In this document: positions 1 to 64,000 of the stretch, one piece after another | Layout of the letters: each line of letters begins with the position of its first letter | Position numbering within the stretch: position 1 is the stretch's first letter | The notes under the pieces: generated by a model | The model's input: the letters and a program-made list of their open reading frames with translations, nothing else | What the model was told of the DNA's origin: nothing | Database searches by the model: none | From: Leptolyngbyaceae cyanobacterium JSC-12 | Lineage (GTDB): Bacteria > Cyanobacteriota > Cyanobacteriia > Leptolyngbyales > Leptolyngbyaceae | DNA length: 64,000 nucleotides | Assembly (NCBI GenBank): GCA_000309945.1 | Contig: CM001633.1 | Location: 2,576,292-2,640,291 of the forward strand | Direction: 5' to 3' | Translations under genes and position numbers: made by a program

Positions 1-43
1 TCATGCCTGCCTGTTGCCTCTATCGTATTGGTGAGATTCTAGC

Positions 44-160
44 CTATGACGATGTGGGGGTAGGGTCTGGCTGCGGTGGGTTTGCGCTGGGCGCACAAGC
101 ATTGATAAAGAGGGTAAGACTCAGGGCAATTGCCCATACAATTCGAATGTAGTTGCTCAT
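44..160 (-). CDS. Small putative lipoprotein (38 aa)
   Basis: A 38-residue product. The N-terminus has one basic residue, then a hydrophobic stretch (about residues 5-18) ending in a lipobox-like LFINAC, with Cys21 as the likely lipidated residue. A short Pro/Ser/Thr-rich tail follows. The open frame extends upstream to 262, but the lipobox sits at the right distance only from the ATG at 160, so I chose that start. It lies downstream of rpe, beyond a hairpin terminator, so it is probably transcribed separately. The protein is too short to assign a function; a chance hydrophobic ORF cannot be excluded. Confidence 0.45.
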   Translation of the reverse strand: MSNYIRIVWAIALSLTLFINACAPSANPPQPDPTPTSS

Positions 161-270
161 TGTTCTATCAAAGTGCGAGCAGAGTGCGAGATTAAATGTG
201 TCCAGCGCGATCAAGTGGCAAATGATGACAATATCACTGTCATCAGGAGTCGTTTTTCGCATGTCTTATT

Positions 271-305
271 AAAAACAGGCCAACCGAATTGGATAGCCTG
301 TTTTT
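271..305 (-). terminator. Hairpin terminator downstream of rpe
   Basis: A perfect 10-bp inverted repeat, AAAAACAGGC / GCCTGTTTTT, with a 15-nt loop. Read on the minus strand, the right arm ends in a run of T. It is the first hairpin past the rpe stop codon and fits a rho-independent terminator; the A/T-rich arms could make it work in both directions. Confidence 0.7.
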
Positions 306-318
306 ATTGTTGGATTTT

Positions 319-360
319 CTAGAAAACTAAATCTAGAAAACTAAATCTAGAAAACTAAAA
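319..360. repeat. 14-bp unit repeated three times, abutting the rpe stop
   Basis: Three head-to-tail copies of CTAGAAAACTAAAT (319-332, 333-346, 347-360; the last copy ends AA instead of AT). The array finishes exactly one base before the rpe stop codon and lies between that stop and the terminator. Each unit contains CTAG and, on the minus strand, in-frame stop trinucleotides. Confidence 0.85.
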
Positions 361-1062
361 CTATACGGCTGCCAGTTCAGGACGCTTGCTGTTGCGCACC
401 CCTTCGATCGCAGCTTTGTAGTCGGGTGCGTTAAACACAGCAGAACCTGCCACAATTGCGTTGGCTCCAGCCTCTAGCACCTGCCAGGTATTGTTGCCTT
501 TCAATCCACCATCCACTTCAATCCAGGGATCTAGCCCCCGCTCATCACACATTTCCCGCAACTTGCGGATTTTGGGCAGAACTCCAGGAATGAAGCTTTG
601 TCCTCCAAACCCTGGGTTAACGCTCATAATCAACACAATGTCACAAAGTTCGAGCACGTAGTCGATCAAATCCAATGAACTTCCTGGATTCAGCACAACG
701 CCTGCTTTTTTGCCCAATTCCTTAATTTGTCCCAACACGCGATGAATGTGAGAGGTTGAACTTGACTCAGCATGAACCAGAATGTGATCGGCTCCGGCTT
801 TGGCAAAATCAGCCACATATTTTTCGGGTTCTACAATCATTAAGTGAACATCCAAGGGCTTTTGGGTTACAGGGCGCAGCGCTTCCACCACCAATGGACC
901 AATCGTGATATTGGGGACAAACCGTCCGTCCATGACATCGACGTGAATCCAATCTGCCCCAGCCAAATCCACGGCTCTTACTTCGTCTCCCAAACGGCTG
1001 AAATCGGCTGATAGGATGGAAGGGGCGACAACAATCGGTTTCTTGGATGGGGTCTGGATCAT
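361..1062 (-). CDS. rpe: Ribulose-phosphate 3-epimerase
   Basis: Interconverts D-ribulose 5-phosphate and D-xylulose 5-phosphate in the Calvin cycle and the oxidative pentose phosphate pathway (cytosol). The 233-residue length is normal for the family. The TIM-barrel landmarks are visible: [13 protein letters not shown] near the N-terminus, the metal/acid region [12 protein letters not shown] (about residues 41-52), HLMI(V)[15 protein letters not shown] (about 144-156) and EVDGG followed by AGSAVF near the C-terminus. The ATG at 1062 has an AGGAG ribosome-binding site about 12 nt upstream. It is transcribed alone and ends at a hairpin terminator. Its product, xylulose 5-phosphate, is a substrate of the phosphoketolase encoded at 36.5 kb. 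Confidence 0.97.
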
Positions 1063-1380
1063 GGGGTGCGTGTCTCCTAACGGCTGAGTGTAGTTGTTTT
1101 AACAATTTAACAAACTGTGACAGGTTTCTCAGATAGCAGATAGTGGTGCCTTAGATGTTGTAAGCCAGAAAAATGTGAGCACTACTATTCCAGTCTAGGA
1201 ATAATTGCCTATCTATGCAATTGATTGGATAAATTGCCGCAATGTTGAAAAGTCTCCTGGAAAGACAGAAATCTTTTGCAAATTACCCTTATGTAGTTAG
1301 GGTGGTGGCTATGCGATCGCCCTTTCTCTCTTTTAGCAAGCAGGTTTTAGCTTTTAGCAAGCAGGTTTTAGGCGGGTAGC
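1063..1380. other. Divergent intergenic region between rpe and the S8 protease gene
   Basis: This 318-bp stretch holds no credible gene. It must contain the promoters of rpe (leftward) and of the protease gene (rightward). Its only distinctive structure is a 21-bp tandem duplication at 1330-1371. A HIP1 octamer lies near 1314. Confidence 0.6.
1330..1371. repeat. 21-bp tandem duplication upstream of the S8 protease
   Basis: Two exact copies of a 21-bp unit beginning CTTTTAGCAAGCAGG (1330-1350 and 1351-1371), ending 9 nt before the ATG at 1381. The duplication lies in the leader of the protease mRNA and no canonical Shine-Dalgarno sequence is evident between it and the start. Confidence 0.85.
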
Positions 1381-3162
1381 ATGATGCAGCATTTACTGTT
1401 AATCCAAAGACTGGTTTGGTGGTGGGAATTCATTCTCAATCGAGTTGTGATTTCTGCTGGAATAGGGTTACTGGGAATTGGGTATCCTAATGTAGCGATC
1501 GCGCAATCATCCAGCCCATTCCAGGCATCAGACACCCAAAAAACATCGCTCAAACCGTTACCGCCTAGTTCCATCGGCTCAACCGGAATCGATGCCTTGC
1601 GACTGCACCATCCTCCTTACAACTTGACAGGACGAAAAATCGCGATCGGGCAGGTGGAAATCGGTCGTCCAGGTCAGTTTGGAATTGATAAAGCCGTTGC
1701 TAAAAATCGCTCCATGACTTTGACCCGTGTCTTCTACCGCGATTCACGCGCTCGCATCAACACGAATGTAGACAGCCATGCCCAAAACGTTGCCAGCATT
1801 ATGATTAGTTCCTCTAAAAGTGTGAAGGGGGTGGCACCGGGAGCACGATTATTTTCCTCTGCTGCTGGGACTCCTCGTCGCTATGGACAGCCAGAGGAAT
1901 GTCTATCGGCACAGCACATTGCTATGCAAAATGGGGGAGATGTGCGAGCCATTAATCTGAGTTTTGGAGAATCGTTGCGCCATGACCCGCGTCCCAATGC
2001 CCTCCTGGATGGCAATGCGTTGTTGACCCAGTGTTTAGATTGGTCAGCACGAGTACATAACGTGTTGTACGTGGTAGCAGGTAACCAGGGTAAAGGTGGA
2101 ATTTCCATTCCAACAGACAATTTTAATGGCATGAATGTAGCCTTCACCAATCGAATGCAGGGCGTGTTTGCCAGGGTCGATTTTGCTAATTTGGGTGATC
2201 CGGCATTGGGAGCGCTTGAAGGTGTGGAAAGTAATGTGGGTCCAAGGCGGGCGATCTCGCTCGTGGCACCGGGCAGCGACATTCCCATGGTGAACCCAAA
2301 TGGAACAATCACAATGTCGAGTGGAACCAGTTTCGCTGCTCCCCATGTCACTGGGACAGTCGCTCTGTTACAGGAATTTGGCGATCGCCAGCTTCGTGCC
2401 CTATGTAAACGAAGAGGAGGTTGCTCGGAACCGTGGACCGTGGTAGCACGACAAGCTGAAGTGATGAAAGCGGTGCTGCTTAACTCTGCCGATAAAATCA
2501 AAGATACTGGCAATGGGCTAGCACTAGGCATGAGCCGCACTATTGTAGACAAGGCAAACCGTACCTGGCTGGAGTCAGAAGCCTATCGAGATCCTCAAAT
2601 ACCACTCAATATCCAGATGGGTTCTGGGCAACTGAATGCCTTCCGTGCCTACCAACAGTTTAGCCCTGGGCAATGGAGTCCTCAAAAAATGGTGCCAGCG
2701 ATCGGGTGGGATTATCGGACGGTGGGGAGTCGGAGCGAGGTGGAGAAAATGGGGAAGCGTAGAAACCCTCAGCCATCGGCTATCTCCAATCTGCAACTGC
2801 CTACTTATCGGGATTATGCGTTAGAGAAGCCTCTTAAGCAGGGGAGCTTTGTCTCTATTACGTTGGCATGGAATCGGTTGGTGGAACTGGCAGATGCTAA
2901 CCAGAATGGTGAGTATGACTTGGGGGAAGAATTTCGCGATCACGGCCTGAATAATCTTGACCTCTACTTCATGCGTCTAGAAGACAACGATCCGCAACAA
3001 AGTGTGTCATCTTCGATCAGTGCAGTTGATAGCGTGGAGCACATTTTTGCTAAAGTGCCGATGACTGGACGATACAAAATTCGAGTGCAGTTTCGCGATC
3101 GCCGGAATGAACCTATTCAGCCTTATGCCCTTGCCTGGTGGACTGTTCCTAATAGACCGTAA
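1381..3162 (+). CDS. Secreted S8 (subtilisin-like) serine protease with Glu at the catalytic acid position
   Basis: 593 residues. An N-terminal hydrophobic segment ends in AIA-QSS, a likely signal-peptidase site near residue 41. The peptidase core shows His133 in VDSHAQNVAS, the oxyanion Asn235 in VAGNQGKGG, and the nucleophile Ser317 in SSGTSFAAPHVTG. At the first catalytic position, where subtilases carry D in a VIDTG-type strand, the sequence reads IAIGQVEIGRPG, putting Glu93 where Asp is expected. The C-terminal part (about 400-593) looks like a beta-sandwich. It carries an EF-hand/dockerin-like calcium loop, DANQNGEYDLGEE, and resembles the domains appended to secreted cyanobacterial proteases. 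Start: ATG ATG at 1381; either is possible. The substrate is unknown. Whether Glu93 supports catalysis cannot be judged from sequence alone. Confidence 0.88.
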   Translation: MMQHLLLIQRLVWWWEFILNRVVISAGIGLLGIGYPNVAIAQSSSPFQASDTQKTSLKPLPPSSIGSTGIDALRLHHPPYNLTGRKIAIGQVEIGRPGQFGIDKAVAKNRSMTLTRVFYRDSRARINTNVDSHAQNVASIMISSSKSVKGVAPGARLFSSAAGTPRRYGQPEECLSAQHIAMQNGGDVRAINLSFGESLRHDPRPNALLDGNALLTQCLDWSARVHNVLYVVAGNQGKGGISIPTDNFNGMNVAFTNRMQGVFARVDFANLGDPALGALEGVESNVGPRRAISLVAPGSDIPMVNPNGTITMSSGTSFAAPHVTGTVALLQEFGDRQLRALCKRRGGCSEPWTVVARQAEVMKAVLLNSADKIKDTGNGLALGMSRTIVDKANRTWLESEAYRDPQIPLNIQMGSGQLNAFRAYQQFSPGQWSPQKMVPAIGWDYRTVGSRSEVEKMGKRRNPQPSAISNLQLPTYRDYALEKPLKQGSFVSITLAWNRLVELADANQNGEYDLGEEFRDHGLNNLDLYFMRLEDNDPQQSVSSSISAVDSVEHIFAKVPMTGRYKIRVQFRDRRNEPIQPYALAWWTVPNRP

Positions 3163-3201
3163 GGGTATTTTGTGTGAATACTCTCAAGTCAAGGCTCCGA
3201 C

Positions 3202-3813
3202 TCAAAACCGATAGCCAACTCCCAATTGATACCGTACAGGTGGTGTTCCCGTGCCCTTATTGCTAGAGAGCCATTTGGCATCCCCGTACAGCACAATCCC
3301 TTTGTTGATTTCTGTCTCTAATCCTGTAGTCACAACGACTCCTGTGCGATCGCCCAAAGGAGTCGTTTTACCAGCAGATGTGTTGACAATAGCAACTCCT
3401 GCACCAGCATAGAAATTGGTACTACCACCAACTGGAATATCGTAGGTAACGACAGGCATCACTGCTCTGGAATTGTCTCCGAAATAGACAGACCCGCGCA
3501 CGGAAAGGGGGGAATTTGGAACGTCGTACCGTCCTTGAAATTGTGCTCCAACTGCGGGGTTGGTTTGTAGACTGGCTGTTGCATTAAAGTCTGGAGTAAT
3601 TCCGGTTGATTTGAGGGCTTGCTGCATGGCGGCATTCGCAAGATGTTCGGGAGATGTCACCAGTGCTGGGTTTTGTTTCAGCAAGTTGCTTAAATCTACT
3701 GGAATCCCTGCATAGCTGCCTTGTAAACCAGGTTCGGCGATCGCATCTGGCATCGCGACAACGATCGCGATCGCCGTCATGAGCAAGCTTCTCAACCCTA
3801 TGTCGAGCTTCAT
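3202..3813 (-). CDS. Small outer-membrane beta-barrel-like protein
   Basis: 203 residues from the ATG at 3813, chosen because GGGAGG lies 11 nt upstream and because this start gives a clean signal peptide (basic N-terminus, hydrophobic run, AIA-EPG cleavage site). The mature part has alternating beta-strand patterns rich in Gly, Tyr, Val and Asn, such as RYDVPNSPLSVRGSVYFG and TNFYAGAGVAIVN. It ends in YQLGVGYRF, with the C-terminal aromatic residue typical of bacterial outer-membrane proteins recognised by BAM. It is probably an 8-10-stranded barrel of unknown cargo. It converges with the S8 protease gene 39 bp away and is separately transcribed. Confidence 0.7.
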   Translation of the reverse strand: MKLDIGLRSLLMTAIAIVVAMPDAIAEPGLQGSYAGIPVDLSNLLKQNPALVTSPEHLANAAMQQALKSTGITPDFNATASLQTNPAVGAQFQGRYDVPNSPLSVRGSVYFGDNSRAVMPVVTYDIPVGGSTNFYAGAGVAIVNTSAGKTTPLGDRTGVVVTTGLETEINKGIVLYGDAKWLSSNKGTGTPPVRYQLGVGYRF

Positions 3814-3894
3814 CACCAAATGAACCTCCCAATGAAAAAGCGCTGGCAAATTCTTACGCAAGCCAGGTTATGCCGTCCGGGAGATTTTTTATTA

Positions 3895-4680
3895 TCAAGT
3901 TGATAGCATTTGTCTGAGTCCAGTCCAGCCTAGAATAATGTAGCCAATTGCCAGTAATAAACTGTTCAATCCTGTCCTCAATGCCGATCGCATCGCATTG
4001 GTTTCAGTTAGTTCTTTGGCTTTCTTGGCATCGCTCTCAATTCTGGAAAGCTCTTCCGTCCGTTTCGGAGCAATTTGCGCTTCCATGGTCGCTTCCAGAG
4101 CTTTTGGATCGGCCTTCAGTCCTCTCAAGCGTTCTTTTTCTCGTTGAGCCTGTGCCAGTTGATCACCGGAGAATTTACCACTATTGATTGACCGTTCGAT
4201 CTCTGCCAACTGTGCTTCAAGCTGTTGTGGTCCCTGGGCTTTTAGTTGTTTCACCTGAGTCTCTACCTGGGTTTTGAGAGTTTCCGCTCGCTTACCCAGT
4301 TCGGAAACTTCCGTTGAGGCTGCATCTCGTACCGTCAAGACATGCCAGGGAACAATCAAAAGAAACATCAGCCCCAAGATGCTCGCAATCACAAACACCA
4401 CTAGTCGCAACATGGGAGATGCTTGACTGCCAGTTGAAGCATCGCCTGATTCAGTCCACAAGCCCAAGCCAGTAAGAATGCTGCCAACTAGAGGAATAAA
4501 CCCACGGTCAACAACCCCAGTCGTAAACGTGATGATGGTTTGCTTGTTCTGAAAATCGATCGTGGTGAATAAAGTGATGTAATCAATCAGGCTAGTGAGG
4601 ATCAAGATGGCCCCCACCAACTTGAGCATAAGGGAGATCCAGGGGGAGGATGTAAGGGCTTTCATAGCAGGGTTTGACAT
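3895..4680 (-). CDS. HpsJ-like integral membrane protein with coiled coil
   Basis: 261 residues with transmembrane segments at about 15-36, 50-72 and 90-113. A long charged helical region (about 118-225, rich in K, E, A, Q and R) is predicted to form a coiled coil, and a final membrane segment lies near 235-255. The arrangement and the sequence around LIDYITLF and VVDRGFIPLVGS resemble the cyanobacterial HpsJ family, associated with hormogonium polysaccharide secretion and gliding. The assignment rests on recognition rather than a diagnostic motif. The remaining hps genes are not nearby, so participation in polysaccharide export is uncertain here. No strong ribosome-binding site is visible; an alternative ATG lies five codons downstream. 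Confidence 0.55.
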   Translation of the reverse strand: MSNPAMKALTSSPWISLMLKLVGAILILTSLIDYITLFTTIDFQNKQTIITFTTGVVDRGFIPLVGSILTGLGLWTESGDASTGSQASPMLRLVVFVIASILGLMFLLIVPWHVLTVRDAASTEVSELGKRAETLKTQVETQVKQLKAQGPQQLEAQLAEIERSINSGKFSGDQLAQAQREKERLRGLKADPKALEATMEAQIAPKRTEELSRIESDAKKAKELTETNAMRSALRTGLNSLLLAIGYIILGWTGLRQMLST

Positions 4681-5122
4681 TAATAGCGTTATTTTTGAGG
4701 TTATTAAAAATCTCAGTTTAGCCTTCCTATACTAGTTCACCCTGTTGCCAAGTCCAACCGACTGAGTCAGATTTAGGAATCTCTCAGTGCATGAGCCTGG
4801 AATAAAGATTTTCTAAGGGGTTGCCAAGCAAGATGGGGATTTGCGATCGCCTTGGTCGATCATCTTGTAAAGTTGGTAGAACTTAACACCATTGGTCTTG
4901 TCATATTCGCTAAGATCTGTTGCAAAAATTGCGAGGTAAATTTTCTCAAAAAAAGCTGAAAAGAGGGTATCCTTACCTGGCTTTAGGTGACTCTGGGAGT
5001 TTAGAGGGTACTCTGATGTCATCCATTTCATTTAGAGGCTGAATATTCCCTTGAGTTTTCCAGGGATCTTGTATCCTGAAGCTGTTTTTATCGCTATCCT
5101 GATTCGTTAATCACTGAACCCA
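4681..5122. other. Intergenic region with one doubtful short ORF
   Basis: 442 bp between the HpsJ-like gene (leftward) and the SpoIIE phosphatase (rightward), so it must hold two divergent promoters. The only coding candidate is the minus-strand ORF at 4813-5031, listed separately. Otherwise I see A/T-rich sequence and one HIP1-type site near 4844. Confidence 0.5.
4813..5031 (-). CDS. Doubtful 72-residue hypothetical protein
   Basis: The open frame is uninterrupted in otherwise gene-free DNA and has protein-like composition in the middle (FFEKIYLAIFATDLSEYD then VKFYQLYKMIDQ). There is no convincing Shine-Dalgarno sequence before the ATG, and I recognise no motif. It may be a real small gene or a remnant of a longer one. 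Confidence 0.22.
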   Translation of the reverse strand: MKWMTSEYPLNSQSHLKPGKDTLFSAFFEKIYLAIFATDLSEYDKTNGVKFYQLYKMIDQGDRKSPSCLATP

Positions 5123-6559
5123 ATGACTGCTGTGCCCCTTCCCCGACAGCCATCGCAACCATCTGACCGCACTGGTAGCAGCAATGTGCCACCAGAGGTG
5201 ACTCCTGTGTTTGCGTTGAAGGAACTAGTCGCGCGGTTGAATCGGGAACAACATAAGATTCAGGATTTGCTTAGTTCTCTAGGCTTTGCACTTCGCAGCT
5301 TTAATAACCTGAATCAGTTTCTCGAGCTGATCCCACTGATGGCAAGTCGGGTGACGGACTGTGATGGGGGAGCATTGTTGCTGTTTAAGCCTAATGGACA
5401 GGTACGCCTGGAACGATTGCACTGTCAAGACAATCACCTCTGTCAGGATGTGCGGAAAGCCCTGGAAGCGGCAACCCGGAAAATTGCCCCAGCATTTACT
5501 AAAAATGCGGCTGGAACTGGAGCGATCGCTCCCACTGCCCAGGCGATCGCCGATCTGGATCATCAAGTTAGCTACTATCTAGGCGCGAATGTGCAGTTAT
5601 TTGGCACAGCGATTTTAGTCAAAAACGTGGAACGAGGGCGGCTCTATGTATTTAGCCGAGATCCGCAATATACCTGGACGGAGACTCGGCAAAAGCTGGT
5701 GCGCCTGGTAGCAGACCAAACTGCTGTGGCGATTGAAAACGATGAACTGTCTGTAGAACTACGCAAGAAAGAGCGCCTGGATCGGGAATTGGAAATTGGA
5801 GCCGAGATCCAACTGCGATTGTTACCCCGCCAGTGTCCCACTATTCATGGTGTAGAACTGGCGGCTCGTTGCCAAACGGCAAGCCGAGTCGGTGGGGATT
5901 ATTACGATTTCATCCCTGCCAGTTATGACCAACTCCGCTCCAAGCGAGATGGGGGCAGCGAGATGGGGAAATGGAGTGTGGCGATCGGGGATGTGATGGG
6001 CAAAGGGGTTCCCGCTGGGTTGATTATGACGATGACGCGGGGAATGCTACGGGCAGAAGTGCTGAACGGTCACTCCCCCGCCCGTATTCTGCAGCATCTA
6101 AATCGGGTCATGTATGCCGACCTGGAAAATTCTAATCGGTTTGTTACGTTGTTTTACTCGGAATACGACCCGCAAACCCGCATTCTGTCTTATAGCAATG
6201 CTGCCCACAATCCGCCGTTACTCTGGCAAGCTGCAACAAACACCATCAAGCGGCTAGATACGTTGGGCATGTTAATTGGCTTGGATGCAGACACGCACTA
6301 TCAGGATGCACAGATTCAACTGCAACCGGGGGATGTGCTGATTTATTACACGGATGGATTCACCGATGCTTCTAGCCAGAGCGGTGAGCGATTTGATGAG
6401 GAAAATTTGACAGCAGCGTTTCATTGGGCATGTCAGCACTTTGATACTCCGCAAGCTATCCTCGATCATCTCTATGAACGAGTGCAGAAGTTTATTGGCG
6501 AAGATAACCGTAACTCAGACGACATGACCCTGATTGTGATGCAGATCCAACCTGTTTGA
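5123..6559 (+). CDS. GAF domain - SpoIIE-type PP2C protein phosphatase
   Basis: 478 residues. After about 30 Pro/Ser-rich residues comes a short helix (ALKELVARLNREQHKIQDLL), then a GAF domain at about 55-205, which in this family binds a small ligand or senses redox or light state. A coiled linker (about 205-235) leads to a C-terminal SpoIIE/PP2C phosphatase domain with metal-binding motifs GGDYYDF, GDVMGKGVPAGLIM and YYTDGFTDA. The architecture matches RsbU-type phosphatases that dephosphorylate anti-sigma-factor antagonists (partner switching). No RsbV/RsbW partner is encoded nearby, so its target is unknown. The ATG at 5123 gives a complete domain set. The next gene starts 105 bp downstream. 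Confidence 0.9.
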   Translation: MTAVPLPRQPSQPSDRTGSSNVPPEVTPVFALKELVARLNREQHKIQDLLSSLGFALRSFNNLNQFLELIPLMASRVTDCDGGALLLFKPNGQVRLERLHCQDNHLCQDVRKALEAATRKIAPAFTKNAAGTGAIAPTAQAIADLDHQVSYYLGANVQLFGTAILVKNVERGRLYVFSRDPQYTWTETRQKLVRLVADQTAVAIENDELSVELRKKERLDRELEIGAEIQLRLLPRQCPTIHGVELAARCQTASRVGGDYYDFIPASYDQLRSKRDGGSEMGKWSVAIGDVMGKGVPAGLIMTMTRGMLRAEVLNGHSPARILQHLNRVMYADLENSNRFVTLFYSEYDPQTRILSYSNAAHNPPLLWQAATNTIKRLDTLGMLIGLDADTHYQDAQIQLQPGDVLIYYTDGFTDASSQSGERFDEENLTAAFHWACQHFDTPQAILDHLYERVQKFIGEDNRNSDDMTLIVMQIQPV

Positions 6560-6664
6560 GCAATTCAGTTCGTTGTCCGATAATCTTCTGGTATTGTGTT
6601 GGTCTAGTGTTAGAAGACCTTCACTGGACGCTACGAATTGTAAGGAAATTAGGAGTGTACGGAG

Positions 6665-6916
6665 ATGCTGCTCCATATGATTCAGGATGCCACCTTGTGG
6701 TTGACCCATCTAAACGTTTTGGCTGATCTTTCCCAGCCGCTTCAGTTCGATCTGCCGACTGACCATTTGGTACTGGCACAAAACATTCGCCAGACGGACT
6801 TGGTGGGGGATGTGCAAAAGGCATTCGACAATTTTGTCAAAACTGGTCAGGCATGGGCATTTTTGATTGGGCTGGTGTTTGGCTACTTGATCAAAACATT
6901 TACGACGTTTGGTTAA
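6665..6916 (+). CDS. Small single-pass membrane protein, unknown function (83 aa)
   Basis: 83 residues with a helical, moderately hydrophobic N-terminal half and one clear C-terminal transmembrane segment (about 62-80, WAFLIGLVFGYLIKTF). AGGAG lies about 10 nt before the ATG, with GGAG directly adjacent, supporting the start; ATG at codon 5 is an alternative. It is in the same direction as the SpoIIE phosphatase before it and argH after it. The sequence resembles small conserved cyanobacterial proteins with a C-terminal anchor, but I cannot assign a role. Confidence 0.6.
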   Translation: MLLHMIQDATLWLTHLNVLADLSQPLQFDLPTDHLVLAQNIRQTDLVGDVQKAFDNFVKTGQAWAFLIGLVFGYLIKTFTTFG

Positions 6917-6981
6917 TCCCAAGACTTCTCATGGGAACTAAATGGGGTTGAATAGCTCGGTATAAACCTGAAAGTATCTGG

Positions 6982-8400
6982 GTGAAGATTGTTTTGAATA
7001 CGAATTCCCAACCGTCCTCGAAGCCAAACACATGGAGCCAGCGGTTTGAGTCGGCGTTGCATCCTGCGATCGCCCGCTTTAATGCCAGTATCCACTTTGA
7101 TATTCAACTGATTGAATACGACCTGACCGGGTCGCAAGCCCATGCTCAGATGTTGGCGCACACGGGTATCATTTCGCCCGAAGAGGGGGAAATTCTTGTC
7201 AAAGGGTTAGAGCAGATTCGGCAGGAATACCGTGAAGGCAAGTTCACACCAGGGATTGATGCCGAAGACGTGCATTTTGCGGTGGAACGACGACTGACAG
7301 AACTGGTAGGGGATGTGGGCAAAAAGCTGCACACGGCGCGATCGCGCAATGACCAGGTAGGGACTGACACCCGCCTGTACCTGCGCGATCAAATCCAGAA
7401 AATTCGGGATCAATTGCGGGAATTTCAGACTGCTCTATTGACATTGGCAGAACAAAATGTGGAAACGCTGATTCCGGGCTACACCCATTTGCAGCGGGCG
7501 CAACCCCTGAGCCTGGCTCATCACCTCCTGGCCTATGTTGAGATGAGTCAGCGGGATTGGGAGCGGCTAGGCGAAATTTACCAGCGAGTGAATATTTCAC
7601 CGCTTGGCTCAGGAGCACTGGCGGGGACGACTTTTCCCATCGATCGCCACTACACCGCAAAGCTGCTCAATTTTGGCAGTGTTTATGCCAACAGTTTAGA
7701 TGGAGTGAGCGATCGCGACTTTGTGATCGAATTTCTCTGTGCCGCCAGCCTGATCATGGTACACCTCAGCCGTTTATCGGAAGAGGTGATTTTGTGGGCT
7801 TCGGAGGAATTTGGCTTCGTCAGCCTCAGAGATAGCTGCTCTACGGGTTCCAGCATCATGCCGCAGAAAAAGAATCCCGATGTGCCTGAACTGGTGCGCG
7901 GCAAAACCGGGCGGGTGTTCGGACATCTGCAAGGAATGCTAGTGCTGATGAAAGGACTGCCCCTCGCTTACAACAAAGACTTGCAGGAAGACAAAGAAGC
8001 ATTGTTTGATGCTGTTATCACTGTGCAATCGTGTCTGGATGCGATGACGATTCTGTTGCAAGAAGGCATGGAGTTTCGTACCAGTCGGCTCCTGGAAGCC
8101 GTGAGTGAAGATTTTTCCAACGCGACGGATGTAGCAGATTATCTCGCGGCAAAAGGAGTGCCGTTCCGGGAAGCTTACAACCTGGTGGGCAACGTGGTGA
8201 AAACTTCGCTGGCGCAGGGCAAGCTGCTGAAAGATTTGACTCTGGAGGAGTGGAAAGCGCTGCATCCCGCGTTCGAATCCGATATCTATGCCGCGATTGC
8301 TCCCCAACAAGTGGTCGCTGCACGCAACAGTTACGGTGGTACGGGCTTTGCTCAGGTAAGGCAGGCACTCGCAGCAGCAAAGGCAAGAATGAGTTCTTAG
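6982..8400 (+). CDS. argH: Argininosuccinate lyase
   Basis: Cleaves argininosuccinate to arginine and fumarate, the last step of arginine synthesis (cytosol, homotetramer). 472 residues, normal length. Family landmarks are present: SRNDQV (about 117-122), [18 protein letters not shown] and the fumarase/aspartase-superfamily signature [12 protein letters not shown] starting at residue 289, where the flexible loop carries the catalytic serine. The start is GTG at 6982; no good Shine-Dalgarno sequence is seen and an alternative start a few codons later is possible. The gene ends 10 bp before IS copy 1. Before that insertion its stop codon overlapped the stop of the convergent WD40 gene. Confidence 0.97.
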
Positions 8401-8404
8401 GGCG

Positions 8405-8410
8405 ATCGCA
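8405..8410. repeat. Left target-site duplication of IS copy 1 (ATCGCA)
   Basis: ATCGCA lies immediately left of the IS terminal sequence CACGACTTGG and is repeated at 9867-9872 immediately right of the other end. It defines a 6-bp target duplication. The target lies within a HIP1-like CGATCG context. Confidence 0.85.
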
Positions 8411-9866
8411 CACGACTTGGCAAGTTACCCAGAAAGGAAAAAGATAAGCAGAAAATGTAGGAGACGTTAGCCGTAGCCGTATCATGCTGCCCTTTGTCGC
8501 TGTGCCATCGACGATTGCTCAAGAGTTTGGGAAATATCGAGACCTGTTCTGCCGAGGCGCAGGCTTTGAGCAGGTGAGTCGCTATGTGACCGGATTGCTG
8601 TTGAGTGAGAACAAAACCTTGCAAGGGATTGCCGGACAATGGGTAGCAGGTGGGGAGGTCGGCGGACGAAGAGCGATGCACGCAGCGGTGTTTGAGGCGG
8701 GCTGGAGGAGTTCAGAGTTAATGTCCCATCATCGTGCTGTGATAGCCAAAGAGCATCAGGGGCGAGGGCGAGAAGTCATCAGTCTGGATTGGACGCTCAG
8801 CCATCACGATTGGGGCAAGCAGATCTTTGGGGTGAAGCGATCCTATGATTATGTGGAACATCGGATGAGTTGCTTTCAAACGGTGGTGACGGCGACGATT
8901 GCGAACCGCCACCTAATTGATGGGATTGACGTGGTGGTGCAGTTTCCAGATTTTTCAGTGGCAGAACGGGAGTATCTGAAGGTGACGGCAAAATCCCACT
9001 ATGACGATTTAGACCAAGTGCGAGAACGACTGATTGAGATGTTGCATTATCACAAGAATCGATTGGAGTATCGCAAACGCACCGAGATTGCCGTCGAGAT
9101 TGTGCGCCAAGTGGAAGCGGAAGGACAATTTCCCACCGCCGATTATGCGTTTGACAATGGGGTGTTGACTGTTGAGTTAACCACCATGATTGAGTCCGCA
9201 GGAAAACACTGGGTGAGTGAAGTTGAAAGTTCTCGCAACATCTTGTGGAATGACCAATGGCAACGGGTAGATGCGATTGGTTTAGAACTCAGAATCCATC
9301 ACCCAGAGAGCTTTCGCCCGATTCAAGTCACTTGCCGCAACGGCGAAACGAAACCGATTTGGGCATTTACCAAAGTCGTGCGCCTCAAGAAGTTTGGACG
9401 CAAGCGATTGGTCATCGTCCACGAGCAAGCAGATTTACAAGACCCACCTCGCTTCCTGCTCACCGATGCGTTGCATTGGGAAAGTGGGCGAGTCATGCAG
9501 ACTTGGAGTTATCGATGGTCCTGCGAGGTCTTTCATGAGGTGAGCAAACAGCACACCGGGCTAGAGTCGGCTCAGGTGCGGAACGAGGAAGCGGTCAACC
9601 GTCACTTCCGTCTTAGTTGCGTGGCGCAGTCGATTCTGCAACGGACTGCCTGTTCTGGCGCACAATCTGAACGATTTGAGTTTGCTCAAGGCAAGCAAAC
9701 GGTGGGACAGAAGCTCTATACCCTCACTCGTCAAGCCTTTGATGATTTGCTGCAATTCATTGTGACGCGATGTTCTCACGGACATACAAATGAACAGATT
9801 TTACAAGCTCTCCTCCCCAGTTGATTGGCGATCGTTTTTTCTACTTCGGTAACTTGCCAAGTTGTG
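8411..9866 (+). mobile_element. Insertion sequence, copy 1 (1456 bp, IS4/IS701-like DDE transposase)
   Basis: Ends were placed by comparing this copy with the second one at 32061-33516. Identity begins at CACGACTTGGCAAGTTACC and ends with the complement of CACAACTTGGCAAGTTACC, giving 19-bp terminal inverted repeats with one mismatch. The flanks carry a 6-bp duplication, ATCGCA. The element holds one transposase gene occupying nearly its whole length. Insertion was into the last codons of the minus-strand WD40 gene, just beyond argH. Both copies have the same length and encode the same protein, so transposition was recent or the copies are homogenised. Confidence 0.95.
8484..9824 (+). CDS. DDE transposase of IS copy 1
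   Basis: 446 residues. The C-terminal part contains R344, E348 and K355 spaced as in the R-x3-E-x6-K core of the YREK signature of the IS4 superfamily (here W341 takes the Tyr place), so E348 is the likely third catalytic residue. D102 in SLDWTLSHHD and D220 (or D224) in ADYAFDNG are candidates for the two Asp residues. An AGGAG lies 18 nt before the ATG, rather far for efficient initiation. The terminal layout (single ORF, 19-bp inverted repeats, 6-bp duplication) is compatible with IS701-like or related IS4-group elements; the exact family needs ISfinder comparison. It is intact and probably functional. Confidence 0.9.
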   Translation: MLPFVAVPSTIAQEFGKYRDLFCRGAGFEQVSRYVTGLLLSENKTLQGIAGQWVAGGEVGGRRAMHAAVFEAGWRSSELMSHHRAVIAKEHQGRGREVISLDWTLSHHDWGKQIFGVKRSYDYVEHRMSCFQTVVTATIANRHLIDGIDVVVQFPDFSVAEREYLKVTAKSHYDDLDQVRERLIEMLHYHKNRLEYRKRTEIAVEIVRQVEAEGQFPTADYAFDNGVLTVELTTMIESAGKHWVSEVESSRNILWNDQWQRVDAIGLELRIHHPESFRPIQVTCRNGETKPIWAFTKVVRLKKFGRKRLVIVHEQADLQDPPRFLLTDALHWESGRVMQTWSYRWSCEVFHEVSKQHTGLESAQVRNEEAVNRHFRLSCVAQSILQRTACSGAQSERFEFAQGKQTVGQKLYTLTRQAFDDLLQFIVTRCSHGHTNEQILQALLPS

Positions 9867-10899
9867 ATCGCACCGGATACCAGACTTTCACTCCATCACT
9901 GCCCCCGGTGATCACGGCTTGCCCATTTAGCCCAAACTCTGCCAGCAGGCCACTAAATTCTGAACCGCGTAAAGTCCCCAGATAGCGAAAGGGATGCATC
10001 TCCCAGATATTGGCAGTGCCACCATAGGTCGTGATCAACCTTGAACCATCGGGCGTGAGGGCAAAATCGGCTGCGACCGAATCGAGTACCCGCACTAACC
10101 TGCCAGAACTGACATTCCACATCTTGATGCCATCTTCGCCACGAACCCCATCACTTCCAGTGAGCAGAAGTTGCCCATCGGTACTGAAAATAACCGTGTT
10201 CAAATCGCCCGAATTCAGAGTATGCACTAACCTGTGGCTGGGTAAGTGCCAGACTTGGGTGCTACTGCTCCCTGCAGCAAGATACTGCCCATCAGGACTG
10301 AGGGCGATCGCAGCAACGGGTTCTCCAGGGTTGAGCGTGATGTGTTGATCTGTGGTTAAGTTCCAGAGCTGAATAGGATAAGCTGTGTTTTTCCCAGCTC
10401 CTCGCAATAAACGGCTACCGCTGGCGAGAATAGTGCCATCGGTACTAAAGGCAAGACTGGTGACGCTTTCAGCAAATAACGTGTTCAGCAACTCTCCCGT
10501 TTGTAGATCCCATAGATTTATGGTTCCATCTAAACTACCGCTTGCCAAGGTTCGGCTATTGGGGCTGATGGCGATCGCGCTGACCCAGTTGGTGTGCCCC
10601 TTGAGCGATCGCACAAGCGCACGGGTATGCAAATTCCACAATTGCACCGTTGCTTGATCACTGGCAGCCAGCCAAGAACCATCTAGATTGGTTGCGATCG
10701 CTGTAGTCTTGCGCGGAGATAGGACTGTTTCAGCGGAATAGCATATCGATTCAAGTGGCAAAAGTTGCAGACAAACGGGTTGATTGGTGTGGGGGGCGAT
10801 CGCTTGCTTAATGGCGCGATGCCCTGCCACAATTAGCCCCACCAGGATCGACAATGCCATACTGCTTCCCAGAATTTGCGAAAATCGAATCTGCCCCAT
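9841..10899 (-). CDS. Membrane-anchored WD40-repeat protein with IS-altered C-terminus
   Basis: 352 residues. One N-terminal hydrophobic segment (about 10-27, a signal anchor or uncleaved signal) precedes a WD40 propeller from about residue 63 onward. Repeats such as KGHTNWVSAIAISPN followed by LASGSLDGTINLWDL are clear; later ones (SPDGQYLAAGSS, STDGQLLLTGSD, TPDGSRLI, GLNGQAVITGGSDGVKVW) are looser. I count about six to seven blades. Such proteins serve as scaffolds; no enzymatic domain is present. The last seven residues (QLGKLPK) and the stop are encoded by the end of IS copy 1. Before insertion the frame would have read VRSP followed by TAA at 8399-8397. The propeller itself is complete, so function may survive. 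Confidence 0.88.
   Translation of the reverse strand: MGQIRFSQILGSSMALSILVGLIVAGHRAIKQAIAPHTNQPVCLQLLPLESICYSAETVLSPRKTTAIATNLDGSWLAASDQATVQLWNLHTRALVRSLKGHTNWVSAIAISPNSRTLASGSLDGTINLWDLQTGELLNTLFAESVTSLAFSTDGTILASGSRLLRGAGKNTAYPIQLWNLTTDQHITLNPGEPVAAIALSPDGQYLAAGSSSTQVWHLPSHRLVHTLNSGDLNTVIFSTDGQLLLTGSDGVRGEDGIKMWNVSSGRLVRVLDSVAADFALTPDGSRLITTYGGTANIWEMHPFRYLGTLRGSEFSGLLAEFGLNGQAVITGGSDGVKVWYPVRSQLGKLPK
9867..9872. repeat. Right target-site duplication of IS copy 1 (ATCGCA)
   Basis: Second copy of the 6-bp duplication, immediately outside the right terminal repeat that ends in GTTGTG. It lies within the WD40 coding sequence. Confidence 0.85.
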
Positions 10900-10940
10900 G
10901 CTGCAACTGCCCTAACCTTTATCTCGAATGCCCTTTTGTT

Positions 10941-12350
10941 GTGACAAAGCCCCATCCCCGTAACTCATTAGCAACCGGAGTCTTGCTCGGTATTGCATTG
11001 CCGTTGGCAATCTACCTCTCTGCCTCATTGACCATCTTAGGTCTGGATAAGTACCACTACATCCTGGCAGGTGGAAAACGCTTTGCCACCTTTCCCAATT
11101 TTCAAAGCTATCTGGGTATTAGCGTTGCCTACTTTGCCCTCGTGCTCCTCCACCTGGTCTGGTTTTTAAGCACTGAATGTTCCTATCAATTCCTCAAATT
11201 CTCTAGCCTCTTGAAGCTGAGCTGGGTCTTTTTGTTACTGGCATATATCGCCTATCCACTGGGCAATGATATTTATCTGTACCTCCATGTTGGGGTGATG
11301 AACCTGAACCGGGTTGATCCCTTCCTCACGCCTGCTGGGTCATTTTTTTCTCAACTCACCCCCTTTGTAGACTGGAAGCAAACCTCCACCTATGGTCCTA
11401 TTTCCCAACTGTTGTTTACGCTGGCAGCAACGGTGGTTCCCCTGCATCCGATTCTGGCAGTGTATCTGTTTAAAGCGGTTTGTCTGGGAGTTCATATTTT
11501 AAATGGCTATCTGGTTTGGCGAGTAGTGCCCAAACCGGATCAGGGCAAATTTGCGATCGCCTACCTGCTCAGTCCCTTGTTGCTGTTAGAACAGGTGAGT
11601 TCGGCGCATGTAGATGTGTTGGTTTGCACCAGCATCTTGTTGACCGCCATCTGCTTCTACAGTCAGCGTTATGCCACGGCTTTTTTGGCCCTATGGGGTG
11701 GATTTATGGCGAAAACTATTCCCGTGATCTGGATGCCACTACTTGTGCTGTTCCTGGTACGCCAGCAACGTTGGAAGCAGTTGATTTTAGGGTTGTTGAT
11801 ATCTGCATCAGTAGTGGGGCTTTTAACCATTACGGTATTGCCCAGCTTTGTCGCTTGGCGCAGTCTCTTTAACCCAGGAGTGACTGGACAATATCAATCT
11901 TCGATTCATGCCCTGGTGCGAGCCGGACTGGAAACCCTGCCCTACTTCATGCTGGATGCGCCAGAACCCAGCCAATACAAATACTGGCTATTGGGTTTAT
12001 CGCGCCTGACTTTGATCGGGTTCGCCATCTTTTATGCGTGGACTGCGCTCACTCTCTTACGCCGCTCTGCCACTGCTGCTCAATTGCTGGAAAAAATAGG
12101 CTGGGTCACACTTGTATTAATGCTCTACGCGACATCCTGGCTGATGCCCTGGTATGTTTCGACTTTGTACGCGATCGCCGTTGTTTTACCCCAAGCTCAT
12201 CTCTTCGGCTTAACCACCCTCATGTTCGGTGTTTCTAGCAGTGCCATGTATCTACTCCAGGGAGATGCTGGACTCCGTAGCCTCTGTGCCGTCGGGTTAC
12301 CGACCCTTACTCTCCTCGTCGGTGCAATCTGGCTGAGGCAAAAACAGTAA
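10941..12350 (+). CDS. GT-C family polyprenyl-phosphate-dependent glycosyltransferase (putative mannosyltransferase)
   Basis: A very hydrophobic protein with about 11-13 transmembrane helices. In the first large periplasmic loop it has GNDIYLYLHVGVMN followed by VDPFLTPAG. This matches the acidic-residue, Tyr-rich motif of GT-C enzymes of the MptB/GT87 type, which transfer a sugar from polyprenyl phosphate on the outer face of the membrane. FAIAYLLSPLLLLEQ and the GGFMAKTIPVIWMPLL region also resemble that group. The acceptor is unknown. The open frame extends back to ATG 10854, but that would overlap the divergent WD40 gene by 46 bp and adds a Cys-rich, non-membrane leader. I prefer the GTG at 10941, giving 469 residues; neither start has a good ribosome-binding site. 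Confidence 0.72.
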   Translation: MTKPHPRNSLATGVLLGIALPLAIYLSASLTILGLDKYHYILAGGKRFATFPNFQSYLGISVAYFALVLLHLVWFLSTECSYQFLKFSSLLKLSWVFLLLAYIAYPLGNDIYLYLHVGVMNLNRVDPFLTPAGSFFSQLTPFVDWKQTSTYGPISQLLFTLAATVVPLHPILAVYLFKAVCLGVHILNGYLVWRVVPKPDQGKFAIAYLLSPLLLLEQVSSAHVDVLVCTSILLTAICFYSQRYATAFLALWGGFMAKTIPVIWMPLLVLFLVRQQRWKQLILGLLISASVVGLLTITVLPSFVAWRSLFNPGVTGQYQSSIHALVRAGLETLPYFMLDAPEPSQYKYWLLGLSRLTLIGFAIFYAWTALTLLRRSATAAQLLEKIGWVTLVLMLYATSWLMPWYVSTLYAIAVVLPQAHLFGLTTLMFGVSSSAMYLLQGDAGLRSLCAVGLPTLTLLVGAIWLRQKQ

Positions 12351-12411
12351 TTCTGCAAACATCCGATACCCCATTCCTGATACTAATACCCAATCCCCGA
12401 TTCCCCCTTCC

Positions 12412-13542
12412 CTATTGCATCACTCCTTGCACTCCTGCATTTGCCTTAATTGGCGCAGAAGTTGCCTGGACAATTTCCAGAGAACTCACGAGTTGTGCCA
12501 GGGCATATTCCAATTGAGCACCTGCATCCAGAGCCACCCAACCATCAGGAGTGAGTTGGCGGAATTCAAAGTGGAGGTGAGGACCAGTGGAGTTGCCAGT
12601 ACTGCCGACTCGCCCAATCACCTCGCCCTGTTTTATCTGATCGCCTGCCTGCACAAATACTTCCGAGAGGTGAGCATAGAGCGTTTGCTGGGTGCCTTGG
12701 GTATGATTGATCGCGACAGTTAGCCCGTATCCCCCCAAAAAATCTGCGATCGCAACCTGTCCAGCATAAGCAGCCAGCACAGGGGTGCCAATGGGAGCTG
12801 CGAGATCCGTTCCAGTATGGAAGCGGGTATCCCCAGTGATGGGATGAATCCGCCAGCCAAACAATGATGAAATAGGAGCAGGAATCGACAGTGGGAAGAT
12901 TAACCGAACGTTGCCATTGCCCAGTTGTGCTGGAGGACGCATGGTGCGGCGGTAGAAATCGCGCAGGGAGGAAGTTGCCCCCACAGCTACACGGGGGGCG
13001 ATCGCATCCAAAGCGCCTCCTCTCCCTGTCATGCTGCCAGGGGTGTTTCTGGCAAACCCAGGCACAGAAGGAGAGCCACTAACCGAAGGAACGCGGACAC
13101 CTCCACAAACACCATTGGGCGTTTGACCCGATGGCACCATTGCCTTACATCCGGTTGATCGCTCAGAGAAAATGATCGTACTAGGTGCAAGGTAGCCATC
13201 TGAAGAGGTGGCGGGAGTTGCAGGAGCCGTGGCAGCAGGAGGCACAACTGGGATAACTGGCTGCGATCGCGGCATGGGTGAAAATTCAGTTGGAAAAGAT
13301 TCGGGTGCGGCGGCAGGTGGTGCGATCGGTGCAATAGGAGCCACATCTACAGTCGCGGATTCCGCAGATTGATTGGGAATTGACTGATTCACAGATTCCG
13401 ACACAGGAGTTTGAGCAAAACTGCTACCTGCTGTGAAAATGCTGATGCCACCCAGTAATCCTAATCCTGGTAGAAATAGGCTGTGTTGAGATTTGGGTCG
13501 CTTACAGTTTGCTGATGCCTTGCTAGATGCCCGTTCAGCCAT
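12412..13542 (-). CDS. M23 (LytM-type) peptidoglycan endopeptidase
   Basis: 376 residues from the ATG at 13542, chosen because GGAGG lies 4 nt upstream. An N-terminal hydrophobic segment (FLPGLGLLGGISIFTAGSS) exports or anchors the protein. A long Pro/Ala-rich linker (about 40-200) follows, then the M23 domain at about 220-340. Zinc ligands are visible as His and Asp in FHTGTDLAAPIGTP and His in GPHLHFEF; YAHLSEV supplies the other active-site His. All expected M23 motifs are intact, so it is probably an active cell-wall hydrolase rather than an EnvC-like activator. It lies 82 bp downstream of birA on the same strand and may be cotranscribed. Confidence 0.9.
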   Translation of the reverse strand: MAERASSKASANCKRPKSQHSLFLPGLGLLGGISIFTAGSSFAQTPVSESVNQSIPNQSAESATVDVAPIAPIAPPAAAPESFPTEFSPMPRSQPVIPVVPPAATAPATPATSSDGYLAPSTIIFSERSTGCKAMVPSGQTPNGVCGGVRVPSVSGSPSVPGFARNTPGSMTGRGGALDAIAPRVAVGATSSLRDFYRRTMRPPAQLGNGNVRLIFPLSIPAPISSLFGWRIHPITGDTRFHTGTDLAAPIGTPVLAAYAGQVAIADFLGGYGLTVAINHTQGTQQTLYAHLSEVFVQAGDQIKQGEVIGRVGSTGNSTGPHLHFEFRQLTPDGWVALDAGAQLEYALAQLVSSLEIVQATSAPIKANAGVQGVMQ

Positions 13543-13624
13543 GAATCCTCCATACCTCACACCGATTGCACTTCAAACGCTAGTCGCTCTCTAGAAACAG
13601 CAAGTTCCCACATGCGCCAACTTA

Positions 13625-14491
13625 TTAAAGCGGATAATCCAGACTGATTGTACCTGGCTTTATCAAGATTTCGTGGGAGTCTGTCGGCTCTAAGGATTCG
13701 CCCATCGGGAATTGAGGAATTTTTAACTGAACTCGCAATTCGCCAGTCGGGGCAATTCCGACGATCGTACCCTCTCGCCCATTGGTCCAAACAGAGCGAT
13801 CGCGATGCGCCAACAGGGCAAAATAATCATCTAAAATTGGCTCGATGCCGTGTTTCATCCGGTGGTCAATGCCGGAAAGCAGCCCGTGTAAAGTGATTGC
13901 CGCTAGCAGTTCCAACGATTCAATTAACGGTGTGGCGCGCTGTGCTAAAAACGACTTCAGTGTAATGCCCGTCTTCGGTACAGGATTACTCCAGTTAATC
14001 CCCACGCCAATTACTGCTCGCGTGATCTGCTCCTGCTGAATCCGAGTTTCTGTTAGAATCCCACCCAGTTTCCGCCCATGCAGTACCAGGTCATTCAACC
14101 ATTTCAACTGCACTGGAATGCCCTCTGTTGCGCCGCTTAACCGGGGGGGGATTTCTCGTAAAGCGGTCGCAATGCCCCAGGCAGTACAGAGCGTCAGTTG
14201 CGCTGCTTGCACTGCGGGTAATTCCAGCTTTACCCCAACTGAAAGATAAAGTCCGCCTGGTTCCGACTGCCACTGCCGCCCCCATTGTCCCCGTCCCGCC
14301 GTTTGCGATCGCGCAATCACCACAGGCTCTAGTGACTTCCCCTGGTCCATCAGTTCCCAGGCGATTTGATTTGTAGAAGCAACTGCTTCAAACACCTGAA
14401 AATCTTGGGCTGCTGGCACAATTGTAGGACTGCACGCCCGCACAATTGAGTAAGCTGCCAGTAGTCGTTCTCGATGAATGGCGGTTGTCAT
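13625..14491 (-). CDS. birA: Biotin--[acetyl-CoA-carboxylase] ligase (monofunctional)
   Basis: Attaches biotin to the biotin carboxyl carrier protein of acetyl-CoA carboxylase via biotinyl-AMP. 288 residues. The adenylate-binding loop AGRGQWGRQW is at about 66-75, followed by GLYLSVGVKL and the catalytic-core motif KWLNDLVLHGRKLGGILTE at about 130-148. The C-terminal SH3-like domain (GREGTIVGIAPTGELRV) is present. There is no N-terminal winged-helix domain, so it does not act as a biotin-operon repressor. It is transcribed leftward, divergent from pgeF with 125 bp between starts. Confidence 0.94.
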   Translation of the reverse strand: MTTAIHRERLLAAYSIVRACSPTIVPAAQDFQVFEAVASTNQIAWELMDQGKSLEPVVIARSQTAGRGQWGRQWQSEPGGLYLSVGVKLELPAVQAAQLTLCTAWGIATALREIPPRLSGATEGIPVQLKWLNDLVLHGRKLGGILTETRIQQEQITRAVIGVGINWSNPVPKTGITLKSFLAQRATPLIESLELLAAITLHGLLSGIDHRMKHGIEPILDDYFALLAHRDRSVWTNGREGTIVGIAPTGELRVQLKIPQFPMGESLEPTDSHEILIKPGTISLDYPL

Positions 14492-14616
14492 GCGTTGATC
14501 CTGAATTCCAAAGCAAAGAACACTGGGAGACCAAACATCTGCAAAGTTTGCAAAATCTTCGTTACGGTAGCATAGTCTCGCATAGACATTTCCTTCCTCC
14601 CTTCCCCTCCTTTCGT

Positions 14617-15405
14617 ATGCATACGTGGCACTGGCAAACTTGGAATCAGCTTCCCTACTTAACGTGTAGTCTGTTGGAACCCTGGAAACATGGATTTTTC
14701 ACCTCGCATTATGCACCTCGCCCCCCAGCGGAGCTAACCTCAGTACTCAACCCAGAGGCTCAGGCTTATCGCTTGAAGCAGGTACACGGCAACGTTGTCC
14801 TCGCCCCGTCTGAGATTACAGCAATGGATCAGGGGCAATTAGATGCAATGTCTGAGCCTCCCCCTGGCGATGGACTGGTGACTGACCAATCTGAGCAAGC
14901 GGTTTGGGTTTGCAGTGCTGATTGCACGCCAGTGTTAATTGCAGATGCTGTGACTGGGCAGGTTGCCGCAGTTCATGCTGGATGGCGGGGCACAGCGTTG
15001 AAGATAGTGCCACAGGCGATCGCTCGGCTGCAAGCGCAGGGGGCACAATTGAAGAATTTACGAGTTGCTATGGGGCCAGCCATTTCAGGTGAAGTCTATC
15101 AGGTGTCTGAAACTGTTGCAGTGGAAGTTGGTGCCACAATTGCCCCAGTTGCCCCAACGAATATCCCAACCGCGATTGCACTCCTCCGCGATTTGCCCAA
15201 CTCTCCCGTGTTGGACGATCCAGAACCTGGACGGGTACGGCTGGATGTTCGTCGAGTCAATGCCTTACAACTTGAGCAATTGGGCTTCAGTCCTGAGCAA
15301 CTCGCGATCGCCCCCCACTGCACCTATCAAGATCCGGAAAACTTTTTCTCATACCGTCGCAGTCAGCAGAAAAAAGCCCAATGGTCAGGAATTGTGAGTT
15401 GGTGA
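14617..15405 (+). CDS. pgeF: PgeF/YfiH family protein (peptidoglycan editing factor, polyphenol oxidase family)
   Basis: 262 residues from ATG 14617; the frame is open back to 14446 but the upstream part overlaps birA and adds non-conserved sequence, so the internal ATG fits the usual family length. Conserved metal-site motifs are clear: KQVHGN, CSADCTPVLIADAVTG, AAVHAGWRGTALKIV (the CNF1/YfiH Cys-His core), GPAISGEVYQV and the terminal FFSYRRSQ. In E. coli the homologue clears mis-incorporated L-Ser from peptidoglycan precursors; other members act on purine nucleosides. Which activity applies here is not decided by sequence. Confidence 0.9.
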   Translation: MHTWHWQTWNQLPYLTCSLLEPWKHGFFTSHYAPRPPAELTSVLNPEAQAYRLKQVHGNVVLAPSEITAMDQGQLDAMSEPPPGDGLVTDQSEQAVWVCSADCTPVLIADAVTGQVAAVHAGWRGTALKIVPQAIARLQAQGAQLKNLRVAMGPAISGEVYQVSETVAVEVGATIAPVAPTNIPTAIALLRDLPNSPVLDDPEPGRVRLDVRRVNALQLEQLGFSPEQLAIAPHCTYQDPENFFSYRRSQQKKAQWSGIVSW

Positions 15406-15634
15406 AGGAAAATCGGAGGATTTGAGAATGCCGATTATAGATTTTAGATTCGGAGCAACTTATCCAACTTATCAACTTATTAATACCCCTTAATCTCCAA
15501 TCTTTATGCCTTCCCCCTCCCTCTATCTCCCCATTCCCCCATCCCCTTCCTCTCTCTTGCCAGGTGATTGCCAAATTCAAAAAAAGTCTTGTCAAATAGA
15601 TCCTCCTGTCGCTAAGATAGGATGCGCGATGTGT
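15406..15634. repeat. Intergenic degenerate repeats between pgeF and tRNA-Asn
   Basis: Contains a GATTATAGATTTTAGATT stretch near 15433 and a long pyrimidine-rich tract of CCCCATTCCCCC type (about 15505-15560). Similar tracts occur near 12370, 43900-44120 and, inside coding DNA, at 55327-55386. They look like the dispersed short degenerate repeats common between genes in filamentous cyanobacteria. No gene is seen. Confidence 0.6.
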
Positions 15635-15706
<72 letters not shown>

Positions 15707-15748
15707 TTTGAAGGTGGGATAGCATAAGCAACACGACTGGCATAACGA

Positions 15749-16951
15749 ATGACCGAAAAGGGAAGCAGTTTGAATCAGCGTCCTTCTTATTCGAGTTTTT
15801 TGCGCTTTTGGTTGCTTGATCCGGAGATCATTTTCTTGAATCATGGTTCGTTTGGTGCTTGCCCAGTTCCTGTAATGGAAGCACAGCAATGTTGGCGAGA
15901 ACGAATGGAGCGTCAACCATTGCAATTTCTGGGTAAGGATATAGAGGAATTGTTGGATGCTGCACTTCAAGGACTGGCAAAGTTTGTCAACTGTCCCTGG
16001 CAGGATGTGGCATTTGTAGCCAATGCGACAACTGGGGTCAACACGGTTTTGCGATCGCTTTTATTAGAACAAGGTGACGAACTGTTAACAACTAACCATG
16101 AGTACAATGCCTGTCGGAATGCCCTGAATTTTGTGGCAGAACGGCAGGGAGTTAAGGTCGTTGTGGCGGACGTGCCCTTCCCAATTGAGTCTGAGAGTCA
16201 GGTGATTGAAGCCGTTTTACAGCAGGTATCGCCTCGAACGCGGCTGGTGTTACTCGATCATGTAACAAGTCAAACGGGACTGATTTTTCCCATTGCAGAA
16301 CTGGTACAGGAACTTAACCAACGGGGCATTGAAACGTTGATAGATGGGGCGCATGCACCAGGAATGATTCCGCTCAACCTGGAGGAGTTAGGAGCAACGT
16401 ACTACACTGGCAATTGTCATAAATGGCTGTGTTCTCCCAAAGGTGCAGCATTTCTATACGTGCGGCGCGATCGCCAATCGGTTATTCATCCACTCACAAT
16501 TAGCCACGGAGCCAATTCGCCTCGCTGCGATCGCAGTCGCTTTCGACTGGAGTTTGACTGGATGGGGACTCATGATCTGACGCCGTATCTATCGGTGCCA
16601 GCAGCAATCCAGTTCCTTGGTTCATTACTACCGGGTGGATGGATGGCTTTGATGCAACACAATCGAGAGATGGCGATCGCTGCTCGCACTGTTTTGTGTG
16701 AAACCTTGAATATTGCGCCACCATGTCCAGAAACTATGCTGGGAGCACTGGCTGTGATTCCTCTGCCAGAAGGTGATCCCTCGCTGCTGCAAAATGCGCT
16801 ATGGGAGCAGTACGCCATTGAAGTTCCAATTATTCCCTGGAACCGTCCACTAGGACGGCAGATTCGCATTTCCGCCCAAATTTATAACAACCCAGAGCAA
16901 TATAACTATTTAGCTACAGCCTTAGAAAAATTATTGTCAGCAGGGAAATAA
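15749..16951 (+). CDS. Class V aminotransferase-fold PLP enzyme (isopenicillin-N epimerase-like)
   Basis: 400 residues. N-terminal FLNHGSFGACP and VANATTGVNTVLRSL form the phosphate-binding part. LVLLDHVTSQTGLIFPI and IDGAHAPGMIPLNL supply the Asp and His that contact the pyridine ring. YYTGNCHKWLCSPKGAAFLYV (about 210-230) contains the Schiff-base Lys. This is the pattern of the isopenicillin-N epimerase/hercynylcysteine-lyase/cysteine-desulfurase-like branch. No beta-lactam or ergothioneine genes are nearby, so the substrate is unknown; C-S lyase, epimerase and aminotransferase activities are all possible. It starts 43 bp after tRNA-Asn and ends before a hairpin terminator. Confidence 0.85.
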   Translation: MTEKGSSLNQRPSYSSFLRFWLLDPEIIFLNHGSFGACPVPVMEAQQCWRERMERQPLQFLGKDIEELLDAALQGLAKFVNCPWQDVAFVANATTGVNTVLRSLLLEQGDELLTTNHEYNACRNALNFVAERQGVKVVVADVPFPIESESQVIEAVLQQVSPRTRLVLLDHVTSQTGLIFPIAELVQELNQRGIETLIDGAHAPGMIPLNLEELGATYYTGNCHKWLCSPKGAAFLYVRRDRQSVIHPLTISHGANSPRCDRSRFRLEFDWMGTHDLTPYLSVPAAIQFLGSLLPGGWMALMQHNREMAIAARTVLCETLNIAPPCPETMLGALAVIPLPEGDPSLLQNALWEQYAIEVPIIPWNRPLGRQIRISAQIYNNPEQYNYLATALEKLLSAGK

Positions 16952-17288
16952 CGTCCGTCAAATAGCCTTCATCTCAGCAATAAGGCTGTTTTTTGTAACC
17001 TAAAATATCTAAACGTAACAATTCAGTAATCAAAATAAAACTTTAGATATAGTTGCAATTCTTTGATGCTTTCTTTTTGACTCTCCACAGTCAATCAATT
17101 AAGGCTTCCTCAGTAAGCTTTCTGTTTGATAGAATACATTAAAAGGCTGATAATTCAATAGGAATACTGAAAATCTGACGATGGATACATTGTCAGACCA
17201 GGAACTTTTTTATATCGTGAATTTAGGCTCCCTAGTATAAGACCTCGATCATTTTTTACGGCTCCTTACGAATTAGGTTTTAAAAACC
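16952..17288. other. Intergenic region before the 59-residue zinc-ribbon gene
   Basis: 337 bp of A/T-rich DNA. Apart from the terminator at 16962-16994 I see no gene or repeat. It should contain the promoter of the small gene starting at 17289. Confidence 0.5.
16962..16994 (+). terminator. Hairpin terminator after the class V aminotransferase
   Basis: ATAGCCTT pairs with AAGGCTGT (one T-G wobble) around a loop of about 11 nt, and the right arm runs straight into TTTTTT. It is placed 11 nt after the stop codon, a typical rho-independent terminator. Confidence 0.75.
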
Positions 17289-17468
17289 ATGCATAGATGT
17301 CCTTGTTGTTCTGAGGTTCTGCTCCGTCATGTTCGTCATGGCTCGGTTTACTGGTTTTGTACTCACTGTTGGCAAGAAATGCCAGATTTAGAAATTGGCA
17401 TAGAAGTTAGTAAAAAGCGTTCCCCTATCTCTCGACGAATAGATTTGTCTGCTCCTCTTGCGGTTTGA
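17289..17468 (+). CDS. 59-residue zinc-ribbon-like protein
   Basis: An ATG-initiated frame of 60 codons. The product begins MHRCPCC and continues YWFCTHCWQEMPD, giving two CxxC-type pairs (Cys4/Cys7, with Cys6 also present, and Cys24/Cys27) spaced as in a small zinc ribbon. The tail (about 40-59) is basic and probably flexible. The Cys, Trp and His pattern is too ordered for chance, and I believe similar small proteins recur in cyanobacteria, but this memory is not a database result. No function is known to me; nucleic-acid or protein binding is the usual guess for such a ribbon. It is followed 53 bp later by a strong inverted repeat that could terminate it. Confidence 0.65.
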   Translation: MHRCPCCSEVLLRHVRHGSVYWFCTHCWQEMPDLEIGIEVSKKRSPISRRIDLSAPLAV

Positions 17469-17959
17469 GTGAATCTACAACTCACAACCAACTGAATCTA
17501 ACACTAGAGAATGTTGCCCATAAAACAGCGATCGCAGCCTTCAATTCATATCGGCGATCGCTGTTTTAATGTATTGCTTTAATCGTCACGCTTAGAGGGT
17601 GTTTGAAAAGGGCGAGGATGATTAAAACCATCACGACAAACCCAAAAAACAGCCGCATTCATCCGTGTTCTTCTGTTTGTAGTAACGACTTTAGTCGTCC
17701 AAATCACAAGAAACCGGGCCTTTAAAGCATCCTCTTAGAATAAGATAAACAGTTCCAAAGCCTGGTTCGAATAGATTCCTGGACTTGCCTCTGCTATACC
17801 TGGCACGATGGCTATAAGTTTTTTTAACAATCGGCGAAGATTTTTCCAAATCCTGATTAAGATGACGATTGCTTCTAGTGCAGCAGATGATTGCCATCAC
17901 AAAACTCCATGAAGCAAACTCAACTCGGTTTTGATGCTTGATTACCCAGGGGCGTTTAT
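17469..17959. other. Intergenic region with inverted repeats and no credible gene
   Basis: 491 bp between the small zinc-ribbon gene and the 838-residue membrane protein. It contains the 15-bp inverted repeat at 17521-17568 and a short palindrome ACGACTTTAGTCGT near 17684, a motif often seen in dispersed intergenic repeats of cyanobacteria. A 69-codon minus-strand frame here (17691-17900) has Arg/Ser-rich, non-protein-like content and I do not accept it. Confidence 0.5.
17521..17568 (+). terminator. 15-bp perfect inverted repeat built on HIP1 sites
   Basis: TAAAACAGCGATCGC (17521-17535) is exactly mirrored by GCGATCGCTGTTTTA (17554-17568) with an 18-nt loop. Both arms carry a HIP1 octamer. 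The right arm ends in TTTTA, so it can serve as a terminator in either direction. It most likely ends the 59-codon gene. Confidence 0.6.
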
Positions 17960-20476
17960 ATGAACCTACCAGTTGTTTTAGACATTGCGATCGGTCTAGT
18001 TTTTATTTATTTGATTGCAAGTCTCCTTGCCTCTGAAATTCAAGAATTAATTTCCACTATTTTGCAATGGCGAGCAAAACACTTAAGAGAATCGATTCAA
18101 AATCTGTTAGCAGGTGGATACGGCACTGCCAAAGATGAACAACTCGGTGGATTTATTGAGGCGATCTACAATGATCCGCTGATCGAGAATATGAACCAGA
18201 GTGCTCGAGGCGGCATTGGCGCACTGGGTCAATGGCTGTATCGCAATATTTTCTATCGGGGGCATAGCGTTTTTGGGCGAGAGACCACGGCTCCTTCTTA
18301 TATCTCATCAGAAACCTTTGCAACTGCCTTGCTCGAACGGATTGGAATGGAAACGCTGATAGAAAAGTTAACTGAAATTCGGTTAGAAAAGTTTGTTACC
18401 CGAATTATTGGGCTATATGAAGTTCATGGAGAAGAGGGCGATCGCTTCATCACGATTCCTGCTGAAGAAACCTTTCAGGATAAGGATTATCGAGAAAAAG
18501 GTGGGATTCGAGTCTTAGCCGAAAAAGCTAAGACTTTATCTCATGATGCGGCACTGGGTGCTACCGCTAGTGACTTATTAAACTTGAGCAGTAACGCAGA
18601 TTTCATTGCATTAGTTGAAGAATATGATGACCTGTTAAAGGATTTTCGGGTGGGTGAAGCGGAGCTAGAAACTTGTGTTGAACGCATGAAAGAAGGATTG
18701 GATATTTATATTAATCAGATTAGCGAAAAGATTGCCACGAATGATTTAGCTTTAGAAGCCTCAGCTGGAGAAGTTAGTTCTCTTTCTGAGTTGGAAAAAC
18801 AACAACTCAAGTATTTTAAGAAACGGCTGATATCGTTTAAAGTTGGAACTTTTGGAGAAGGAACTGAACGGGCGATCGCTTCTGGTAAATTAAAACCTAC
18901 CTTACTAGAAATTGCTCAAGTTTTTGACCGAGCAAGCATGACTTACCAGGAAATTGAAGGTGCTTATAAAGATATTGCAGCGGCTTATGCTACAGGGATG
19001 ATGTCTCAAAAGATTGGACTCGTTGTCAATGCGATTAACCAACAGCTTCATTCCTCGAAATCCATAGCACGATCTGGAAAAAAATCATCACTGCATCAAT
19101 TGCCCAATACACTCACAATTGGAGATCTAGCAGAAGAGCAATATCAGGCAGAACTCGATGAAATCGTGCAATCTTTACCGGCTGAACAACGGCTAATTTA
19201 CAAAGAATGGCAAACCTACCAACAAGCATTTGCCAAAATTGTGCGAGCGATCGCTGAGCAACTTCAGAGCCAGGGGAAACTTTTTGATGGTGAAGTTGAA
19301 GTGGTTCAGCCTGTTTCTGAATTGAATCTAGAAACCTTGCGCCGATGCGTAACCTCCTCCGTTAAACAGTTGCGGCAGGAAGATTATCGTTTGGTTGACC
19401 AAAGTGTTCTAGCACAACTTACTCCGCTAGATCAGCAAACCTATCGAGGCTGGCGTATTTATCAACAAATCATTTTAGAAGTTACACGAGACGTCGCCTA
19501 TAAACTTCAGGAAGAAGAGAGATTATTTGACTATCAAACCAAAACAGAGTTAAGAGAATCACTGGATGCACTGAATGATGCTGATCTCTATCAATCTGTT
19601 AAATATTCTCTGAATTTAATGTCAAATGAGGAGCGGCAGTTGCGAATTAATGCGGCTGCAAGAAAACTATTAACAGACCAACGTCAGATCTATCGCAATT
19701 TCCAAACCTATGAACAAATTCAAGATTTATTAGCGGGCGTTCCGCTATCGGTGAAGCAAAGTTTGGCGATTTTAGCACGACGGGCACAGATTAAGGTAGA
19801 ACACACAAAAGATCAACTTGATCAATTCAATACTGAAGTTTCTAAGTGGTTCGATCGCTCCATGAGCCGCGCCTCCGGTGTGTATAAACGCAACGCTAAA
19901 GGGGTTGCCATCATCATCGGATTCCTGATCGCACTCGTCTCCAATGCTGATACCTTTCATGTAGTTGCGCGGCTATCAGGCGATGATGACCTGCGACAAA
20001 TTATCACTACCCGCGCGAGTGGCATTACTCAAAATGCAAAGAGTGAGGAGTTGTATTCCCGTCAGCAATTACGCGAGTTAAAGCAAAATACCGACGCGAT
20101 TCTTCAAGAAATCTCGTTACCCTTGCGCTGGACTCCAGAAAACCTCTCTCAGCAATTTAATTGTCGTTCTGCTACGAATCAAACTTCCACGGCCACAAAT
20201 GGAACGACCCCTCTTACCCCGTGGAAACAGTTTTATGCAACGTGTTTGAACGAAGATGCACCAGAGCGGTTTGATTTAATCAGAATTAGTCGAATCGCCT
20301 TTCGTCCAGAGAATATGATTGATGCAGGCAGAATGGTGTTGGGTTGGCTGGTGACTGGATTGGCGATCGCTATGGGTGCGCCCTTCTGGTTTGATCTCAT
20401 GAGTAAAATCATGAATGTCCGTAACACTGGTTCTAAACCTGCCCCTGCTACGGATAAGGCATCATCCAAAACCTAG
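17960..20476 (+). CDS. Large membrane protein of unknown function with three ~82-residue internal repeats
   Basis: 838 residues. A transmembrane helix lies at about 5-27 (VLDIAIGLVFIYLIASLLA), followed by a cytosolic-looking amphipathic region; two more membrane segments lie near 650-668 and 785-806. The first 60 residues, with the motif SEIQELISTILQWRAKHLRESI, match a bacterial membrane-protein family of unknown function. The central region holds a repeat whose core is Y-[KR]-x-[WF]-[QR]-x-Y-[QE]-Q, with first Tyr at 414, 495 and 578 (periods 81 and 83); each is preceded by a long helical segment. Most bacterial relatives I know are shorter and lack the repeats. The ATG at 17960 follows GGGG in CCAGGGGCG about 11 nt upstream. 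It appears monocistronic. I do not know its function. Confidence 0.75.
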   Translation: MNLPVVLDIAIGLVFIYLIASLLASEIQELISTILQWRAKHLRESIQNLLAGGYGTAKDEQLGGFIEAIYNDPLIENMNQSARGGIGALGQWLYRNIFYRGHSVFGRETTAPSYISSETFATALLERIGMETLIEKLTEIRLEKFVTRIIGLYEVHGEEGDRFITIPAEETFQDKDYREKGGIRVLAEKAKTLSHDAALGATASDLLNLSSNADFIALVEEYDDLLKDFRVGEAELETCVERMKEGLDIYINQISEKIATNDLALEASAGEVSSLSELEKQQLKYFKKRLISFKVGTFGEGTERAIASGKLKPTLLEIAQVFDRASMTYQEIEGAYKDIAAAYATGMMSQKIGLVVNAINQQLHSSKSIARSGKKSSLHQLPNTLTIGDLAEEQYQAELDEIVQSLPAEQRLIYKEWQTYQQAFAKIVRAIAEQLQSQGKLFDGEVEVVQPVSELNLETLRRCVTSSVKQLRQEDYRLVDQSVLAQLTPLDQQTYRGWRIYQQIILEVTRDVAYKLQEEERLFDYQTKTELRESLDALNDADLYQSVKYSLNLMSNEERQLRINAAARKLLTDQRQIYRNFQTYEQIQDLLAGVPLSVKQSLAILARRAQIKVEHTKDQLDQFNTEVSKWFDRSMSRASGVYKRNAKGVAIIIGFLIALVSNADTFHVVARLSGDDDLRQIITTRASGITQNAKSEELYSRQQLRELKQNTDAILQEISLPLRWTPENLSQQFNCRSATNQTSTATNGTTPLTPWKQFYATCLNEDAPERFDLIRISRIAFRPENMIDAGRMVLGWLVTGLAIAMGAPFWFDLMSKIMNVRNTGSKPAPATDKASSKT

Positions 20477-20561
20477 ACGGAAGCCTTTCATTCAATCTGG
20501 AAAAGATAGAGAGTCATCCACGAAGGGCGCAGAACATCGTCTGATTACTAAGATCTAATTA

Positions 20562-21257
20562 CTAAGAATAGCCATGTTCTGCCAGGAAAGCAGGAGTGAG
20601 TTGTTCAAGCGATGGGGGGACAGTGTGGGAAGTTTGAGGGCGATCGCTGCCGTTGGTTGCTAAACCGCTCCGCAAAAACTTCTCCACATATTTACCCAAA
20701 ATGTCCCCTTCCAGATTCACCGGGCTGCCCGGTTGCAGGTATTGCAGGTTTGTTTCCCGATAAGTGTGCGGGATCACAGCAACCGTAAATCGAGAACCTT
20801 CATCGTTACAGGTGGCTACCGTCAGGCTGATGCCGTTAATGGCAATACTTCCCTTAGAGAGAATATAGCGAGCAACTGTTGGCGGTGCTGTAAAGGTCAT
20901 TTCCCAAGAAGTTAAGGTCTCAACCGCTGATTCCAGATGTCCAATGCCATCCACATGCCCAGTAACAAAATGTCCACCCAGTTTGCTGCCCACCCGCAAC
21001 GACGTTTCCAGGTTGACAATTTGATGACTGGTGCGACTGAGTGTGGAGCGATCGCGCGTCTCTGGAGATATGACCGCAATAAAACCCCGTGGGAAAATTT
21101 CCACAACCGTCAAACATACTCCATCCACTGCCACACTATCTCCCAACGCCAGATCGTGCAGAATGAATTCAGATGGTTGCGGCAAACAGGTAACGTGCAC
21201 TCTATCTGCTGCAAGCGGCTGTAGTGTTCCCAATCCCTGAACAAGTCCTGTGAACAT
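20562..21257 (-). CDS. ribE: Riboflavin synthase, alpha subunit
   Basis: Converts two molecules of 6,7-dimethyl-8-ribityllumazine into riboflavin and a pyrimidine. 231 residues, two tandem lumazine-binding barrels. Barrel 1 starts MFTGLVQGLG, with SVAVDGVCLTVVE. Barrel 2 starts near GGHFVTGHVDGIGHLES, with SIAINGISLTVAT and TYRETNLQ. Both carry the expected ligand-loop motifs. The C-terminal 20 residues extend slightly beyond the usual trimerisation helix. Monocistronic; no FMN riboswitch is apparent upstream. Confidence 0.96.
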   Translation of the reverse strand: MFTGLVQGLGTLQPLAADRVHVTCLPQPSEFILHDLALGDSVAVDGVCLTVVEIFPRGFIAVISPETRDRSTLSRTSHQIVNLETSLRVGSKLGGHFVTGHVDGIGHLESAVETLTSWEMTFTAPPTVARYILSKGSIAINGISLTVATCNDEGSRFTVAVIPHTYRETNLQYLQPGSPVNLEGDILGKYVEKFLRSGLATNGSDRPQTSHTVPPSLEQLTPAFLAEHGYS

Positions 21258-21632
21258 TAGGTGTTCCTATCGATTGACGAGAATGCTAAAAAGCGTTCTA
21301 AAAATGGTGTCCAAATACGACTCCTATCCCGAATCTAGAAGACTTCTTTACATTCCCTAATTTGCAAAAGGATCATCTAGGATTAGGGGATATATGAGGG
21401 CATACTGGATATCAGATGATTTATCACTGACATATAACTAATACGTTTAAACTAGCCTAGTCTTCAAGCATCCGTTTTTAGTTTTCGGAGAAAAGCTGTT
21501 ACTATCCTCACTAAATCATGGCTGAATGTTAAGTTCGTGTTTTCACAGGGTTGATTGTGTATTATTTGTCACACGTTTCTCCTTATTCGTTTTCAATGTT
21601 CCCTCGCTGCAGGTGTTGTAGAGGCTAAGACG
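21258..21632. other. Divergent intergenic region between ribE and the bifunctional nuclease
   Basis: 375 bp with no gene. One inverted repeat, CCCTAAT (21355-21361) / ATTAGGG (21382-21388), lies in the middle and could be an operator or part of a transcript hairpin; no T-run follows. The region must carry promoters for both neighbours. Confidence 0.45.
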
Positions 21633-22139
21633 ATGATTGAGATGAAGGTCGCTGGAATTGCGTTAGATGCCGTTACACGCAGTCCCATTGTTCTCTTAAG
21701 AGATTTTAGTGAGCGACGGGCATTACCTATCTATATCGGCAACGATCAGGCAAAGGCAATTATCAACGCGATCGAGAACCAGGCTCCGCCCCGTCCTCTC
21801 ACCCATGATTTGCTAGCGAATATCCTGGAGGCCTGGGACATGACTCTGGAACGAGTGGTGATTCATTCGCTGCAAGATAATACCTTTTATGCCTCACTGA
21901 CGGTGGTACAAGGAGAGATCAAAAAAGAAATTGATGCTCGACCCAGTGATGCGATCGCTCTGGCACTCCGCACCAATAGCCCCATTTGGGTTTTGGAAGA
22001 AGTGATCGCTGATGCTTCCATCCCCGTTGATCGAGATGCAGATGAAGCGGAACGTCAAGCTTTTCGCGATTTCCTTTCCAACCTTCGTCCAGAGGATTTT
22101 ACTCAGCGCGGTAAATTCAGCAACGAAGAAGCCCAGTAG
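21633..22139 (+). CDS. Bifunctional nuclease family protein (DUF151)
   Basis: 168 residues from the ATG at 21633, chosen because AGAGG lies 8 nt upstream and because the conserved domain starts immediately (MIEMKVAGIALDAVTRSPIV). IYIGNDQAKAI, the TPRPxTHD-like element PPRPLTHDLL, and DARPSDAIALALRTNSPI are the signature segments of the BFN/DUF151 fold, related to plant proteins with RNase and DNase activity. The role in cyanobacteria is not established. A C-terminal acidic tail (about 130-168) ends the protein. Transcribed alone. Confidence 0.9.
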   Translation: MIEMKVAGIALDAVTRSPIVLLRDFSERRALPIYIGNDQAKAIINAIENQAPPRPLTHDLLANILEAWDMTLERVVIHSLQDNTFYASLTVVQGEIKKEIDARPSDAIALALRTNSPIWVLEEVIADASIPVDRDADEAERQAFRDFLSNLRPEDFTQRGKFSNEEAQ

Positions 22140-22187
22140 AAAGATCGAGATTCAACAATAATCAGTTTTCCCAGATCACTTTTTGTT

Positions 22188-23588
22188 TCAAATCATGGAT
22201 TCTAATGCATTCTGGAGATCTCGGGTGAGATCAGCCACGGCTTGTTTCGCGTTTTTGCGCCCTCCTCTGTAAGCTTCCCAGCGTTTAGACACTGAAATCG
22301 GTTGCCCGATAGTAACGTAGGCGGTTTGAGCACCCAGGTTAGGACGCTTAAAGGCATCCTCTCCTTTGATCCGACACACCATATCCCAAATCAGCAGCGT
22401 TGTGTCAGCAAATCGCTCGACTGTAGGCTTCTCTTGAACATACTGCCCAGTCACAGCTACAAAGCTTTCCACCAAACGCATATGCCACACGCGCAAATCT
22501 GCCTCTTCTGCCACCCGGTCAGCCAAGCCTCGCTCAATCGGAGAAATCGTTTCCAGATTTAAATCCTCCCGGAAAATGCAGTCCCAGGCGGCTTGTTCCA
22601 GCCGACGGCAGCGATCAATCACACTGCCCTTGGGTTGAAGGTTGAAATATTGTTCAGCAACTTGGAGTGCCACATCTAACAGGGCTTTGAGTCGTGCTGC
22701 GAAGATCTCATTTGACAAGACAGAAGGAGTAGCTGCATCTGAGGGGGGGACCTCAGGGGCAGGCAAACGGACATGAAAAAATCGGGTGTAATAGTCTTCC
22801 ATTACAGATAAAAGATATTCACCTAAGCGATACAGCCGTTTGTAGAGCTGATCTTCGTCTAGGCGATCGCCTGAGAGGGTCGTCACAGGTTCTAGCCCCG
22901 TATCAGTTTCTAACTGGGTGAGAATTTTTTCCAGGCGTCTCCAGGGTGGGGTGATGTAGTGATATTTGATGCCCACTGGTAGAATCAGCACCTCTTCTGA
23001 GCGTCCTGCTTTTTGCAGATCTTCGACACACCAGAATCCAAGCTGGCTAATTCCTGGTTCAAGTGGACTCACAATTTCGTTGTGGCCATTGGTTGCTCCT
23101 TCAGGAGCGGCTGCTAGCGGAAATCTACCGTTGGCAAACAGGTCACGAGCGGAGCGTAACCCTGTTAAGTCGATTTTCCCCCGATGAATAGGAGTGCCCC
23201 CTAACCGAGGGAACAGCCAAGTCACCCAGTTACCCATCCACAGCGGAATGCCGCGATCGTAGATAAAATGGGCATGAATCGGTCTTTTCAGAATAATTCC
23301 TAGCTGGCTGGCTTTGGCTGGGACCAATCTCCAGATTAAGTTTCCCAGGCAAAAGGGATCTTTGGCGGCTGGATGGCGGAAGGCGAGCAAAAATCGAATT
23401 TTTCCATCCTGAAATTGGCGATACAAGTCTACCAGGACTTCCAGGTTGGCAACTTCGATATCCCGCAGGGTCGTGAACCGATGCGTCAGCAGTGGCAGCG
23501 TCCAGTCCACAATTCGTCGAACATTGGGGTTAAACGCAGGCGGAATAAACTCCAGCGGCGGCTGGACGCCTCGAATAGTATCTGTCAA
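22188..23588 (-). CDS. PlsC-like 1-acylglycerol-3-phosphate acyltransferase family protein
   Basis: 466 residues. The acyltransferase core occupies about residues 50-240. HPAAKD gives the catalytic H-x4-D motif, GTPIHRGKID is the substrate-binding block, and FPLAAAPEGATN carries the PEG motif with an unusually late continuation. The C-terminal half (about 270-466) is helical and not part of standard PlsC; it probably defines a cyanobacterial subfamily. Likely membrane-associated, acting in glycerolipid synthesis, but the acceptor cannot be told from sequence. It lies 108 bp downstream of bvdR on the same strand. Confidence 0.8.
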   Translation of the reverse strand: MTDTIRGVQPPLEFIPPAFNPNVRRIVDWTLPLLTHRFTTLRDIEVANLEVLVDLYRQFQDGKIRFLLAFRHPAAKDPFCLGNLIWRLVPAKASQLGIILKRPIHAHFIYDRGIPLWMGNWVTWLFPRLGGTPIHRGKIDLTGLRSARDLFANGRFPLAAAPEGATNGHNEIVSPLEPGISQLGFWCVEDLQKAGRSEEVLILPVGIKYHYITPPWRRLEKILTQLETDTGLEPVTTLSGDRLDEDQLYKRLYRLGEYLLSVMEDYYTRFFHVRLPAPEVPPSDAATPSVLSNEIFAARLKALLDVALQVAEQYFNLQPKGSVIDRCRRLEQAAWDCIFREDLNLETISPIERGLADRVAEEADLRVWHMRLVESFVAVTGQYVQEKPTVERFADTTLLIWDMVCRIKGEDAFKRPNLGAQTAYVTIGQPISVSKRWEAYRGGRKNAKQAVADLTRDLQNALESMI

Positions 23589-23696
23589 AAATGCCTCCTA
23601 GAACCAACAGCGGCTACGCAGCAGCCAAATCATACTGGGAGAATTTACGTGATCGCAATCTCTCCTCCTCGGTCTTCAATTTCCAGTTCGTAGCAC

Positions 23697-24665
23697 TCAC
23701 TGCACTGCGATCGCCGCTCCTAATACAGCAGCACGACGGGCAGCATCTGCCACTTTCAAGGTGTATAGGCTTGCTTCAGGCGTGATGTAGAGATCTGCTC
23801 CAGTGGTCAGGTGGTCTAGCACTGCTGTCGTATCTTTGGCAAACAAGCCGCGTCGTTCGCCCACTTCCAATTGTTGAAACCCGCTGGAGTGAATCAACCG
23901 TCCCTGGTCCCCATCAAACACAAGTGCCCCCGTTTCCCCCTGGATTTCCAATTTTCGTTCCGCTTGCCACAGGGCTTCTCCCTTGCCATAGGTAACTTCT
24001 GCCATCACGCCATTGTTGAAGTGTAGATGTGCTGTGCACAAACAGGTGGAATAGTAAGGGGAAACGCCATTCCAGAACTGGACATCACAAGATACCGTAG
24101 CAACTTCACCAAACAGATCCACCAATCGATGGAGGCGAGACAGTGCACCCATGAGAGGAAAGCCAAATTCGTGCGGATGATAACTCCAACGTTGGGGCGC
24201 AGGATGTTCTGGTTTGATCGTGGCATAGCGAGCATAGAACACCCTGCCTACCAGCGGTAAGGACTGCCGTAGGGCTTGATGCACTCCGCCTAATAGCTCG
24301 ATGTGTTCAACGTGTAGCAGCTTATTGTGAGCCTTTGCCAGCGCAATTAGTGCTTCAGCTTCACTGACATCCAGAGACAGTGGATATTCAACAACAACGT
24401 GTTTTTGAGCCATGAGAGCAGCGTAGGCGATCGCACCATGATCCTGATTCACAGTCGCAATCACGACTAGATCAAGCTCAGGTAGTGCCACAAGCTCTTG
24501 CCAGGAAGGGTAGGCAATCGCGCCATAGGGTTGGCTAAATTCTTGAGTGCGTTGGATTGTGCGACCTGCGATCGCGACGAATTCTGCACGAGGATCTGCT
24601 TTCAAAGCTTCCGCTCGAAGTTTTGCGGCATACCCCGTCCCAACCAACCCTACTCGCATCACCAT
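23697..24665 (-). CDS. bvdR: Biliverdin reductase (BvdR-type, Gfo/Idh/MocA family)
   Basis: Reduces biliverdin IXalpha to bilirubin with NAD(P)H; in cyanobacteria it influences phycobilisome assembly. 322 residues. N-terminal Rossmann motif VGLVGTGYAAKLRAE; the cofactor/catalytic region LVVIATVNQDHGAIA, KHVVVEYPLSLD and LLHVEHIELLGGVHQALRQ; then FYARYATI and PAPQRWSYHPHEFGFPL. These blocks closely match what I recall of Synechocystis BvdR (slr1784), much more than generic sugar oxidoreductases. The C-terminal GERRGLFAKDTTAVLDHL block also matches. Start ATG 24665; ATG 24659 is equally possible and has AGG 8 nt upstream. Confidence 0.85.
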   Translation of the reverse strand: MVMRVGLVGTGYAAKLRAEALKADPRAEFVAIAGRTIQRTQEFSQPYGAIAYPSWQELVALPELDLVVIATVNQDHGAIAYAALMAQKHVVVEYPLSLDVSEAEALIALAKAHNKLLHVEHIELLGGVHQALRQSLPLVGRVFYARYATIKPEHPAPQRWSYHPHEFGFPLMGALSRLHRLVDLFGEVATVSCDVQFWNGVSPYYSTCLCTAHLHFNNGVMAEVTYGKGEALWQAERKLEIQGETGALVFDGDQGRLIHSSGFQQLEVGERRGLFAKDTTAVLDHLTTGADLYITPEASLYTLKVADAARRAAVLGAAIAVQ

Positions 24666-25031
24666 AACCTACTCGCGCATCCAATCATTCATAAGAAAAT
24701 ATCATATTGTTGATACCTGCCATTAGTATTTCTCACATTACTGGACTTCTGTACAGAATGCTGATTTTTCGGGCATTTCTCAACCTTTATCGCTGCTTCC
24801 AGACGCTTTCAAAAAGTCTTGTTGCTGTCCTATAAGATAAGCAGATTAAATTAACCATTTCCATTACGAATCCCATTCGTCCCAGACCGACTTCAAGGGT
24901 ATCAATCGTGGATTTATCCCGTAGTATCAAAAATGGTGAGATGGAGATGTTAAGTAGTCTTAAGGTTAAGGCTGTGCTTCTCCGTTCTCTACAAGCTCAA
25001 GTGCTGTATCCATATATTGAGAGGACCACTG
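24666..25031. other. Divergent intergenic region between bvdR and ferredoxin
   Basis: 366 bp with no gene. A TATAAGAT box near 24830 could be the -10 of a ferredoxin promoter with a long 5' leader, a common arrangement for cyanobacterial petF; this is inference. No repeat is seen. Confidence 0.4.
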
Positions 25032-25331
25032 ATGGCAACTTACAAAGTTACCTTAATCAACGAAGCGGAAGGGCTGAATACTACCATCGAAGTTCCCGAT
25101 GACGAGTACATTCTCGACGCTGCTGAAGAACAGGGAATTGACCTGCCTTATTCTTGTCGTGCAGGTGCTTGCTCTACCTGTGCTGGTAAGCTGGTTTCTG
25201 GAAGTGTTGATCAATCCGATCAATCTTTCCTAGACGATGATCAAATCCAAGCAGGTTATGTTCTAACCTGTGTGGCTTATCCCACATCTGATGTTACGAT
25301 TCAGACCCATCAAGAAGAAGCTCTATACTAA
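25032..25331 (+). CDS. petF: Plant-type [2Fe-2S] ferredoxin
   Basis: Electron carrier from photosystem I to FNR, nitrite reductase, thioredoxin reductase and others (soluble). 99 residues from the ATG at 25032, which has GAGGA 6 nt upstream; the frame is open slightly further back but MATYKVTLI is the standard N-terminus. Cluster ligands are visible in [12 protein letters not shown] (C-x4-C-x2-C) and the fourth Cys in VLTCVAYP. The acidic residues near both ends, which dock partner enzymes, are present, and the C-terminus HQEEALY is typical of PetF. Followed by a hairpin terminator. Confidence 0.97.
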
Positions 25332-25366
25332 GCGCCTCCACTGGAAGGGAGCATTCGAGATTCGTA

Positions 25367-25391
25367 AGCGCAAGCCTTTTCGGCATGCGCT
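25367..25391 (+). terminator. Hairpin terminator after ferredoxin
   Basis: AGCGCA-A-GCC / GGC-A-TGCGCT: a nine-pair stem broken by one A-A mismatch around a TTTTC loop, located 35 nt after the petF stop. The trailing sequence is only moderately T-rich, so termination may be partial. Confidence 0.55.
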
Positions 25392-25427
25392 CTTTGCGTT
25401 TAAAAGCACTCATTTCAACGGTATCGT

Positions 25428-26291
25428 ATGACTCCAATTTCCCCAGATCTAGACCAGAAAATTCGACAAATCATCCGTCGCTGCGGTCTACAGGCAGAAC
25501 AAATGGCAGTTGAAGGGTTTGAAGTAACTGAAAAAGGACCGGAGGATTACGTTACTAGCATTGATGCTGCGTTGGATATTCAACTAGCGACTGCATTTAC
25601 AGAGTTGTTTCCGGACGATGGCGTGATTACGGAAGAAAATTTGCGATCGCGCCAACGGTTCCATCGTCACTATCGCCGTCTCTGGTGCATCGACCCAATT
25701 GATGGCACTGAAGACTTTATGCACGGACGTGGGAATTACTCTGTCATGGTCGGGCTACTCGACAATTACCAACCCTCTGCTGGATGGATTTATGCTCCCG
25801 GTCGCGACCAAATGTACTTTGGTGGCACCAACTGGGGGTTGTTTCAAGCAATGGGCGATCGCTCCCCCAGCCCCCTCTCAATAGAACCCCGGAGTTTAGC
25901 CTCTGCCCCCTTGCGAATGCTCATTGGGCATCGTGATCACTGCCGGTATGGAGCCGCGATTGCCTCCTACCTCCCAGACATCGAATTTTATTTCATCGGG
26001 AGTTTTGGCTTAAAGGTATTGGAAGTGGTAATGGGGCGGGCTGATTTGTATCTCTATCTCAATCGTCGGGTAAAACTGTGGGACACTACCGGACCGCTGG
26101 CACTGGCAAAAGCGGCAGGATTGGCGTGTTGCAGCCTGGAAGGGGAACCAATCCGCTTCGTACCGAACGCAATTGATTCAGAGACTCTGGCGCACAAACA
26201 AGCTATCCTAATTGGGCAGCCTCATTTAGTTGAAGAACTCCGCCCTCAATTAGTTGCCGCTATTCATAGCACATCCAAAATCCAGGTGTGA
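25428..26291 (+). CDS. Inositol monophosphatase-family phosphatase (CysQ-like)
   Basis: 287 residues. Metal-binding motifs of the Li+-sensitive phosphatase family are intact: VTSIDAALD, the acidic pair GVITEEN, CIDPIDGTEDFMHG (normally DPIDGTxNF), and the C-terminal KLWDTTGPLALAKAAG (WDxAAPxxI-like). Substrates in this family include inositol phosphates, 3'-phosphoadenosine 5'-phosphate and fructose bisphosphate; cyanobacterial members near this size are often annotated as 3'(2'),5'-bisphosphate nucleotidase. Sequence alone does not decide. It is 96 bp after ferredoxin, beyond a hairpin, and is followed by its own terminator. Confidence 0.85.
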   Translation: MTPISPDLDQKIRQIIRRCGLQAEQMAVEGFEVTEKGPEDYVTSIDAALDIQLATAFTELFPDDGVITEENLRSRQRFHRHYRRLWCIDPIDGTEDFMHGRGNYSVMVGLLDNYQPSAGWIYAPGRDQMYFGGTNWGLFQAMGDRSPSPLSIEPRSLASAPLRMLIGHRDHCRYGAAIASYLPDIEFYFIGSFGLKVLEVVMGRADLYLYLNRRVKLWDTTGPLALAKAAGLACCSLEGEPIRFVPNAIDSETLAHKQAILIGQPHLVEELRPQLVAAIHSTSKIQV

Positions 26292-26310
26292 GAGTGAGGT
26301 AAGACCGTTT

Positions 26311-26351
26311 ATACTAGTGCTTTGCCCGTTTTCAAGCCTGCTAGTATTTTT
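26311..26351 (+). terminator. Hairpin terminator after the IMPase-family gene
   Basis: ATACTAG (26311-26317) pairs with CTAGTAT (26341-26347) and continues into TTTT. The loop is long (23 nt). Position between the stop at 26291 and the next start at 26388 supports a terminator; strength is doubtful. Confidence 0.5.
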
Positions 26352-26387
26352 ACTGACCACTCGTCGTTCTACCTTTAAACATTTTTC

Positions 26388-27080
26388 ATGCAGACCGAAG
26401 CGTTTAGTGAGCTGTTTCCACTTTTAACTGCTGCTAACCCGGAAACACTGGAATGGTTACTCTCCGTCGCTGTGGAGCATGAATATCCGGCAAATCGCGC
26501 AGTGTTGATGGAAGATGCCTGGGGAAATGCCGTCTACTTCATTGTCTCTGGCTGGGTTAAAGTTCGTCGATTGTCTGGCGCGGGTGAAGATAACGTCGTC
26601 ACGCTAGCAATTCTTGGGCGAGGAGATTTTTTTGGCGAAATGGCAATTCTAGACGAATCTCCCCGTTCCACCGATGTCATTGCGCTGTCGCCTGTTAAAC
26701 TCATCAGCATTTCAGCCCAACGTTTTATCCAAACTCTCTTTAAGGATTCACAGTTGCATCATCGGATGTTGCAACTAATGGTGCGCCGATTGCGGCAGAC
26801 GAACGTGCGGTTTCAGTTACGGCATCAACCCCCTGCAGTGAAACTTGCCAACACCCTGGTTGGTTTAGCCGAAAGTTATGGACAAGAGTCTGCCAATGGC
26901 GTTGATATTTTTAACATCCCAGCAAAAGATTTGGCCGATGTGAGTGATATTGGAGTAGAGGAAACTACCAAAATCATGGAAAAGCTGGATAGCAAGGGTT
27001 GGATCAAAACGGACGCGGCAAATCAAGTGATGCACATTCTCAATACTAAGCAACTCATGCATCTTGCTGGAAAGGTTTAG
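26388..27080 (+). CDS. Crp/Fnr-family transcriptional regulator
   Basis: 230 residues. An N-terminal cyclic-nucleotide-binding beta-roll (about 25-140) contains YFIVSGWVKV, GRGDFFGEMAILDESPRSTDVIA and the dimerisation helix. In the phosphate-binding cassette FFGEMAILDESPRSTDV the Glu, Arg and Ser/Thr needed for cAMP contact are present, so ligand binding is plausible. A C-terminal helix-turn-helix (about 165-215: IPAKDLADVSDIGVEETTKIMEKL) follows. I recognise similarity to a widely conserved cyanobacterial cAMP-binding regulator, but not well enough to name it. Start ATG 26388; no strong Shine-Dalgarno sequence. Confidence 0.88.
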   Translation: MQTEAFSELFPLLTAANPETLEWLLSVAVEHEYPANRAVLMEDAWGNAVYFIVSGWVKVRRLSGAGEDNVVTLAILGRGDFFGEMAILDESPRSTDVIALSPVKLISISAQRFIQTLFKDSQLHHRMLQLMVRRLRQTNVRFQLRHQPPAVKLANTLVGLAESYGQESANGVDIFNIPAKDLADVSDIGVEETTKIMEKLDSKGWIKTDAANQVMHILNTKQLMHLAGKV

Positions 27081-27120
27081 TGTTAGAGTCGCTAATGTTA
27101 ATACCGGAGTAACCCTGGGA

Positions 27121-28983
27121 ATGAATCGCGAGGTGTGGGATTCAGAGCAATCAACAGACATCGAAAGTGTAGAACTGCGGGATTCTAGCCTTTTCCCAGC
27201 AGAAGTTGCGGATACTCCAACGCATCCGTTTCCACTGCGATTGTTTTACCAGGTTGCGATGCCGAATCCAGCTTCACACCTGTTTGAGGTTTCGTTGCAG
27301 GTAACTGGCTGGCAAGGAGATAAATCGGGTTGGCTAGATCTCAAAATGCCTGTTTGGACACCGGGTTCTTATCTGATTCGGGAGTATGCTCGTCATTTGC
27401 AGGATTTTGTCCCTACAACTTCATCTGGTGAGGTGCTGGAATGGCATAAAGCAGGAAAAAATCATTGGCAGGTTAATGCTCAAGGTCATACCAACTTGAC
27501 AATTCGTTATCGAATTTATGCGAATGAATTATCTGTTCGAACAAATCATCTCGATCTGTCCCACGGTTACTTGAATGGGGCAGCCGTTTTTCTGTATATC
27601 CCAGGGTATGAACATTGTGCGATTCGGGTCGCGATCGCCCCGCCCCGGACAGATTGGCAGGTGATCACTGCATTACCTGCAATTGAGGGAGAGTCTTATA
27701 CGTTTGAAGCTCCAGATTTTGACACCCTGGTTGATAGCCCCTTTGAAATTGGCAAGTATCGTTTATACGAATTTGATGCAGTTGGTAAACCCCATCAGCT
27801 AGCAGTATGGGGTGAAGGTAACTTAGAGCCAGAGCCACTGTTACTAGATATCCAGCGCGTGATTCAGGTAGAAGCCAATTTGTTTGGTGGGTTGCCGTAT
27901 GATCGCTACCTGTTTTTACTGCATCTCTCCTCTCAAGGATTTGGTGGCTTAGAGCATAAAAACTGTTGCTCTTTAATTTATCAGCGGTTCGGATTCCGCA
28001 ATAAGGAAAAGTACGATCGCTTCATTCAATTGGTTGCCCACGAATTTTTTCATTTGTGGAATGTCAAACGCATCCGCCCCAAGGCCTTAGAAACCTTTGA
28101 CTACGAGCAGGAAAACTACACTCCCTCCCTCTGGTTTAGCGAAGGCACCACTAGCTACTACGATCTGGTTATTCCCTACCGGGCAGGTGTGTACGATGTA
28201 CGGACTTATCTAACGGCCTTAAGCAAAGAAATTACGCGCTTTTTAACGACACCAGGGCGCATGGTTCAACCGTTAGCAGAATCGAGTTTTGATGCCTGGA
28301 TTAAGCTCTATCGGCAGGATGCCAACAGTCCAAACTCACAAATGTCCTATTATTTGAAAGGCGAAATGGTGTCGTTATTGTTGGATCTGCTGATTCGAGA
28401 ACGACACAGTAATGGGCGATCGCTGGATGATGTGATGCGCCAGATGTGGGAGAAATTTGGCATTCCGGAGGTGGGTTTCACTCCAGAAGACCTGCAACAG
28501 GTGATCGAATCGGTGGCTGGCATCGACTTAAGCGACTTTTTCCGGCGATTTCTGCACACAACGGAAGAATTGCCATTCGATGAGTATTTGGAACCGTTTG
28601 GCTTGCGGTTGCATGCAGAGGGAGATAGCTCACTGCCATATCTGGGTTTGACGCTAAAAACCGAGAATGGGCGAGAAATTATCAAGTTTGTGGAAAGTAA
28701 TTCCCCTGCCCAGCGGGTTGGCATGGATGCAGGTGATGAATTGCTGGCGCTCAATGGTATTCGAGTCACTGCTGACCAACTCAACGATCGCCTGCGGGAC
28801 TTTCAACCGGGCAATCTGGTACAAGTTGCCTTTTTCCATCAAGATGAACTGCGCCTGACGATGGTGACACTGGGCGATCCGCGCCCCACCCGCTACCAAC
28901 TGGTGCCCTGCGATCGCCCCACCCGTAAGCAAGAACAAAGGTTTCAAGGCTGGCTTGGCGTCCACCTATCTGATCTTCAATAG
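27121..28983 (+). CDS. M61 family metallopeptidase (glycyl aminopeptidase-like) with PDZ domain
   Basis: 620 residues from the ATG at 27121 (GGAG 11 nt upstream); the frame is open to 27064 but that would overlap the Crp/Fnr gene. The N-terminal beta domain (about 45-215) contains MPVWTPGSYLIREYARHL, a strong M61 hallmark. The gluzincin active site is HEFFHLWNVKRIRP (HExxH-type) with the third zinc ligand Glu in WFSEGTTSYYD. A C-terminal PDZ domain (about 510-600, with KTENGREIIKFVESNSPAQRVGMDAGDELLALNG) completes the usual architecture. Family members remove N-terminal Gly or Ala; no signal peptide is evident, so it is likely cytosolic. Confidence 0.9.
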   Translation: MNREVWDSEQSTDIESVELRDSSLFPAEVADTPTHPFPLRLFYQVAMPNPASHLFEVSLQVTGWQGDKSGWLDLKMPVWTPGSYLIREYARHLQDFVPTTSSGEVLEWHKAGKNHWQVNAQGHTNLTIRYRIYANELSVRTNHLDLSHGYLNGAAVFLYIPGYEHCAIRVAIAPPRTDWQVITALPAIEGESYTFEAPDFDTLVDSPFEIGKYRLYEFDAVGKPHQLAVWGEGNLEPEPLLLDIQRVIQVEANLFGGLPYDRYLFLLHLSSQGFGGLEHKNCCSLIYQRFGFRNKEKYDRFIQLVAHEFFHLWNVKRIRPKALETFDYEQENYTPSLWFSEGTTSYYDLVIPYRAGVYDVRTYLTALSKEITRFLTTPGRMVQPLAESSFDAWIKLYRQDANSPNSQMSYYLKGEMVSLLLDLLIRERHSNGRSLDDVMRQMWEKFGIPEVGFTPEDLQQVIESVAGIDLSDFFRRFLHTTEELPFDEYLEPFGLRLHAEGDSSLPYLGLTLKTENGREIIKFVESNSPAQRVGMDAGDELLALNGIRVTADQLNDRLRDFQPGNLVQVAFFHQDELRLTMVTLGDPRPTRYQLVPCDRPTRKQEQRFQGWLGVHLSDLQ

Positions 28984-29009
28984 GCTCCTGCCTTTTAATC
29001 AGGGTTTGT

Positions 29010-30383
29010 ATGACTAGCTACCAATTTCCGAGTAATTTTCTTTGGGGAGCCGCAACTTCTGCTTACCAGATTGAGGGTGCAGCCAATGAAGATGGGCGTA
29101 AACCAAGTGTGTGGGATGTGTTTAGTGCTCGTCGGGGACGGGTGTTGCATGGTGACACGGGTGCTGTTGCCAATGATCACTATCATCGTTATGAGAGCGA
29201 TATTGCCTGGATGGTAAAGTTGGGCATCAAGCACTATCGCTTTAGCATTGCCTGGCCACGGGTGATTCCTGATGGGCGGGGACAGGTAAACGAAACAGGC
29301 GTCGATTTTTACCGACGTCTGGTTGATCGCTTACTTGACAATGGCATCACACCCCATGCCACCTTATTTCACTGGGACAGTCCTCAAGCACTGGAAACCA
29401 AATACGGCTCCTGGCGCAGCCGAGAAATTGCAACGGATTTTGCAGATTATTGCACAGCAGTAGTGCAGCGGTTGGGCGATCGCATAACGCACTGGATGAC
29501 CCTCAACGAAATTGTTTGCTTTACGCACATGGGCTATGACGTGGTTCAAACACCTCAACACGCTCCTGGCACTCGTGTGCTGCGTCGTAAGGATGTCTGG
29601 CAGACCTCCCATCATGCGTTGCTGGCTCATGGGCTGGGGTGTCAGGCAATTCGTGCCGCTACCCCCCAGCCCTGCTTGATCTCGCTGGTTGATAATCCCT
29701 CAATTACTGTGCCACTGACTGAATCTGCTGCAGATATTGCCGCGGCTCAACGAGCATTTCATGTGAATTGGGCGAATGGAGGGATTATTTTTCCGGCATT
29801 AACTGGAGCTCACAGCGATGTGCAATGGCAGCAGCTTGGCAACGATGCCCCAGATATCCTTCCTGGTGATCTGGAAATTATTCATCAGCCAATTGATGCG
29901 CTTGGGCTTAATATCTACACGGGAACTTACGTTCGAGCCGCGAACAATCCTCAAGGTTTTGAATTTCTCAACTATGCTAAGGGCTACCCTCGGCTTCATA
30001 TGCCTTGGCTATGGATTGTTCCGGATGCGATTTACTGGGCAGTGCGCCATATTTCTGATATCTTGCAACGCCCGGATTTACCCCTGCTGATTACAGAAAA
30101 TGGTTGTGCTGCTCAGGACGAAGTGACTGCTCACGGTGAAGTTTTGGATACGGATCGAATTTTATATTTGAGAGAACATTTGCGATCGCTGCACCGGGCT
30201 GTAACAGAAGGGTACCCAGTTCGAGGATATTTTGCCTGGAGCTTAATGGATAACTTTGAGTGGTCTTGGGGATATGCTCGCCGTTTTGGGCTGCTCTACA
30301 ACAACTTTCGCACACAACAACGAGTTCCCAAAGCCAGCTTTCACTGGTATGCCGAATGCATTCGACAAAACCGCGTGGTTTGA
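29010..30383 (+). CDS. GH1 family beta-glucosidase
   Basis: 457 residues, a full-length glycoside hydrolase family 1 enzyme. The N-terminal signature FLWGAATSAYQIEGA is followed by HYRFSIAWPRVIP. The acid/base Glu167 lies in TLNEI and the nucleophile Glu363 in LLITENGCA. The sugar-binding block SLMDNFEWSWGYARRFGLLY is near the C-terminus. The likely role is hydrolysis of beta-glucosides or cello-oligosaccharides in the cytosol (no signal peptide). It starts 26 bp after the M61 gene on the same strand and may be cotranscribed; it converges with two small genes on the other strand. Confidence 0.95.
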   Translation: MTSYQFPSNFLWGAATSAYQIEGAANEDGRKPSVWDVFSARRGRVLHGDTGAVANDHYHRYESDIAWMVKLGIKHYRFSIAWPRVIPDGRGQVNETGVDFYRRLVDRLLDNGITPHATLFHWDSPQALETKYGSWRSREIATDFADYCTAVVQRLGDRITHWMTLNEIVCFTHMGYDVVQTPQHAPGTRVLRRKDVWQTSHHALLAHGLGCQAIRAATPQPCLISLVDNPSITVPLTESAADIAAAQRAFHVNWANGGIIFPALTGAHSDVQWQQLGNDAPDILPGDLEIIHQPIDALGLNIYTGTYVRAANNPQGFEFLNYAKGYPRLHMPWLWIVPDAIYWAVRHISDILQRPDLPLLITENGCAAQDEVTAHGEVLDTDRILYLREHLRSLHRAVTEGYPVRGYFAWSLMDNFEWSWGYARRFGLLYNNFRTQQRVPKASFHWYAECIRQNRVV

Positions 30384-30393
30384 AGAGTTCAAA

Positions 30394-30594
30394 TCAGGCG
30401 GTCGCTTGCACCTCTCCCTGTGCCAGTGCTTCGATTAACCGATCAATCAAAACTATCTCAGCTTCGCTCATTTCTTTCGAGTCTAATAAATTAAGCAGTT
30501 TGCGTTCTACGGCCATTGGTAGTAAGCCTGTTTCAAGCACCTGAGTGATTGTTTCAATTAATTGCATATCTGGCTGCACCTGATTTTCTTGCAC
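30394..30594 (-). CDS. Small hypothetical protein, related to its upstream neighbour (66 aa)
   Basis: 66 residues from a GTG start 5 nt after the stop of the upstream gene, which suggests translational coupling. Helical; the C-terminal half (LLNLLDSKEMSEAEIVLIDRLIEALAQGEVQ) aligns by eye with the upstream neighbour (residues 29-62), sharing the pattern L-x2-L-x-D-x3-S-x2-E-x4-DRL-x2-A-x3-G-x-VQ. The two look like tandem paralogues. No motif of known function. Converges with the GH1 gene, 10 bp apart. Confidence 0.55.
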   Translation of the reverse strand: MQENQVQPDMQLIETITQVLETGLLPMAVERKLLNLLDSKEMSEAEIVLIDRLIEALAQGEVQATA

Positions 30595-30599
30595 GTTAT

Positions 30600-30815
30600 C
30601 TACACAACAGTGGAAAGGTCATTGACTACTTGCACATATCCTTTACGGATGGCATAGAACAGTCGATCCAACGCTTGCATCTCATCAGAAGTCATAGAGT
30701 TGTCACATAGCGCTGCCAAAATGCCATACCGATCTGCTAGCGTCAGCTTGCGAGTTGTCGAAGCCTGAGCAAACAGTTCAGAAAATGCGTAAGGAAGCAA
30801 CTGGTGAGAAACCAT
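30600..30815 (-). CDS. Small hypothetical protein, first gene of a two-gene unit (71 aa)
   Basis: 71 residues from ATG 30815, chosen because the conserved-looking sequence begins MVSHQLLPYAFSELFAQA; the frame is open up to 31067, but the extra 84 residues are of low complexity and not protein-like. All-helical. TLADRYGILAALCDNSM followed by DEMQALDRLFYAIRKG resembles the downstream neighbour and, from memory, a small cyanobacterial family of unknown function. Neighbours: divergent from the broken nucleoside permease, 261 bp apart. Confidence 0.6.
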   Translation of the reverse strand: MVSHQLLPYAFSELFAQASTTRKLTLADRYGILAALCDNSMTSDEMQALDRLFYAIRKGYVQVVNDLSTVV

Positions 30816-32054
30816 GATGAACATTAGGAACTCGATGGTTCTAATATCGCTTTCCTGCCTGGCGATTCCAGTGATAGACCCTGGCTTAAATTCGTGACAT
30901 GTTGAGGCTAGACGGGTGATGGATTGGCATTGCAGCGGGTGACGGAGATCACGGGGAAGTCCGGTAGAGGAATGCAGCAACGGTGAAAAGGGAATTAGCT
31001 GTACCAGGCTGTCGCGCTCGCGGGTTGCCACTATTGGAGGGATACTAAACAGTGAGCCTCTGAACAAGCCTTATCTATGAAGCGAAATCGATGGTTGCCT
31101 GTTGTTTCGCCAGTGGCGGCGATTGCTCTTGCCCTATTGATGGGCGCAGGTTTGATTGCGATTGCGGGAGTCAGTCCACTAAAAGCCTATTCGGTTCTGT
31201 TTAGTGAGGCATTGTTGAACTACTACGGGATTGGCAATACATTGACGAAAATGGCACCGCTCTTGCTCGCCAGCTTGGGGGTACTGATTGCCCTCAAAGT
31301 GGGACAGTTCAACATTGGCGGCGAAGGACAAATTTACCTGGGTGGGTTAGGCAGTGCAGTAATTGGGCTATATGTGCAGGGATTACCTGCTCTCATTCAT
31401 ATGCCGCTAGCGTTGCTAGGAGGCTTTGCTCTGGGTGCACTGTGGGGCTTCATTCCCGGTTATTTGAAGGCAATGCGAGGTGTCAATGAAGTAATCACAA
31501 CCTTGCTGCTCAACTACGTTGCCCAAAACCTGATCAGCTACTTGGTGAGTGGTCCTATGCTGGAGAAAAACGCTCCCAGTCCTTTTAGTCCACCGATCGC
31601 TCCCTCTGCCCAATTACCGATTCTGTTACCCCAAACCCAGACCCATGCTGGGATTGCTATTGGGTTACTGGCAACGGTAATTGTGTGGATACTCCTGGCA
31701 TTCACGCCTTTTGGTTACCAGATTGAAGCAGTTGGACAAAACCCAATCGCTGCTCGGTATGCGGGGATTCCTGTTCGCCGCACAATTATCGGGGCAATGG
31801 CAGCAGCAGGCGGATTGGCAGGGTTAGCAGGAGCTGGTGAGGTAATGGGCTTAAAATATCGCCTGTTTGAAAACTTCTCCCCTGGTTATGGGTTTGATGC
31901 AATTGCGATCGCCATTCTCAGTCGTGGCAATTTGGCAGCCGTGGTTTTGATCTCGCTATTTTTTGGAGCACTCCGCAGCGGTGCTAGTGTCATGCAGCGA
32001 AGTGCAGGGGTGCCCGTCACGATTGTTTATGCCATTCAAGGTCTAACCGTTTTA

Positions 32055-32060
32055 TTCATT
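32055..32060. repeat. Left target-site duplication of IS copy 2 (TTCATT)
   Basis: TTCATT directly precedes the IS terminus CACGACTTGG and reappears at 33517-33522. It differs from the duplication of copy 1, so the two insertions were independent. Confidence 0.9.
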
Positions 32061-33516
32061 CACGACTTGGCAAGTTACCCAGAAAGGAAAAAGATAAGCA
32101 GAAAATGTAGGAGACGTTAGCCGTAGCCGTATCATGCTGCCCTTTGTCGCTGTGCCATCGACGATTGCTCAAGAGTTTGGGAAATATCGAGACCTGTTCT
32201 GCCGAGGCGCAGGCTTTGAGCAGGTGAGTCGCTATGTGACCGGATTGCTGTTGAGTGAGAACAAAACCTTGCAAGGGATTGCCGGACAATGGGTAGCAGG
32301 TGGGGAGGTCGGCGGACGAAGAGCGATGCACGCAGCGGTGTTTGAGGCGGGCTGGAGGAGTTCAGAGTTAATGTCCCATCATCGTGCTGTGATAGCCAAA
32401 GAGCATCAGGGGCGAGGGCGAGAAGTCATCAGTCTGGATTGGACGCTCAGCCATCACGATTGGGGCAAGCAGATCTTTGGGGTGAAGCGATCCTATGATT
32501 ATGTGGAACATCGGATGAGTTGCTTTCAAACGGTGGTGACGGCGACGATTGCGAACCGCCACCTAATTGATGGGATTGACGTGGTGGTGCAGTTTCCAGA
32601 TTTTTCAGTGGCAGAACGGGAGTATCTGAAGGTGACGGCAAAATCCCACTATGACGATTTAGACCAAGTGCGAGAACGACTGATTGAGATGTTGCATTAT
32701 CACAAGAATCGATTGGAGTATCGCAAACGCACCGAGATTGCCGTCGAGATTGTGCGCCAAGTGGAAGCGGAAGGACAATTTCCCACCGCCGATTATGCGT
32801 TTGACAATGGGGTGTTGACTGTTGAGTTAACCACCATGATTGAGTCCGCAGGAAAACACTGGGTGAGTGAAGTTGAAAGTTCTCGCAACATCTTGTGGAA
32901 TGACCAATGGCAACGGGTAGATGCGATTGGTTTAGAACTCAGAATCCATCACCCAGAGAGCTTTCGCCCGATTCAAGTCACTTGCCGCAACGGCGAAACG
33001 AAACCGATTTGGGCATTTACCAAAGTCGTGCGCCTCAAGAAGTTTGGACGCAAGCGATTGGTCATCGTCCACGAGCAAGCAGATTTACAAGACCCACCTC
33101 GCTTCCTGCTCACCGATGCGTTGCATTGGGAAAGTGGGCGAGTCATGCAGACTTGGAGTTATCGATGGTCCTGCGAGGTCTTTCATGAGGTGAGCAAACA
33201 GCACACCGGGCTAGAGTCGGCTCAGGTGCGGAACGAGGAAGCGGTCAACCGTCACTTCCGTCTTAGTTGCGTGGCGCAGTCGATTCTGCAACGGACTGCC
33301 TGTTCTGGCGCACAATCTGAACGATTTGAGTTTGCTCAAGGCAAGCAAACGGTGGGACAGAAGCTCTATACCCTCACTCGTCAAGCCTTTGATGATTTGC
33401 TGCAATTCATTGTGACGCGATGTTCTCACGGACATACAAATGAACAGATTTTACAAGCTCTCCTCCCCAGTTGATTGGCGATCGTTTTTTCTACTTCGGT
33501 AACTTGCCAAGTTGTG
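32061..33516 (+). mobile_element. Insertion sequence, copy 2 (1456 bp)
   Basis: Same length, termini and encoded proteins as the copy at 8411-9866. Terminal repeats are CACGACTTGGCAAGTTACC and the complement of CACAACTTGGCAAGTTACC. Flanked by the 6-bp duplication TTCATT. It sits in the same orientation as the permease gene it interrupts. No sequence difference between the copies was noticed in the parts compared by eye. Confidence 0.96.
32134..33474 (+). CDS. DDE transposase of IS copy 2
   Basis: Product is identical over all 446 residues to the transposase at 8484-9824, including the R344/E348/K355 signature and candidate Asp residues 102 and 220. Intact, so either copy could supply the enzyme for both. 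It begins inside the disrupted permease gene and may be read through from that gene's promoter. Confidence 0.9.
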   Translation: MLPFVAVPSTIAQEFGKYRDLFCRGAGFEQVSRYVTGLLLSENKTLQGIAGQWVAGGEVGGRRAMHAAVFEAGWRSSELMSHHRAVIAKEHQGRGREVISLDWTLSHHDWGKQIFGVKRSYDYVEHRMSCFQTVVTATIANRHLIDGIDVVVQFPDFSVAEREYLKVTAKSHYDDLDQVRERLIEMLHYHKNRLEYRKRTEIAVEIVRQVEAEGQFPTADYAFDNGVLTVELTTMIESAGKHWVSEVESSRNILWNDQWQRVDAIGLELRIHHPESFRPIQVTCRNGETKPIWAFTKVVRLKKFGRKRLVIVHEQADLQDPPRFLLTDALHWESGRVMQTWSYRWSCEVFHEVSKQHTGLESAQVRNEEAVNRHFRLSCVAQSILQRTACSGAQSERFEFAQGKQTVGQKLYTLTRQAFDDLLQFIVTRCSHGHTNEQILQALLPS

Positions 33517-33522
33517 TTCATT
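33517..33522. repeat. Right target-site duplication of IS copy 2 (TTCATT)
   Basis: Second copy of the duplication; sequence beyond it (GCCATTAGCC) resumes the permease frame exactly. Confidence 0.9.
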
Positions 33523-33727
33523 GCCATTAGCCTTGTCTTGGAACGACGCCTCACCCTCAAACTTAACCAACTTGCTGCTTCCACTCTTTTAACTTCCGAC
33601 TCCTAATCTGGGCAGGCAGATGCAGCTTTGATTCCAAGTTCAATCCACGATCCCAAATTCATAATCCCAAATCCTACTGCCTCTCTGGTATAGATTGAGG
33701 TGACTCATTCGTTAATCTGGATTCTGT

Positions 33728-34666
33728 GTGAGTAATTCCCTGACTTTTGTTTCTGATTACCTTGCTGCCAGTTTACGCCTATCAGTGCCCTTAGCGTTTG
33801 CTGCTCTGGGAGGATTGTTTTCCGAACGTTCTGGCGTCCTTAACATTGCGCTAGAAGGAATGCTGCTGACGGGAGCATTTGTGAGTGCCGCAGTTACCTT
33901 TTACGCAGGCAATGGATGGATCGGCATTTTGGCAGCGATCGCAGCAGGTGGTCTAATCGGGGTGCTCCATGCCTATCTGAGCGTGACGCTGCACGTGAAT
34001 CAACTTGTCTCAGGGTTAGCTATTAATCTTTCAGTCGCAGGGCTTACAGCATTTGGCTCTCGCTTAGTGTTTACAACCGAAACCACCCAGAAGCTGCCAG
34101 GGATTGAAACTATCGCGCTCCCCGGACTTAGCCAGATCCCCATACTAGGAACCCTCTTGTTTAATCAAGATTGGCTGGTGTACCTGTTGTTGATGTTGAT
34201 TCCTTGTATTACCTACCTGCTGTTTCATACTAGTTTGGGACTCACTCTGCGAGCAGTTGGCGAATATCCCAAAGCTGCGGATACTGCTGGAATTCGGGTT
34301 GGACGAGTGCGCTATCTTAGTGTGATTTTAAGCGGCTGTTTAGCAGCATTGGGGGGAGCTTACTTGGTGCTGATTCATGTGCGTTTCTTTACGGAGGGGA
34401 TCAGCGCAGGCAAGGGGTTTATTGCATTGGCGGCATTGATTTTTGGACGTTGGCATCCTGTTTACACAGTGCTTGCTTGTTTTTTGTTTGGTGCCACCGA
34501 AGCCCTGCAACTTCGGGTTCAGGCGTTCAATTTGAATATTCCATACCAACTTTTAACAATGTTGCCTTATGTGATTGCGCTGTTCGCTCTAGTGGGGTTA
34601 GCAGGAAAATCAACGCCTCCTGCCGCGTTAGGGATTCCTTATGTCAAGGAAAGCTCAGAAGATTAG
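33728..34666 (+). CDS. Nucleoside ABC transporter permease (YufQ/BmpC-type), second subunit
   Basis: 312 residues, GTG start at 33728. About eight to ten transmembrane helices. FAALGGLFSERSGVLNIALEGMLL is the diagnostic segment of the second permease of the BMP-type (purine nucleoside) importers; LRAVGEYPKAADTAGI is the coupling-helix region that contacts the ATPase. In the undisrupted ancestor it lay 121 bp after the first permease, probably in one operon. With the partner broken by the IS, and with no BMP binding protein or ATPase gene visible in the window, this subunit is probably idle unless another locus provides a partner. Confidence 0.9.
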   Translation: MSNSLTFVSDYLAASLRLSVPLAFAALGGLFSERSGVLNIALEGMLLTGAFVSAAVTFYAGNGWIGILAAIAAGGLIGVLHAYLSVTLHVNQLVSGLAINLSVAGLTAFGSRLVFTTETTQKLPGIETIALPGLSQIPILGTLLFNQDWLVYLLLMLIPCITYLLFHTSLGLTLRAVGEYPKAADTAGIRVGRVRYLSVILSGCLAALGGAYLVLIHVRFFTEGISAGKGFIALAALIFGRWHPVYTVLACFLFGATEALQLRVQAFNLNIPYQLLTMLPYVIALFALVGLAGKSTPPAALGIPYVKESSED

Positions 34667-34810
34667 CCCGATCTGGTCTAGAAAAGCTGGCTTAAATTTG
34701 TTAAGTAATGTAATGTGCTCAATCGCTGCATAAACAGTCGGTTGTTAACTGAATAAATTTGTGTAGATGCTCTTACCTGAGGGCTAACTTTACATTCAGA
34801 AATCCTTGCT

Positions 34811-35200
34811 ATGAAATACGGATTGTATGCTTTGTGGGTATTGGCTGTTGCGATGATCGCCCCCCTGTCACCTGCGATCGCTCAAGTTGCAGAAGAACCA
34901 ATTTCTGCCGCAGTTCAAAAACAAACCGATTCTTTTTTTGCAAAGCCATTGGAAATTGGACAGTCTGAGGCATCCTCCAGTCACCACTCTTCAGCAACTC
35001 GAGAGAGATTAACCAGCGTTGCTAACTCTATTCAAGCCAAGCCAGACAATAGTTCGGCACAACCAAGTGTTTCCAGCGATTTAATCCCTAGAGACTTGAT
35101 TCGCACCTCATCCAAGGTTCTTTCAGATTCTCATCCACTTGAAGTGTTTCAAAGCTCGACGCCCAACCGCAGCGTAGGCATCAATCTCAACAAACTTTGA
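34811..35200 (+). CDS. Secreted hypothetical protein (129 aa)
   Basis: 129 residues. A signal peptide is clear: MKYG, a hydrophobic core LYALWVLAVAMIAPL, then SPAIA-QVAEE (cleavage near residue 26). The mature part is Ser/Gln/Pro-rich and predicted disordered, with no Cys and no recognised motif. It lies 144 bp after the second permease gene and 117 bp before a sensor-kinase-like gene. Function unknown. Confidence 0.5.
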   Translation: MKYGLYALWVLAVAMIAPLSPAIAQVAEEPISAAVQKQTDSFFAKPLEIGQSEASSSHHSSATRERLTSVANSIQAKPDNSSAQPSVSSDLIPRDLIRTSSKVLSDSHPLEVFQSSTPNRSVGINLNKL

Positions 35201-35317
35201 GAATATGGAAAAAATATTAAGAAACCATCAGCCTCTTGAGAAAAATATTGAGATTTGTTACAACTTCTAATAGGGGAACTGTCTCCTGTCTGTTCACTCT
35301 CAGAGGTTTTGGGCGTT

Positions 35318-36025
35318 ATGTCCCAGCAATGTGCCCCGGTTCAAATCCATTCCTACATCCAACAGTTGCGTCTGGAAAATGACGAACTGCGCCGTTATCT
35401 GGATGCACAGAAGAAGGTGGTTGCTTCTCTGGAGCGTCGAGTGGGGCGATCGCTGGAGTCTCTCGGCGTACACCTGGAGCAGCTATCTGCAAACGTCAGC
35501 ACGACACTCGATTGGCAGACGAGCGTTGAATTTGTTCAGAGTGAAGTGAGTTCCCTGACCGACTTACTTTCAGATGCAATGTTGCTCCAAAAACTGGAAG
35601 CCGGAAAAGTTGAAGTTCATCTGGAGCCATTGCCGATTGTACCTTTGCTTTCCTGCGTAAGCCGTCACCTAGCAGATGAGAAAGCTGGAAAACCAACCCG
35701 GTTGCTTTGTGAATACGATGCTTCGTTGCCGCCTGTTTGGGCAAGCCAGGAACTTTTAGAGGCAGTTTTAACAGATTTACTCGCCAGGAGCTTGCGCTAT
35801 TCAGATAGTGACTCACCAGTTGTGTTGAGTGCGAAAGCTGTTGAGCATCAAGTTTTGATTGATATTACAGCGCAACGATTTGCTCCGATCGGTAATCTTG
35901 ATTTTGCGACTGAAATTGTCTTGTGCTGCCGTAGAGTTGAAGTACAGCAGGGTAAGATTACGTGTCAACAGCGCCCTGATGGTTTACAAACGGTGACTCT
36001 GGCATTCAAGTCGGTAGCGATTTAA
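35318..36025 (+). CDS. Degenerate histidine-kinase-like protein
   Basis: 235 residues from ATG 35318 (AGAGG about 12 nt upstream); the frame is open to a TTG at 35255. The N-terminal part is a coiled helix (YIQQLRLENDELRRYLDAQ), then a dimerisation-helix-like region and the HATPase-like domain. The helix that should carry the phospho-accepting His in an H-E-x-R-T motif reads LSANVSTTLDWQTS and has no His. The N-box that normally includes an essential Asn reads AVLTDLLARSLRYS. DAMLLQKLEAGKVEVHLEPL fits the usual link to the ATPase domain. It is probably a non-catalytic pseudokinase or adapter. No response regulator gene is adjacent. Confidence 0.6.
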   Translation: MSQQCAPVQIHSYIQQLRLENDELRRYLDAQKKVVASLERRVGRSLESLGVHLEQLSANVSTTLDWQTSVEFVQSEVSSLTDLLSDAMLLQKLEAGKVEVHLEPLPIVPLLSCVSRHLADEKAGKPTRLLCEYDASLPPVWASQELLEAVLTDLLARSLRYSDSDSPVVLSAKAVEHQVLIDITAQRFAPIGNLDFATEIVLCCRRVEVQQGKITCQQRPDGLQTVTLAFKSVAI

Positions 36026-36525
36026 ATTTTTCGTGACAACTTCAAATTTCAGAATAGGTTGCCTAGCTGGCACATTGCCTTGGATTAAAGTCTGGGAACA
36101 GGCAGCGATAGGAGATTGCGATAGCGGTTTTTTATACTTCATCCGAGAGAAACACCGATTTATTCGAGAGAGACCGGTGCCTAATCGGTTGGTGATGTTT
36201 GTTCACCTTTGTATCAAAAGACTCAAGCGTTAGTTAGGCTACATTGATGGCTTAACTGAGGCTGCTACTATTCTGTGCGATCACAACATTTGCCTGTTCT
36301 CTTTATTAAGAAACCTGGTTCAAAACTTTGTAACCGGCAAGTGACTCGATACCGTAAGCGAAGACCATGTTTGGGAAAGCTTCATTCCGAGTCACAACTT
36401 TGACATCAGTACTTGAAAATGAATCATTTTTGCTATCTGGGAATGGTTTAGCGGTCAAATCTGACCTCATTTTCAAGTCTTCGCTAAGTCGTTCGAGTAA
36501 ATCCTGGAAGACAACAAAGTAGATT
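36026..36525. other. Intergenic region upstream of phosphoketolase
   Basis: 500 bp. Two short frames exist: a 66-codon plus-strand one starting GTG at 36033, which I reject (no motif, no ribosome-binding site, Arg/His-rich), and the minus-strand one at 36306-36470, listed with low confidence. The xfp promoter should lie in the right half. Confidence 0.45.
36306..36470 (-). CDS. Doubtful 54-residue hypothetical protein, divergent from xfp
   Basis: The part FSSTDVKVVTRNEAFPNMVF followed by AYGIESLAGYKVLNQ reads like a real protein. The open frame continues upstream into the antisense of xfp, where it is probably artefactual, so the ATG at 36470 is only a guess. No Shine-Dalgarno sequence is visible. 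I recognise no family. Confidence 0.3.
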   Translation of the reverse strand: MRSDLTAKPFPDSKNDSFSSTDVKVVTRNEAFPNMVFAYGIESLAGYKVLNQVS

Positions 36526-38964
36526 ATGGTAGCAACTCCTCCAAGACCGACTGTTGATATTTCTTCAATTAGTGCCTTTGGAACCGCTCGCTCAACCATA
36601 CAGGGGGCACCCCTTAGCCCTGAAGAACTGCGAAAAATTCATGCCTTCTGGCGTGCCGCGAACTATTTAGCAGTTGGTATGATTTATCTGCGGAGCAATC
36701 CATTGCTTAGAGAACCGCTTCAGCCAGAACACATCAAACAACGCTTACTAGGACATTGGGGATCGAGTCCTGGGATTAGTTTCCTCTATACGCATCTCAA
36801 TCGCGTTATTCAGAAGTTTGATCAAGATATGCTTTTTGTCGTGGGTGCTGGACATGGCGCTCCTGGTTTTTTAGGACCTTGCTATTTGGAAGGAACCTAC
36901 TCTGAGGTTTACCCGGATAAAAGTGAAGACGAAGAAGGTTTACTAAAGTTCTTCAAACAATTCTCCTTTCCTGGTGGTATCGGGAGTCACTGTACTCCTG
37001 AAACACCAGGTTCAATCCATGAAGGAGGGGAACTGGGCTACAGCATTTCTCATGCCTACGGTGCAGCCTTTGACAACCCAGATTTAATTGTGGTTGCGAT
37101 GCCTGGAGATGGCGAATCAGAGACCGGCCCGCTGGCAACTTCCTGGCATTCCAACAAGTTCATTAATCCTATTCGGGATGGGGCAGTGTTGCCTGTTTTG
37201 CACCTGAATGGTTACAAAATCAACAATCCAACCATTCTGGCTCGGATTAGCCATGATGAGCTGAAAGCGCTATTTGCAGGGTATGGATACACGCCTTACT
37301 TTGTAGAAGGCTCTGACCCAGAATCAATGCACCAGGCGATGGCCGCAACACTTGATCATTGCATTTCTGAAATCAAACGAATTCAGCAAGAAGCTCGTAG
37401 TAGCGGTGTCCCTTCTCGTCCGCGTTGGCCCATGATTATTATGCGAACTCCCAAAGGCTGGACGGGGCCTGCTGATGTGGATGGGCACAAAGTTGAGGGA
37501 TTTTGGCGATCGCACCAGGTACCCATGGGTGGGATGCGATCGAACCCGGAACACCTCAGAATGCTAGAAGAATGGATGCGGAGCTATAAACCAGAAGAAC
37601 TGTTTGATAGTAATGGGACGCTTCTGCCGGAAATTAAAGACGTGGCACCCCGAGGAACCAAGCGCCTAGGGGCAACCCCCTACGCCAATGGCGGCATTTT
37701 GCGGCGGAATTTGAAAATGCCAGATTTCCGCCAGTACGGGGTAGCTGTTGATAAGCCTGGAGTAATTGAAGCAGAGAACACCAAACCCTTGGGTGTTTTT
37801 CTGCGGGATGTAATGAAGTGCAATATGCACAACTTTCGAGTGTTCGGTCCCGATGAAAACACGTCCAACAAATTGCAGGCAATCTACGAAGTTAGTAAAA
37901 AGTTCTGGATTGCAGAGTTTTTGCCGGAAGACCTGGATGGTGGCGAACTATCTCCGGATGGGCGCGTTATGGAAATGCTAAGTGAGCATACCCTGGAGGG
38001 ATGGCTGGAAGGCTATTTATTGACAGGCCGACATGGCTTCTTCTCCACTTACGAGGCATTTGTGCACGTCATCGATTCCATGTTTAACCAACATGCCAAG
38101 TGGTTGTCGATCTGCAATCATCTTGGCTGGCGGCATGATATTTCCTCTCTAAATTTATTGATCACTTCAACAGTGTGGCGACAAGACCATAACGGGTTTA
38201 CTCATCAAGATCCTGGTTTTTTAGATGTGGTGGTCAATAAGAATCCAGAAGTGGTGCGAATTTATATGCCACCAGATGTGAACTCATTATTGTCAGTTGC
38301 CGATCATTGTTTGCGGAGTACAAACTATGTGAATGTCATTGTGTCTGACAAGCAGTTGCATTTGCAGTATCACGATATGGATGCAGCAGTTCGCAACTGT
38401 ACGAAGGGAATTGACATTTGGGAATGGGCAAGTACAGATGAAGGGGTGGAGCCAGATGTGGTGATGGCATGTGCGGGCGATATTCCGACTCAGGAAGCTT
38501 TGGCAGCAACGGTGTTATTACGGGAGCATTTCCCTGATTTGAAAATTCGGTTCATTAACGTGATTGATTTGTTTAAGTTGCAACCTGCAACTGAGCATCC
38601 TCACGGAATGACGGATAACGATTTCGACAGTTTGTTTACGTTGGATAAGCCGATTATCTTCAATTTCCACGGCTATCCCTGGTTAATTCACCGATTGGCT
38701 TATCGTCGTCACAATCACAAAAATTTGCACGTCCGTGGCTACAAGGAAAAGGGAAATATCAATACCCCAATGGAACTCGCGATCCAGAATGAAATCGATC
38801 GCTACAGTTTGGCTATTGATGTAATTGATCGAGTACCCAGACTCAAAGTGGCAGGTGCCCATGCAAAAGAGCTATTTAAGGATGAACAACTGGCGTGTCG
38901 GCATTATGCCTATGAGCACGGTATTGATAAGCCAGAAATTGTGAACTGGAAATGGCCCTACTAG
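36526..38964 (+). CDS. xfp: Xylulose-5-phosphate/fructose-6-phosphate phosphoketolase
   Basis: Splits xylulose 5-phosphate (or fructose 6-phosphate) with phosphate to acetyl phosphate plus glyceraldehyde 3-phosphate (or erythrose 4-phosphate), using thiamine diphosphate. 812 residues, normal length. Motifs: [48 protein letters not shown], the ThDP-binding [18 protein letters not shown], and in the second half [19 protein letters not shown] followed by [19 protein letters not shown]. It heads a same-strand series with glgP (112 bp later), a histidine phosphatase and ackA. This places acetyl phosphate production next to its consumer, acetate kinase. Confidence 0.97.
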
Positions 38965-39076
38965 ACAACTAGGTTGATCAAGCAGGCGTTGAGATATTGA
39001 CTCAGTGCCTGCCTTTCCCAATAAGCACTGCTGGTAATGCAAGACTGTTTGAGCAAGAAAAGGAGTCATTGTAACA

Positions 39077-41626
39077 ATGCAAGCCGATCAAATTCCCCCT
39101 GGATGTCCCACAGTACGAGTAGAGGACGATCGCACTGGATTAGACATTGAAACTCTAAAACGGGCGTTCCTCGACAACCTGTTTTATATCCAGGGCAAAT
39201 TTCCCGCGATCGCTTCCCAAAATGACTACTACATGGCACTGGCATACACTGTGCGAGATCGCCTCTTTCGTCGCTGGCTCAACACTGCCGAAACCTACAG
39301 CAACCAAACAGCCCGCACCGTGTGTTACCTTTCGGCTGAATTCCTTATGGGTCCCCACCTTGGTAATAACCTGATTAACCTGGGAATTTACGATCGCGTA
39401 AAACAAGCGATGGAGGAACTCGGCTTAAGCCTCAATGAACTCCTGGAGCAAGAAGAAGAACCCGGACTAGGGAACGGTGGTTTAGGCAGACTTGCTGCTT
39501 GCTATCTCGACTCTATGGCAACTCTGGAAATTCCCTCAATTGGCTACGGAATTCGCTACGAATTTGGTATTTTCGACCAGGACATTCGCGATGGCTGGCA
39601 AGTTGAAATTACCGATAAATGGCTACGGTTTGGCAACCCCTGGGAAGTTGCCCGTCCAGAGTGGGAAGTAGAGGTCAAATTTGGTGGACATACCGAAACT
39701 TTCACCGACGAACACGAACACCTCCGTACTCGCTGGGTTCCAGCCAAAGTAGTGCGTGGCATCCCCTACGACACCCCCATTCTCGGCTACCAGGTCAACT
39801 CCTGCAACACCCTGAGACTATGGGCAGCCGAAGCTACCGAATCATTTGACTTCGACGCCTTCAATGCCGGAGATTACTCAGGGGCGGTCTTTCGCAAAAT
39901 GGAATCAGAAACCATCTCCAAGGTTCTCTATCCAAACGATAATATGACGCAGGGCAAAATCCTGCGTCTAGAACAACAATTTTTCTTTGTTTCCTGCTCC
40001 CTGCAAGATATGATTCGGATCATGGAACGACAAAACGTTCCACTTGATCGCTTCCACGAAAAGTTTGCTATTCAACTGAACGACACCCATCCCTCGATCG
40101 CCGTTGCTGAACTCATGCGCCTGCTGCTAGACGAACACGGCATGGGCTGGGATAAAGCTTGGTACATTACCACCCACACCTTCTCCTATACCAACCATAC
40201 TCTTCTGCCCGAAGCTCTGGAGCGTTGGCCCATTGGTCTATTTGGAAACCTCCTCCCCCGCCACCTGGAAATCATCTTTGAAATTAACAAACGCTTTCTG
40301 GATGACATCCGCATCAAGTATCCAGATGATACAGAGCGCTTACGGCGGATGTCGCTGATTGACGAAAGCGGTGAACGCTATGTTCGTATGGCACATTTAG
40401 CTTGCGTCGGTAGTTCAGCGGTAAACGGAGTTGCCGCACTTCATACCGAACTCTTGAAAAAAGATGTTTTGCATGATTTCGCCGAAATGTATCCAGAGCG
40501 GTTCAAAAACGTGACCAATGGGGTAACGCCTCGCCGCTTTTTAGTATTGAGCAATCCCCGGCTGTGCGAATTAATCACGAATCGCATTGGCGACACCTGG
40601 GTTAAACATCTTGATCAACTCCATCAATTAGAAAACTACGTAAACGACACAGGTTTCCGCACAGAATTTCGTCAAATCAAGCAAGCAATTAAACAAGATC
40701 TGGCAAACTACATCAAACATCTCTACGACCTGGATGTGGACCCGCTCTCCCTGTTTGATATTCAATCCAAGCGGATTCACGAATATAAGCGGCAACACCT
40801 CAATGCTCTACATATCATCACCTTGTATAACCGCATCAAGGCAAATCCCAATGTAGAAATCACGCCTCGCACCTTTTTGTTTGGTGGTAAGGCAGCACCA
40901 GGATATTACATGGCGAAATTGATTATTAAACTGATCAACTCAATCGCAGATGTGGTCAATCGCGACCCGGATGTGCGTGGGCAATTGAAAGTGTTGTTCA
41001 TGAAGGATTACAACGTCAAATTTGCCCAACGAGTCTATCCGGCTGCCGATCTCTCAGAGCAGATTTCCACTGCTGGTAAAGAAGCCTCTGGTACCGGCAA
41101 TATGAAATTTGCCATGAATGGTGCGCTTACTATTGGCACACTAGATGGTGCCAACGTAGAAATTCGTGAAGAAGTAGGAGCCGAAAACTTTTTCCTGTTT
41201 GGGCTAACAGCCGAAGAAGTGTATGCCCAAAAAGCGGCTGGTTACAATCCGCGTGACTACTACGATACCGATCCAGAATTGAAACTCGTGATTGATCGCC
41301 TTGCTTCCGGCTTCTTTTCCCATGGCGATACTGATCTGTTTAAGCCCTTAATTGACAATTTGCTCTACAGCGATCCTTACCTGTTGCTGGCAGATTACCG
41401 CTCCTATGTGGATTGTCAAGATCAGGTCAGTGCTGCTTACCGCAACCAAGATCATTGGACTCGGATGTCTATCTTGAACACGGCACGCATGGGCAAATTC
41501 TCTAGCGATCGCTCCATTAGCGACTACTGCAAAGACATTTGGCACGTTCAACCTGTACCAATTGCTTTACAGGAATATGTTCAGGCACATCCTGAAAAAG
41601 TTGTTTCTGAATTAGCAAAGGTGTAG
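39077..41626 (+). CDS. glgP: Glycogen/alpha-glucan phosphorylase
   Basis: Releases glucose 1-phosphate from glycogen. 849 residues, GT35 family. N-terminal TARTVCYLSAEFLMG, then EPGLGNGGLGRLAACYLDS and GYGIRYEFGIF. The PLP-binding signature EASGTGNMKFAMNGA carries the Schiff-base Lys677. QLNDTHPSIAVAELMRLL and KRIHEYKRQHLNALH are also present. The N-terminus is short, without the regulatory extension of animal enzymes. It follows xfp closely, so glycogen degradation and phosphoketolase expression are probably linked, for example in darkness or under energy limitation (inference). Confidence 0.97.
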   Translation: MQADQIPPGCPTVRVEDDRTGLDIETLKRAFLDNLFYIQGKFPAIASQNDYYMALAYTVRDRLFRRWLNTAETYSNQTARTVCYLSAEFLMGPHLGNNLINLGIYDRVKQAMEELGLSLNELLEQEEEPGLGNGGLGRLAACYLDSMATLEIPSIGYGIRYEFGIFDQDIRDGWQVEITDKWLRFGNPWEVARPEWEVEVKFGGHTETFTDEHEHLRTRWVPAKVVRGIPYDTPILGYQVNSCNTLRLWAAEATESFDFDAFNAGDYSGAVFRKMESETISKVLYPNDNMTQGKILRLEQQFFFVSCSLQDMIRIMERQNVPLDRFHEKFAIQLNDTHPSIAVAELMRLLLDEHGMGWDKAWYITTHTFSYTNHTLLPEALERWPIGLFGNLLPRHLEIIFEINKRFLDDIRIKYPDDTERLRRMSLIDESGERYVRMAHLACVGSSAVNGVAALHTELLKKDVLHDFAEMYPERFKNVTNGVTPRRFLVLSNPRLCELITNRIGDTWVKHLDQLHQLENYVNDTGFRTEFRQIKQAIKQDLANYIKHLYDLDVDPLSLFDIQSKRIHEYKRQHLNALHIITLYNRIKANPNVEITPRTFLFGGKAAPGYYMAKLIIKLINSIADVVNRDPDVRGQLKVLFMKDYNVKFAQRVYPAADLSEQISTAGKEASGTGNMKFAMNGALTIGTLDGANVEIREEVGAENFFLFGLTAEEVYAQKAAGYNPRDYYDTDPELKLVIDRLASGFFSHGDTDLFKPLIDNLLYSDPYLLLADYRSYVDCQDQVSAAYRNQDHWTRMSILNTARMGKFSSDRSISDYCKDIWHVQPVPIALQEYVQAHPEKVVSELAKV

Positions 41627-41658
41627 TTTGTCGGTTGTTTTAGTTTGTCGGTTGTTTT
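41625..41658. repeat. 17-bp tandem duplication between glgP and the histidine phosphatase
   Basis: Two exact copies of AGTTTGTCGGTTGTTTT (41625-41641 and 41642-41658). The first copy begins within the glgP stop codon TAG; the second recreates a TAG. A further AGTTT leads directly into the ATG at 41664. The duplication fills almost the whole 37-bp spacer, which contains no Shine-Dalgarno sequence. Confidence 0.85.
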
Positions 41659-41663
41659 AGTTT

Positions 41664-42302
41664 ATGAGCCTTAGACTGTATTTTTTACGACACGGCGAAA
41701 CAACCTTTAGTCAAACTGGTGGCTATTGTGGCGATCTGGATGTGGAACTCACACCAGCAGGCATTGAAATGGCACAGGCATTTGCTGCCCACTATGCCTC
41801 AGTGCCCTGGGAGGCTGTATACGTCAGTCCAATGAAGCGGACGATCGCAACGGCAACACCACTCTGCCAGGCAACTGGACTGGAGATGCAACTCCGGGAT
41901 GGGATTCGAGAACTTTCCTACGGCAAATGGGAAGGACTTGGACCTGACGAAGTGCGTGCCCACTATGAAGAAGACTACATGCACTGGTTAGCTGAACCTG
42001 CCTGGAATCCGCCTACTGACGGTGAAACGTCTGTTCAGCTTGCTAGTCGGGCTTCACTGGTGATCACAGAGATTGAGCAGAAGCACCCCAGTGGAAATGT
42101 TTTAGTCGTGTCGCATAAAGCGACCATTCGAATTTTGCTATGCAGTTTGTTGGGAATTGATTTAGGGCGTTACCGCGATCGCATTAATGTTCTCACAGCA
42201 TCTATTAGCATTGTCAAATTTGATGTACATGGTCCATTACTAGAGGTGCTGGGCGATCGCTATCATCTTCCAAAATCGATTCGCGATCGACCTGGAACCT
42301 AG
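41664..42302 (+). CDS. Histidine phosphatase / phosphoglycerate mutase-family protein
   Basis: 212 residues. The phosphohistidine motif LYFLRHGETTFSQTGGYCGD is at the N-terminus. SPMKRTIATATPLC gives the second active-site Arg, IRELSYGKWEGLG the Glu, and VLVVSHKATIRILLC the second His. It belongs to the cofactor-dependent branch of phosphoglycerate-mutase-like phosphatases; members may be true mutases or phosphatases on sugar phosphates, and sequence does not decide. Its position inside the xfp-glgP-ackA group suggests a sugar-phosphate substrate in the same flux (inference). The spacer from glgP is only 37 bp. Confidence 0.85.
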   Translation: MSLRLYFLRHGETTFSQTGGYCGDLDVELTPAGIEMAQAFAAHYASVPWEAVYVSPMKRTIATATPLCQATGLEMQLRDGIRELSYGKWEGLGPDEVRAHYEEDYMHWLAEPAWNPPTDGETSVQLASRASLVITEIEQKHPSGNVLVVSHKATIRILLCSLLGIDLGRYRDRINVLTASISIVKFDVHGPLLEVLGDRYHLPKSIRDRPGT

Positions 42303-42630
42303 AGTGAATGGTTTTATTAGGAGTTTAATTTCTTTCTTTTTCTTCTTATTTTAATGTTTTCCTTCACTAGTTAATGGTGGGGTTGAGAGTGCTGCAAAGA
42401 TTTGCAATCGCATCCACTATATTGTCTCGAATAGTGACTGCTCCAGTTTCAATAGGGTCAGTTGACTGTTCAACAACTGCTTGAGTCCTAGAATTAGAGC
42501 AAAGCTGCGATCGCAAAGGCTCCATTCCGGGTGAAATTAGGGAATGGCATCATATCTAATACATTGAAAATTCACAAGATCCAGTAAGCTGTGGGTGGAT
42601 TGCTCTCGTTTATTTACCTGCCTCAAACTT
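42303..42630. other. Intergenic region upstream of ackA
   Basis: 328 bp separating the histidine phosphatase from ackA. A T-rich run (42325-42360) follows the first gene without an obvious hairpin. A doubtful short minus-strand frame lies at 42367-42525. The size suggests that ackA also has its own promoter. Confidence 0.45.
42367..42525 (-). CDS. Doubtful 52-residue hypothetical protein
   Basis: An uninterrupted minus-strand frame, ATG 42525 to TAG 42367. The middle and end (TDPIETGAVTIRDNIVDAI then ANLCSTLNPTIN) have plausible helical protein composition. No clear ribosome-binding site; a HIP1 octamer lies within the N-terminal codons. Could be a small gene, a remnant or chance. Confidence 0.22.
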   Translation of the reverse strand: MEPLRSQLCSNSRTQAVVEQSTDPIETGAVTIRDNIVDAIANLCSTLNPTIN

Positions 42631-43848
42631 ATGAAAATCCTGGTATTGAACGCTGGATCGAGTAGTCAAAAAAGTTGCCTGTATGATCTGTCCGCAGGTT
42701 TGCCGGAGCATCCGCCAAAGCCATTATGGGAAGGAAATGTCGATTGGACAGTTCATCCTGGTGCCGCAGTGGTTAAAGTAGAAGCGAATGGCACTGTATT
42801 AAAGGAAACCATTGCATCTTCCTCCAGGCATGATGTTACCGCTTATTTGCTGAATACTCTTTGGCAGGGAGATACCCAGGTAATTAGCAATGCCAGCGAG
42901 ATCAGCGCAGTTGGGCATCGAGTGGTGCATGGGGGTGCGGATTACCGGGATAGTACTCGTATTACTACAGCCGTGAAGGAGGCGATCGCGCAGCTTTCCA
43001 CCTTTGCCCCAGTGCATAATCCAATTAACCTGGAAGGCGTTGAAGCGATCGAGGCAATCTTAGGCATTGACGTACCCCAAATTGCTGTGTTTGACACAGC
43101 CTTTCATGCCCATTTACCACCTGAAGTGTATGTGTATCCTGGTCCGTATGCCTGGTTAGAAGCGGGAATCCGACGGTATGGCTTTCATGGTACTAGCCAC
43201 AAATATTGCACCGAACGAGCTGCTCAGTTATTAGGACGTAACATACAAGACTTATGCCTGATCACCTGTCATTTAGGCAATGGCGCGTCATTAGCAGCCA
43301 TTCGCAACGGCAATAGTATTGACACCACAATGGGATTTACTCCCCTAGATGGCTTAATGATGGGTAGCCGCTCTGGCTCGGTTGATCCTGGCATTTTGAT
43401 TTATTTGATGCGAAAATCTGGCTGCACGGCGGATGAACTGGATACGATGTTGAACAAACAATCAGGATTATTAGGTATATCTGGCGTGGGTGGCGATTTA
43501 CGGCAAATTCTGGCAGCCATTGAGCAGGGCAACCACCGTGCCAAGTTGGCATTAGACATGTATATCCACCGTTTGCGATCGCTCATCGGTTCTATGCTTA
43601 TGAGTTTGGATCGATTAGATGCGATTGTGTTTACTGCAGGGATTGGTGAAAACGCTCCCCTTATTCGAGAAACTGCTTGTCAAGCTCTTCATTGGTTAGG
43701 AGTTGAGCTAGATTCCGCCAAAAACAATCAGCGTCCAGTGGATATAGACATTGCTACACCAAGCTCAAAAGTACGGGTTTTAGTAATTCATACCCAGGAA
43801 GATTGGGCGATCGCGCAGGAATGTTGGCGCATCATGAATCCATCGTAA
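42631..43848 (+). CDS. ackA: Acetate kinase
   Basis: Interconverts acetyl phosphate plus ADP with acetate plus ATP. 405 residues from the ATG at 42631 (MKILVLNAGSSSQKS is the canonical N-terminus; the open frame starts 12 codons earlier at a GTG). Signatures: VLNAGSSSQK, HRVVHGG, FDTAFHAHLPP, GFHGTSHKY, HLGNGASLAAI and FTAGIGENAP. Active-site Arg, Asp and Glu positions are intact. As the last member of the xfp-glgP-phosphatase-ackA group it would turn phosphoketolase-derived acetyl phosphate into acetate and ATP. No phosphotransacetylase gene is in the window. Confidence 0.97.
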   Translation: MKILVLNAGSSSQKSCLYDLSAGLPEHPPKPLWEGNVDWTVHPGAAVVKVEANGTVLKETIASSSRHDVTAYLLNTLWQGDTQVISNASEISAVGHRVVHGGADYRDSTRITTAVKEAIAQLSTFAPVHNPINLEGVEAIEAILGIDVPQIAVFDTAFHAHLPPEVYVYPGPYAWLEAGIRRYGFHGTSHKYCTERAAQLLGRNIQDLCLITCHLGNGASLAAIRNGNSIDTTMGFTPLDGLMMGSRSGSVDPGILIYLMRKSGCTADELDTMLNKQSGLLGISGVGGDLRQILAAIEQGNHRAKLALDMYIHRLRSLIGSMLMSLDRLDAIVFTAGIGENAPLIRETACQALHWLGVELDSAKNNQRPVDIDIATPSSKVRVLVIHTQEDWAIAQECWRIMNPS

Positions 43849-44120
43849 GGAAGAGTAAGTAATGATCCTCAAGAGTAAGAAGTCAGGAGGATGTAAGATT
43901 ATCGATTGTAGATTTTGTAGATTTTAGAGTGGAGGAGTGAGAAGTCAGGAGCGAAAAGCCAGGAGTTCAGGAAGATCGGGAAGGCATTCAAAATTCAACT
44001 CACATTCAAAATTCAACTCAAAATTCAAATATTCAAGCCTCAAAAACCTTCAACTTCTCAATCCCCAATTCTCAATCCTTTATCCCCTCATTTCTTACTC
44101 CTCTTACTCCCCCATTCCCT
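43849..44120. repeat. Degenerate intergenic repeats, including an 18-bp tandem copy
   Basis: 272 bp composed of dispersed-repeat sequence: GAAGTCAGGAG motifs, a GATTGTAGATTTTGTAGATT stretch, two copies of CATTCAAAATTCAACTCA in tandem near 43985-44020, then a pyrimidine-rich run of CCCCAATTCTCAATCC / CCCCCATTCCCT type. It ends directly at the ATG of the next gene. Similar sequence occurs at 12360-12420, 15420-15560 and inside coaX. Confidence 0.75.
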
Positions 44121-45038
44121 ATGCTCATTTGGTTCATGCACGGCGCATCAGTAAGAAATCCCGCTTACGCAGATCCTCTACGAACTCGATTAATTGCAGA
44201 AATGACGGCGCGATCGCTTCCCATTCCAGAGTTTTATTCAGGGTATTGGGGAGATGCCTTTGGCGATACTAGCGAAATTTGGGATTTTGTGCAGCAAGAT
44301 TTAGAAGCTTTTAGATGGGATAATCCCCAAGTTGATATTAACGATATCTTTCATTATCGACAGCGCCGCGAACAACTAATCAGCGGGTTTTTCCACGACA
44401 TTTTTCACTATCTCAGCATTCAACGAGGTAAAGAAATTCGGCGCACAGTGGCAAAGCAATTCCTCAATTTCCTGACAGACAATCCTTTTGAAGAAGACCT
44501 GCACATTGTCGTGCATTCTTTGAGTAGCGTGATCTTATGGGACATTTTATTTTCTGAAGCATATGGAGACTCTGACCCAGCGTTCTGCATTCGTAGTGTG
44601 ATTCATGGATTGAACGATTCAACTCAGAGGCGCAAAGTTCGATTACAGAGCATTACAACACTCGGCTGTCCATTGTTGATTTTCAAGCAACTCATTGGTC
44701 TGGACGGCGATCGCTTAGTCCAATTTGCTAATCGCTCTGGAGGTAACCAGCTCCGCTGGATTAATGTGATTCATGCCTCCGATGTGTTTGCATATCCTCT
44801 TCGCGCTAGCCTGAACCTGGATGATGAGACACTGTTCTTTCGTGATCACTATCTGGGTGAACACAACTTTTTGAAAAAGAGTATTGGCGATGTCACGATG
44901 GCGTTGGGCTTGATGGCAGATCATACCCGTTACTGGCGCAGTGTCCGAGTTAGCAAACTGGTAACGGCAAATCTACTGGGAGAGTATGACGTACTTAGTA
45001 TGAACATTCCTGTGATTGATTTGGGTGGAATTGACTAA
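44121..45038 (+). CDS. Alpha/beta-hydrolase-like protein of unknown function
   Basis: 305 residues. The N-terminus MLIWFMHGASVRNP matches the first beta-strand and oxyanion region of alpha/beta hydrolases. LHIVVHSLSSVILWDILF (about 134-151) occupies the nucleophile-elbow position, but instead of GHSLG it reads VHSLS, losing both elbow glycines. WINVIHASDVFAYPLR supplies a candidate Asp, and DHYLGEHN or ADHTRYW a candidate His. This is probably a divergent lipase-like or adapter protein; catalysis is uncertain. The ATG abuts a degenerate repeat with no ribosome-binding site. It converges with ureB. Confidence 0.6.
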   Translation: MLIWFMHGASVRNPAYADPLRTRLIAEMTARSLPIPEFYSGYWGDAFGDTSEIWDFVQQDLEAFRWDNPQVDINDIFHYRQRREQLISGFFHDIFHYLSIQRGKEIRRTVAKQFLNFLTDNPFEEDLHIVVHSLSSVILWDILFSEAYGDSDPAFCIRSVIHGLNDSTQRRKVRLQSITTLGCPLLIFKQLIGLDGDRLVQFANRSGGNQLRWINVIHASDVFAYPLRASLNLDDETLFFRDHYLGEHNFLKKSIGDVTMALGLMADHTRYWRSVRVSKLVTANLLGEYDVLSMNIPVIDLGGID

Positions 45039-45168
45039 TCGCATAGATTGTTGGAACCTCCACTCTCTAATGCTCGCTAAATCACACTCAGTACTTGAAT
45101 ACTCAGTACTTGCTGAATCATGTGACTTGTTGGATGGTGAAGGATGACCGGAGACATCAGGCGATTGC

Positions 45169-45498
45169 CTACAGTGCTCCGTTGATTCTGCCGTTGAACC
45201 CATACACTTCCCGGCTGCCAGCGAAAGGCACCAGCGTCACGTCTTTTTGGTCACCAGGTTCAAAGCGCACAGCGGTTCCAGCAGGAATATTAAGACGCAT
45301 TCCGCGAGCCTGCGCTCGATCAAATTGCAGGGCATTGTTGACTTCGTAAAAGTGAAAATGAGACCCGACCTGAATCGGGCGATCGCCGGTATTTGCCACA
45401 CTTAAGGTCACCGTCTCGCGTCCGGCATTAAGTTCAATTTCCCCAGGTGCAATCAAGAATTCGCCCGGAATCATTGCTAATTCTCCAGTGTAAATCAT
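45169..45498 (-). CDS. ureB: Urease subunit beta
   Basis: Structural small subunit of urease, which hydrolyses urea to ammonia and carbamate. 109 residues from the ATG at 45498; the frame is open 7 codons further. [38 protein letters not shown] and [16 protein letters not shown] are the diagnostic blocks. It follows ureA at 38 bp on the same strand. The expected next gene, ureC (the nickel-containing catalytic subunit), is absent: after ureB comes 130 bp and then the converging hydrolase gene. Confidence 0.96.
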
Positions 45499-45536
45499 GT
45501 GAATCAACCTAACGTGCACGAAGCACCTGAACCCCT

Positions 45537-45839
45537 TTACTGAATTGGATTGTGAACAGTAACCAACTTTGTACCATCGGGGAAAGTGGCTTCTACCTGA
45601 ACTTCATGAACCATTTCAGCGATGCCTTCCATGACGTCAGAGCGGCTCAGCAGGGTTGTGCCATAGCTCATCAGTTCAGAAACGGTGCGCCCGTCTCTGG
45701 CACCTTCCAAAATAGCCGCAGTAATGTAAGCTACTGCTTCTGGATAGTTCAGCTTTAGTCCTCGTTCTTTCCGGCGCTCTGCCAATAGTGCCGCCGTAAA
45801 GATAAGTAATTTGTCTTTCTCCTGAGGGGTTAATTGCAT
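45537..45839 (-). CDS. ureA: Urease subunit gamma
   Basis: 100 residues, standard length. [44 protein letters not shown] and [20 protein letters not shown] are the conserved segments. First gene of a ureA-ureB pair; 123 bp upstream is the end of an amidohydrolase gene on the same strand, so cotranscription with the nucleobase genes is possible. Needs UreC from elsewhere in the genome to form urease. Confidence 0.97.
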
Positions 45840-45962
45840 TGGTTATCCTAATCTTTGCAGCAAAGACACTTTTGCATTCCAGTCTTCAGCCTGGAAGCGA
45901 TCGAGTATCAGTATCCCAAACATTATCTAACTCAATCTAGAAATCAACATGAATTAATTTCG

Positions 45963-47201
45963 TTAGCTGTACTCAGGAATTGAGTTGAAATTGGGAGATT
46001 GCCACAGAACTTTGCCCTGACGCACAGTGAGCAGCACCTCTTCCGGTGTCACCCGCGTCACAACTGAGGCAGGAATGTGTTGACTGGAGCGTAAATGGGG
46101 TTGGTGGAAATTGAGAATGACAAAATCGGCAGGTAAACCTGTTTCCAAGTATCCGTAAGTATCTCCACCCAAAACGCCCCGGATGTTACTTGTCACCATT
46201 TTGAGAATCGTTTGGGGAGCGGGTTGTTTGGCATCCCCAAACTGGCTTTTTGCTAGCTTATAGGTGAAATCCAATTCGGCAAACAAGTTCGGGCTATTGA
46301 GCAAGCCATTATCGGTGCCCAACAGGAGATTTGCCTCACTTTGCAGCAACGGGGCGATCGGCGGTAGTGGCAAGCCCAGATTCGCATTGGCACGGGGGTT
46401 GAGAACCACATTGACACGGTTTTGAGAGAGCCGTTGGATGTCTTCCTGGTTGGCAACAGTGGCATGAATGACCAGATGGGGGTGATAAAGGTCTAACGCC
46501 CGTTCCAGGTCGCCCCGTCCGGTAATCGCCAGGCTCACTTCCCGGTAGCCCTCATTTTCTAAACAGTGAATGGCACGCAGCTTCTGTTGCTGAGAGGTTA
46601 CCTGGTAAATCTCTTTCCAGGCGGCATCGGTCAGGTCGTTCATGGTGCTTTCTGAAAAGCCATCGGCGATCGCCAGCACGTCTTTCAATTCAGCGATCGC
46701 CTCGCTCGACAGGGTTGCCTCATTTCGCTGCAACTCCGATTCGGTGAACGGGAGCTGATTGAACTGCCCTAAAATAATCGATCGCACGCCCGTTGCCTCG
46801 GATGCACGCCGCAGCAGTTGTGCTCCGTAAACCCCCTGCTCTCGAAAATCGATATGACCAATTGTGCCAGTACGGGCCATGTAGTGCAGATGGTTGGTTA
46901 TCTGCGTGAGATGCTCAGCTTCTAGCTGTTGAGCAAGCTTGCGGTACTTATAGCCATAGGGTCTAAAAAACCCCTCCTCCAGGGTTAAACCTGTTGCCCC
47001 GTCCGGTGCACAGGAATCGCCCATGTGCGTATGGCTGTTATACATTCCGGGCATGATCACCAGGGCACCCTTGTCAATGGCTAGACAGGGTTCACCCAGT
47101 TCAAGGGCGGCGATTGTGTCACCTTTCACCACAAATCGGTGGCAGTAGTGCGGTTCCAGATCGCGACCCTGTAAGACAATACAGTTGGCAAATTCCAGCA
47201 T
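45963..47201 (-). CDS. Amidohydrolase-family deaminase, probably acting on a nucleobase or related ring
   Basis: 412 residues of the metal-dependent amidohydrolase superfamily. PGMYNSHTHMGD carries the first HxH metal ligands; [18 protein letters not shown] and LVIHATVANQEDI supply further His ligands, and LLLGTDNGLLN the catalytic Asp. The sequence differs from classical GuaD and CodA; it resembles the SSNA/TrzN/cytosine-deaminase-like branch. Its partner, 14 bp upstream, is an NCS1 nucleobase permease, so uptake and deamination of one compound is the natural reading; the released ammonia would join the urease-derived pool. The specific substrate is not determined. Confidence 0.75.
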   Translation of the reverse strand: MLEFANCIVLQGRDLEPHYCHRFVVKGDTIAALELGEPCLAIDKGALVIMPGMYNSHTHMGDSCAPDGATGLTLEEGFFRPYGYKYRKLAQQLEAEHLTQITNHLHYMARTGTIGHIDFREQGVYGAQLLRRASEATGVRSIILGQFNQLPFTESELQRNEATLSSEAIAELKDVLAIADGFSESTMNDLTDAAWKEIYQVTSQQQKLRAIHCLENEGYREVSLAITGRGDLERALDLYHPHLVIHATVANQEDIQRLSQNRVNVVLNPRANANLGLPLPPIAPLLQSEANLLLGTDNGLLNSPNLFAELDFTYKLAKSQFGDAKQPAPQTILKMVTSNIRGVLGGDTYGYLETGLPADFVILNFHQPHLRSSQHIPASVVTRVTPEEVLLTVRQGKVLWQSPNFNSIPEYS

Positions 47202-47215
47202 GATATTGGAACAAG

Positions 47216-48511
47216 TTACTTGGTGAGCGATCGCTCAGGCATGACCTTAACTAGAAGTGTATACAAAACAGCCGCAACAATAATTCCATTAATGGGAGGC
47301 ACCCCAAAGGACAATTGCCCTGAGACAAAGGCAGTTGTTGCAGCTACAACATAGGCAATCACACCGGCCCAATTAAATGCGGGCAATGGAGATTCTAAGC
47401 TGGGAAATTCGCCTCGTCGGTAAAGCCAAAAATCAGCCATAATAATACCCCCAACGGGAGGAATCACTGACCCTAGAAAAATCAGGTAGGGAATCACCTG
47501 ACTGTAAATCCCACTGAGCGACAGAAAGTAAGCAAAGGTAGCACCACCTAACACAAACAGGGTGCGCTTGCTGGTGCGGAAGAAATTGGCACCCGCCATG
47601 GAAAAGGCATAGATTGTGTTGTCTTGAGTTGTCCAGACGTTCAGAATTAATAGGATCAAGCCCCAAAATAGTAATCCTTGCTTAGCCATCGCCTGAATAA
47701 TGTCTTCAGTGCCATAGACCAACGTACAAAACGCGCCGGTAAAAACCAGAATGCCATTTACTCCTAGAAATGCCAGTAAGGTACTCTTAACCGCGTTCTT
47801 GCCAGTGTCCGCAAATCGACTCCAATTGGTTGCCTGGGTTCCACCCGAAATAAATGTCCCAATTACAACAGCTAGACCTGCTGCAAAGCTTAAAGATTCC
47901 TTGGGCTGGATTGCCTGCAATTGGGCGAAAGTTCCCCCATCTCTGACGGCGATCGCCAAACTAATGGCTAACAAAACCAGCATGGCTGGCACCGCCAGAC
48001 GACTGAGCCAGTCCATTGCTTTGTAACCGAAATAAGCCGTTGCACAAAACCCGTAAGTGAAAAGCAGAATCACTAACCAGTTGAGCGACTCCGGTAGCCC
48101 AATTAACTGATTCAAAGCTTGAGCAACAAACGCATTGGTCACAGCATACCAACCAATCTGGGTAACACCCAGGATGAAATCAACCCAGCGAGAGCCGATA
48201 TTCCCAAAGCTAAAGCGTGCCATCAAAACAGTTGCCAGTCCGCTCTTTTGGGCGATGTAACCTAAAGCCGCACAATACGCCCCTAAAACCAAATTGCCAA
48301 TCACGATCAGCAGAATCAGATCAGGGAAAAACTTGAAGGCTGGACCGATTTGTCCACCTGCAATCAGGGTTGTTGAGGTAAAGGCAAAGCCCACCAAAAG
48401 AGGTGCCAGTGACCAAATCGAGCGACGTGCCCCCAGCGGGACAGAACTGAGGGGGTAATCTTCCTTCTGCGGTGCTTGCTCTGAAAAAGGAGGTTCGATA
48501 ATCGTACTCAT
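47216..48511 (-). CDS. NCS1-family nucleobase permease (CodB-like)
   Basis: 431 residues from the ATG at 48511 (frame open to 48607, but that addition is not conserved-looking). About twelve transmembrane helices. YPLSSVPLGARRSIWSLAPL at the N-terminus, GVTQIGWYAVTNAFVAQALN, and FISGGTQATNWSRFADTGKN are characteristic of cytosine/purine/allantoin NCS1 transporters, which import substrate with H+ or Na+. AAG at 10 nt is the only hint of a ribosome-binding site. In an apparent operon with the amidohydrolase, and divergent from an Lrp/AsnC regulator. Confidence 0.88.
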   Translation of the reverse strand: MSTIIEPPFSEQAPQKEDYPLSSVPLGARRSIWSLAPLLVGFAFTSTTLIAGGQIGPAFKFFPDLILLIVIGNLVLGAYCAALGYIAQKSGLATVLMARFSFGNIGSRWVDFILGVTQIGWYAVTNAFVAQALNQLIGLPESLNWLVILLFTYGFCATAYFGYKAMDWLSRLAVPAMLVLLAISLAIAVRDGGTFAQLQAIQPKESLSFAAGLAVVIGTFISGGTQATNWSRFADTGKNAVKSTLLAFLGVNGILVFTGAFCTLVYGTEDIIQAMAKQGLLFWGLILLILNVWTTQDNTIYAFSMAGANFFRTSKRTLFVLGGATFAYFLSLSGIYSQVIPYLIFLGSVIPPVGGIIMADFWLYRRGEFPSLESPLPAFNWAGVIAYVVAATTAFVSGQLSFGVPPINGIIVAAVLYTLLVKVMPERSLTK

Positions 48512-48857
48512 TGGGAGAAGACCTTTGAACTTTTCTCGGTATCTTAAAGTTCCTGCATATAGGGTTATGTATTCTCTGTTACGAGAAACCCTGTTTACTA
48601 AAGGCATTCATCAGGAAAACAATAAATTTTGGAGTGATTGTTGCCGATTCCTGAACTTGCCTTTAGATTTTCACGAGATTCTTTGACCAAATGCAGGGCT
48701 TATCTCATAGAAGTAATAGAAGTAAAAAACGCTGTAATAGGCCTTAATCATTTGTGGCATCGAGAGGCTTTATGAACAGAATTTCTGGCGGAATCCTGTT
48801 CACAATCCAAATCGGATCGCTATAGTTGTTCAATTGACCTACCCAGATGAGGTAACG
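48512..48857. promoter_or_regulatory. Divergent regulatory region between the NCS1 permease and the Lrp/AsnC regulator
   Basis: 346 bp with no gene. An interrupted palindrome, GAACAG (48774-48779) / CTGTTC (48796-48801), lies about 57 bp before the regulator start and could be a binding site for it. The assignment is inference from divergent layout alone. Confidence 0.4.
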
Positions 48858-49364
48858 ATGTCAACAGCAATGGATGGCTCTAATGAACCACAAACTCATC
48901 CTCAGGCTCAACCCTTTGAAGTTGACCATCTGGATATTGAAATCATGCAGTTGCTGCAACAGGATGGGCGAGTTCCCTACAGTGCAATCAGTCGGGCGTT
49001 GAATGTTTCTGAGGCAACGGTGCGCTATCGCATCAAGCGGCTCATTGAAGAGAAAATTGTATCCATTACTGCTTACATCAACTATGAAAAGCTCAAGTTT
49101 TCAAGCATTGCCTGTATTGAGTTGGAAGTTACACCAGCCTTCTTTAAAGAAACCATTTTTACACTCACTGAAATTGAAAAAGTGACTTTTCTTGCAGTTG
49201 TAACTGGACGTTCAAACATTACGCTGGAATATCTTTATGAAGATAACGATGATTTAATTCAGTTTCTTAACTATCTAAAAAATTTAGACGATGTAAAACA
49301 AATTGACTCCAGGATTATGCTTAAAGTTTACAAATCTCAGTATCCCATTCAGCTTAAGAAATAA
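48858..49364 (+). CDS. Lrp/AsnC-family transcriptional regulator
   Basis: 168 residues from the ATG at 48858 (GAGG 5 nt upstream; the frame is open to a TTG at 48834). N-terminal helix-turn-helix: LDIEIMQLLQQDGRVPYSAI then SRALNVSEATVRYRIKRL. C-terminal RAM/ligand-binding domain: about 85-165. Such proteins form octamers or higher and sense amino acids or other small molecules. Its divergent placement beside the nucleobase permease-deaminase pair makes it the likely local regulator, possibly sensing the imported ring compound (inference). Confidence 0.9.
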   Translation: MSTAMDGSNEPQTHPQAQPFEVDHLDIEIMQLLQQDGRVPYSAISRALNVSEATVRYRIKRLIEEKIVSITAYINYEKLKFSSIACIELEVTPAFFKETIFTLTEIEKVTFLAVVTGRSNITLEYLYEDNDDLIQFLNYLKNLDDVKQIDSRIMLKVYKSQYPIQLKK

Positions 49365-49450
49365 ACCACTTCCACGTCCAAATCTGGAGTTTCTTTGATC
49401 GAAAGGTCACATTAGCTGACGTTGTCTATATTTCCCGATGCCTTGATTCA

Positions 49451-50302
49451 CTACTGCCAGACACGGGAGATACAGATTGCTCGACTCAGTAAGGCTAAGC
49501 GCAGAAGTTGCCAAACCTGAATAAACCATCGCCGCGCTTCTGAGGTGGAGTGTCCGCGATAGCGACAGAGTATCCCTGATTGAAGTCGTGTGATGCCAGT
49601 CTGTCCTACTGCACCATTCCATGTGGCACGAATTTTCTCAATTAAATCAGGGTTAACTGTTTGCCCAATCACTGCAAAACTGCCAACTACGGGACAATTT
49701 GCCAATCCATGGGGGCTGCTAAATGTTTCCTCATTTCCAGGCAGCCATTGCCGATCAATCCATAGGGGGCGCCCTTGTTGCCAAACTTCGGTGCGCGATC
49801 GCCACTCTCCAGCAAAAAACTTTTCACCCCGTGCCGTGCGCCCAAATCGGGTAATCTCCCATCCTATCCACAGCGCGCCTGGAGCTAGGTCTATCTGCAT
49901 CTGTTGGCGATATTGGGCCTGCGCAAACACAATGGTTTCTTGTGGCAACCATTCCAGACAGGCATTAGGCGCAACCTTCACAGTTACGATTTGCTGTGCT
50001 TCTAGCCCATTGCTGCGATAAATCTTTCCAGCAGCGGCAGTGGTGATTAAGGCATGGGCTTGGGGTTGCAGTTCCAGATTCAGAAATAGGCGATCGCCAC
50101 CAACAACTCCTCCTGCCGTATGCAAAATGACGCTATGGCAAATCTCAGATCCTTCTGGGTAAAAGGGGCGTTGCACTTTCAGTGGAGCCTGCACCTGACT
50201 TTTTAGAATGCGAGTCTCCTTATCAACAAAGCCGTAACTCAACGTTAGCTTGCCCTGCCAACTAGAAGATTGGAGATTGGGGGTAGGATACGAAATGTCC
50301 AA
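49451..50302 (-). CDS. ureD: Urease accessory protein UreD
   Basis: Scaffold for nickel insertion into urease, working with UreF and UreG. 283 residues. Diagnostic blocks: HTAGGVVGGDRLFLNLELQ (about 61-79), ALITTAAAGKIYRSNG and LEWLPQETIVFAQAQY. The start appears to be TTG at 50302, because no ATG or GTG lies nearby in frame; the first codons overlap repeat-like sequence (CCCCCAATCTCCAATC), so the N-terminus may be altered. It starts 17 bp after purU, suggesting cotranscription. No other accessory gene (ureE, ureF, ureG) is in the window. Confidence 0.9.
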   Translation of the reverse strand: MDISYPTPNLQSSSWQGKLTLSYGFVDKETRILKSQVQAPLKVQRPFYPEGSEICHSVILHTAGGVVGGDRLFLNLELQPQAHALITTAAAGKIYRSNGLEAQQIVTVKVAPNACLEWLPQETIVFAQAQYRQQMQIDLAPGALWIGWEITRFGRTARGEKFFAGEWRSRTEVWQQGRPLWIDRQWLPGNEETFSSPHGLANCPVVGSFAVIGQTVNPDLIEKIRATWNGAVGQTGITRLQSGILCRYRGHSTSEARRWFIQVWQLLRLALLSRAICISRVWQ

Positions 50303-50319
50303 GAAATCGTCTCAGCCTT

Positions 50320-51174
50320 TTATCCAAACACAACAGTTCGGTTGCCATACACAAGCACCCGGTTTTGTAAGTGTAAGCGAACAGCCCGCGCCAAAACTAC
50401 ACGTTCTAAATCTTTTCCCTTCCGAATTAAATCATCCACATTATCTCGATGGCTAACCCGTACCACATCCTGCTCAATAATTGGACCTTCATCTAAATCG
50501 GCAGTGGCATAGTGAGCAGTTGCTCCAATGATTTTCACACCACGATCATAAGCCCGGTGGTAAGGATTAGCACCGGGGAAAGCGGGTAAGAAGGAGTGAT
50601 GGATATTAATAATCATTGGAAACTTTGCTAAAAAGTCTGAACTGAGTACTTGCATGTATTTTGCCAGAATGACAAGATCAATCTTATAATCTTGCAAAAT
50701 TTTAAGCTGTTTCAATTCCTGTTGTGGTTTCGTCTCTTGGGTGATTGCAATGTGATGATAGTCAATCTTAAATTGCTGGGCAACACTTTCTAAGTCTGAA
50801 TGATTGCTGATGATGAGGGGGATTTCAGCATGAAATTCACCAGAACGTTGTCGCCAAACTAAATCAAACAAACAATGATCTTGCTTGCTTACCCAAATGG
50901 CGATACGAGGAATGGTATCTGAGAAGTGCAGTTGCCAGTTCGCCTGGAGTGGTTGGGCGATCGCGTTAAAGGCTGCCCCAATAATTTCGCGGGGTAAATT
51001 GAATCCCTCAAGTTGCCACTCAATCCGTGTCAGGAACAATCCAGCAGAAAAATCAGTGTGCTGATCGGCATGAATAATATTGCCACCATTGGAATAAATA
51101 AAGTTGGCAAACTTAGCAACCAACCCTTTTTGGTCAGGGCAGGAAATTAGCAGAGTAGCTGTAGGATGTCTCAT
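50320..51174 (-). CDS. purU: Formyltetrahydrofolate deformylase
   Basis: Hydrolyses 10-formyl-tetrahydrofolate to formate and tetrahydrofolate. 284 residues from the ATG at 51174 (frame open six codons further to a TTG). N-terminal ACT domain, MRHPTATLLISCPDQKGLVAKF, then the formyltransferase-like domain with LVILAKYMQVLSSDFL and the catalytic NIHHSFLPAFPGANPYHRAY (Asn, His, Asp set). HYATADLDEGPIIEQDV completes it. Length equals the E. coli enzyme. Upstream of ureD by 17 bp on the same strand. Confidence 0.95.
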   Translation of the reverse strand: MRHPTATLLISCPDQKGLVAKFANFIYSNGGNIIHADQHTDFSAGLFLTRIEWQLEGFNLPREIIGAAFNAIAQPLQANWQLHFSDTIPRIAIWVSKQDHCLFDLVWRQRSGEFHAEIPLIISNHSDLESVAQQFKIDYHHIAITQETKPQQELKQLKILQDYKIDLVILAKYMQVLSSDFLAKFPMIINIHHSFLPAFPGANPYHRAYDRGVKIIGATAHYATADLDEGPIIEQDVVRVSHRDNVDDLIRKGKDLERVVLARAVRLHLQNRVLVYGNRTVVFG

Positions 51175-51259
51175 CACCAGCACCGCCAGCAACTTTTATG
51201 CAGTGATTAATTGATAGGGACTTGTTAGCCAAACTATGCACTGAATCTGACAAAGGCGG

Positions 51260-51913
51260 TTATTTATTTGGTTTTTCGTTAGATTTCCCATCTGTGGGTC
51301 GAGGGCTAGCGCTGGATGAATATTCCCATTCAGCAAGGGGACGAGTCACGGCATTTTCAAAATCCAGGGAGACTAAATGAACAGTTTGATTGCCACTTGC
51401 TTGAGCGGGCGGATCAACCTGAGCATACAAATAACTGCGATTGAAATCGGGATTCCCTAAAACCAATTGATGCATTTTCTGGTCTTGCAGTGTGACGTTG
51501 ATGGTCGCCAAGGGTCGACTGAAGCCAAATTCTGCTAGTTGCGTGGCTGGAACCGTTAAGGTTTTTTCGCGTTTGCCTGTGGCAATCAAATTTAGCAAAA
51601 AAGCTACTGAACCGTCGTTCGCTAGAGTTGATTTGGGCGCAGTCATATGCCACAGTGAAGGAGCCGGAGCCGGACTGGGAGTAGCAGGGTTAGATGCGGC
51701 TGGGCTGGCGGCTGGGACTTTGGTAAACGACAGAGTTTGCTGTGGAGTTTTGAGGGTAAAGGCACGAATGTCTGATTCTTGAAACGGGAAGAGTTTCTGA
51801 GCAGTGTCTTGTTGCTCTAATTTTGCTGTGTCTTGAGTTTGGGAGAAAATCACAACGCCGCCCAGCAAGGCTGCGATCGCGAGCAAAACAATCGGTGTGC
51901 GCTGAATCTTCAT
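51260..51913 (-). CDS. DUF4340 domain-containing membrane-anchored protein
   Basis: 217 residues. An N-terminal signal anchor (IVLLAIAALLGGVVIFS) precedes a periplasmic domain rich in beta-strands. The Ala/Pro/Ser stretch at about 68-87 (VPAASPAASNPATPSPAPAP) is a flexible linker inserted in the domain. Segments such as WHMTAPKSTLANDGSVAFLL and LAEFGFSRPLATINVTLQD match DUF4340 proteins, often encoded with gliding-motility or ABC-type export genes; none is here. Its ATG overlaps the stop of the DUF3370 gene (ATGA), so the two are translationally coupled. Confidence 0.8.
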   Translation of the reverse strand: MKIQRTPIVLLAIAALLGGVVIFSQTQDTAKLEQQDTAQKLFPFQESDIRAFTLKTPQQTLSFTKVPAASPAASNPATPSPAPAPSLWHMTAPKSTLANDGSVAFLLNLIATGKREKTLTVPATQLAEFGFSRPLATINVTLQDQKMHQLVLGNPDFNRSYLYAQVDPPAQASGNQTVHLVSLDFENAVTRPLAEWEYSSSASPRPTDGKSNEKPNK

Positions 51914-53295
51914 GGCTGTCCTAAATTCTTAATCGTCAGAATTTGCGGTGGAGTCGAGTCTGGTGGATAAAGAAGATCAACAGTGACAAAGCGTCGTTCT
52001 CCCGGTTTCATCATCATTTCAACTAACGGTTTGCCCTGTTGTCCTCGACGCTGTACCAGATGCACATAGCGAGTTTGGGGCAAATTGCGATCGTCGTTGT
52101 AACGAATCCGTACCGTTCCGCGGAAGAAGACTTGACGGGCAGGTGGCTCAAAAAAGCGTAACTGTCCATTTTGGGGCTGGTCTTCTTTAATGGGCGTTTC
52201 TATCATGACCGCCACTTTTTGAGTATCGTTAGTTGGGTTTTGCAAAGGTAGTGTCAGATTGTATTCGATCGCGTAATTGCCATGTGCTTCATAGGCTGTG
52301 TCTGGATAACGAACCAGCATTTGCGCTGTTTGTACCTGTTGAGTGCCCAATGTTCCGCCAGTCAAAGTACTGAGTCCGTAAGAAAAGGCTTCGCCACTGG
52401 CAGGAATGCTGAGATACCAGGTCTTAGGATCATCGGGCTGAATTCCCGGTGGATCAACGACTTGAGCATTCCAACGAGAACCCTGAGCCACACCTGCCAC
52501 CCGCCCGTAAATCATTACGCCTGTTTTCTGATTGGGGGGCGTGGGCGGTTTGTCCCGTGGACCGGCAAGAGCACCCGTTTCTAACAGTGTTTGCCATTCT
52601 GCTACAGTGGGTGCTCGTTCACTGCCGCTGGCATCAGTGGGCGCAAACATGGCTAAACTGGCAGCATAAATGGGAGCACTACTCCAGGCACGAATCAGTG
52701 TTGATCGCCCATTAATCGGTGGGTCTAGCAGTTTTATGGGAATCGGCAAGTTCAGCAACATCTGGCTTTGTCCAGGCGGAATCACAATTTGGGCTGGAAA
52801 TTCTTCTTGCCGTTTACCCTGCAACACATCCATCATTGCTCGGCTTCCTGGTCCAGCAAATACTGTTCCCAGGGGATTGTCTACATAGGGTGGTAAGGTG
52901 ATAAACGGTGCATCCGGTTGGCTCAGATAGCTGGCAGCATGGAGCACATCGACTGTGATAGGCTGTTTTCCGGGATTGTGCAGCAGAATGCCGAGGTATA
53001 GCGATCGCAAATCATCTGGCGTTTTAGCTTTAGCAATGTGGTGAGCAAATACATCAAATCGCCCTTGCAAAGATTTGTTCAGATGCGCGGTAGGCGTGCG
53101 TTTACCTGTGGGCGGAAACGTGGACAGCAAAATTCCTTCTGTTTGCACCAGTTCAGGACTGTTGCTATTAAATACAGGTACAGAGTCTAATCGTCCTGGC
53201 AATACCCGCACCACCTGCGGTACTTTAATTTCCTGGCTGGGTAGAGGCGTGGGGGATGCTTGCGCTAAAACGAGTGAAGATAGAACGGACAGCAT
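51910..53295 (-). CDS. DUF3370 domain-containing secreted protein
   Basis: 461 residues. A short N-terminal hydrophobic signal (MLSVLSSLVLAQA) is followed by the cyanobacteria-specific DUF3370 domain, mostly beta. Conserved-looking blocks: FDVFAHHIAKAKTPDDLRSL, GILLHNPGKQPITVDVL and IVIPPGQSQMLLNLPIPI. The role is unknown to me; surface or periplasmic location is likely. It leads an apparent operon with the DUF4340 gene (4-nt overlap) and possibly purU-ureD (85 bp later). Confidence 0.85.
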   Translation of the reverse strand: MLSVLSSLVLAQASPTPLPSQEIKVPQVVRVLPGRLDSVPVFNSNSPELVQTEGILLSTFPPTGKRTPTAHLNKSLQGRFDVFAHHIAKAKTPDDLRSLYLGILLHNPGKQPITVDVLHAASYLSQPDAPFITLPPYVDNPLGTVFAGPGSRAMMDVLQGKRQEEFPAQIVIPPGQSQMLLNLPIPIKLLDPPINGRSTLIRAWSSAPIYAASLAMFAPTDASGSERAPTVAEWQTLLETGALAGPRDKPPTPPNQKTGVMIYGRVAGVAQGSRWNAQVVDPPGIQPDDPKTWYLSIPASGEAFSYGLSTLTGGTLGTQQVQTAQMLVRYPDTAYEAHGNYAIEYNLTLPLQNPTNDTQKVAVMIETPIKEDQPQNGQLRFFEPPARQVFFRGTVRIRYNDDRNLPQTRYVHLVQRRGQQGKPLVEMMMKPGERRFVTVDLLYPPDSTPPQILTIKNLGQP

Positions 53296-53324
53296 GAACC
53301 AGTCAATTTAACTCAGCAACAAAC

Positions 53325-53894
53325 CTATATCCTGACATAGTCATCTATCGAATGGGTTCCGAGGTGATTACTTTTTGATCGGAGTCTGGTGAGAATCGTG
53401 GAAAAGTCGTGGACGATCGCATCTATATTCTGATGATTCAAAACTGGAACATGAACGAATATACAATCAGTTTTTAGTTGGTGTTCGGCAATATATTTGA
53501 GAATCATGTAATAAGTGTGATTACAAACAAATCGACCTGCATTGTGGCTCACTTTCGTATGCGATAAGTGTTGAACCAGATGATGTATGTCCACGGTAGT
53601 GTAGCGAATATCTGATGCCACTGTGCCGTTAGATTCAACTGTTAGCCACAATCGTCGTTCTGCCATGCCGCAACATACCACCACATCAGGCTGCATGTGT
53701 TGAATTTTAGTAATAATCACTTCAGGTGCTAGCTGAAAATCAACCACGACTTTGCGCAGAAGCTGCACCGTCTCATCCAGCATTTGGCGATTCAGCAACT
53801 CGGCTAATAGATCATCCGATGCATTGGAAACGTGGTGCGGTTCCCACACATCAAATGACGTTAGTAACATTCTAGGATGCATCCCGAAACTCAT
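53325..53894 (-). CDS. Peptidase C15-like (pyroglutamyl-peptidase family) protein
   Basis: 189 residues; GGAG lies 7 nt before the ATG. RMLLTSFDVWEPHHVSNAS parallels the family start LLTGFxPF. PDVVVCCGMAERRLWLTVES carries the candidate catalytic Glu, NAGRFVCNHTYYMIL the catalytic Cys, and CIFVHVPVLN the catalytic His. All three residues are thus present though the sequence is divergent, and it lacks some of the pyroglutamate-pocket residues I would expect, so substrate specificity is uncertain. It lies 29 bp upstream of the DUF3370 gene on the same strand and could be the first gene of that transcript. Confidence 0.72.
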   Translation of the reverse strand: MSFGMHPRMLLTSFDVWEPHHVSNASDDLLAELLNRQMLDETVQLLRKVVVDFQLAPEVIITKIQHMQPDVVVCCGMAERRLWLTVESNGTVASDIRYTTVDIHHLVQHLSHTKVSHNAGRFVCNHTYYMILKYIAEHQLKTDCIFVHVPVLNHQNIDAIVHDFSTILTRLRSKSNHLGTHSIDDYVRI

Positions 53895-53977
53895 GGTTTA
53901 CTCCTGGAATGAGTCTGGCTTCTTGCTTGCAACTCAAACTACAATGCTATTGAACGGAAAGCAATGAGGCAAGCGTA

Positions 53978-54637
53978 ATGCCAGCGATCGCAGTGATTGA
54001 TTATGACATGGGAAATCTCCATTCTGCCTGCAAAGGGTTAGAAAATGCAGGGGCAAAGCCAATCATTACCGATTCTCCAGCAGAATTAGCAACGGCGGAA
54101 GCGATTGTGCTGCCAGGAGTCGGGGCATTTGATCCCGCCATGCAGCATCTGCGATCGCGCCATTTAGAACAACCTATCAAAGCTGCGATCGCCAGTGGCA
54201 AACCGTTTTTGGGCATTTGCCTGGGCTTGCAAATTTTGTTTGATTCCAGCGAAGAAGGAACTGAACCAGGCTTGGGAATTATTCCTGGCATCGTCAAACG
54301 TTTCCGCTCTGAACCTGGCATTACGATTCCTCATATGGGCTGGAACCAGCTAGACTTTACCCAATCCCACTGTCCCTTGTGGAAAGACTTGCCGCCCCAT
54401 CCCTGGCTTTACTTTGTGCATTCTTATTACGCTGCGCCTTCCGATCAAACCGTGCAGGCTGCCACCACCACTCATGGTAGCCAAACTGTGACTGTTGCAA
54501 TCGCCCGTGATAATCTCATGGCTGTTCAGTTTCACCCGGAAAAATCCTCAACGTGTGGCTTGAAGGTATTAGCAAACTTTGTTGAGTTTGCCGCCACTCG
54601 CCAACCGCAATATGCAATCAACAAAAACCAGAAATAA
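53978..54637 (+). CDS. hisH: Imidazole glycerol phosphate synthase, glutaminase subunit
   Basis: Supplies ammonia to HisF in histidine synthesis. 219 residues. Class I glutamine amidotransferase: nucleophile Cys in FLGICLGLQILF, His and Glu in AVQFHPEKSS, plus the N-terminal IDYDMGNLHS and the PHMGWNQL segment typical of HisH. HisF is not in the window. Divergent from the C15-like gene with 83 bp between starts. Confidence 0.96.
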   Translation: MPAIAVIDYDMGNLHSACKGLENAGAKPIITDSPAELATAEAIVLPGVGAFDPAMQHLRSRHLEQPIKAAIASGKPFLGICLGLQILFDSSEEGTEPGLGIIPGIVKRFRSEPGITIPHMGWNQLDFTQSHCPLWKDLPPHPWLYFVHSYYAAPSDQTVQAATTTHGSQTVTVAIARDNLMAVQFHPEKSSTCGLKVLANFVEFAATRQPQYAINKNQK

Positions 54638-54729
54638 AATTATGCACTGAAGTTAAATCAGATGCATTGATGACAAGCCAGTCATTAAAGTGAGATAGCA
54701 ATTTTCCTTAGCTCCAAACCTGCATAGGG

Positions 54730-55515
54730 TCACATTGCCAGAAAACTTTGACGTTTGCTGGCATGTATTCCCTTAAAGATCAGGTGCGGATCAATTGTAA
54801 TAGAGGCAGCCAGAGTTGGTGCTTGTTGTTGAAGTCCTGCATACAAAGTCTGGCTGTCTCCGCCAGTCATCACTACCTGGCTTTCTGGAAAACGGTGTTG
54901 CCAGTCTGCAACAAAAGACTGAATGCCTGCTAAAAGCGTGTGAAAAATGCCACTAGCGATCGCTCCTTCCGTTCCGCATGCCCAACGGTCTGGCAGCGAA
55001 TTTGACTGCTGCTCCAGATGAATAGTTGGTAAGGCAGCCGTTTTTTGTCCCAGTGCCTCAACTTGCAGGCGTAAGCCAGGAAGAATAGCACCACCCACCA
55101 GGCAACCATCTGCATCCGCTCCCGTGAAGGTCAGTGCGGTTCCAGCATCAATCACCAGCACTGGGCGTCCCACCATAGTAATAGCTCCCCATACTGCCAG
55201 AGCGCGATCGATTCCTAACGTTGGATACATTCCCTTCAGGGGAACATCTTCTAAAGTCAAAAAATGTACCTGGGGATAGTTCGCCCAAAGTCGAGTTTGA
55301 TCTGGGACAACAGAGATGATCCAGAGATGAGGGGGAATAGGAGAATCTGGAATAGGGAATCGGGAATGGGGAATGAGGGATAAGGGGTGGTTTTTGAGTG
55401 ACTCAGAGATTGACAGATGGGGTTCGTCCCAGGTGGCGTGAAGGATGTCACCTTCAAACAGCGCCCAGTGCAGGCGAGAATTGCCAATGACCAGTGCTAA
55501 CCAAATTTCAGCCAC
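54730..55515 (-). CDS. coaX: Type III pantothenate kinase carrying a repeat-derived insertion
   Basis: First step of coenzyme A synthesis, phosphorylation of pantothenate (ATP- and monovalent-cation-dependent). 261 residues. ASKHA-fold motifs: LALVIGNSRLHWALF (phosphate-binding loop), GIDRALAVWGA, VLVIDAGTALTFTGAD (catalytic Asp) and GGAILPGLRLQ. Residues about 44-63 (HPLSLIPHSRFPIPDSPIPP) are encoded by 55327-55386, whose sequence is the same pyrimidine-rich repeat seen between genes elsewhere in this window; it keeps the frame and falls between two beta-strands. The protein is therefore likely functional with an extra loop. Short spacing (17 bp) to the upstream secreted-protein gene suggests cotranscription. 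Confidence 0.92.
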   Translation of the reverse strand: MAEIWLALVIGNSRLHWALFEGDILHATWDEPHLSISESLKNHPLSLIPHSRFPIPDSPIPPHLWIISVVPDQTRLWANYPQVHFLTLEDVPLKGMYPTLGIDRALAVWGAITMVGRPVLVIDAGTALTFTGADADGCLVGGAILPGLRLQVEALGQKTAALPTIHLEQQSNSLPDRWACGTEGAIASGIFHTLLAGIQSFVADWQHRFPESQVVMTGGDSQTLYAGLQQQAPTLAASITIDPHLIFKGIHASKRQSFLAM

Positions 55516-55532
55516 GTTCCACTATAACTCAA

Positions 55533-56504
55533 TCATTTTGGTTCAAAATTCAGTTGAACTGTCACTTGCATTGCCATATCTATCTCTTGTGACACTTCTG
55601 GGTTCGTAACATTCATTTGGCTAGCTGATTTCATTGAAAGGGTAGCAGATTGCACAAAAGGCTTACTGAGGTCTAATATTGATTGTCCTTCACCTTGGGA
55701 TGTGAGCGATTTTAACTGCATTTGTAGATTTGGAAAAGGTGGTGGTGGAGTGATACGCTGTTGTGACGCTTGTTGCTCAACTTGAAATTTCAGGGTTGCA
55801 ACACCATTTTTCAAATCAACTAACTCATAAGTGCTAGTTTGAATCAGCGTAATACCGTTGAGAGTGGGTGAGTTACTAGCTTGCCACTTTGCACCGATCG
55901 CGACAGGTTCTTCGGGGAAAGGAAAAGAGAGTTGATTGACTGATTGAGACATCTGCTCAAGCACTTGTCGAATTGTTGGATCTAGCGTCTCTGGCAAATC
56001 AAACTGAGCAGCTTTGATATTTCCACGATCGCTCATCACAAATGATCCACGAATCTCTTGCAAACTTTTCAGTTGTGATCTCATGGCTTCGACAATTGCT
56101 GGCTGCACACCAGGTTTTGCTTTCACATCCACCTCCGGATAGCGAAACTGGTAGTGGATATCACCATTGGCATCTACCTTCGTCACCACAACCTCAATAG
56201 AAGTAGTCACCAGCGGCAACGCCACAGACGGTAATGATTCTCCTGCCAGTTTGATCAATAATGCTTGATCAAAACTCATAAGGCTGAGTTGTTTGGTGCC
56301 AACCACAGGTTTAAACCGGAGTGTCTGGCGATTGCCTGTTCCAGGACTCAGAAGTTTAACTTTGATGGGGGAGATTGCCGAGCTTGATTGAACTGGGTTG
56401 GATTGCGTCGGGTTGGATTGGGCGATCGCAGGGTGGAGCAATCCAACCTCGCTAAACCCTGCGAAACTAATAGCCAATAGACTTCCTAAAATTGCGGTTC
56501 TCAT
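55533..56504 (-). CDS. Secreted protein of unknown function (323 aa)
   Basis: A signal peptide is clear (MRTAILGSLLAISFAGF, cleavage near PAIA-QSN), then a low-complexity repeat of SNPTQSNPVQ type at about 30-40. The remainder is a beta-rich domain. Segments such as TTSIEVVVTKVDANGDIHYQFRYPEV, RGSFVMSDRGNIKAAQFDLP and PVAIGAKWQASNSPTLNGI resemble the DUF6263 type of periplasmic proteins, but the match is from memory and weak. Likely periplasmic. Upstream of coaX by 17 bp. Confidence 0.65.
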   Translation of the reverse strand: MRTAILGSLLAISFAGFSEVGLLHPAIAQSNPTQSNPVQSSSAISPIKVKLLSPGTGNRQTLRFKPVVGTKQLSLMSFDQALLIKLAGESLPSVALPLVTTSIEVVVTKVDANGDIHYQFRYPEVDVKAKPGVQPAIVEAMRSQLKSLQEIRGSFVMSDRGNIKAAQFDLPETLDPTIRQVLEQMSQSVNQLSFPFPEEPVAIGAKWQASNSPTLNGITLIQTSTYELVDLKNGVATLKFQVEQQASQQRITPPPPFPNLQMQLKSLTSQGEGQSILDLSKPFVQSATLSMKSASQMNVTNPEVSQEIDMAMQVTVQLNFEPK

Positions 56505-56748
56505 GAATTGCGGCGACGAGAAAGTTATTCTGAGTCTGGCATTGGAAGGATTAGGAACGCTCGAATCATCAAATTCACCAAACTCATATCTGAGAACCTA
56601 TAAGCTGCTTTAATGAGTACCTTTACCTAACAAAACTTTACAAAATCAGAATCGACCGTCAAGATAAGGGATAGAACAAAGTTTGACGCATCTGATTTCT
56701 CATTTCTAATCTTTAGATTTTTCATTTTCATTCGTCGGGAGGTTGTTC

Positions 56749-58476
56749 ATGGTTGCACTCACAGAAAAGCCCAAAACCCGGCTTACAATTCAAACCGTGG
56801 AAATTGCTGCTGATACTACTGCCATTCGTTCGCTCGATTGGGATCGTGATCGCTTTGATATCGAGTTTGCTCTGGAGAATGGCACCACCTACAACTCGTT
56901 TCTGATTCGCGGTGAAAAAGTTGCCCTGGTAGACACCTCCCATGAAAAATTTCGCTCCCTCTATCTAGAATCTCTGACTAAGCTAATTGACCCGAAGGAG
57001 ATTGATTACCTGATCATCAGCCACACCGAACCTGACCATAGCGGTTTAGTAAAAGATGTGTTGCATCTCAATCCCAGCATTACGGTAGTAGGCGCGAAAG
57101 TGGCGATGCAGTTTTTGGATGATTTGGTGCATCAACCGTTTACTCGCAAGTTGGTGAAAAGTGGCGATCGCCTGGATCTAGGCAAAGGGCATGTGTTGGA
57201 ATTTATTTCTGCACCCAACCTGCACTGGCCCGACACTATTCTCACCTATGACCACGGCACGCAAACCCTCTTCACCTGCGATGTGTTTGGGATGCACTAT
57301 TGCGACGACCAAACCTATGATGAAGATCTGGCATTGCTCGATGCCGACTACAAAACCTACTACGACTGCCTGATGGGCCCTAATGCTCGTTCAGTGCTGG
57401 CAGCCCTTAAGCGCATGGGAGATTTGCCACCCATTACCACGATCGCCACGGGGCATGGACCGCTACTGCATCACCACATTCCTGAACTGGTAGAACGTTA
57501 CCGTACCTGGAGCCAGGAACAGGCAAAAGCGGCAACCACTGTTGCGTTGTTTTATGTATCGGAATATGGCTGCAGTGATCGTCTGGCTCACGCGATCGCT
57601 CAGGGAATCGCCAAAACTGGCGTGGTTGTAGAGATGGTTGATCTTCTGGAAGTAGATGCGCAGGAAGTACGGGAACTGGTGGATATTGCTGCGGGAATTG
57701 TGATTGGAATGCCACCCCAATCAGGCAATACAGCAGTGCAAACTAGCGCATTGTTGGGCACAATTCTGGCAGCTACCCACTCGAAGCAGGCATTTGGCTT
57801 GTTTGAGTCAGGCGGTGGGGATGATGAATCGGTCTACCCGTTACGGAACAAACTACAAGGAATTGGTGTAACGGAAGCATTTGCCCCGATCTTGATTAAA
57901 GAGACACCGACGGAAGCTACCTACCAGCTTTGTGAAGAAGCGGGAACCGACCTGGGACAATGGCTGACCCGCGATCGTAGTATTAAGCAAATGAAGTCTC
58001 TCGATAGCGATCTGGATAAGGCATTGGGTCGGATCAGCGGCGGGCTGTATATTATCACGGCGAAAAAGGGCGGAGCATCCAGTGCCATGCTGGCATCCTG
58101 GGTTGCCCAAGCCAGCTTGGAACCGTTGGGGATTACCATTGCCGTTGCTAAAGATCGGGCAATTGAATCCTTTATGCATGCAGGCGATCACTTTGTATTA
58201 AACGTCCTAGAGGAGGGTAACTACCAACTCTTGATGAAGCACTTCCTCAAGCGCTTTCCGCCCGGTGCTGATCGGTTTGCAGGCATTAAAACCTATGCTG
58301 CTACCAATGGCTCACCGATTTTGGCAGATGCCCTGGCATATTTGGAATGCGAAGTGGTCAGCCGGATGGAAGGCGACGATCATTGGATTGTCTACAGCAC
58401 CGTTGATGTAGGACGAGTATCTAAGCCAGATGGACTTACAGCGGTTCACCACCGTAAGGTCGGTAATCATTACTAA
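56749..58476 (+). CDS. flv3: Flavodiiron protein Flv3
   Basis: Reduces O2 to water with electrons from photosystem I (Mehler-like reaction), usually as a Flv1/Flv3 heteromer. 575 residues from the ATG at 56749, which has GGGAGG 6 nt upstream. Three domains in order: metallo-beta-lactamase-like diiron domain (ligands in SHTEPDHSGL, LHWPDTIL, TCDVFGMHY and GHGPLLHHH, all canonical), flavodoxin domain (about 260-400), and flavin reductase domain (about 425-575), the cyanobacterial class C layout. Intact ligands and the whole-length resemblance to Synechocystis Flv3, including the ending AVHHRKVGNHY, argue for Flv3 over Flv1, Flv2 or Flv4. No flv1 gene is adjacent. Confidence 0.9.
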   Translation: MVALTEKPKTRLTIQTVEIAADTTAIRSLDWDRDRFDIEFALENGTTYNSFLIRGEKVALVDTSHEKFRSLYLESLTKLIDPKEIDYLIISHTEPDHSGLVKDVLHLNPSITVVGAKVAMQFLDDLVHQPFTRKLVKSGDRLDLGKGHVLEFISAPNLHWPDTILTYDHGTQTLFTCDVFGMHYCDDQTYDEDLALLDADYKTYYDCLMGPNARSVLAALKRMGDLPPITTIATGHGPLLHHHIPELVERYRTWSQEQAKAATTVALFYVSEYGCSDRLAHAIAQGIAKTGVVVEMVDLLEVDAQEVRELVDIAAGIVIGMPPQSGNTAVQTSALLGTILAATHSKQAFGLFESGGGDDESVYPLRNKLQGIGVTEAFAPILIKETPTEATYQLCEEAGTDLGQWLTRDRSIKQMKSLDSDLDKALGRISGGLYIITAKKGGASSAMLASWVAQASLEPLGITIAVAKDRAIESFMHAGDHFVLNVLEEGNYQLLMKHFLKRFPPGADRFAGIKTYAATNGSPILADALAYLECEVVSRMEGDDHWIVYSTVDVGRVSKPDGLTAVHHRKVGNHY

Positions 58477-58533
58477 CTCAGTGATTGGGCAACTTTCCTA
58501 AAATGCCGATGAGCTTTGCACGCCTCATCCCCA

Positions 58534-58561
58534 CCTCTTCTCCCAAGCTTGGGAGAAGAGG
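58534..58561. repeat. 28-bp perfect palindrome in a dispersed repeat
   Basis: CCTCTTCTCCCAAG is followed by its exact complement CTTGGGAGAAGAGG. The surrounding 58520-58620 contains further GGGAGAAGGG / CTCTCCTC elements, typical of the purine/pyrimidine-rich dispersed repeats of cyanobacteria. It lies 58 bp after flv3 and could end its transcript, but has no T-run. Confidence 0.8.
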
Positions 58562-58673
58562 GTAAGGCATGGACAAACCTCTCCTCGCTTAGATTTGGGA
58601 GAGAAGGGTGCGGGGCTGAGGGCGAGATGTAGGATGGATTTGCAGTCTCAAAGCCCAGGTCGTTCTAAACCAG

Positions 58674-59471
58674 ATGTTTCTCTTTCTATCTAAACTGCTG
58701 CCCCTATTCTTGTATCCATTGGGTTTAGCGTGTTTATTACTCATAGTGGCGCTGGTCTTGTTGCTATGGCGCAAACCGAGGTTAGCCACACTGCCGATCG
58801 CCTTTGCGTTAATTGTGCTGCTGATAGGTAGCAATGCCTGGGTAAGTGATTGGCTAGTGCGATCGCTGGAGTCGCAAAACATTCCTAAAACAGAGTTGCC
58901 TAACGCTGAGGCGATCGTGGTGCTGGGGGGATGCACGAAAGCGGCAGTGGCTCCCCGTCCCTGGGTAGATGTGGCGGATGAGGGCGATCGCGTCCTCTAT
59001 GCTGCTAATTTGTACAAAGCGGGCAAAGCACCAAAGATCATCGTCAGCGGTGGGCGGGTGGATTGGGAAGGGGATAACTTTACGCCAGAGTCGAAAGATA
59101 TGGCGATTTTGCTGGAAGCAATGGGTGTACCGAAGACGGCTATCGTGCAGGAACCCACTTCTCGCAACACCCGCGAAAATGCTGTCAATACGAAACAAAT
59201 TATGGAGGCGCAAAATATTCGCCGCATCCTGTTAGTGACCTCTGCACTGCATATGCCGCGATCGCTGGCAATTTTTAGAAAACTGGGGATGGATGCCACG
59301 CCTGCCCAGACAGATTATTGGGTAGCCGATGGCGATCGCCAGGAATTCAGCGACAGTCCCCAAGCCATCACCTTGAGCCTGCTGCCAGAAACTGAGCGTT
59401 TGAGAATGACGACCCGCGCCTTGAAAGAATACGTCGGTATTGCAATCTACTGGTTGCGCGGCTGGCTTTAG
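58674..59471 (+). CDS. YdcF/ElyC (DUF218) family membrane protein
   Basis: 265 residues. Two N-terminal transmembrane helices (about 7-28 and 38-56) are followed by a periplasmic DUF218 domain. AIVVLGGCTKAA, LYKAGKAPKIIVSGGRVDW, EPTSRNTRENAVNTKQIM and LLVTSALHMPRSLAIFRK are the family blocks. Relatives in E. coli (ElyC, SanA) take part in envelope integrity and peptidoglycan-precursor balance; the molecular activity is not settled. Same strand as flv3 and chlH but separated by repeat and intergenic DNA. Confidence 0.88.
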   Translation: MFLFLSKLLPLFLYPLGLACLLLIVALVLLLWRKPRLATLPIAFALIVLLIGSNAWVSDWLVRSLESQNIPKTELPNAEAIVVLGGCTKAAVAPRPWVDVADEGDRVLYAANLYKAGKAPKIIVSGGRVDWEGDNFTPESKDMAILLEAMGVPKTAIVQEPTSRNTRENAVNTKQIMEAQNIRRILLVTSALHMPRSLAIFRKLGMDATPAQTDYWVADGDRQEFSDSPQAITLSLLPETERLRMTTRALKEYVGIAIYWLRGWL

Positions 59472-59794
59472 AAAGGAAATGAATATTAAGTTTTGAAAAC
59501 CTTCGCTGAGTATATGCTTACAAGAAATGTAAATAAATGCGAATTAAAATTTCTGTCTTTTTATCAAATTGTGTCAGTTAAGAGCCAGAATCCCCATCTG
59601 GTAACGCTTTTCTGATACAAACAAATTTGTGCAACGTTTTACTGCGGTCAATTAACACCCCTGTCACGAGTGAATTCATTCTTTGCTTCTTGTTGCGTTT
59701 TCTACGGTGATTTTCCAAACCGAGTGACGCACGGGCGGATATGAATCACGGATGAGGATGACCGCTCTTGATCACATCAAAGGAGCCTAACCGC
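59472..59794. promoter_or_regulatory. Upstream region of chlH
   Basis: 323 bp with no gene. It must contain the chlH promoter. I see A/T-rich sequence to 59570 and no repeat or clear operator. The ribosome-binding site AGGAG lies at the right end. Confidence 0.5.
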
Positions 59795-62700
59795 ATGTTC
59801 ACTCACGTCAAGCCCACCATCCGGCACATTGCCCCATCTGATCTGCGGGGGCGTCGCCTGGTAAAAGTGGTCTATGTCGTGCTAGAGCCTCAATACCAAA
59901 GCTCTCTCTCTGCTGCTGTTCGTTCAATTAATGACCATCACCCCAGCATTGCCATTGAAATCAGCGGATACCTAATTGAAGAACTGCGGGATGCAGACAA
60001 CTATGAAGACTTCAAGCGGGATGTGGCAGAAGCTAATATCTTCATCGCGTCGCTGATTTTCCTAGAAGACCTGGCAGACAAGCTAGTGGCAGCAGTGGAA
60101 CCCCATCGCGATCGCCTGGATGTTGCTGTCGTCTTTCCATCCATGCCACAGGTGATGCGTCTCAACAAGATGGGTAGCTTCTCGTTGTCGCAAATTGGGC
60201 AGTCCAAGAGTGTGATTGCTAATTTTATGAAAAAGCGCAAGGAGAAGTCGGGAGCCGGATTTCAGGATGCCATGCTGAAACTGCTCCGCACTCTACCCAC
60301 TGTGCTAAAATATTTGCCTGTAGAAAAAGCTCAGGATGCTCGAAATTTCATGCTCAGCTTCCAATACTGGCTGGGCGGCAACGCTGAGAATCTGCAAAAT
60401 TTCCTGCTGATGCTGGCAGATCGGTATGTGTTTAAGAACGAGGGCGATACAGCAGAAAGCCTGGCACCGATTCAATACGCTGATCCACAGACATTCCCTG
60501 ACCTTGGCATCTGGCATCCCATGGCAACCCAGATGTTTGAGGACATCAAAGAATACCTTAACTGGTTCAACTCCCGCAAAGACATTTCTGACGATATGAA
60601 AGACCCGCTGGTGCCAACGGTGGGATTGGTGCTACAGCGTACGCATCTCGTCACTGGGGATGACGCCCACTATGTTGCCATGGTGTCGGAACTGGAAGCA
60701 ATGGGCGCACGAGTAATTCCGGTGTTTGCGGGCGGGTTGGATTTCTCCAAGCCAGTCGATGCTTTCTTTTATGACCCCATCAGTAAAACTACACCAATTG
60801 TGGATGTGGTGGTGTCGTTAACAGGATTTGCTCTTGTCGGTGGACCAGCACGGCAAGATCATCCCAAAGCTATAGAGGCGTTGAAGCGGTTGAATCGTCC
60901 TTATATGGTGGCGTTGCCGCTGGTGTTCCAGACAACAGAAGAGTGGCAAGAAAGTGAGTTGGGACTGCACCCGATTCAGGTGGCACTACAAATTGCCCTG
61001 CCGGAACTGGATGGTGGCATTGAACCGATTATCCTTTCTGGTCGAGATGGGGCAACCGGGAAAGCGATCGCTCTGCAAGATCGGGTGGAAGCGATCGCGC
61101 AACGGGCAATGAAATGGGCAAATCTGCGGCGCAAACCCAAGCTACACAAGCGAGTTGCCATCACTGTCTTCAGTTTCCCACCCGATAAAGGTAATGTGGG
61201 CACGGCCGCCTACCTGGACGTGTTTGGCTCCATTCATAAAGTGATGCAGGCACTGCGAGACAATGGCTACGACGTGCGAGACCTGCCTGAAGACCCCGAA
61301 AAACTGATGCTGGAAGTGCTGCACAATGCTCAAGCTCAGTACAACAGTCCTGAACTCAACATTGCTTACAAAATGTCGGTTGAGGAATACGAGCGCCTGA
61401 CTCCCTATTGCGATCGCCTGATTCCATCCTGGGGTCCCCCCCCCGGACACCTCAACACCGACGGACAAAACCTGCTGGTCTACGGCAAATCTTTTGGCAA
61501 TGTGTTCATTGGTGTACAGCCTACCTTTGGTTACGAAGGTGACCCCATGCGCTTGCTGTTCTCCCGCTCTGCCAGTCCCCATCATGGATTCGCTGCCTAC
61601 TACACCTACCTGGAGCGCATTTGGCAGGCGGATGCTGTGTTGCACTTTGGCACTCATGGGTCGCTGGAATTCATGCCAGGTAAGCAAATTGGTATGTCAG
61701 GCGAGTGTTTTCCTGACAGCCTGATCGGTACCATTCCCAACCTTTACTACTACGCAGCAAACAACCCTTCGGAAGCCACGATCGCGAAACGTCGAAGCTA
61801 TGCGGAAACCATTAGCTATCTCACGCCGCCTGCTGAAAATGCCGGACTTTACAAAGGTTTGAAAGAACTGAGTGAATTGATCGGTTCCTACCAGACCTTA
61901 AAGGATACGGGACGGGGTGCACAGATCGTAGACACGATTATGGACAAGGCGCGGCTCTGCAACTTGGATGACGATGTAGATTTGCCAGAAGCTAGTGCTG
62001 TGGATATGAGTCCAGAGGAGCGTGACACCATTGTTGGCAAAGTCTACATCAAACTGATGGAGATTGAATCTCGCTTGTTGCCCTGTGGGTTGCATGTGAT
62101 TGGCAAGCCTCCCAGTGCAGAAGAAGCGATCGCGACGCTGGTTAATATTGCGGGACTGGATCGAGAAGAAGATGATATTCTCAGCCTGCAACGGCTGATT
62201 GCCAGCAGTATCAACCGTGACATTGACGAAATCTACGCCAACAGCGATCGCGGTGTACTGGAGGATGTCAGCCTGCTGAACACTATCAATCAGACAGTTC
62301 GGGCGGCGGTAACAGCAATGGTTCACGCTCAGATTGACGAAGAAGGGCGCGTTTCCCGCAGTTCAATGTTGGGCAATTTGTTCAGCTTCGGTAACAAAAA
62401 AGAACCCTGGGTGCAGGCAATTGAGGAGAGTGGATTTCCGATTTTAGATGCCAATGCCGCGATCGAAGATCCCAAAGCAAAAATTGACAATCTTTTCACC
62501 TACCTGCAATTTTGTCTCAAGCAAGTTGTGGCAGATAACGAACTGGGTGCATTACTCGTCGGCTTGGATGGGCAGTACATCCAGCCAGGACCTGGTGGTG
62601 ATCCCATTCGCAATCCCGATGTATTGCCTACTGGTAAGAACATTCACGCCCTCGATCCCCAGTCCATTCCCACTGCTGCAGCAGTCAAATCAGCTAAGGT

Positions 62701-63820
62701 CGTCGTTGATCGCTTGTTGGCACGGCAGGCAGCAGAAAACGGTGGCAACTATCCTGAAACCATTGCCTGCGTCCTTTGGGGCACTGATAACATCAAAACC
62801 TATGGCGAATCCCTTGCCCAAATTCTCTGGATGGTTGGTGTTAAGCCTGTTCCTGACTCGCTCGGGCGGGTGAATAAACTGGAACTGATTCCTCTAGAAG
62901 AGTTGGGTCGTCCTCGTGTGGATGTGGTAATCAACTGCTCTGGGGTTTTTCGCGACCTATTCATCAACCAGATGGCACTCCTCGACAAAGCTGTGAAAAT
63001 GGCAGCCGAAGCTGATGAACCACTGGAAATGAACTTTGTCCGCAAACACGCCCTCAAACAGGCAGAAGAATTGGGGTTATCCCTGCGGCAAGCAGCTACC
63101 CGTGTCTTCTCCAATGCGTCCGGGTCTTATTCGTCCAACATTAACCTGGCAGTGGAAAACGGCACCTGGGAAAACGAGGAAGAACTGCAAAACATGTACC
63201 TTTCCCGTAAGGGCTTTGCCTTCTCTTCAGATAATCCTGGCATGATGGAACAGAAGGAAGACCTGTTCAAAGCCTCGCTGAAAACCGCAGATGTCACCTT
63301 CCAAAATCTCGACTCATCGGAAATTTCGTTAACAGACGTTTCCCATTATTACGACTCAGATCCCACCAAAATCGTGGCAAGACTGCGAGATGATGGCAAA
63401 AAGCCCGCTGCTTACATGGCGGATACCACCACTGCCAATGCCCAAATTCGCACGCTGTCGGAAACAGTTCGGCTCGATACTCGTACCAAACTTCTCAATC
63501 CCAAGTGGTATGAGGGGATGCTCTCTCACGGGTATGAAGGGGTGCGGGAACTATCGAAGCGGTTGGTGAACACAATGGGTTGGTCAGCAACGGCGGATGC
63601 AGTGGATAACTGGGTGTATGAAGATACCAACACCACTTTCTTCAAAGATGAAGAGATGTGCAAGCGGTTAATGAACCTTAATCCCAACTCCTTCCGCAAG
63701 ATGGTGACGACTTTGCTTGAAGCCAATGGTCGCGGTTATTGGGATACGAGCGAAGCCAATCTCGATCGCTTACGCCAGTTGTATCAAGAAGTGGAAGACC
63801 GCATCGAAGGAATTGAATAA
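59795..63820 (+). CDS. chlH: Magnesium chelatase subunit H
   Basis: Binds protoporphyrin IX and, with ChlI and ChlD, inserts Mg2+, the first committed step of chlorophyll synthesis. 1341 residues from the ATG at 59795 (AGGAG 9 nt upstream; frame open to a TTG at 59768). N-terminal [12 protein letters not shown], then [19 protein letters not shown] and [20 protein letters not shown], which are diagnostic of the CobN/ChlH family; [15 protein letters not shown] and the C-terminal [21 protein letters not shown] block agree. No ChlI or ChlD is in the window. Full length and intact. Confidence 0.98.
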
Positions 63821-63891
63821 TCCAAACCAGAAACTGTTGATGTTGCTAGGTTACTGATTGGGGAATCTTCTGCCTGGTTCCAAACACCACT

Positions 63892-63927
63892 ATCACCCTG
63901 GTATGACATCATTTATACCAGGGTGAT
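63892..63927. terminator. 13-bp perfect hairpin after chlH
   Basis: ATCACCCTGGTAT (63892-63904) is matched exactly by ATACCAGGGTGAT (63915-63927) with a 10-nt loop. TTTTTT follows 10 nt later rather than directly. It lies between chlH and a converging partial gene, so it may terminate both. Confidence 0.65.
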
Positions 63928-63941
63928 GAGGTGCCAATTTT

Positions 63942-64000
63942 TTAGTTGGTCAACGAGTCGAACAAAGCCCCTAGCAGGCTGTTAATCGCACGATAGAACC
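63942..64000 (-). CDS. Partial CDS at window edge (C-terminal end only)
   Basis: One minus-strand frame is open from the window edge to TAA at 63944-63942, reading FYRAINSLLGALFDSLTN at its end. The hairpin just beyond its stop supports a real converging gene. Only about 18 residues are visible, so neither family nor reality is secure. Confidence 0.35.
   Translation of the reverse strand, partial: FYRAINSLLGALFDSLTN

What the first reader, a model, noticed from the sequence alone, without database searches (positions are those of the whole stretch)
1381..3162. Secreted subtilase with Glu in place of the catalytic Asp
His133, Asn235 and Ser317 are in standard subtilase contexts, but the strand that should bear Asp reads GQVEIGRPG, with Glu93 at that position. 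A Glu-containing triad is known in sedolisins (S53), not in typical S8 enzymes. The protein is also fused to a C-terminal domain with an EF-hand-like loop (DANQNGEYDLGEE). It may be a catalytically tuned or regulated variant, or an inactive binding protein.
Basis: partly seen in the sequence, partly recalled or inferred. Interest (0 to 1): 0.55.

Follow-up and report, generated by a model that had tools for sequence, protein, structure and literature searches.

The report
Cyanobacterial Glu-His-Ser subtilisin-like protease
This is a secreted cyanobacterial protein-cutting enzyme of the subtilisin type whose usual catalytic aspartate is a glutamate; that variant type is already known, but here nature swaps the two residues among close relatives, and the gene often sits next to one for a protease inhibitor.

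Summary
The ORF at 1381-3162 (593 aa) is a secreted subtilase with Glu93 at the catalytic-Asp position, and the residue is conserved: 99 of 112 orthologue rows have Glu and 13 have Asp, while His133, Asn235 and Ser317 are invariant. Three alignments to Asp-type subtilases put Glu93 in the Asp column. A model (pLDDT 72) matches subtilisin BPN' (Z 26.7) with Glu93 ending the strand that normally bears Asp. All 13 Asp rows come from one family of genomes nested inside the Glu tree; one species there has Glu again. This natural E93D experiment argues for an active enzyme. So this is a new member of a known kind. What looks new: in 22 of 49 sampled genomes that carry both genes, a secreted serpin with an inhibitory-type hinge lies downstream on the same strand within 10 kb. 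A cognate protease-serpin pair is plausible but untested. In the window's own genome the serpin is 2.8 Mb away.

The parts
1381..3162 (+). E-H-S subtilase gene, 593 aa plus stop
   Evidence: ORF; PF00082 64.4 bits; model Z 26.7 to subtilisin BPN'
1381..1503 (+). Sec-type signal peptide, about residues 1-41 (...VAIAQ); cleavage site judged by eye
   Evidence: sequence; N-termini of 42 family rows read by eye look like signal peptides
1558..2700 (+). subtilisin-fold catalytic domain, about residues 60-440; no room for an I9-type propeptide before it
1657..1659 (+). codon of Glu93, at the catalytic-Asp position
1777..1779 (+). codon of His133 (catalytic His)
   Evidence: invariant 112 of 112
2083..2085 (+). 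codon of Asn235 (oxyanion Asn)
   Evidence: invariant 112 of 112
2329..2331 (+). codon of Ser317 (nucleophile, in GTSFAAPH)
   Evidence: invariant 112 of 112
2740..3159 (+). C-terminal beta-sandwich, weakly PPC-like, with EF-hand-like loop D505-E516
   Evidence: PPC below its cut-off, E 0.0025 on the domain alone; 11 of 13 members match PPC at E<=0.05; KP-43 aligned through it
361..1062 (-). divergent neighbour: ribulose-phosphate 3-epimerase (rpe); conserved neighbour, not claimed as part of the mechanism
   Evidence: PF00834 290.5 bits; homologous gene present in 78 of 106 loci

Best explanation
A secreted (periplasmic or extracellular) serine protease of the subtilisin fold that works with a Glu93-His133-Ser317 triad and Asn235 in the oxyanion hole, that is, an E-H-S subtilase. 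Glu93 does the job of Asp: it orients and charges His133, which activates Ser317. The enzyme carries a C-terminal beta-sandwich with an EF-hand-like loop and has no N-terminal I9-type propeptide. In part of the cyanobacteria a secreted serpin encoded just downstream probably restrains it. Shown: sequence, conservation, column placement, fold, natural Glu/Asp exchange, gene neighbourhood. Inferred: catalytic activity, the Glu-His hydrogen bond, calcium binding, serpin control; the substrate is unknown.
For: Glu93 falls in the Asp column against 29 cyanobacterial subtilases (99 of 99 rows; 29 of 29 controls Asp), against 73 viral-contig subtilases (23 of 23; 73 of 73 Asp) and in a local profile alignment. 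His, Asn and Ser are invariant in 112 of 112 rows. In the model the strand 29-34 ends at Glu93 (model 34), His133 is at the start of helix 73-83 and Ser317 at the start of helix 257-285; Z 26.7 to subtilisin BPN' over 258 residues at 3.0 A. Asp replaces Glu in one family of genomes and reverts in one species. A full-length copy is kept in 106 of 386 genomes of the phylum. SprP is a precedent for activity with a putative E-H-S triad.
Against: No activity data for any member of this family. The Glu93-His133 distance could not be measured (no coordinates given), and the alignment fed to the folding job already held Asp-type subtilases aligned at Glu93, so the model is not independent. Without them (13 rows) the model was useless, pLDDT 38. 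The loop after Glu93 (model 36-50) is below pLDDT 50. Local profile-alignment confidence around Glu93 was low, and the global hhalign run misaligned that region.
Confidence: 0.82

Rival explanations
1. A pseudoprotease: a catalytically dead subtilase fold used for binding or scaffolding, Glu93 being the first step of decay.
For: Glu is non-canonical; NCBIfam gives weak sub-cut-off hits to CspBA and CspC, non-triad germination proteins, as any subtilase may.
Against: His133, Asn235 and Ser317 are invariant in 112 of 112 rows and Glu93 is replaced only by Asp. Decay would hit Ser or His as readily. SprP shows that a putative E-H-S subtilase can be active.
Confidence: 0.08
2. The catalytic acid is another residue (Asp103), with Glu93 only structural, or both acids act together like the Glu-Asp pair of sedolisins.
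For: Asp103 is invariant in 112 of 112 rows and its place in the model is not reliable.
Against: Glu93 and not Asp103 sits at the strand end and in the Asp column. Asp103 stays when residue 93 is Asp, so it does not depend on Glu. Its offset (10 residues; 9 in subtilisin between D32 and the Ca ligand D41, recalled) suggests a structural or calcium role.
Confidence: 0.07
3. A sedolisin (S53) relative with a Glu-Asp-Ser mechanism.
For: Glu at that strand is the S53 signature (recalled).
Against: His133 is invariant and the oxyanion residue is Asn235, not Asp; Pfam finds PF00082 and weak PPC only among the 13 members scanned.
Confidence: 0.02

Closest known systems
E-H-S subtilases (Siezen et al. 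2007), example SprP (PA1242) of Pseudomonas aeruginosa
   Same: Glu at the Asp position with His and Ser; subtilase domain; signal peptide
   Different: SprP has a 233-residue N-terminal domain and needs autoprocessing (PMC3937732 passages; PMC4618607 abstract and passages). The cyanobacterial protein has no N-terminal domain and a C-terminal beta-sandwich. Sequence kinship was not tested (SprP sequence not at hand).
KP-43 alkaline protease (PDB 1wmd)
   Same: subtilisin domain plus C-terminal beta-domain; top Foldseek hit, E 4.3e-18; 377 residues aligned at 3.7 A, Z 25.8, spanning model 7-529
   Different: 19% identity; KP-43 has a classical Asp-His-Ser triad (recalled)
Subtilisin BPN' and Savinase (S8A)
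   Same: catalytic fold, Z 26.7
   Different: Asp triad and I9 propeptide (recalled) against Glu93 and no such propeptide
Sedolisins (S53)
   Same: Glu at the strand end (recalled)
   Different: S53 uses Glu, Asp and Ser as its triad (PMC9549277 passage; PMC5371821 passages); here His133 is invariant

Membership tests
E-H-S subset of subtilases (Siezen et al. 2007) | Glu in place of the catalytic Asp, with His and Ser kept | tested here: met
   definition from PMC3937732 passages; the 2007 paper itself is not held
E-H-S subset of subtilases (Siezen et al. 2007) | sequence kinship with described members such as SprP | not tested
   no SprP sequence at hand; whether the 2007 set held cyanobacterial proteins is not known to me
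E-H-S subset of subtilases (Siezen et al. 2007) | proteolytic activity | not testable with these tools
   needs the bench
S8 subtilase (classical D-H-S) | subtilisin fold | tested here: met
   Z 26.7 to 1lw6_E; PF00082 over its cut-off
S8 subtilase (classical D-H-S) | catalytic Asp on the first core strand | tested here: not met
   Glu93 in the window and in 99 of 112 rows; Asp in 13 orthologues
S8 subtilase (classical D-H-S) | catalytic His, oxyanion Asn, nucleophile Ser in that order | tested here: met
   H133, N235, S317 invariant 112 of 112
S53 sedolisin | Glu-Asp-Ser triad, no catalytic His | tested here: not met
   invariant His133
S53 sedolisin | Asp in place of the oxyanion Asn (recalled) | tested here: not met
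   Asn235 invariant 112 of 112
KP-43 type (subtilase plus C-terminal beta-barrel) | two-domain fold | tested here: inconclusive
   377 residues aligned at 3.7 A; the C-terminal part was not folded or searched alone
PPC-domain protein | PF04151 over its curated cut-off | tested here: not met
   19.1 bits against 25.9 for the window's domain alone; 11 of 13 members match at E<=0.05

The most novel reading that the evidence does not exclude
A protease-inhibitor pair in free-living cyanobacteria: a propeptide-less Glu-His-Ser subtilase whose restraint comes from a cognate secreted serpin encoded next door instead of from its own propeptide, in a family where the catalytic acid has changed from Glu to Asp and back, giving a natural series for asking what Glu does to rate, pH range or serpin trapping.
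Probability: 0.3. Interest if true: 0.65.

Novelty: new member of a known kind. Interest (0 to 1): 0.42.

Why it matters
E-H-S subtilases are hardly studied, and SprP is the only characterised one that I met in these searches. This widespread cyanobacterial family holds a nearly fixed Glu, one lineage with Asp at the same site and a single species back to Glu, so the question why a subtilase would use Glu can be tested with natural orthologues. The serpin next door gives a concrete candidate regulator; native targets of bacterial serpins are, as far as I know, rarely established.

Tried and rejected
Folding from the 13-row family alignment gave pLDDT 38 and was dropped. Searching viral contigs with the family profile gave no relative, and with own-genome subtilase L002 gave none. 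Plasmid and phage records hold only generic subtilases, at most 48% query cover and below 30% identity in the rows shown. Global hhalign misaligned the N-terminal part; local hhalign and two MAFFT alignments were used instead. Considered and rejected: Asp71 as the acid (variable); S53 membership; sequencing error (Glu in 99 rows). No S53 entry was seen among the fold matches listed, which is absence in a list only. Literature: searches for Glu-triad subtilases missed the precedent; one search found it. Searches for cyanobacterial serpin plus subtilase showed no paper on the pair in their listings; only open-licence PMC is held. Rows dropped before counts: L040 (frameshifted, two fragments), L034 (partial), L261 (same as L097), L005 and L052 (same as the window); 4 of 33 Asp-type control loci failed the motif filter.

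Full report
Observation. The ORF at 1381-3162 encodes 593 aa. Residues 90-95 read GQVEIG, with Glu at 93, and residues 133, 235 and 317 are His, Asn and Ser. Pfam matches Peptidase_S8 over residues 120-378 at 64.4 bits against a cut-off of 21.8, leaving the Asp strand outside the match.

Is it more than a one-off? One scan of genome contigs gave 36 related loci, all with cyanobacterial titles. A 13-row profile found full-length copies (E below 1e-100) in 106 of 386 genomes sampled across the phylum; the next matches, at about 1e-8, are generic subtilases. Only 3 candidates per genome were scored in most genomes, so single copy is not proved there. In the window's own genome Pfam finds five S8 genes, and the other four read Asp in their motif (by eye). 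In one family where all candidates were scored, each of 14 genomes has exactly one full-length copy. I read the protein in 70 of the 106 genomes (30 loci, 40), plus the loci and that family.

Conservation. In the final set of 112 distinct rows, residue 93 is Glu in 99 and Asp in 13; Asp103, His133, Asn192, Ser194, Asn235 and Ser317 are invariant. In an earlier 102-row set the EF-hand-like loop positions D505, N507, N509, D513 and E516 are kept in 96 to 100 rows, with two rows gapped at each.

Placement of Glu93. Three alignments were made. Against 29 Asp-type cyanobacterial subtilases, 99 of 99 family rows put residue 93 in the Asp column (98 Glu, 1 Asp), and 29 of 29 controls have Asp there (4 of 33 control loci failed the motif filter). 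Against 73 viral-contig subtilases, 23 of 23 family rows do so and 73 of 73 have Asp. Local hhalign agrees with low column confidence, and the global run misaligned this part. A second folding job on the 96-row alignment gave pLDDT 72.1 and pTM 0.79: strand 29-34 ends at Glu93 (model 34), His133 (74) opens helix 73-83 and Ser317 (258) opens helix 257-285. VIA-align gives Z 26.7 to subtilisin BPN' (258 residues, 3.0 A) and Z 25.8 to KP-43 over 377 residues reaching into the C-terminal domain. That alignment contained Asp-type subtilases, so the model does not prove placement independently. Coordinates were not given, so the Glu-His distance is not measured.

A natural E93D series. One genome (G229) had Asp at 93 in the first survey. 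Searching its family, 14 genomes, gave 13 with Asp and one, G415 (L253), with Glu. In the FastTree tree, built without columns 88-98, the 13 Asp rows plus L253 are one clade of 14 with support 99 and the label needs 2 changes. With 12 Asp-type subtilases as outgroup this clade lies inside an 84-row clade of support 0.996, although several deeper branches have little support. The simplest reading is Glu ancestral in the family, Asp gained once, Glu regained in G415. Gln91, two residues before Glu93 and so likely on the same face of the strand, is present in all 99 Glu rows; 5 of 13 Asp rows have Ala there, a possible compensating residue. Exchange between Glu and Asp with everything else of the active site fixed is hard to explain unless the site is catalytic.

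Architecture. N-termini of 42 family rows printed, read by eye, look like signal peptides followed almost directly by the start of the catalytic domain, which leaves no room for an I9-type propeptide. The C-terminal part is a beta-sandwich with weak, below cut-off similarity to PPC.

Neighbourhood. A homologue of ribulose-phosphate 3-epimerase lies beside the gene in 78 of 106 loci, divergent in the ordered lists; PF00834 was confirmed on the window's copy. A second conserved neighbour, downstream and co-oriented, occurs in 43 of 106 loci (loci overlap between sources and flanks differ in length). It is a serpin: PF00079, 404.9 bits for L010. In the 386 genomes, 67 have a serpin match better than 1e-20 and 49 have both genes (from the tables). 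In 22 of those 49 the serpin is on the same strand, downstream, within 10 kb (20 within 1.4 kb). By the family codes these are 17 genomes of f7, 2 of f1 and one each of f3, f4 and f15, so independent events are few and linkage may be old and inherited. Of 40 long serpin ORFs printed, 35 show a GTEA-type hinge as in inhibitory serpins (motif recalled); the other 5 run off their locus (some serpins appear twice). The N-termini look like secretion or lipoprotein signals, by eye. Results against a tight pair: 57 of 106 protease genomes have no serpin, 18 of 67 serpin genomes lack the protease (7 of them in the same class), and in the window's genome the only serpin is 2.8 Mb away.

Comparison with the known. 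PMC3937732 (passages) assigns SprP of P. aeruginosa, putative triad E262/H299/S499, to the E-H-S family of subtilases of Siezen et al. 2007 and shows that it is an active protease killed by S499A. PMC4618607 (abstract and passages) adds autoprocessing and a pH optimum of 7-8. The 2007 paper is not held; I recall that its abstract names a Glu-His-Ser subset. So the unusual triad is a known kind and the present family is a member by triad; sequence kinship with SprP was not tested. S53 is excluded by the invariant His and Asn. I found no paper linking a cyanobacterial serpin to a subtilase in the listings, which cover open-licence PMC only.

Verdict. Observation confirmed. Most likely an active, secreted E-H-S subtilase. 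The triad alone is not new; the Glu/Asp exchange inside one orthologue family and the linked serpin are the parts worth following.

Noticed in passing
L007, L009-L023 and other loci; G340, G042, G005, G008, G062, G185, G289 and others: A secreted serpin gene lies just downstream of the protease on the same strand in 22 of 49 sampled genomes that have both genes; it carries an inhibitory-type hinge.
   Followed up: partly
window 361-1380 and 78 of 106 loci: Divergent arrangement with the Calvin-cycle gene rpe is widely conserved; a shared promoter region is possible but was not studied.
   Followed up: no
L040 5001-6516: The orthologue in this MAG is broken (two frames, in-frame stops in the C-terminal part); pseudogene or assembly error.
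   Followed up: no
L254-L266, residue 93 (family f28): Asp in place of Glu in 13 of 14 genomes of one family, with Gln91 changed to Ala in 5 of those 13.
   Followed up: yes
window 3202-3861 (-): Small outer-membrane beta-barrel-like protein downstream (PF13505 26.0 bits, below its cut-off of 28.7).
   Followed up: no
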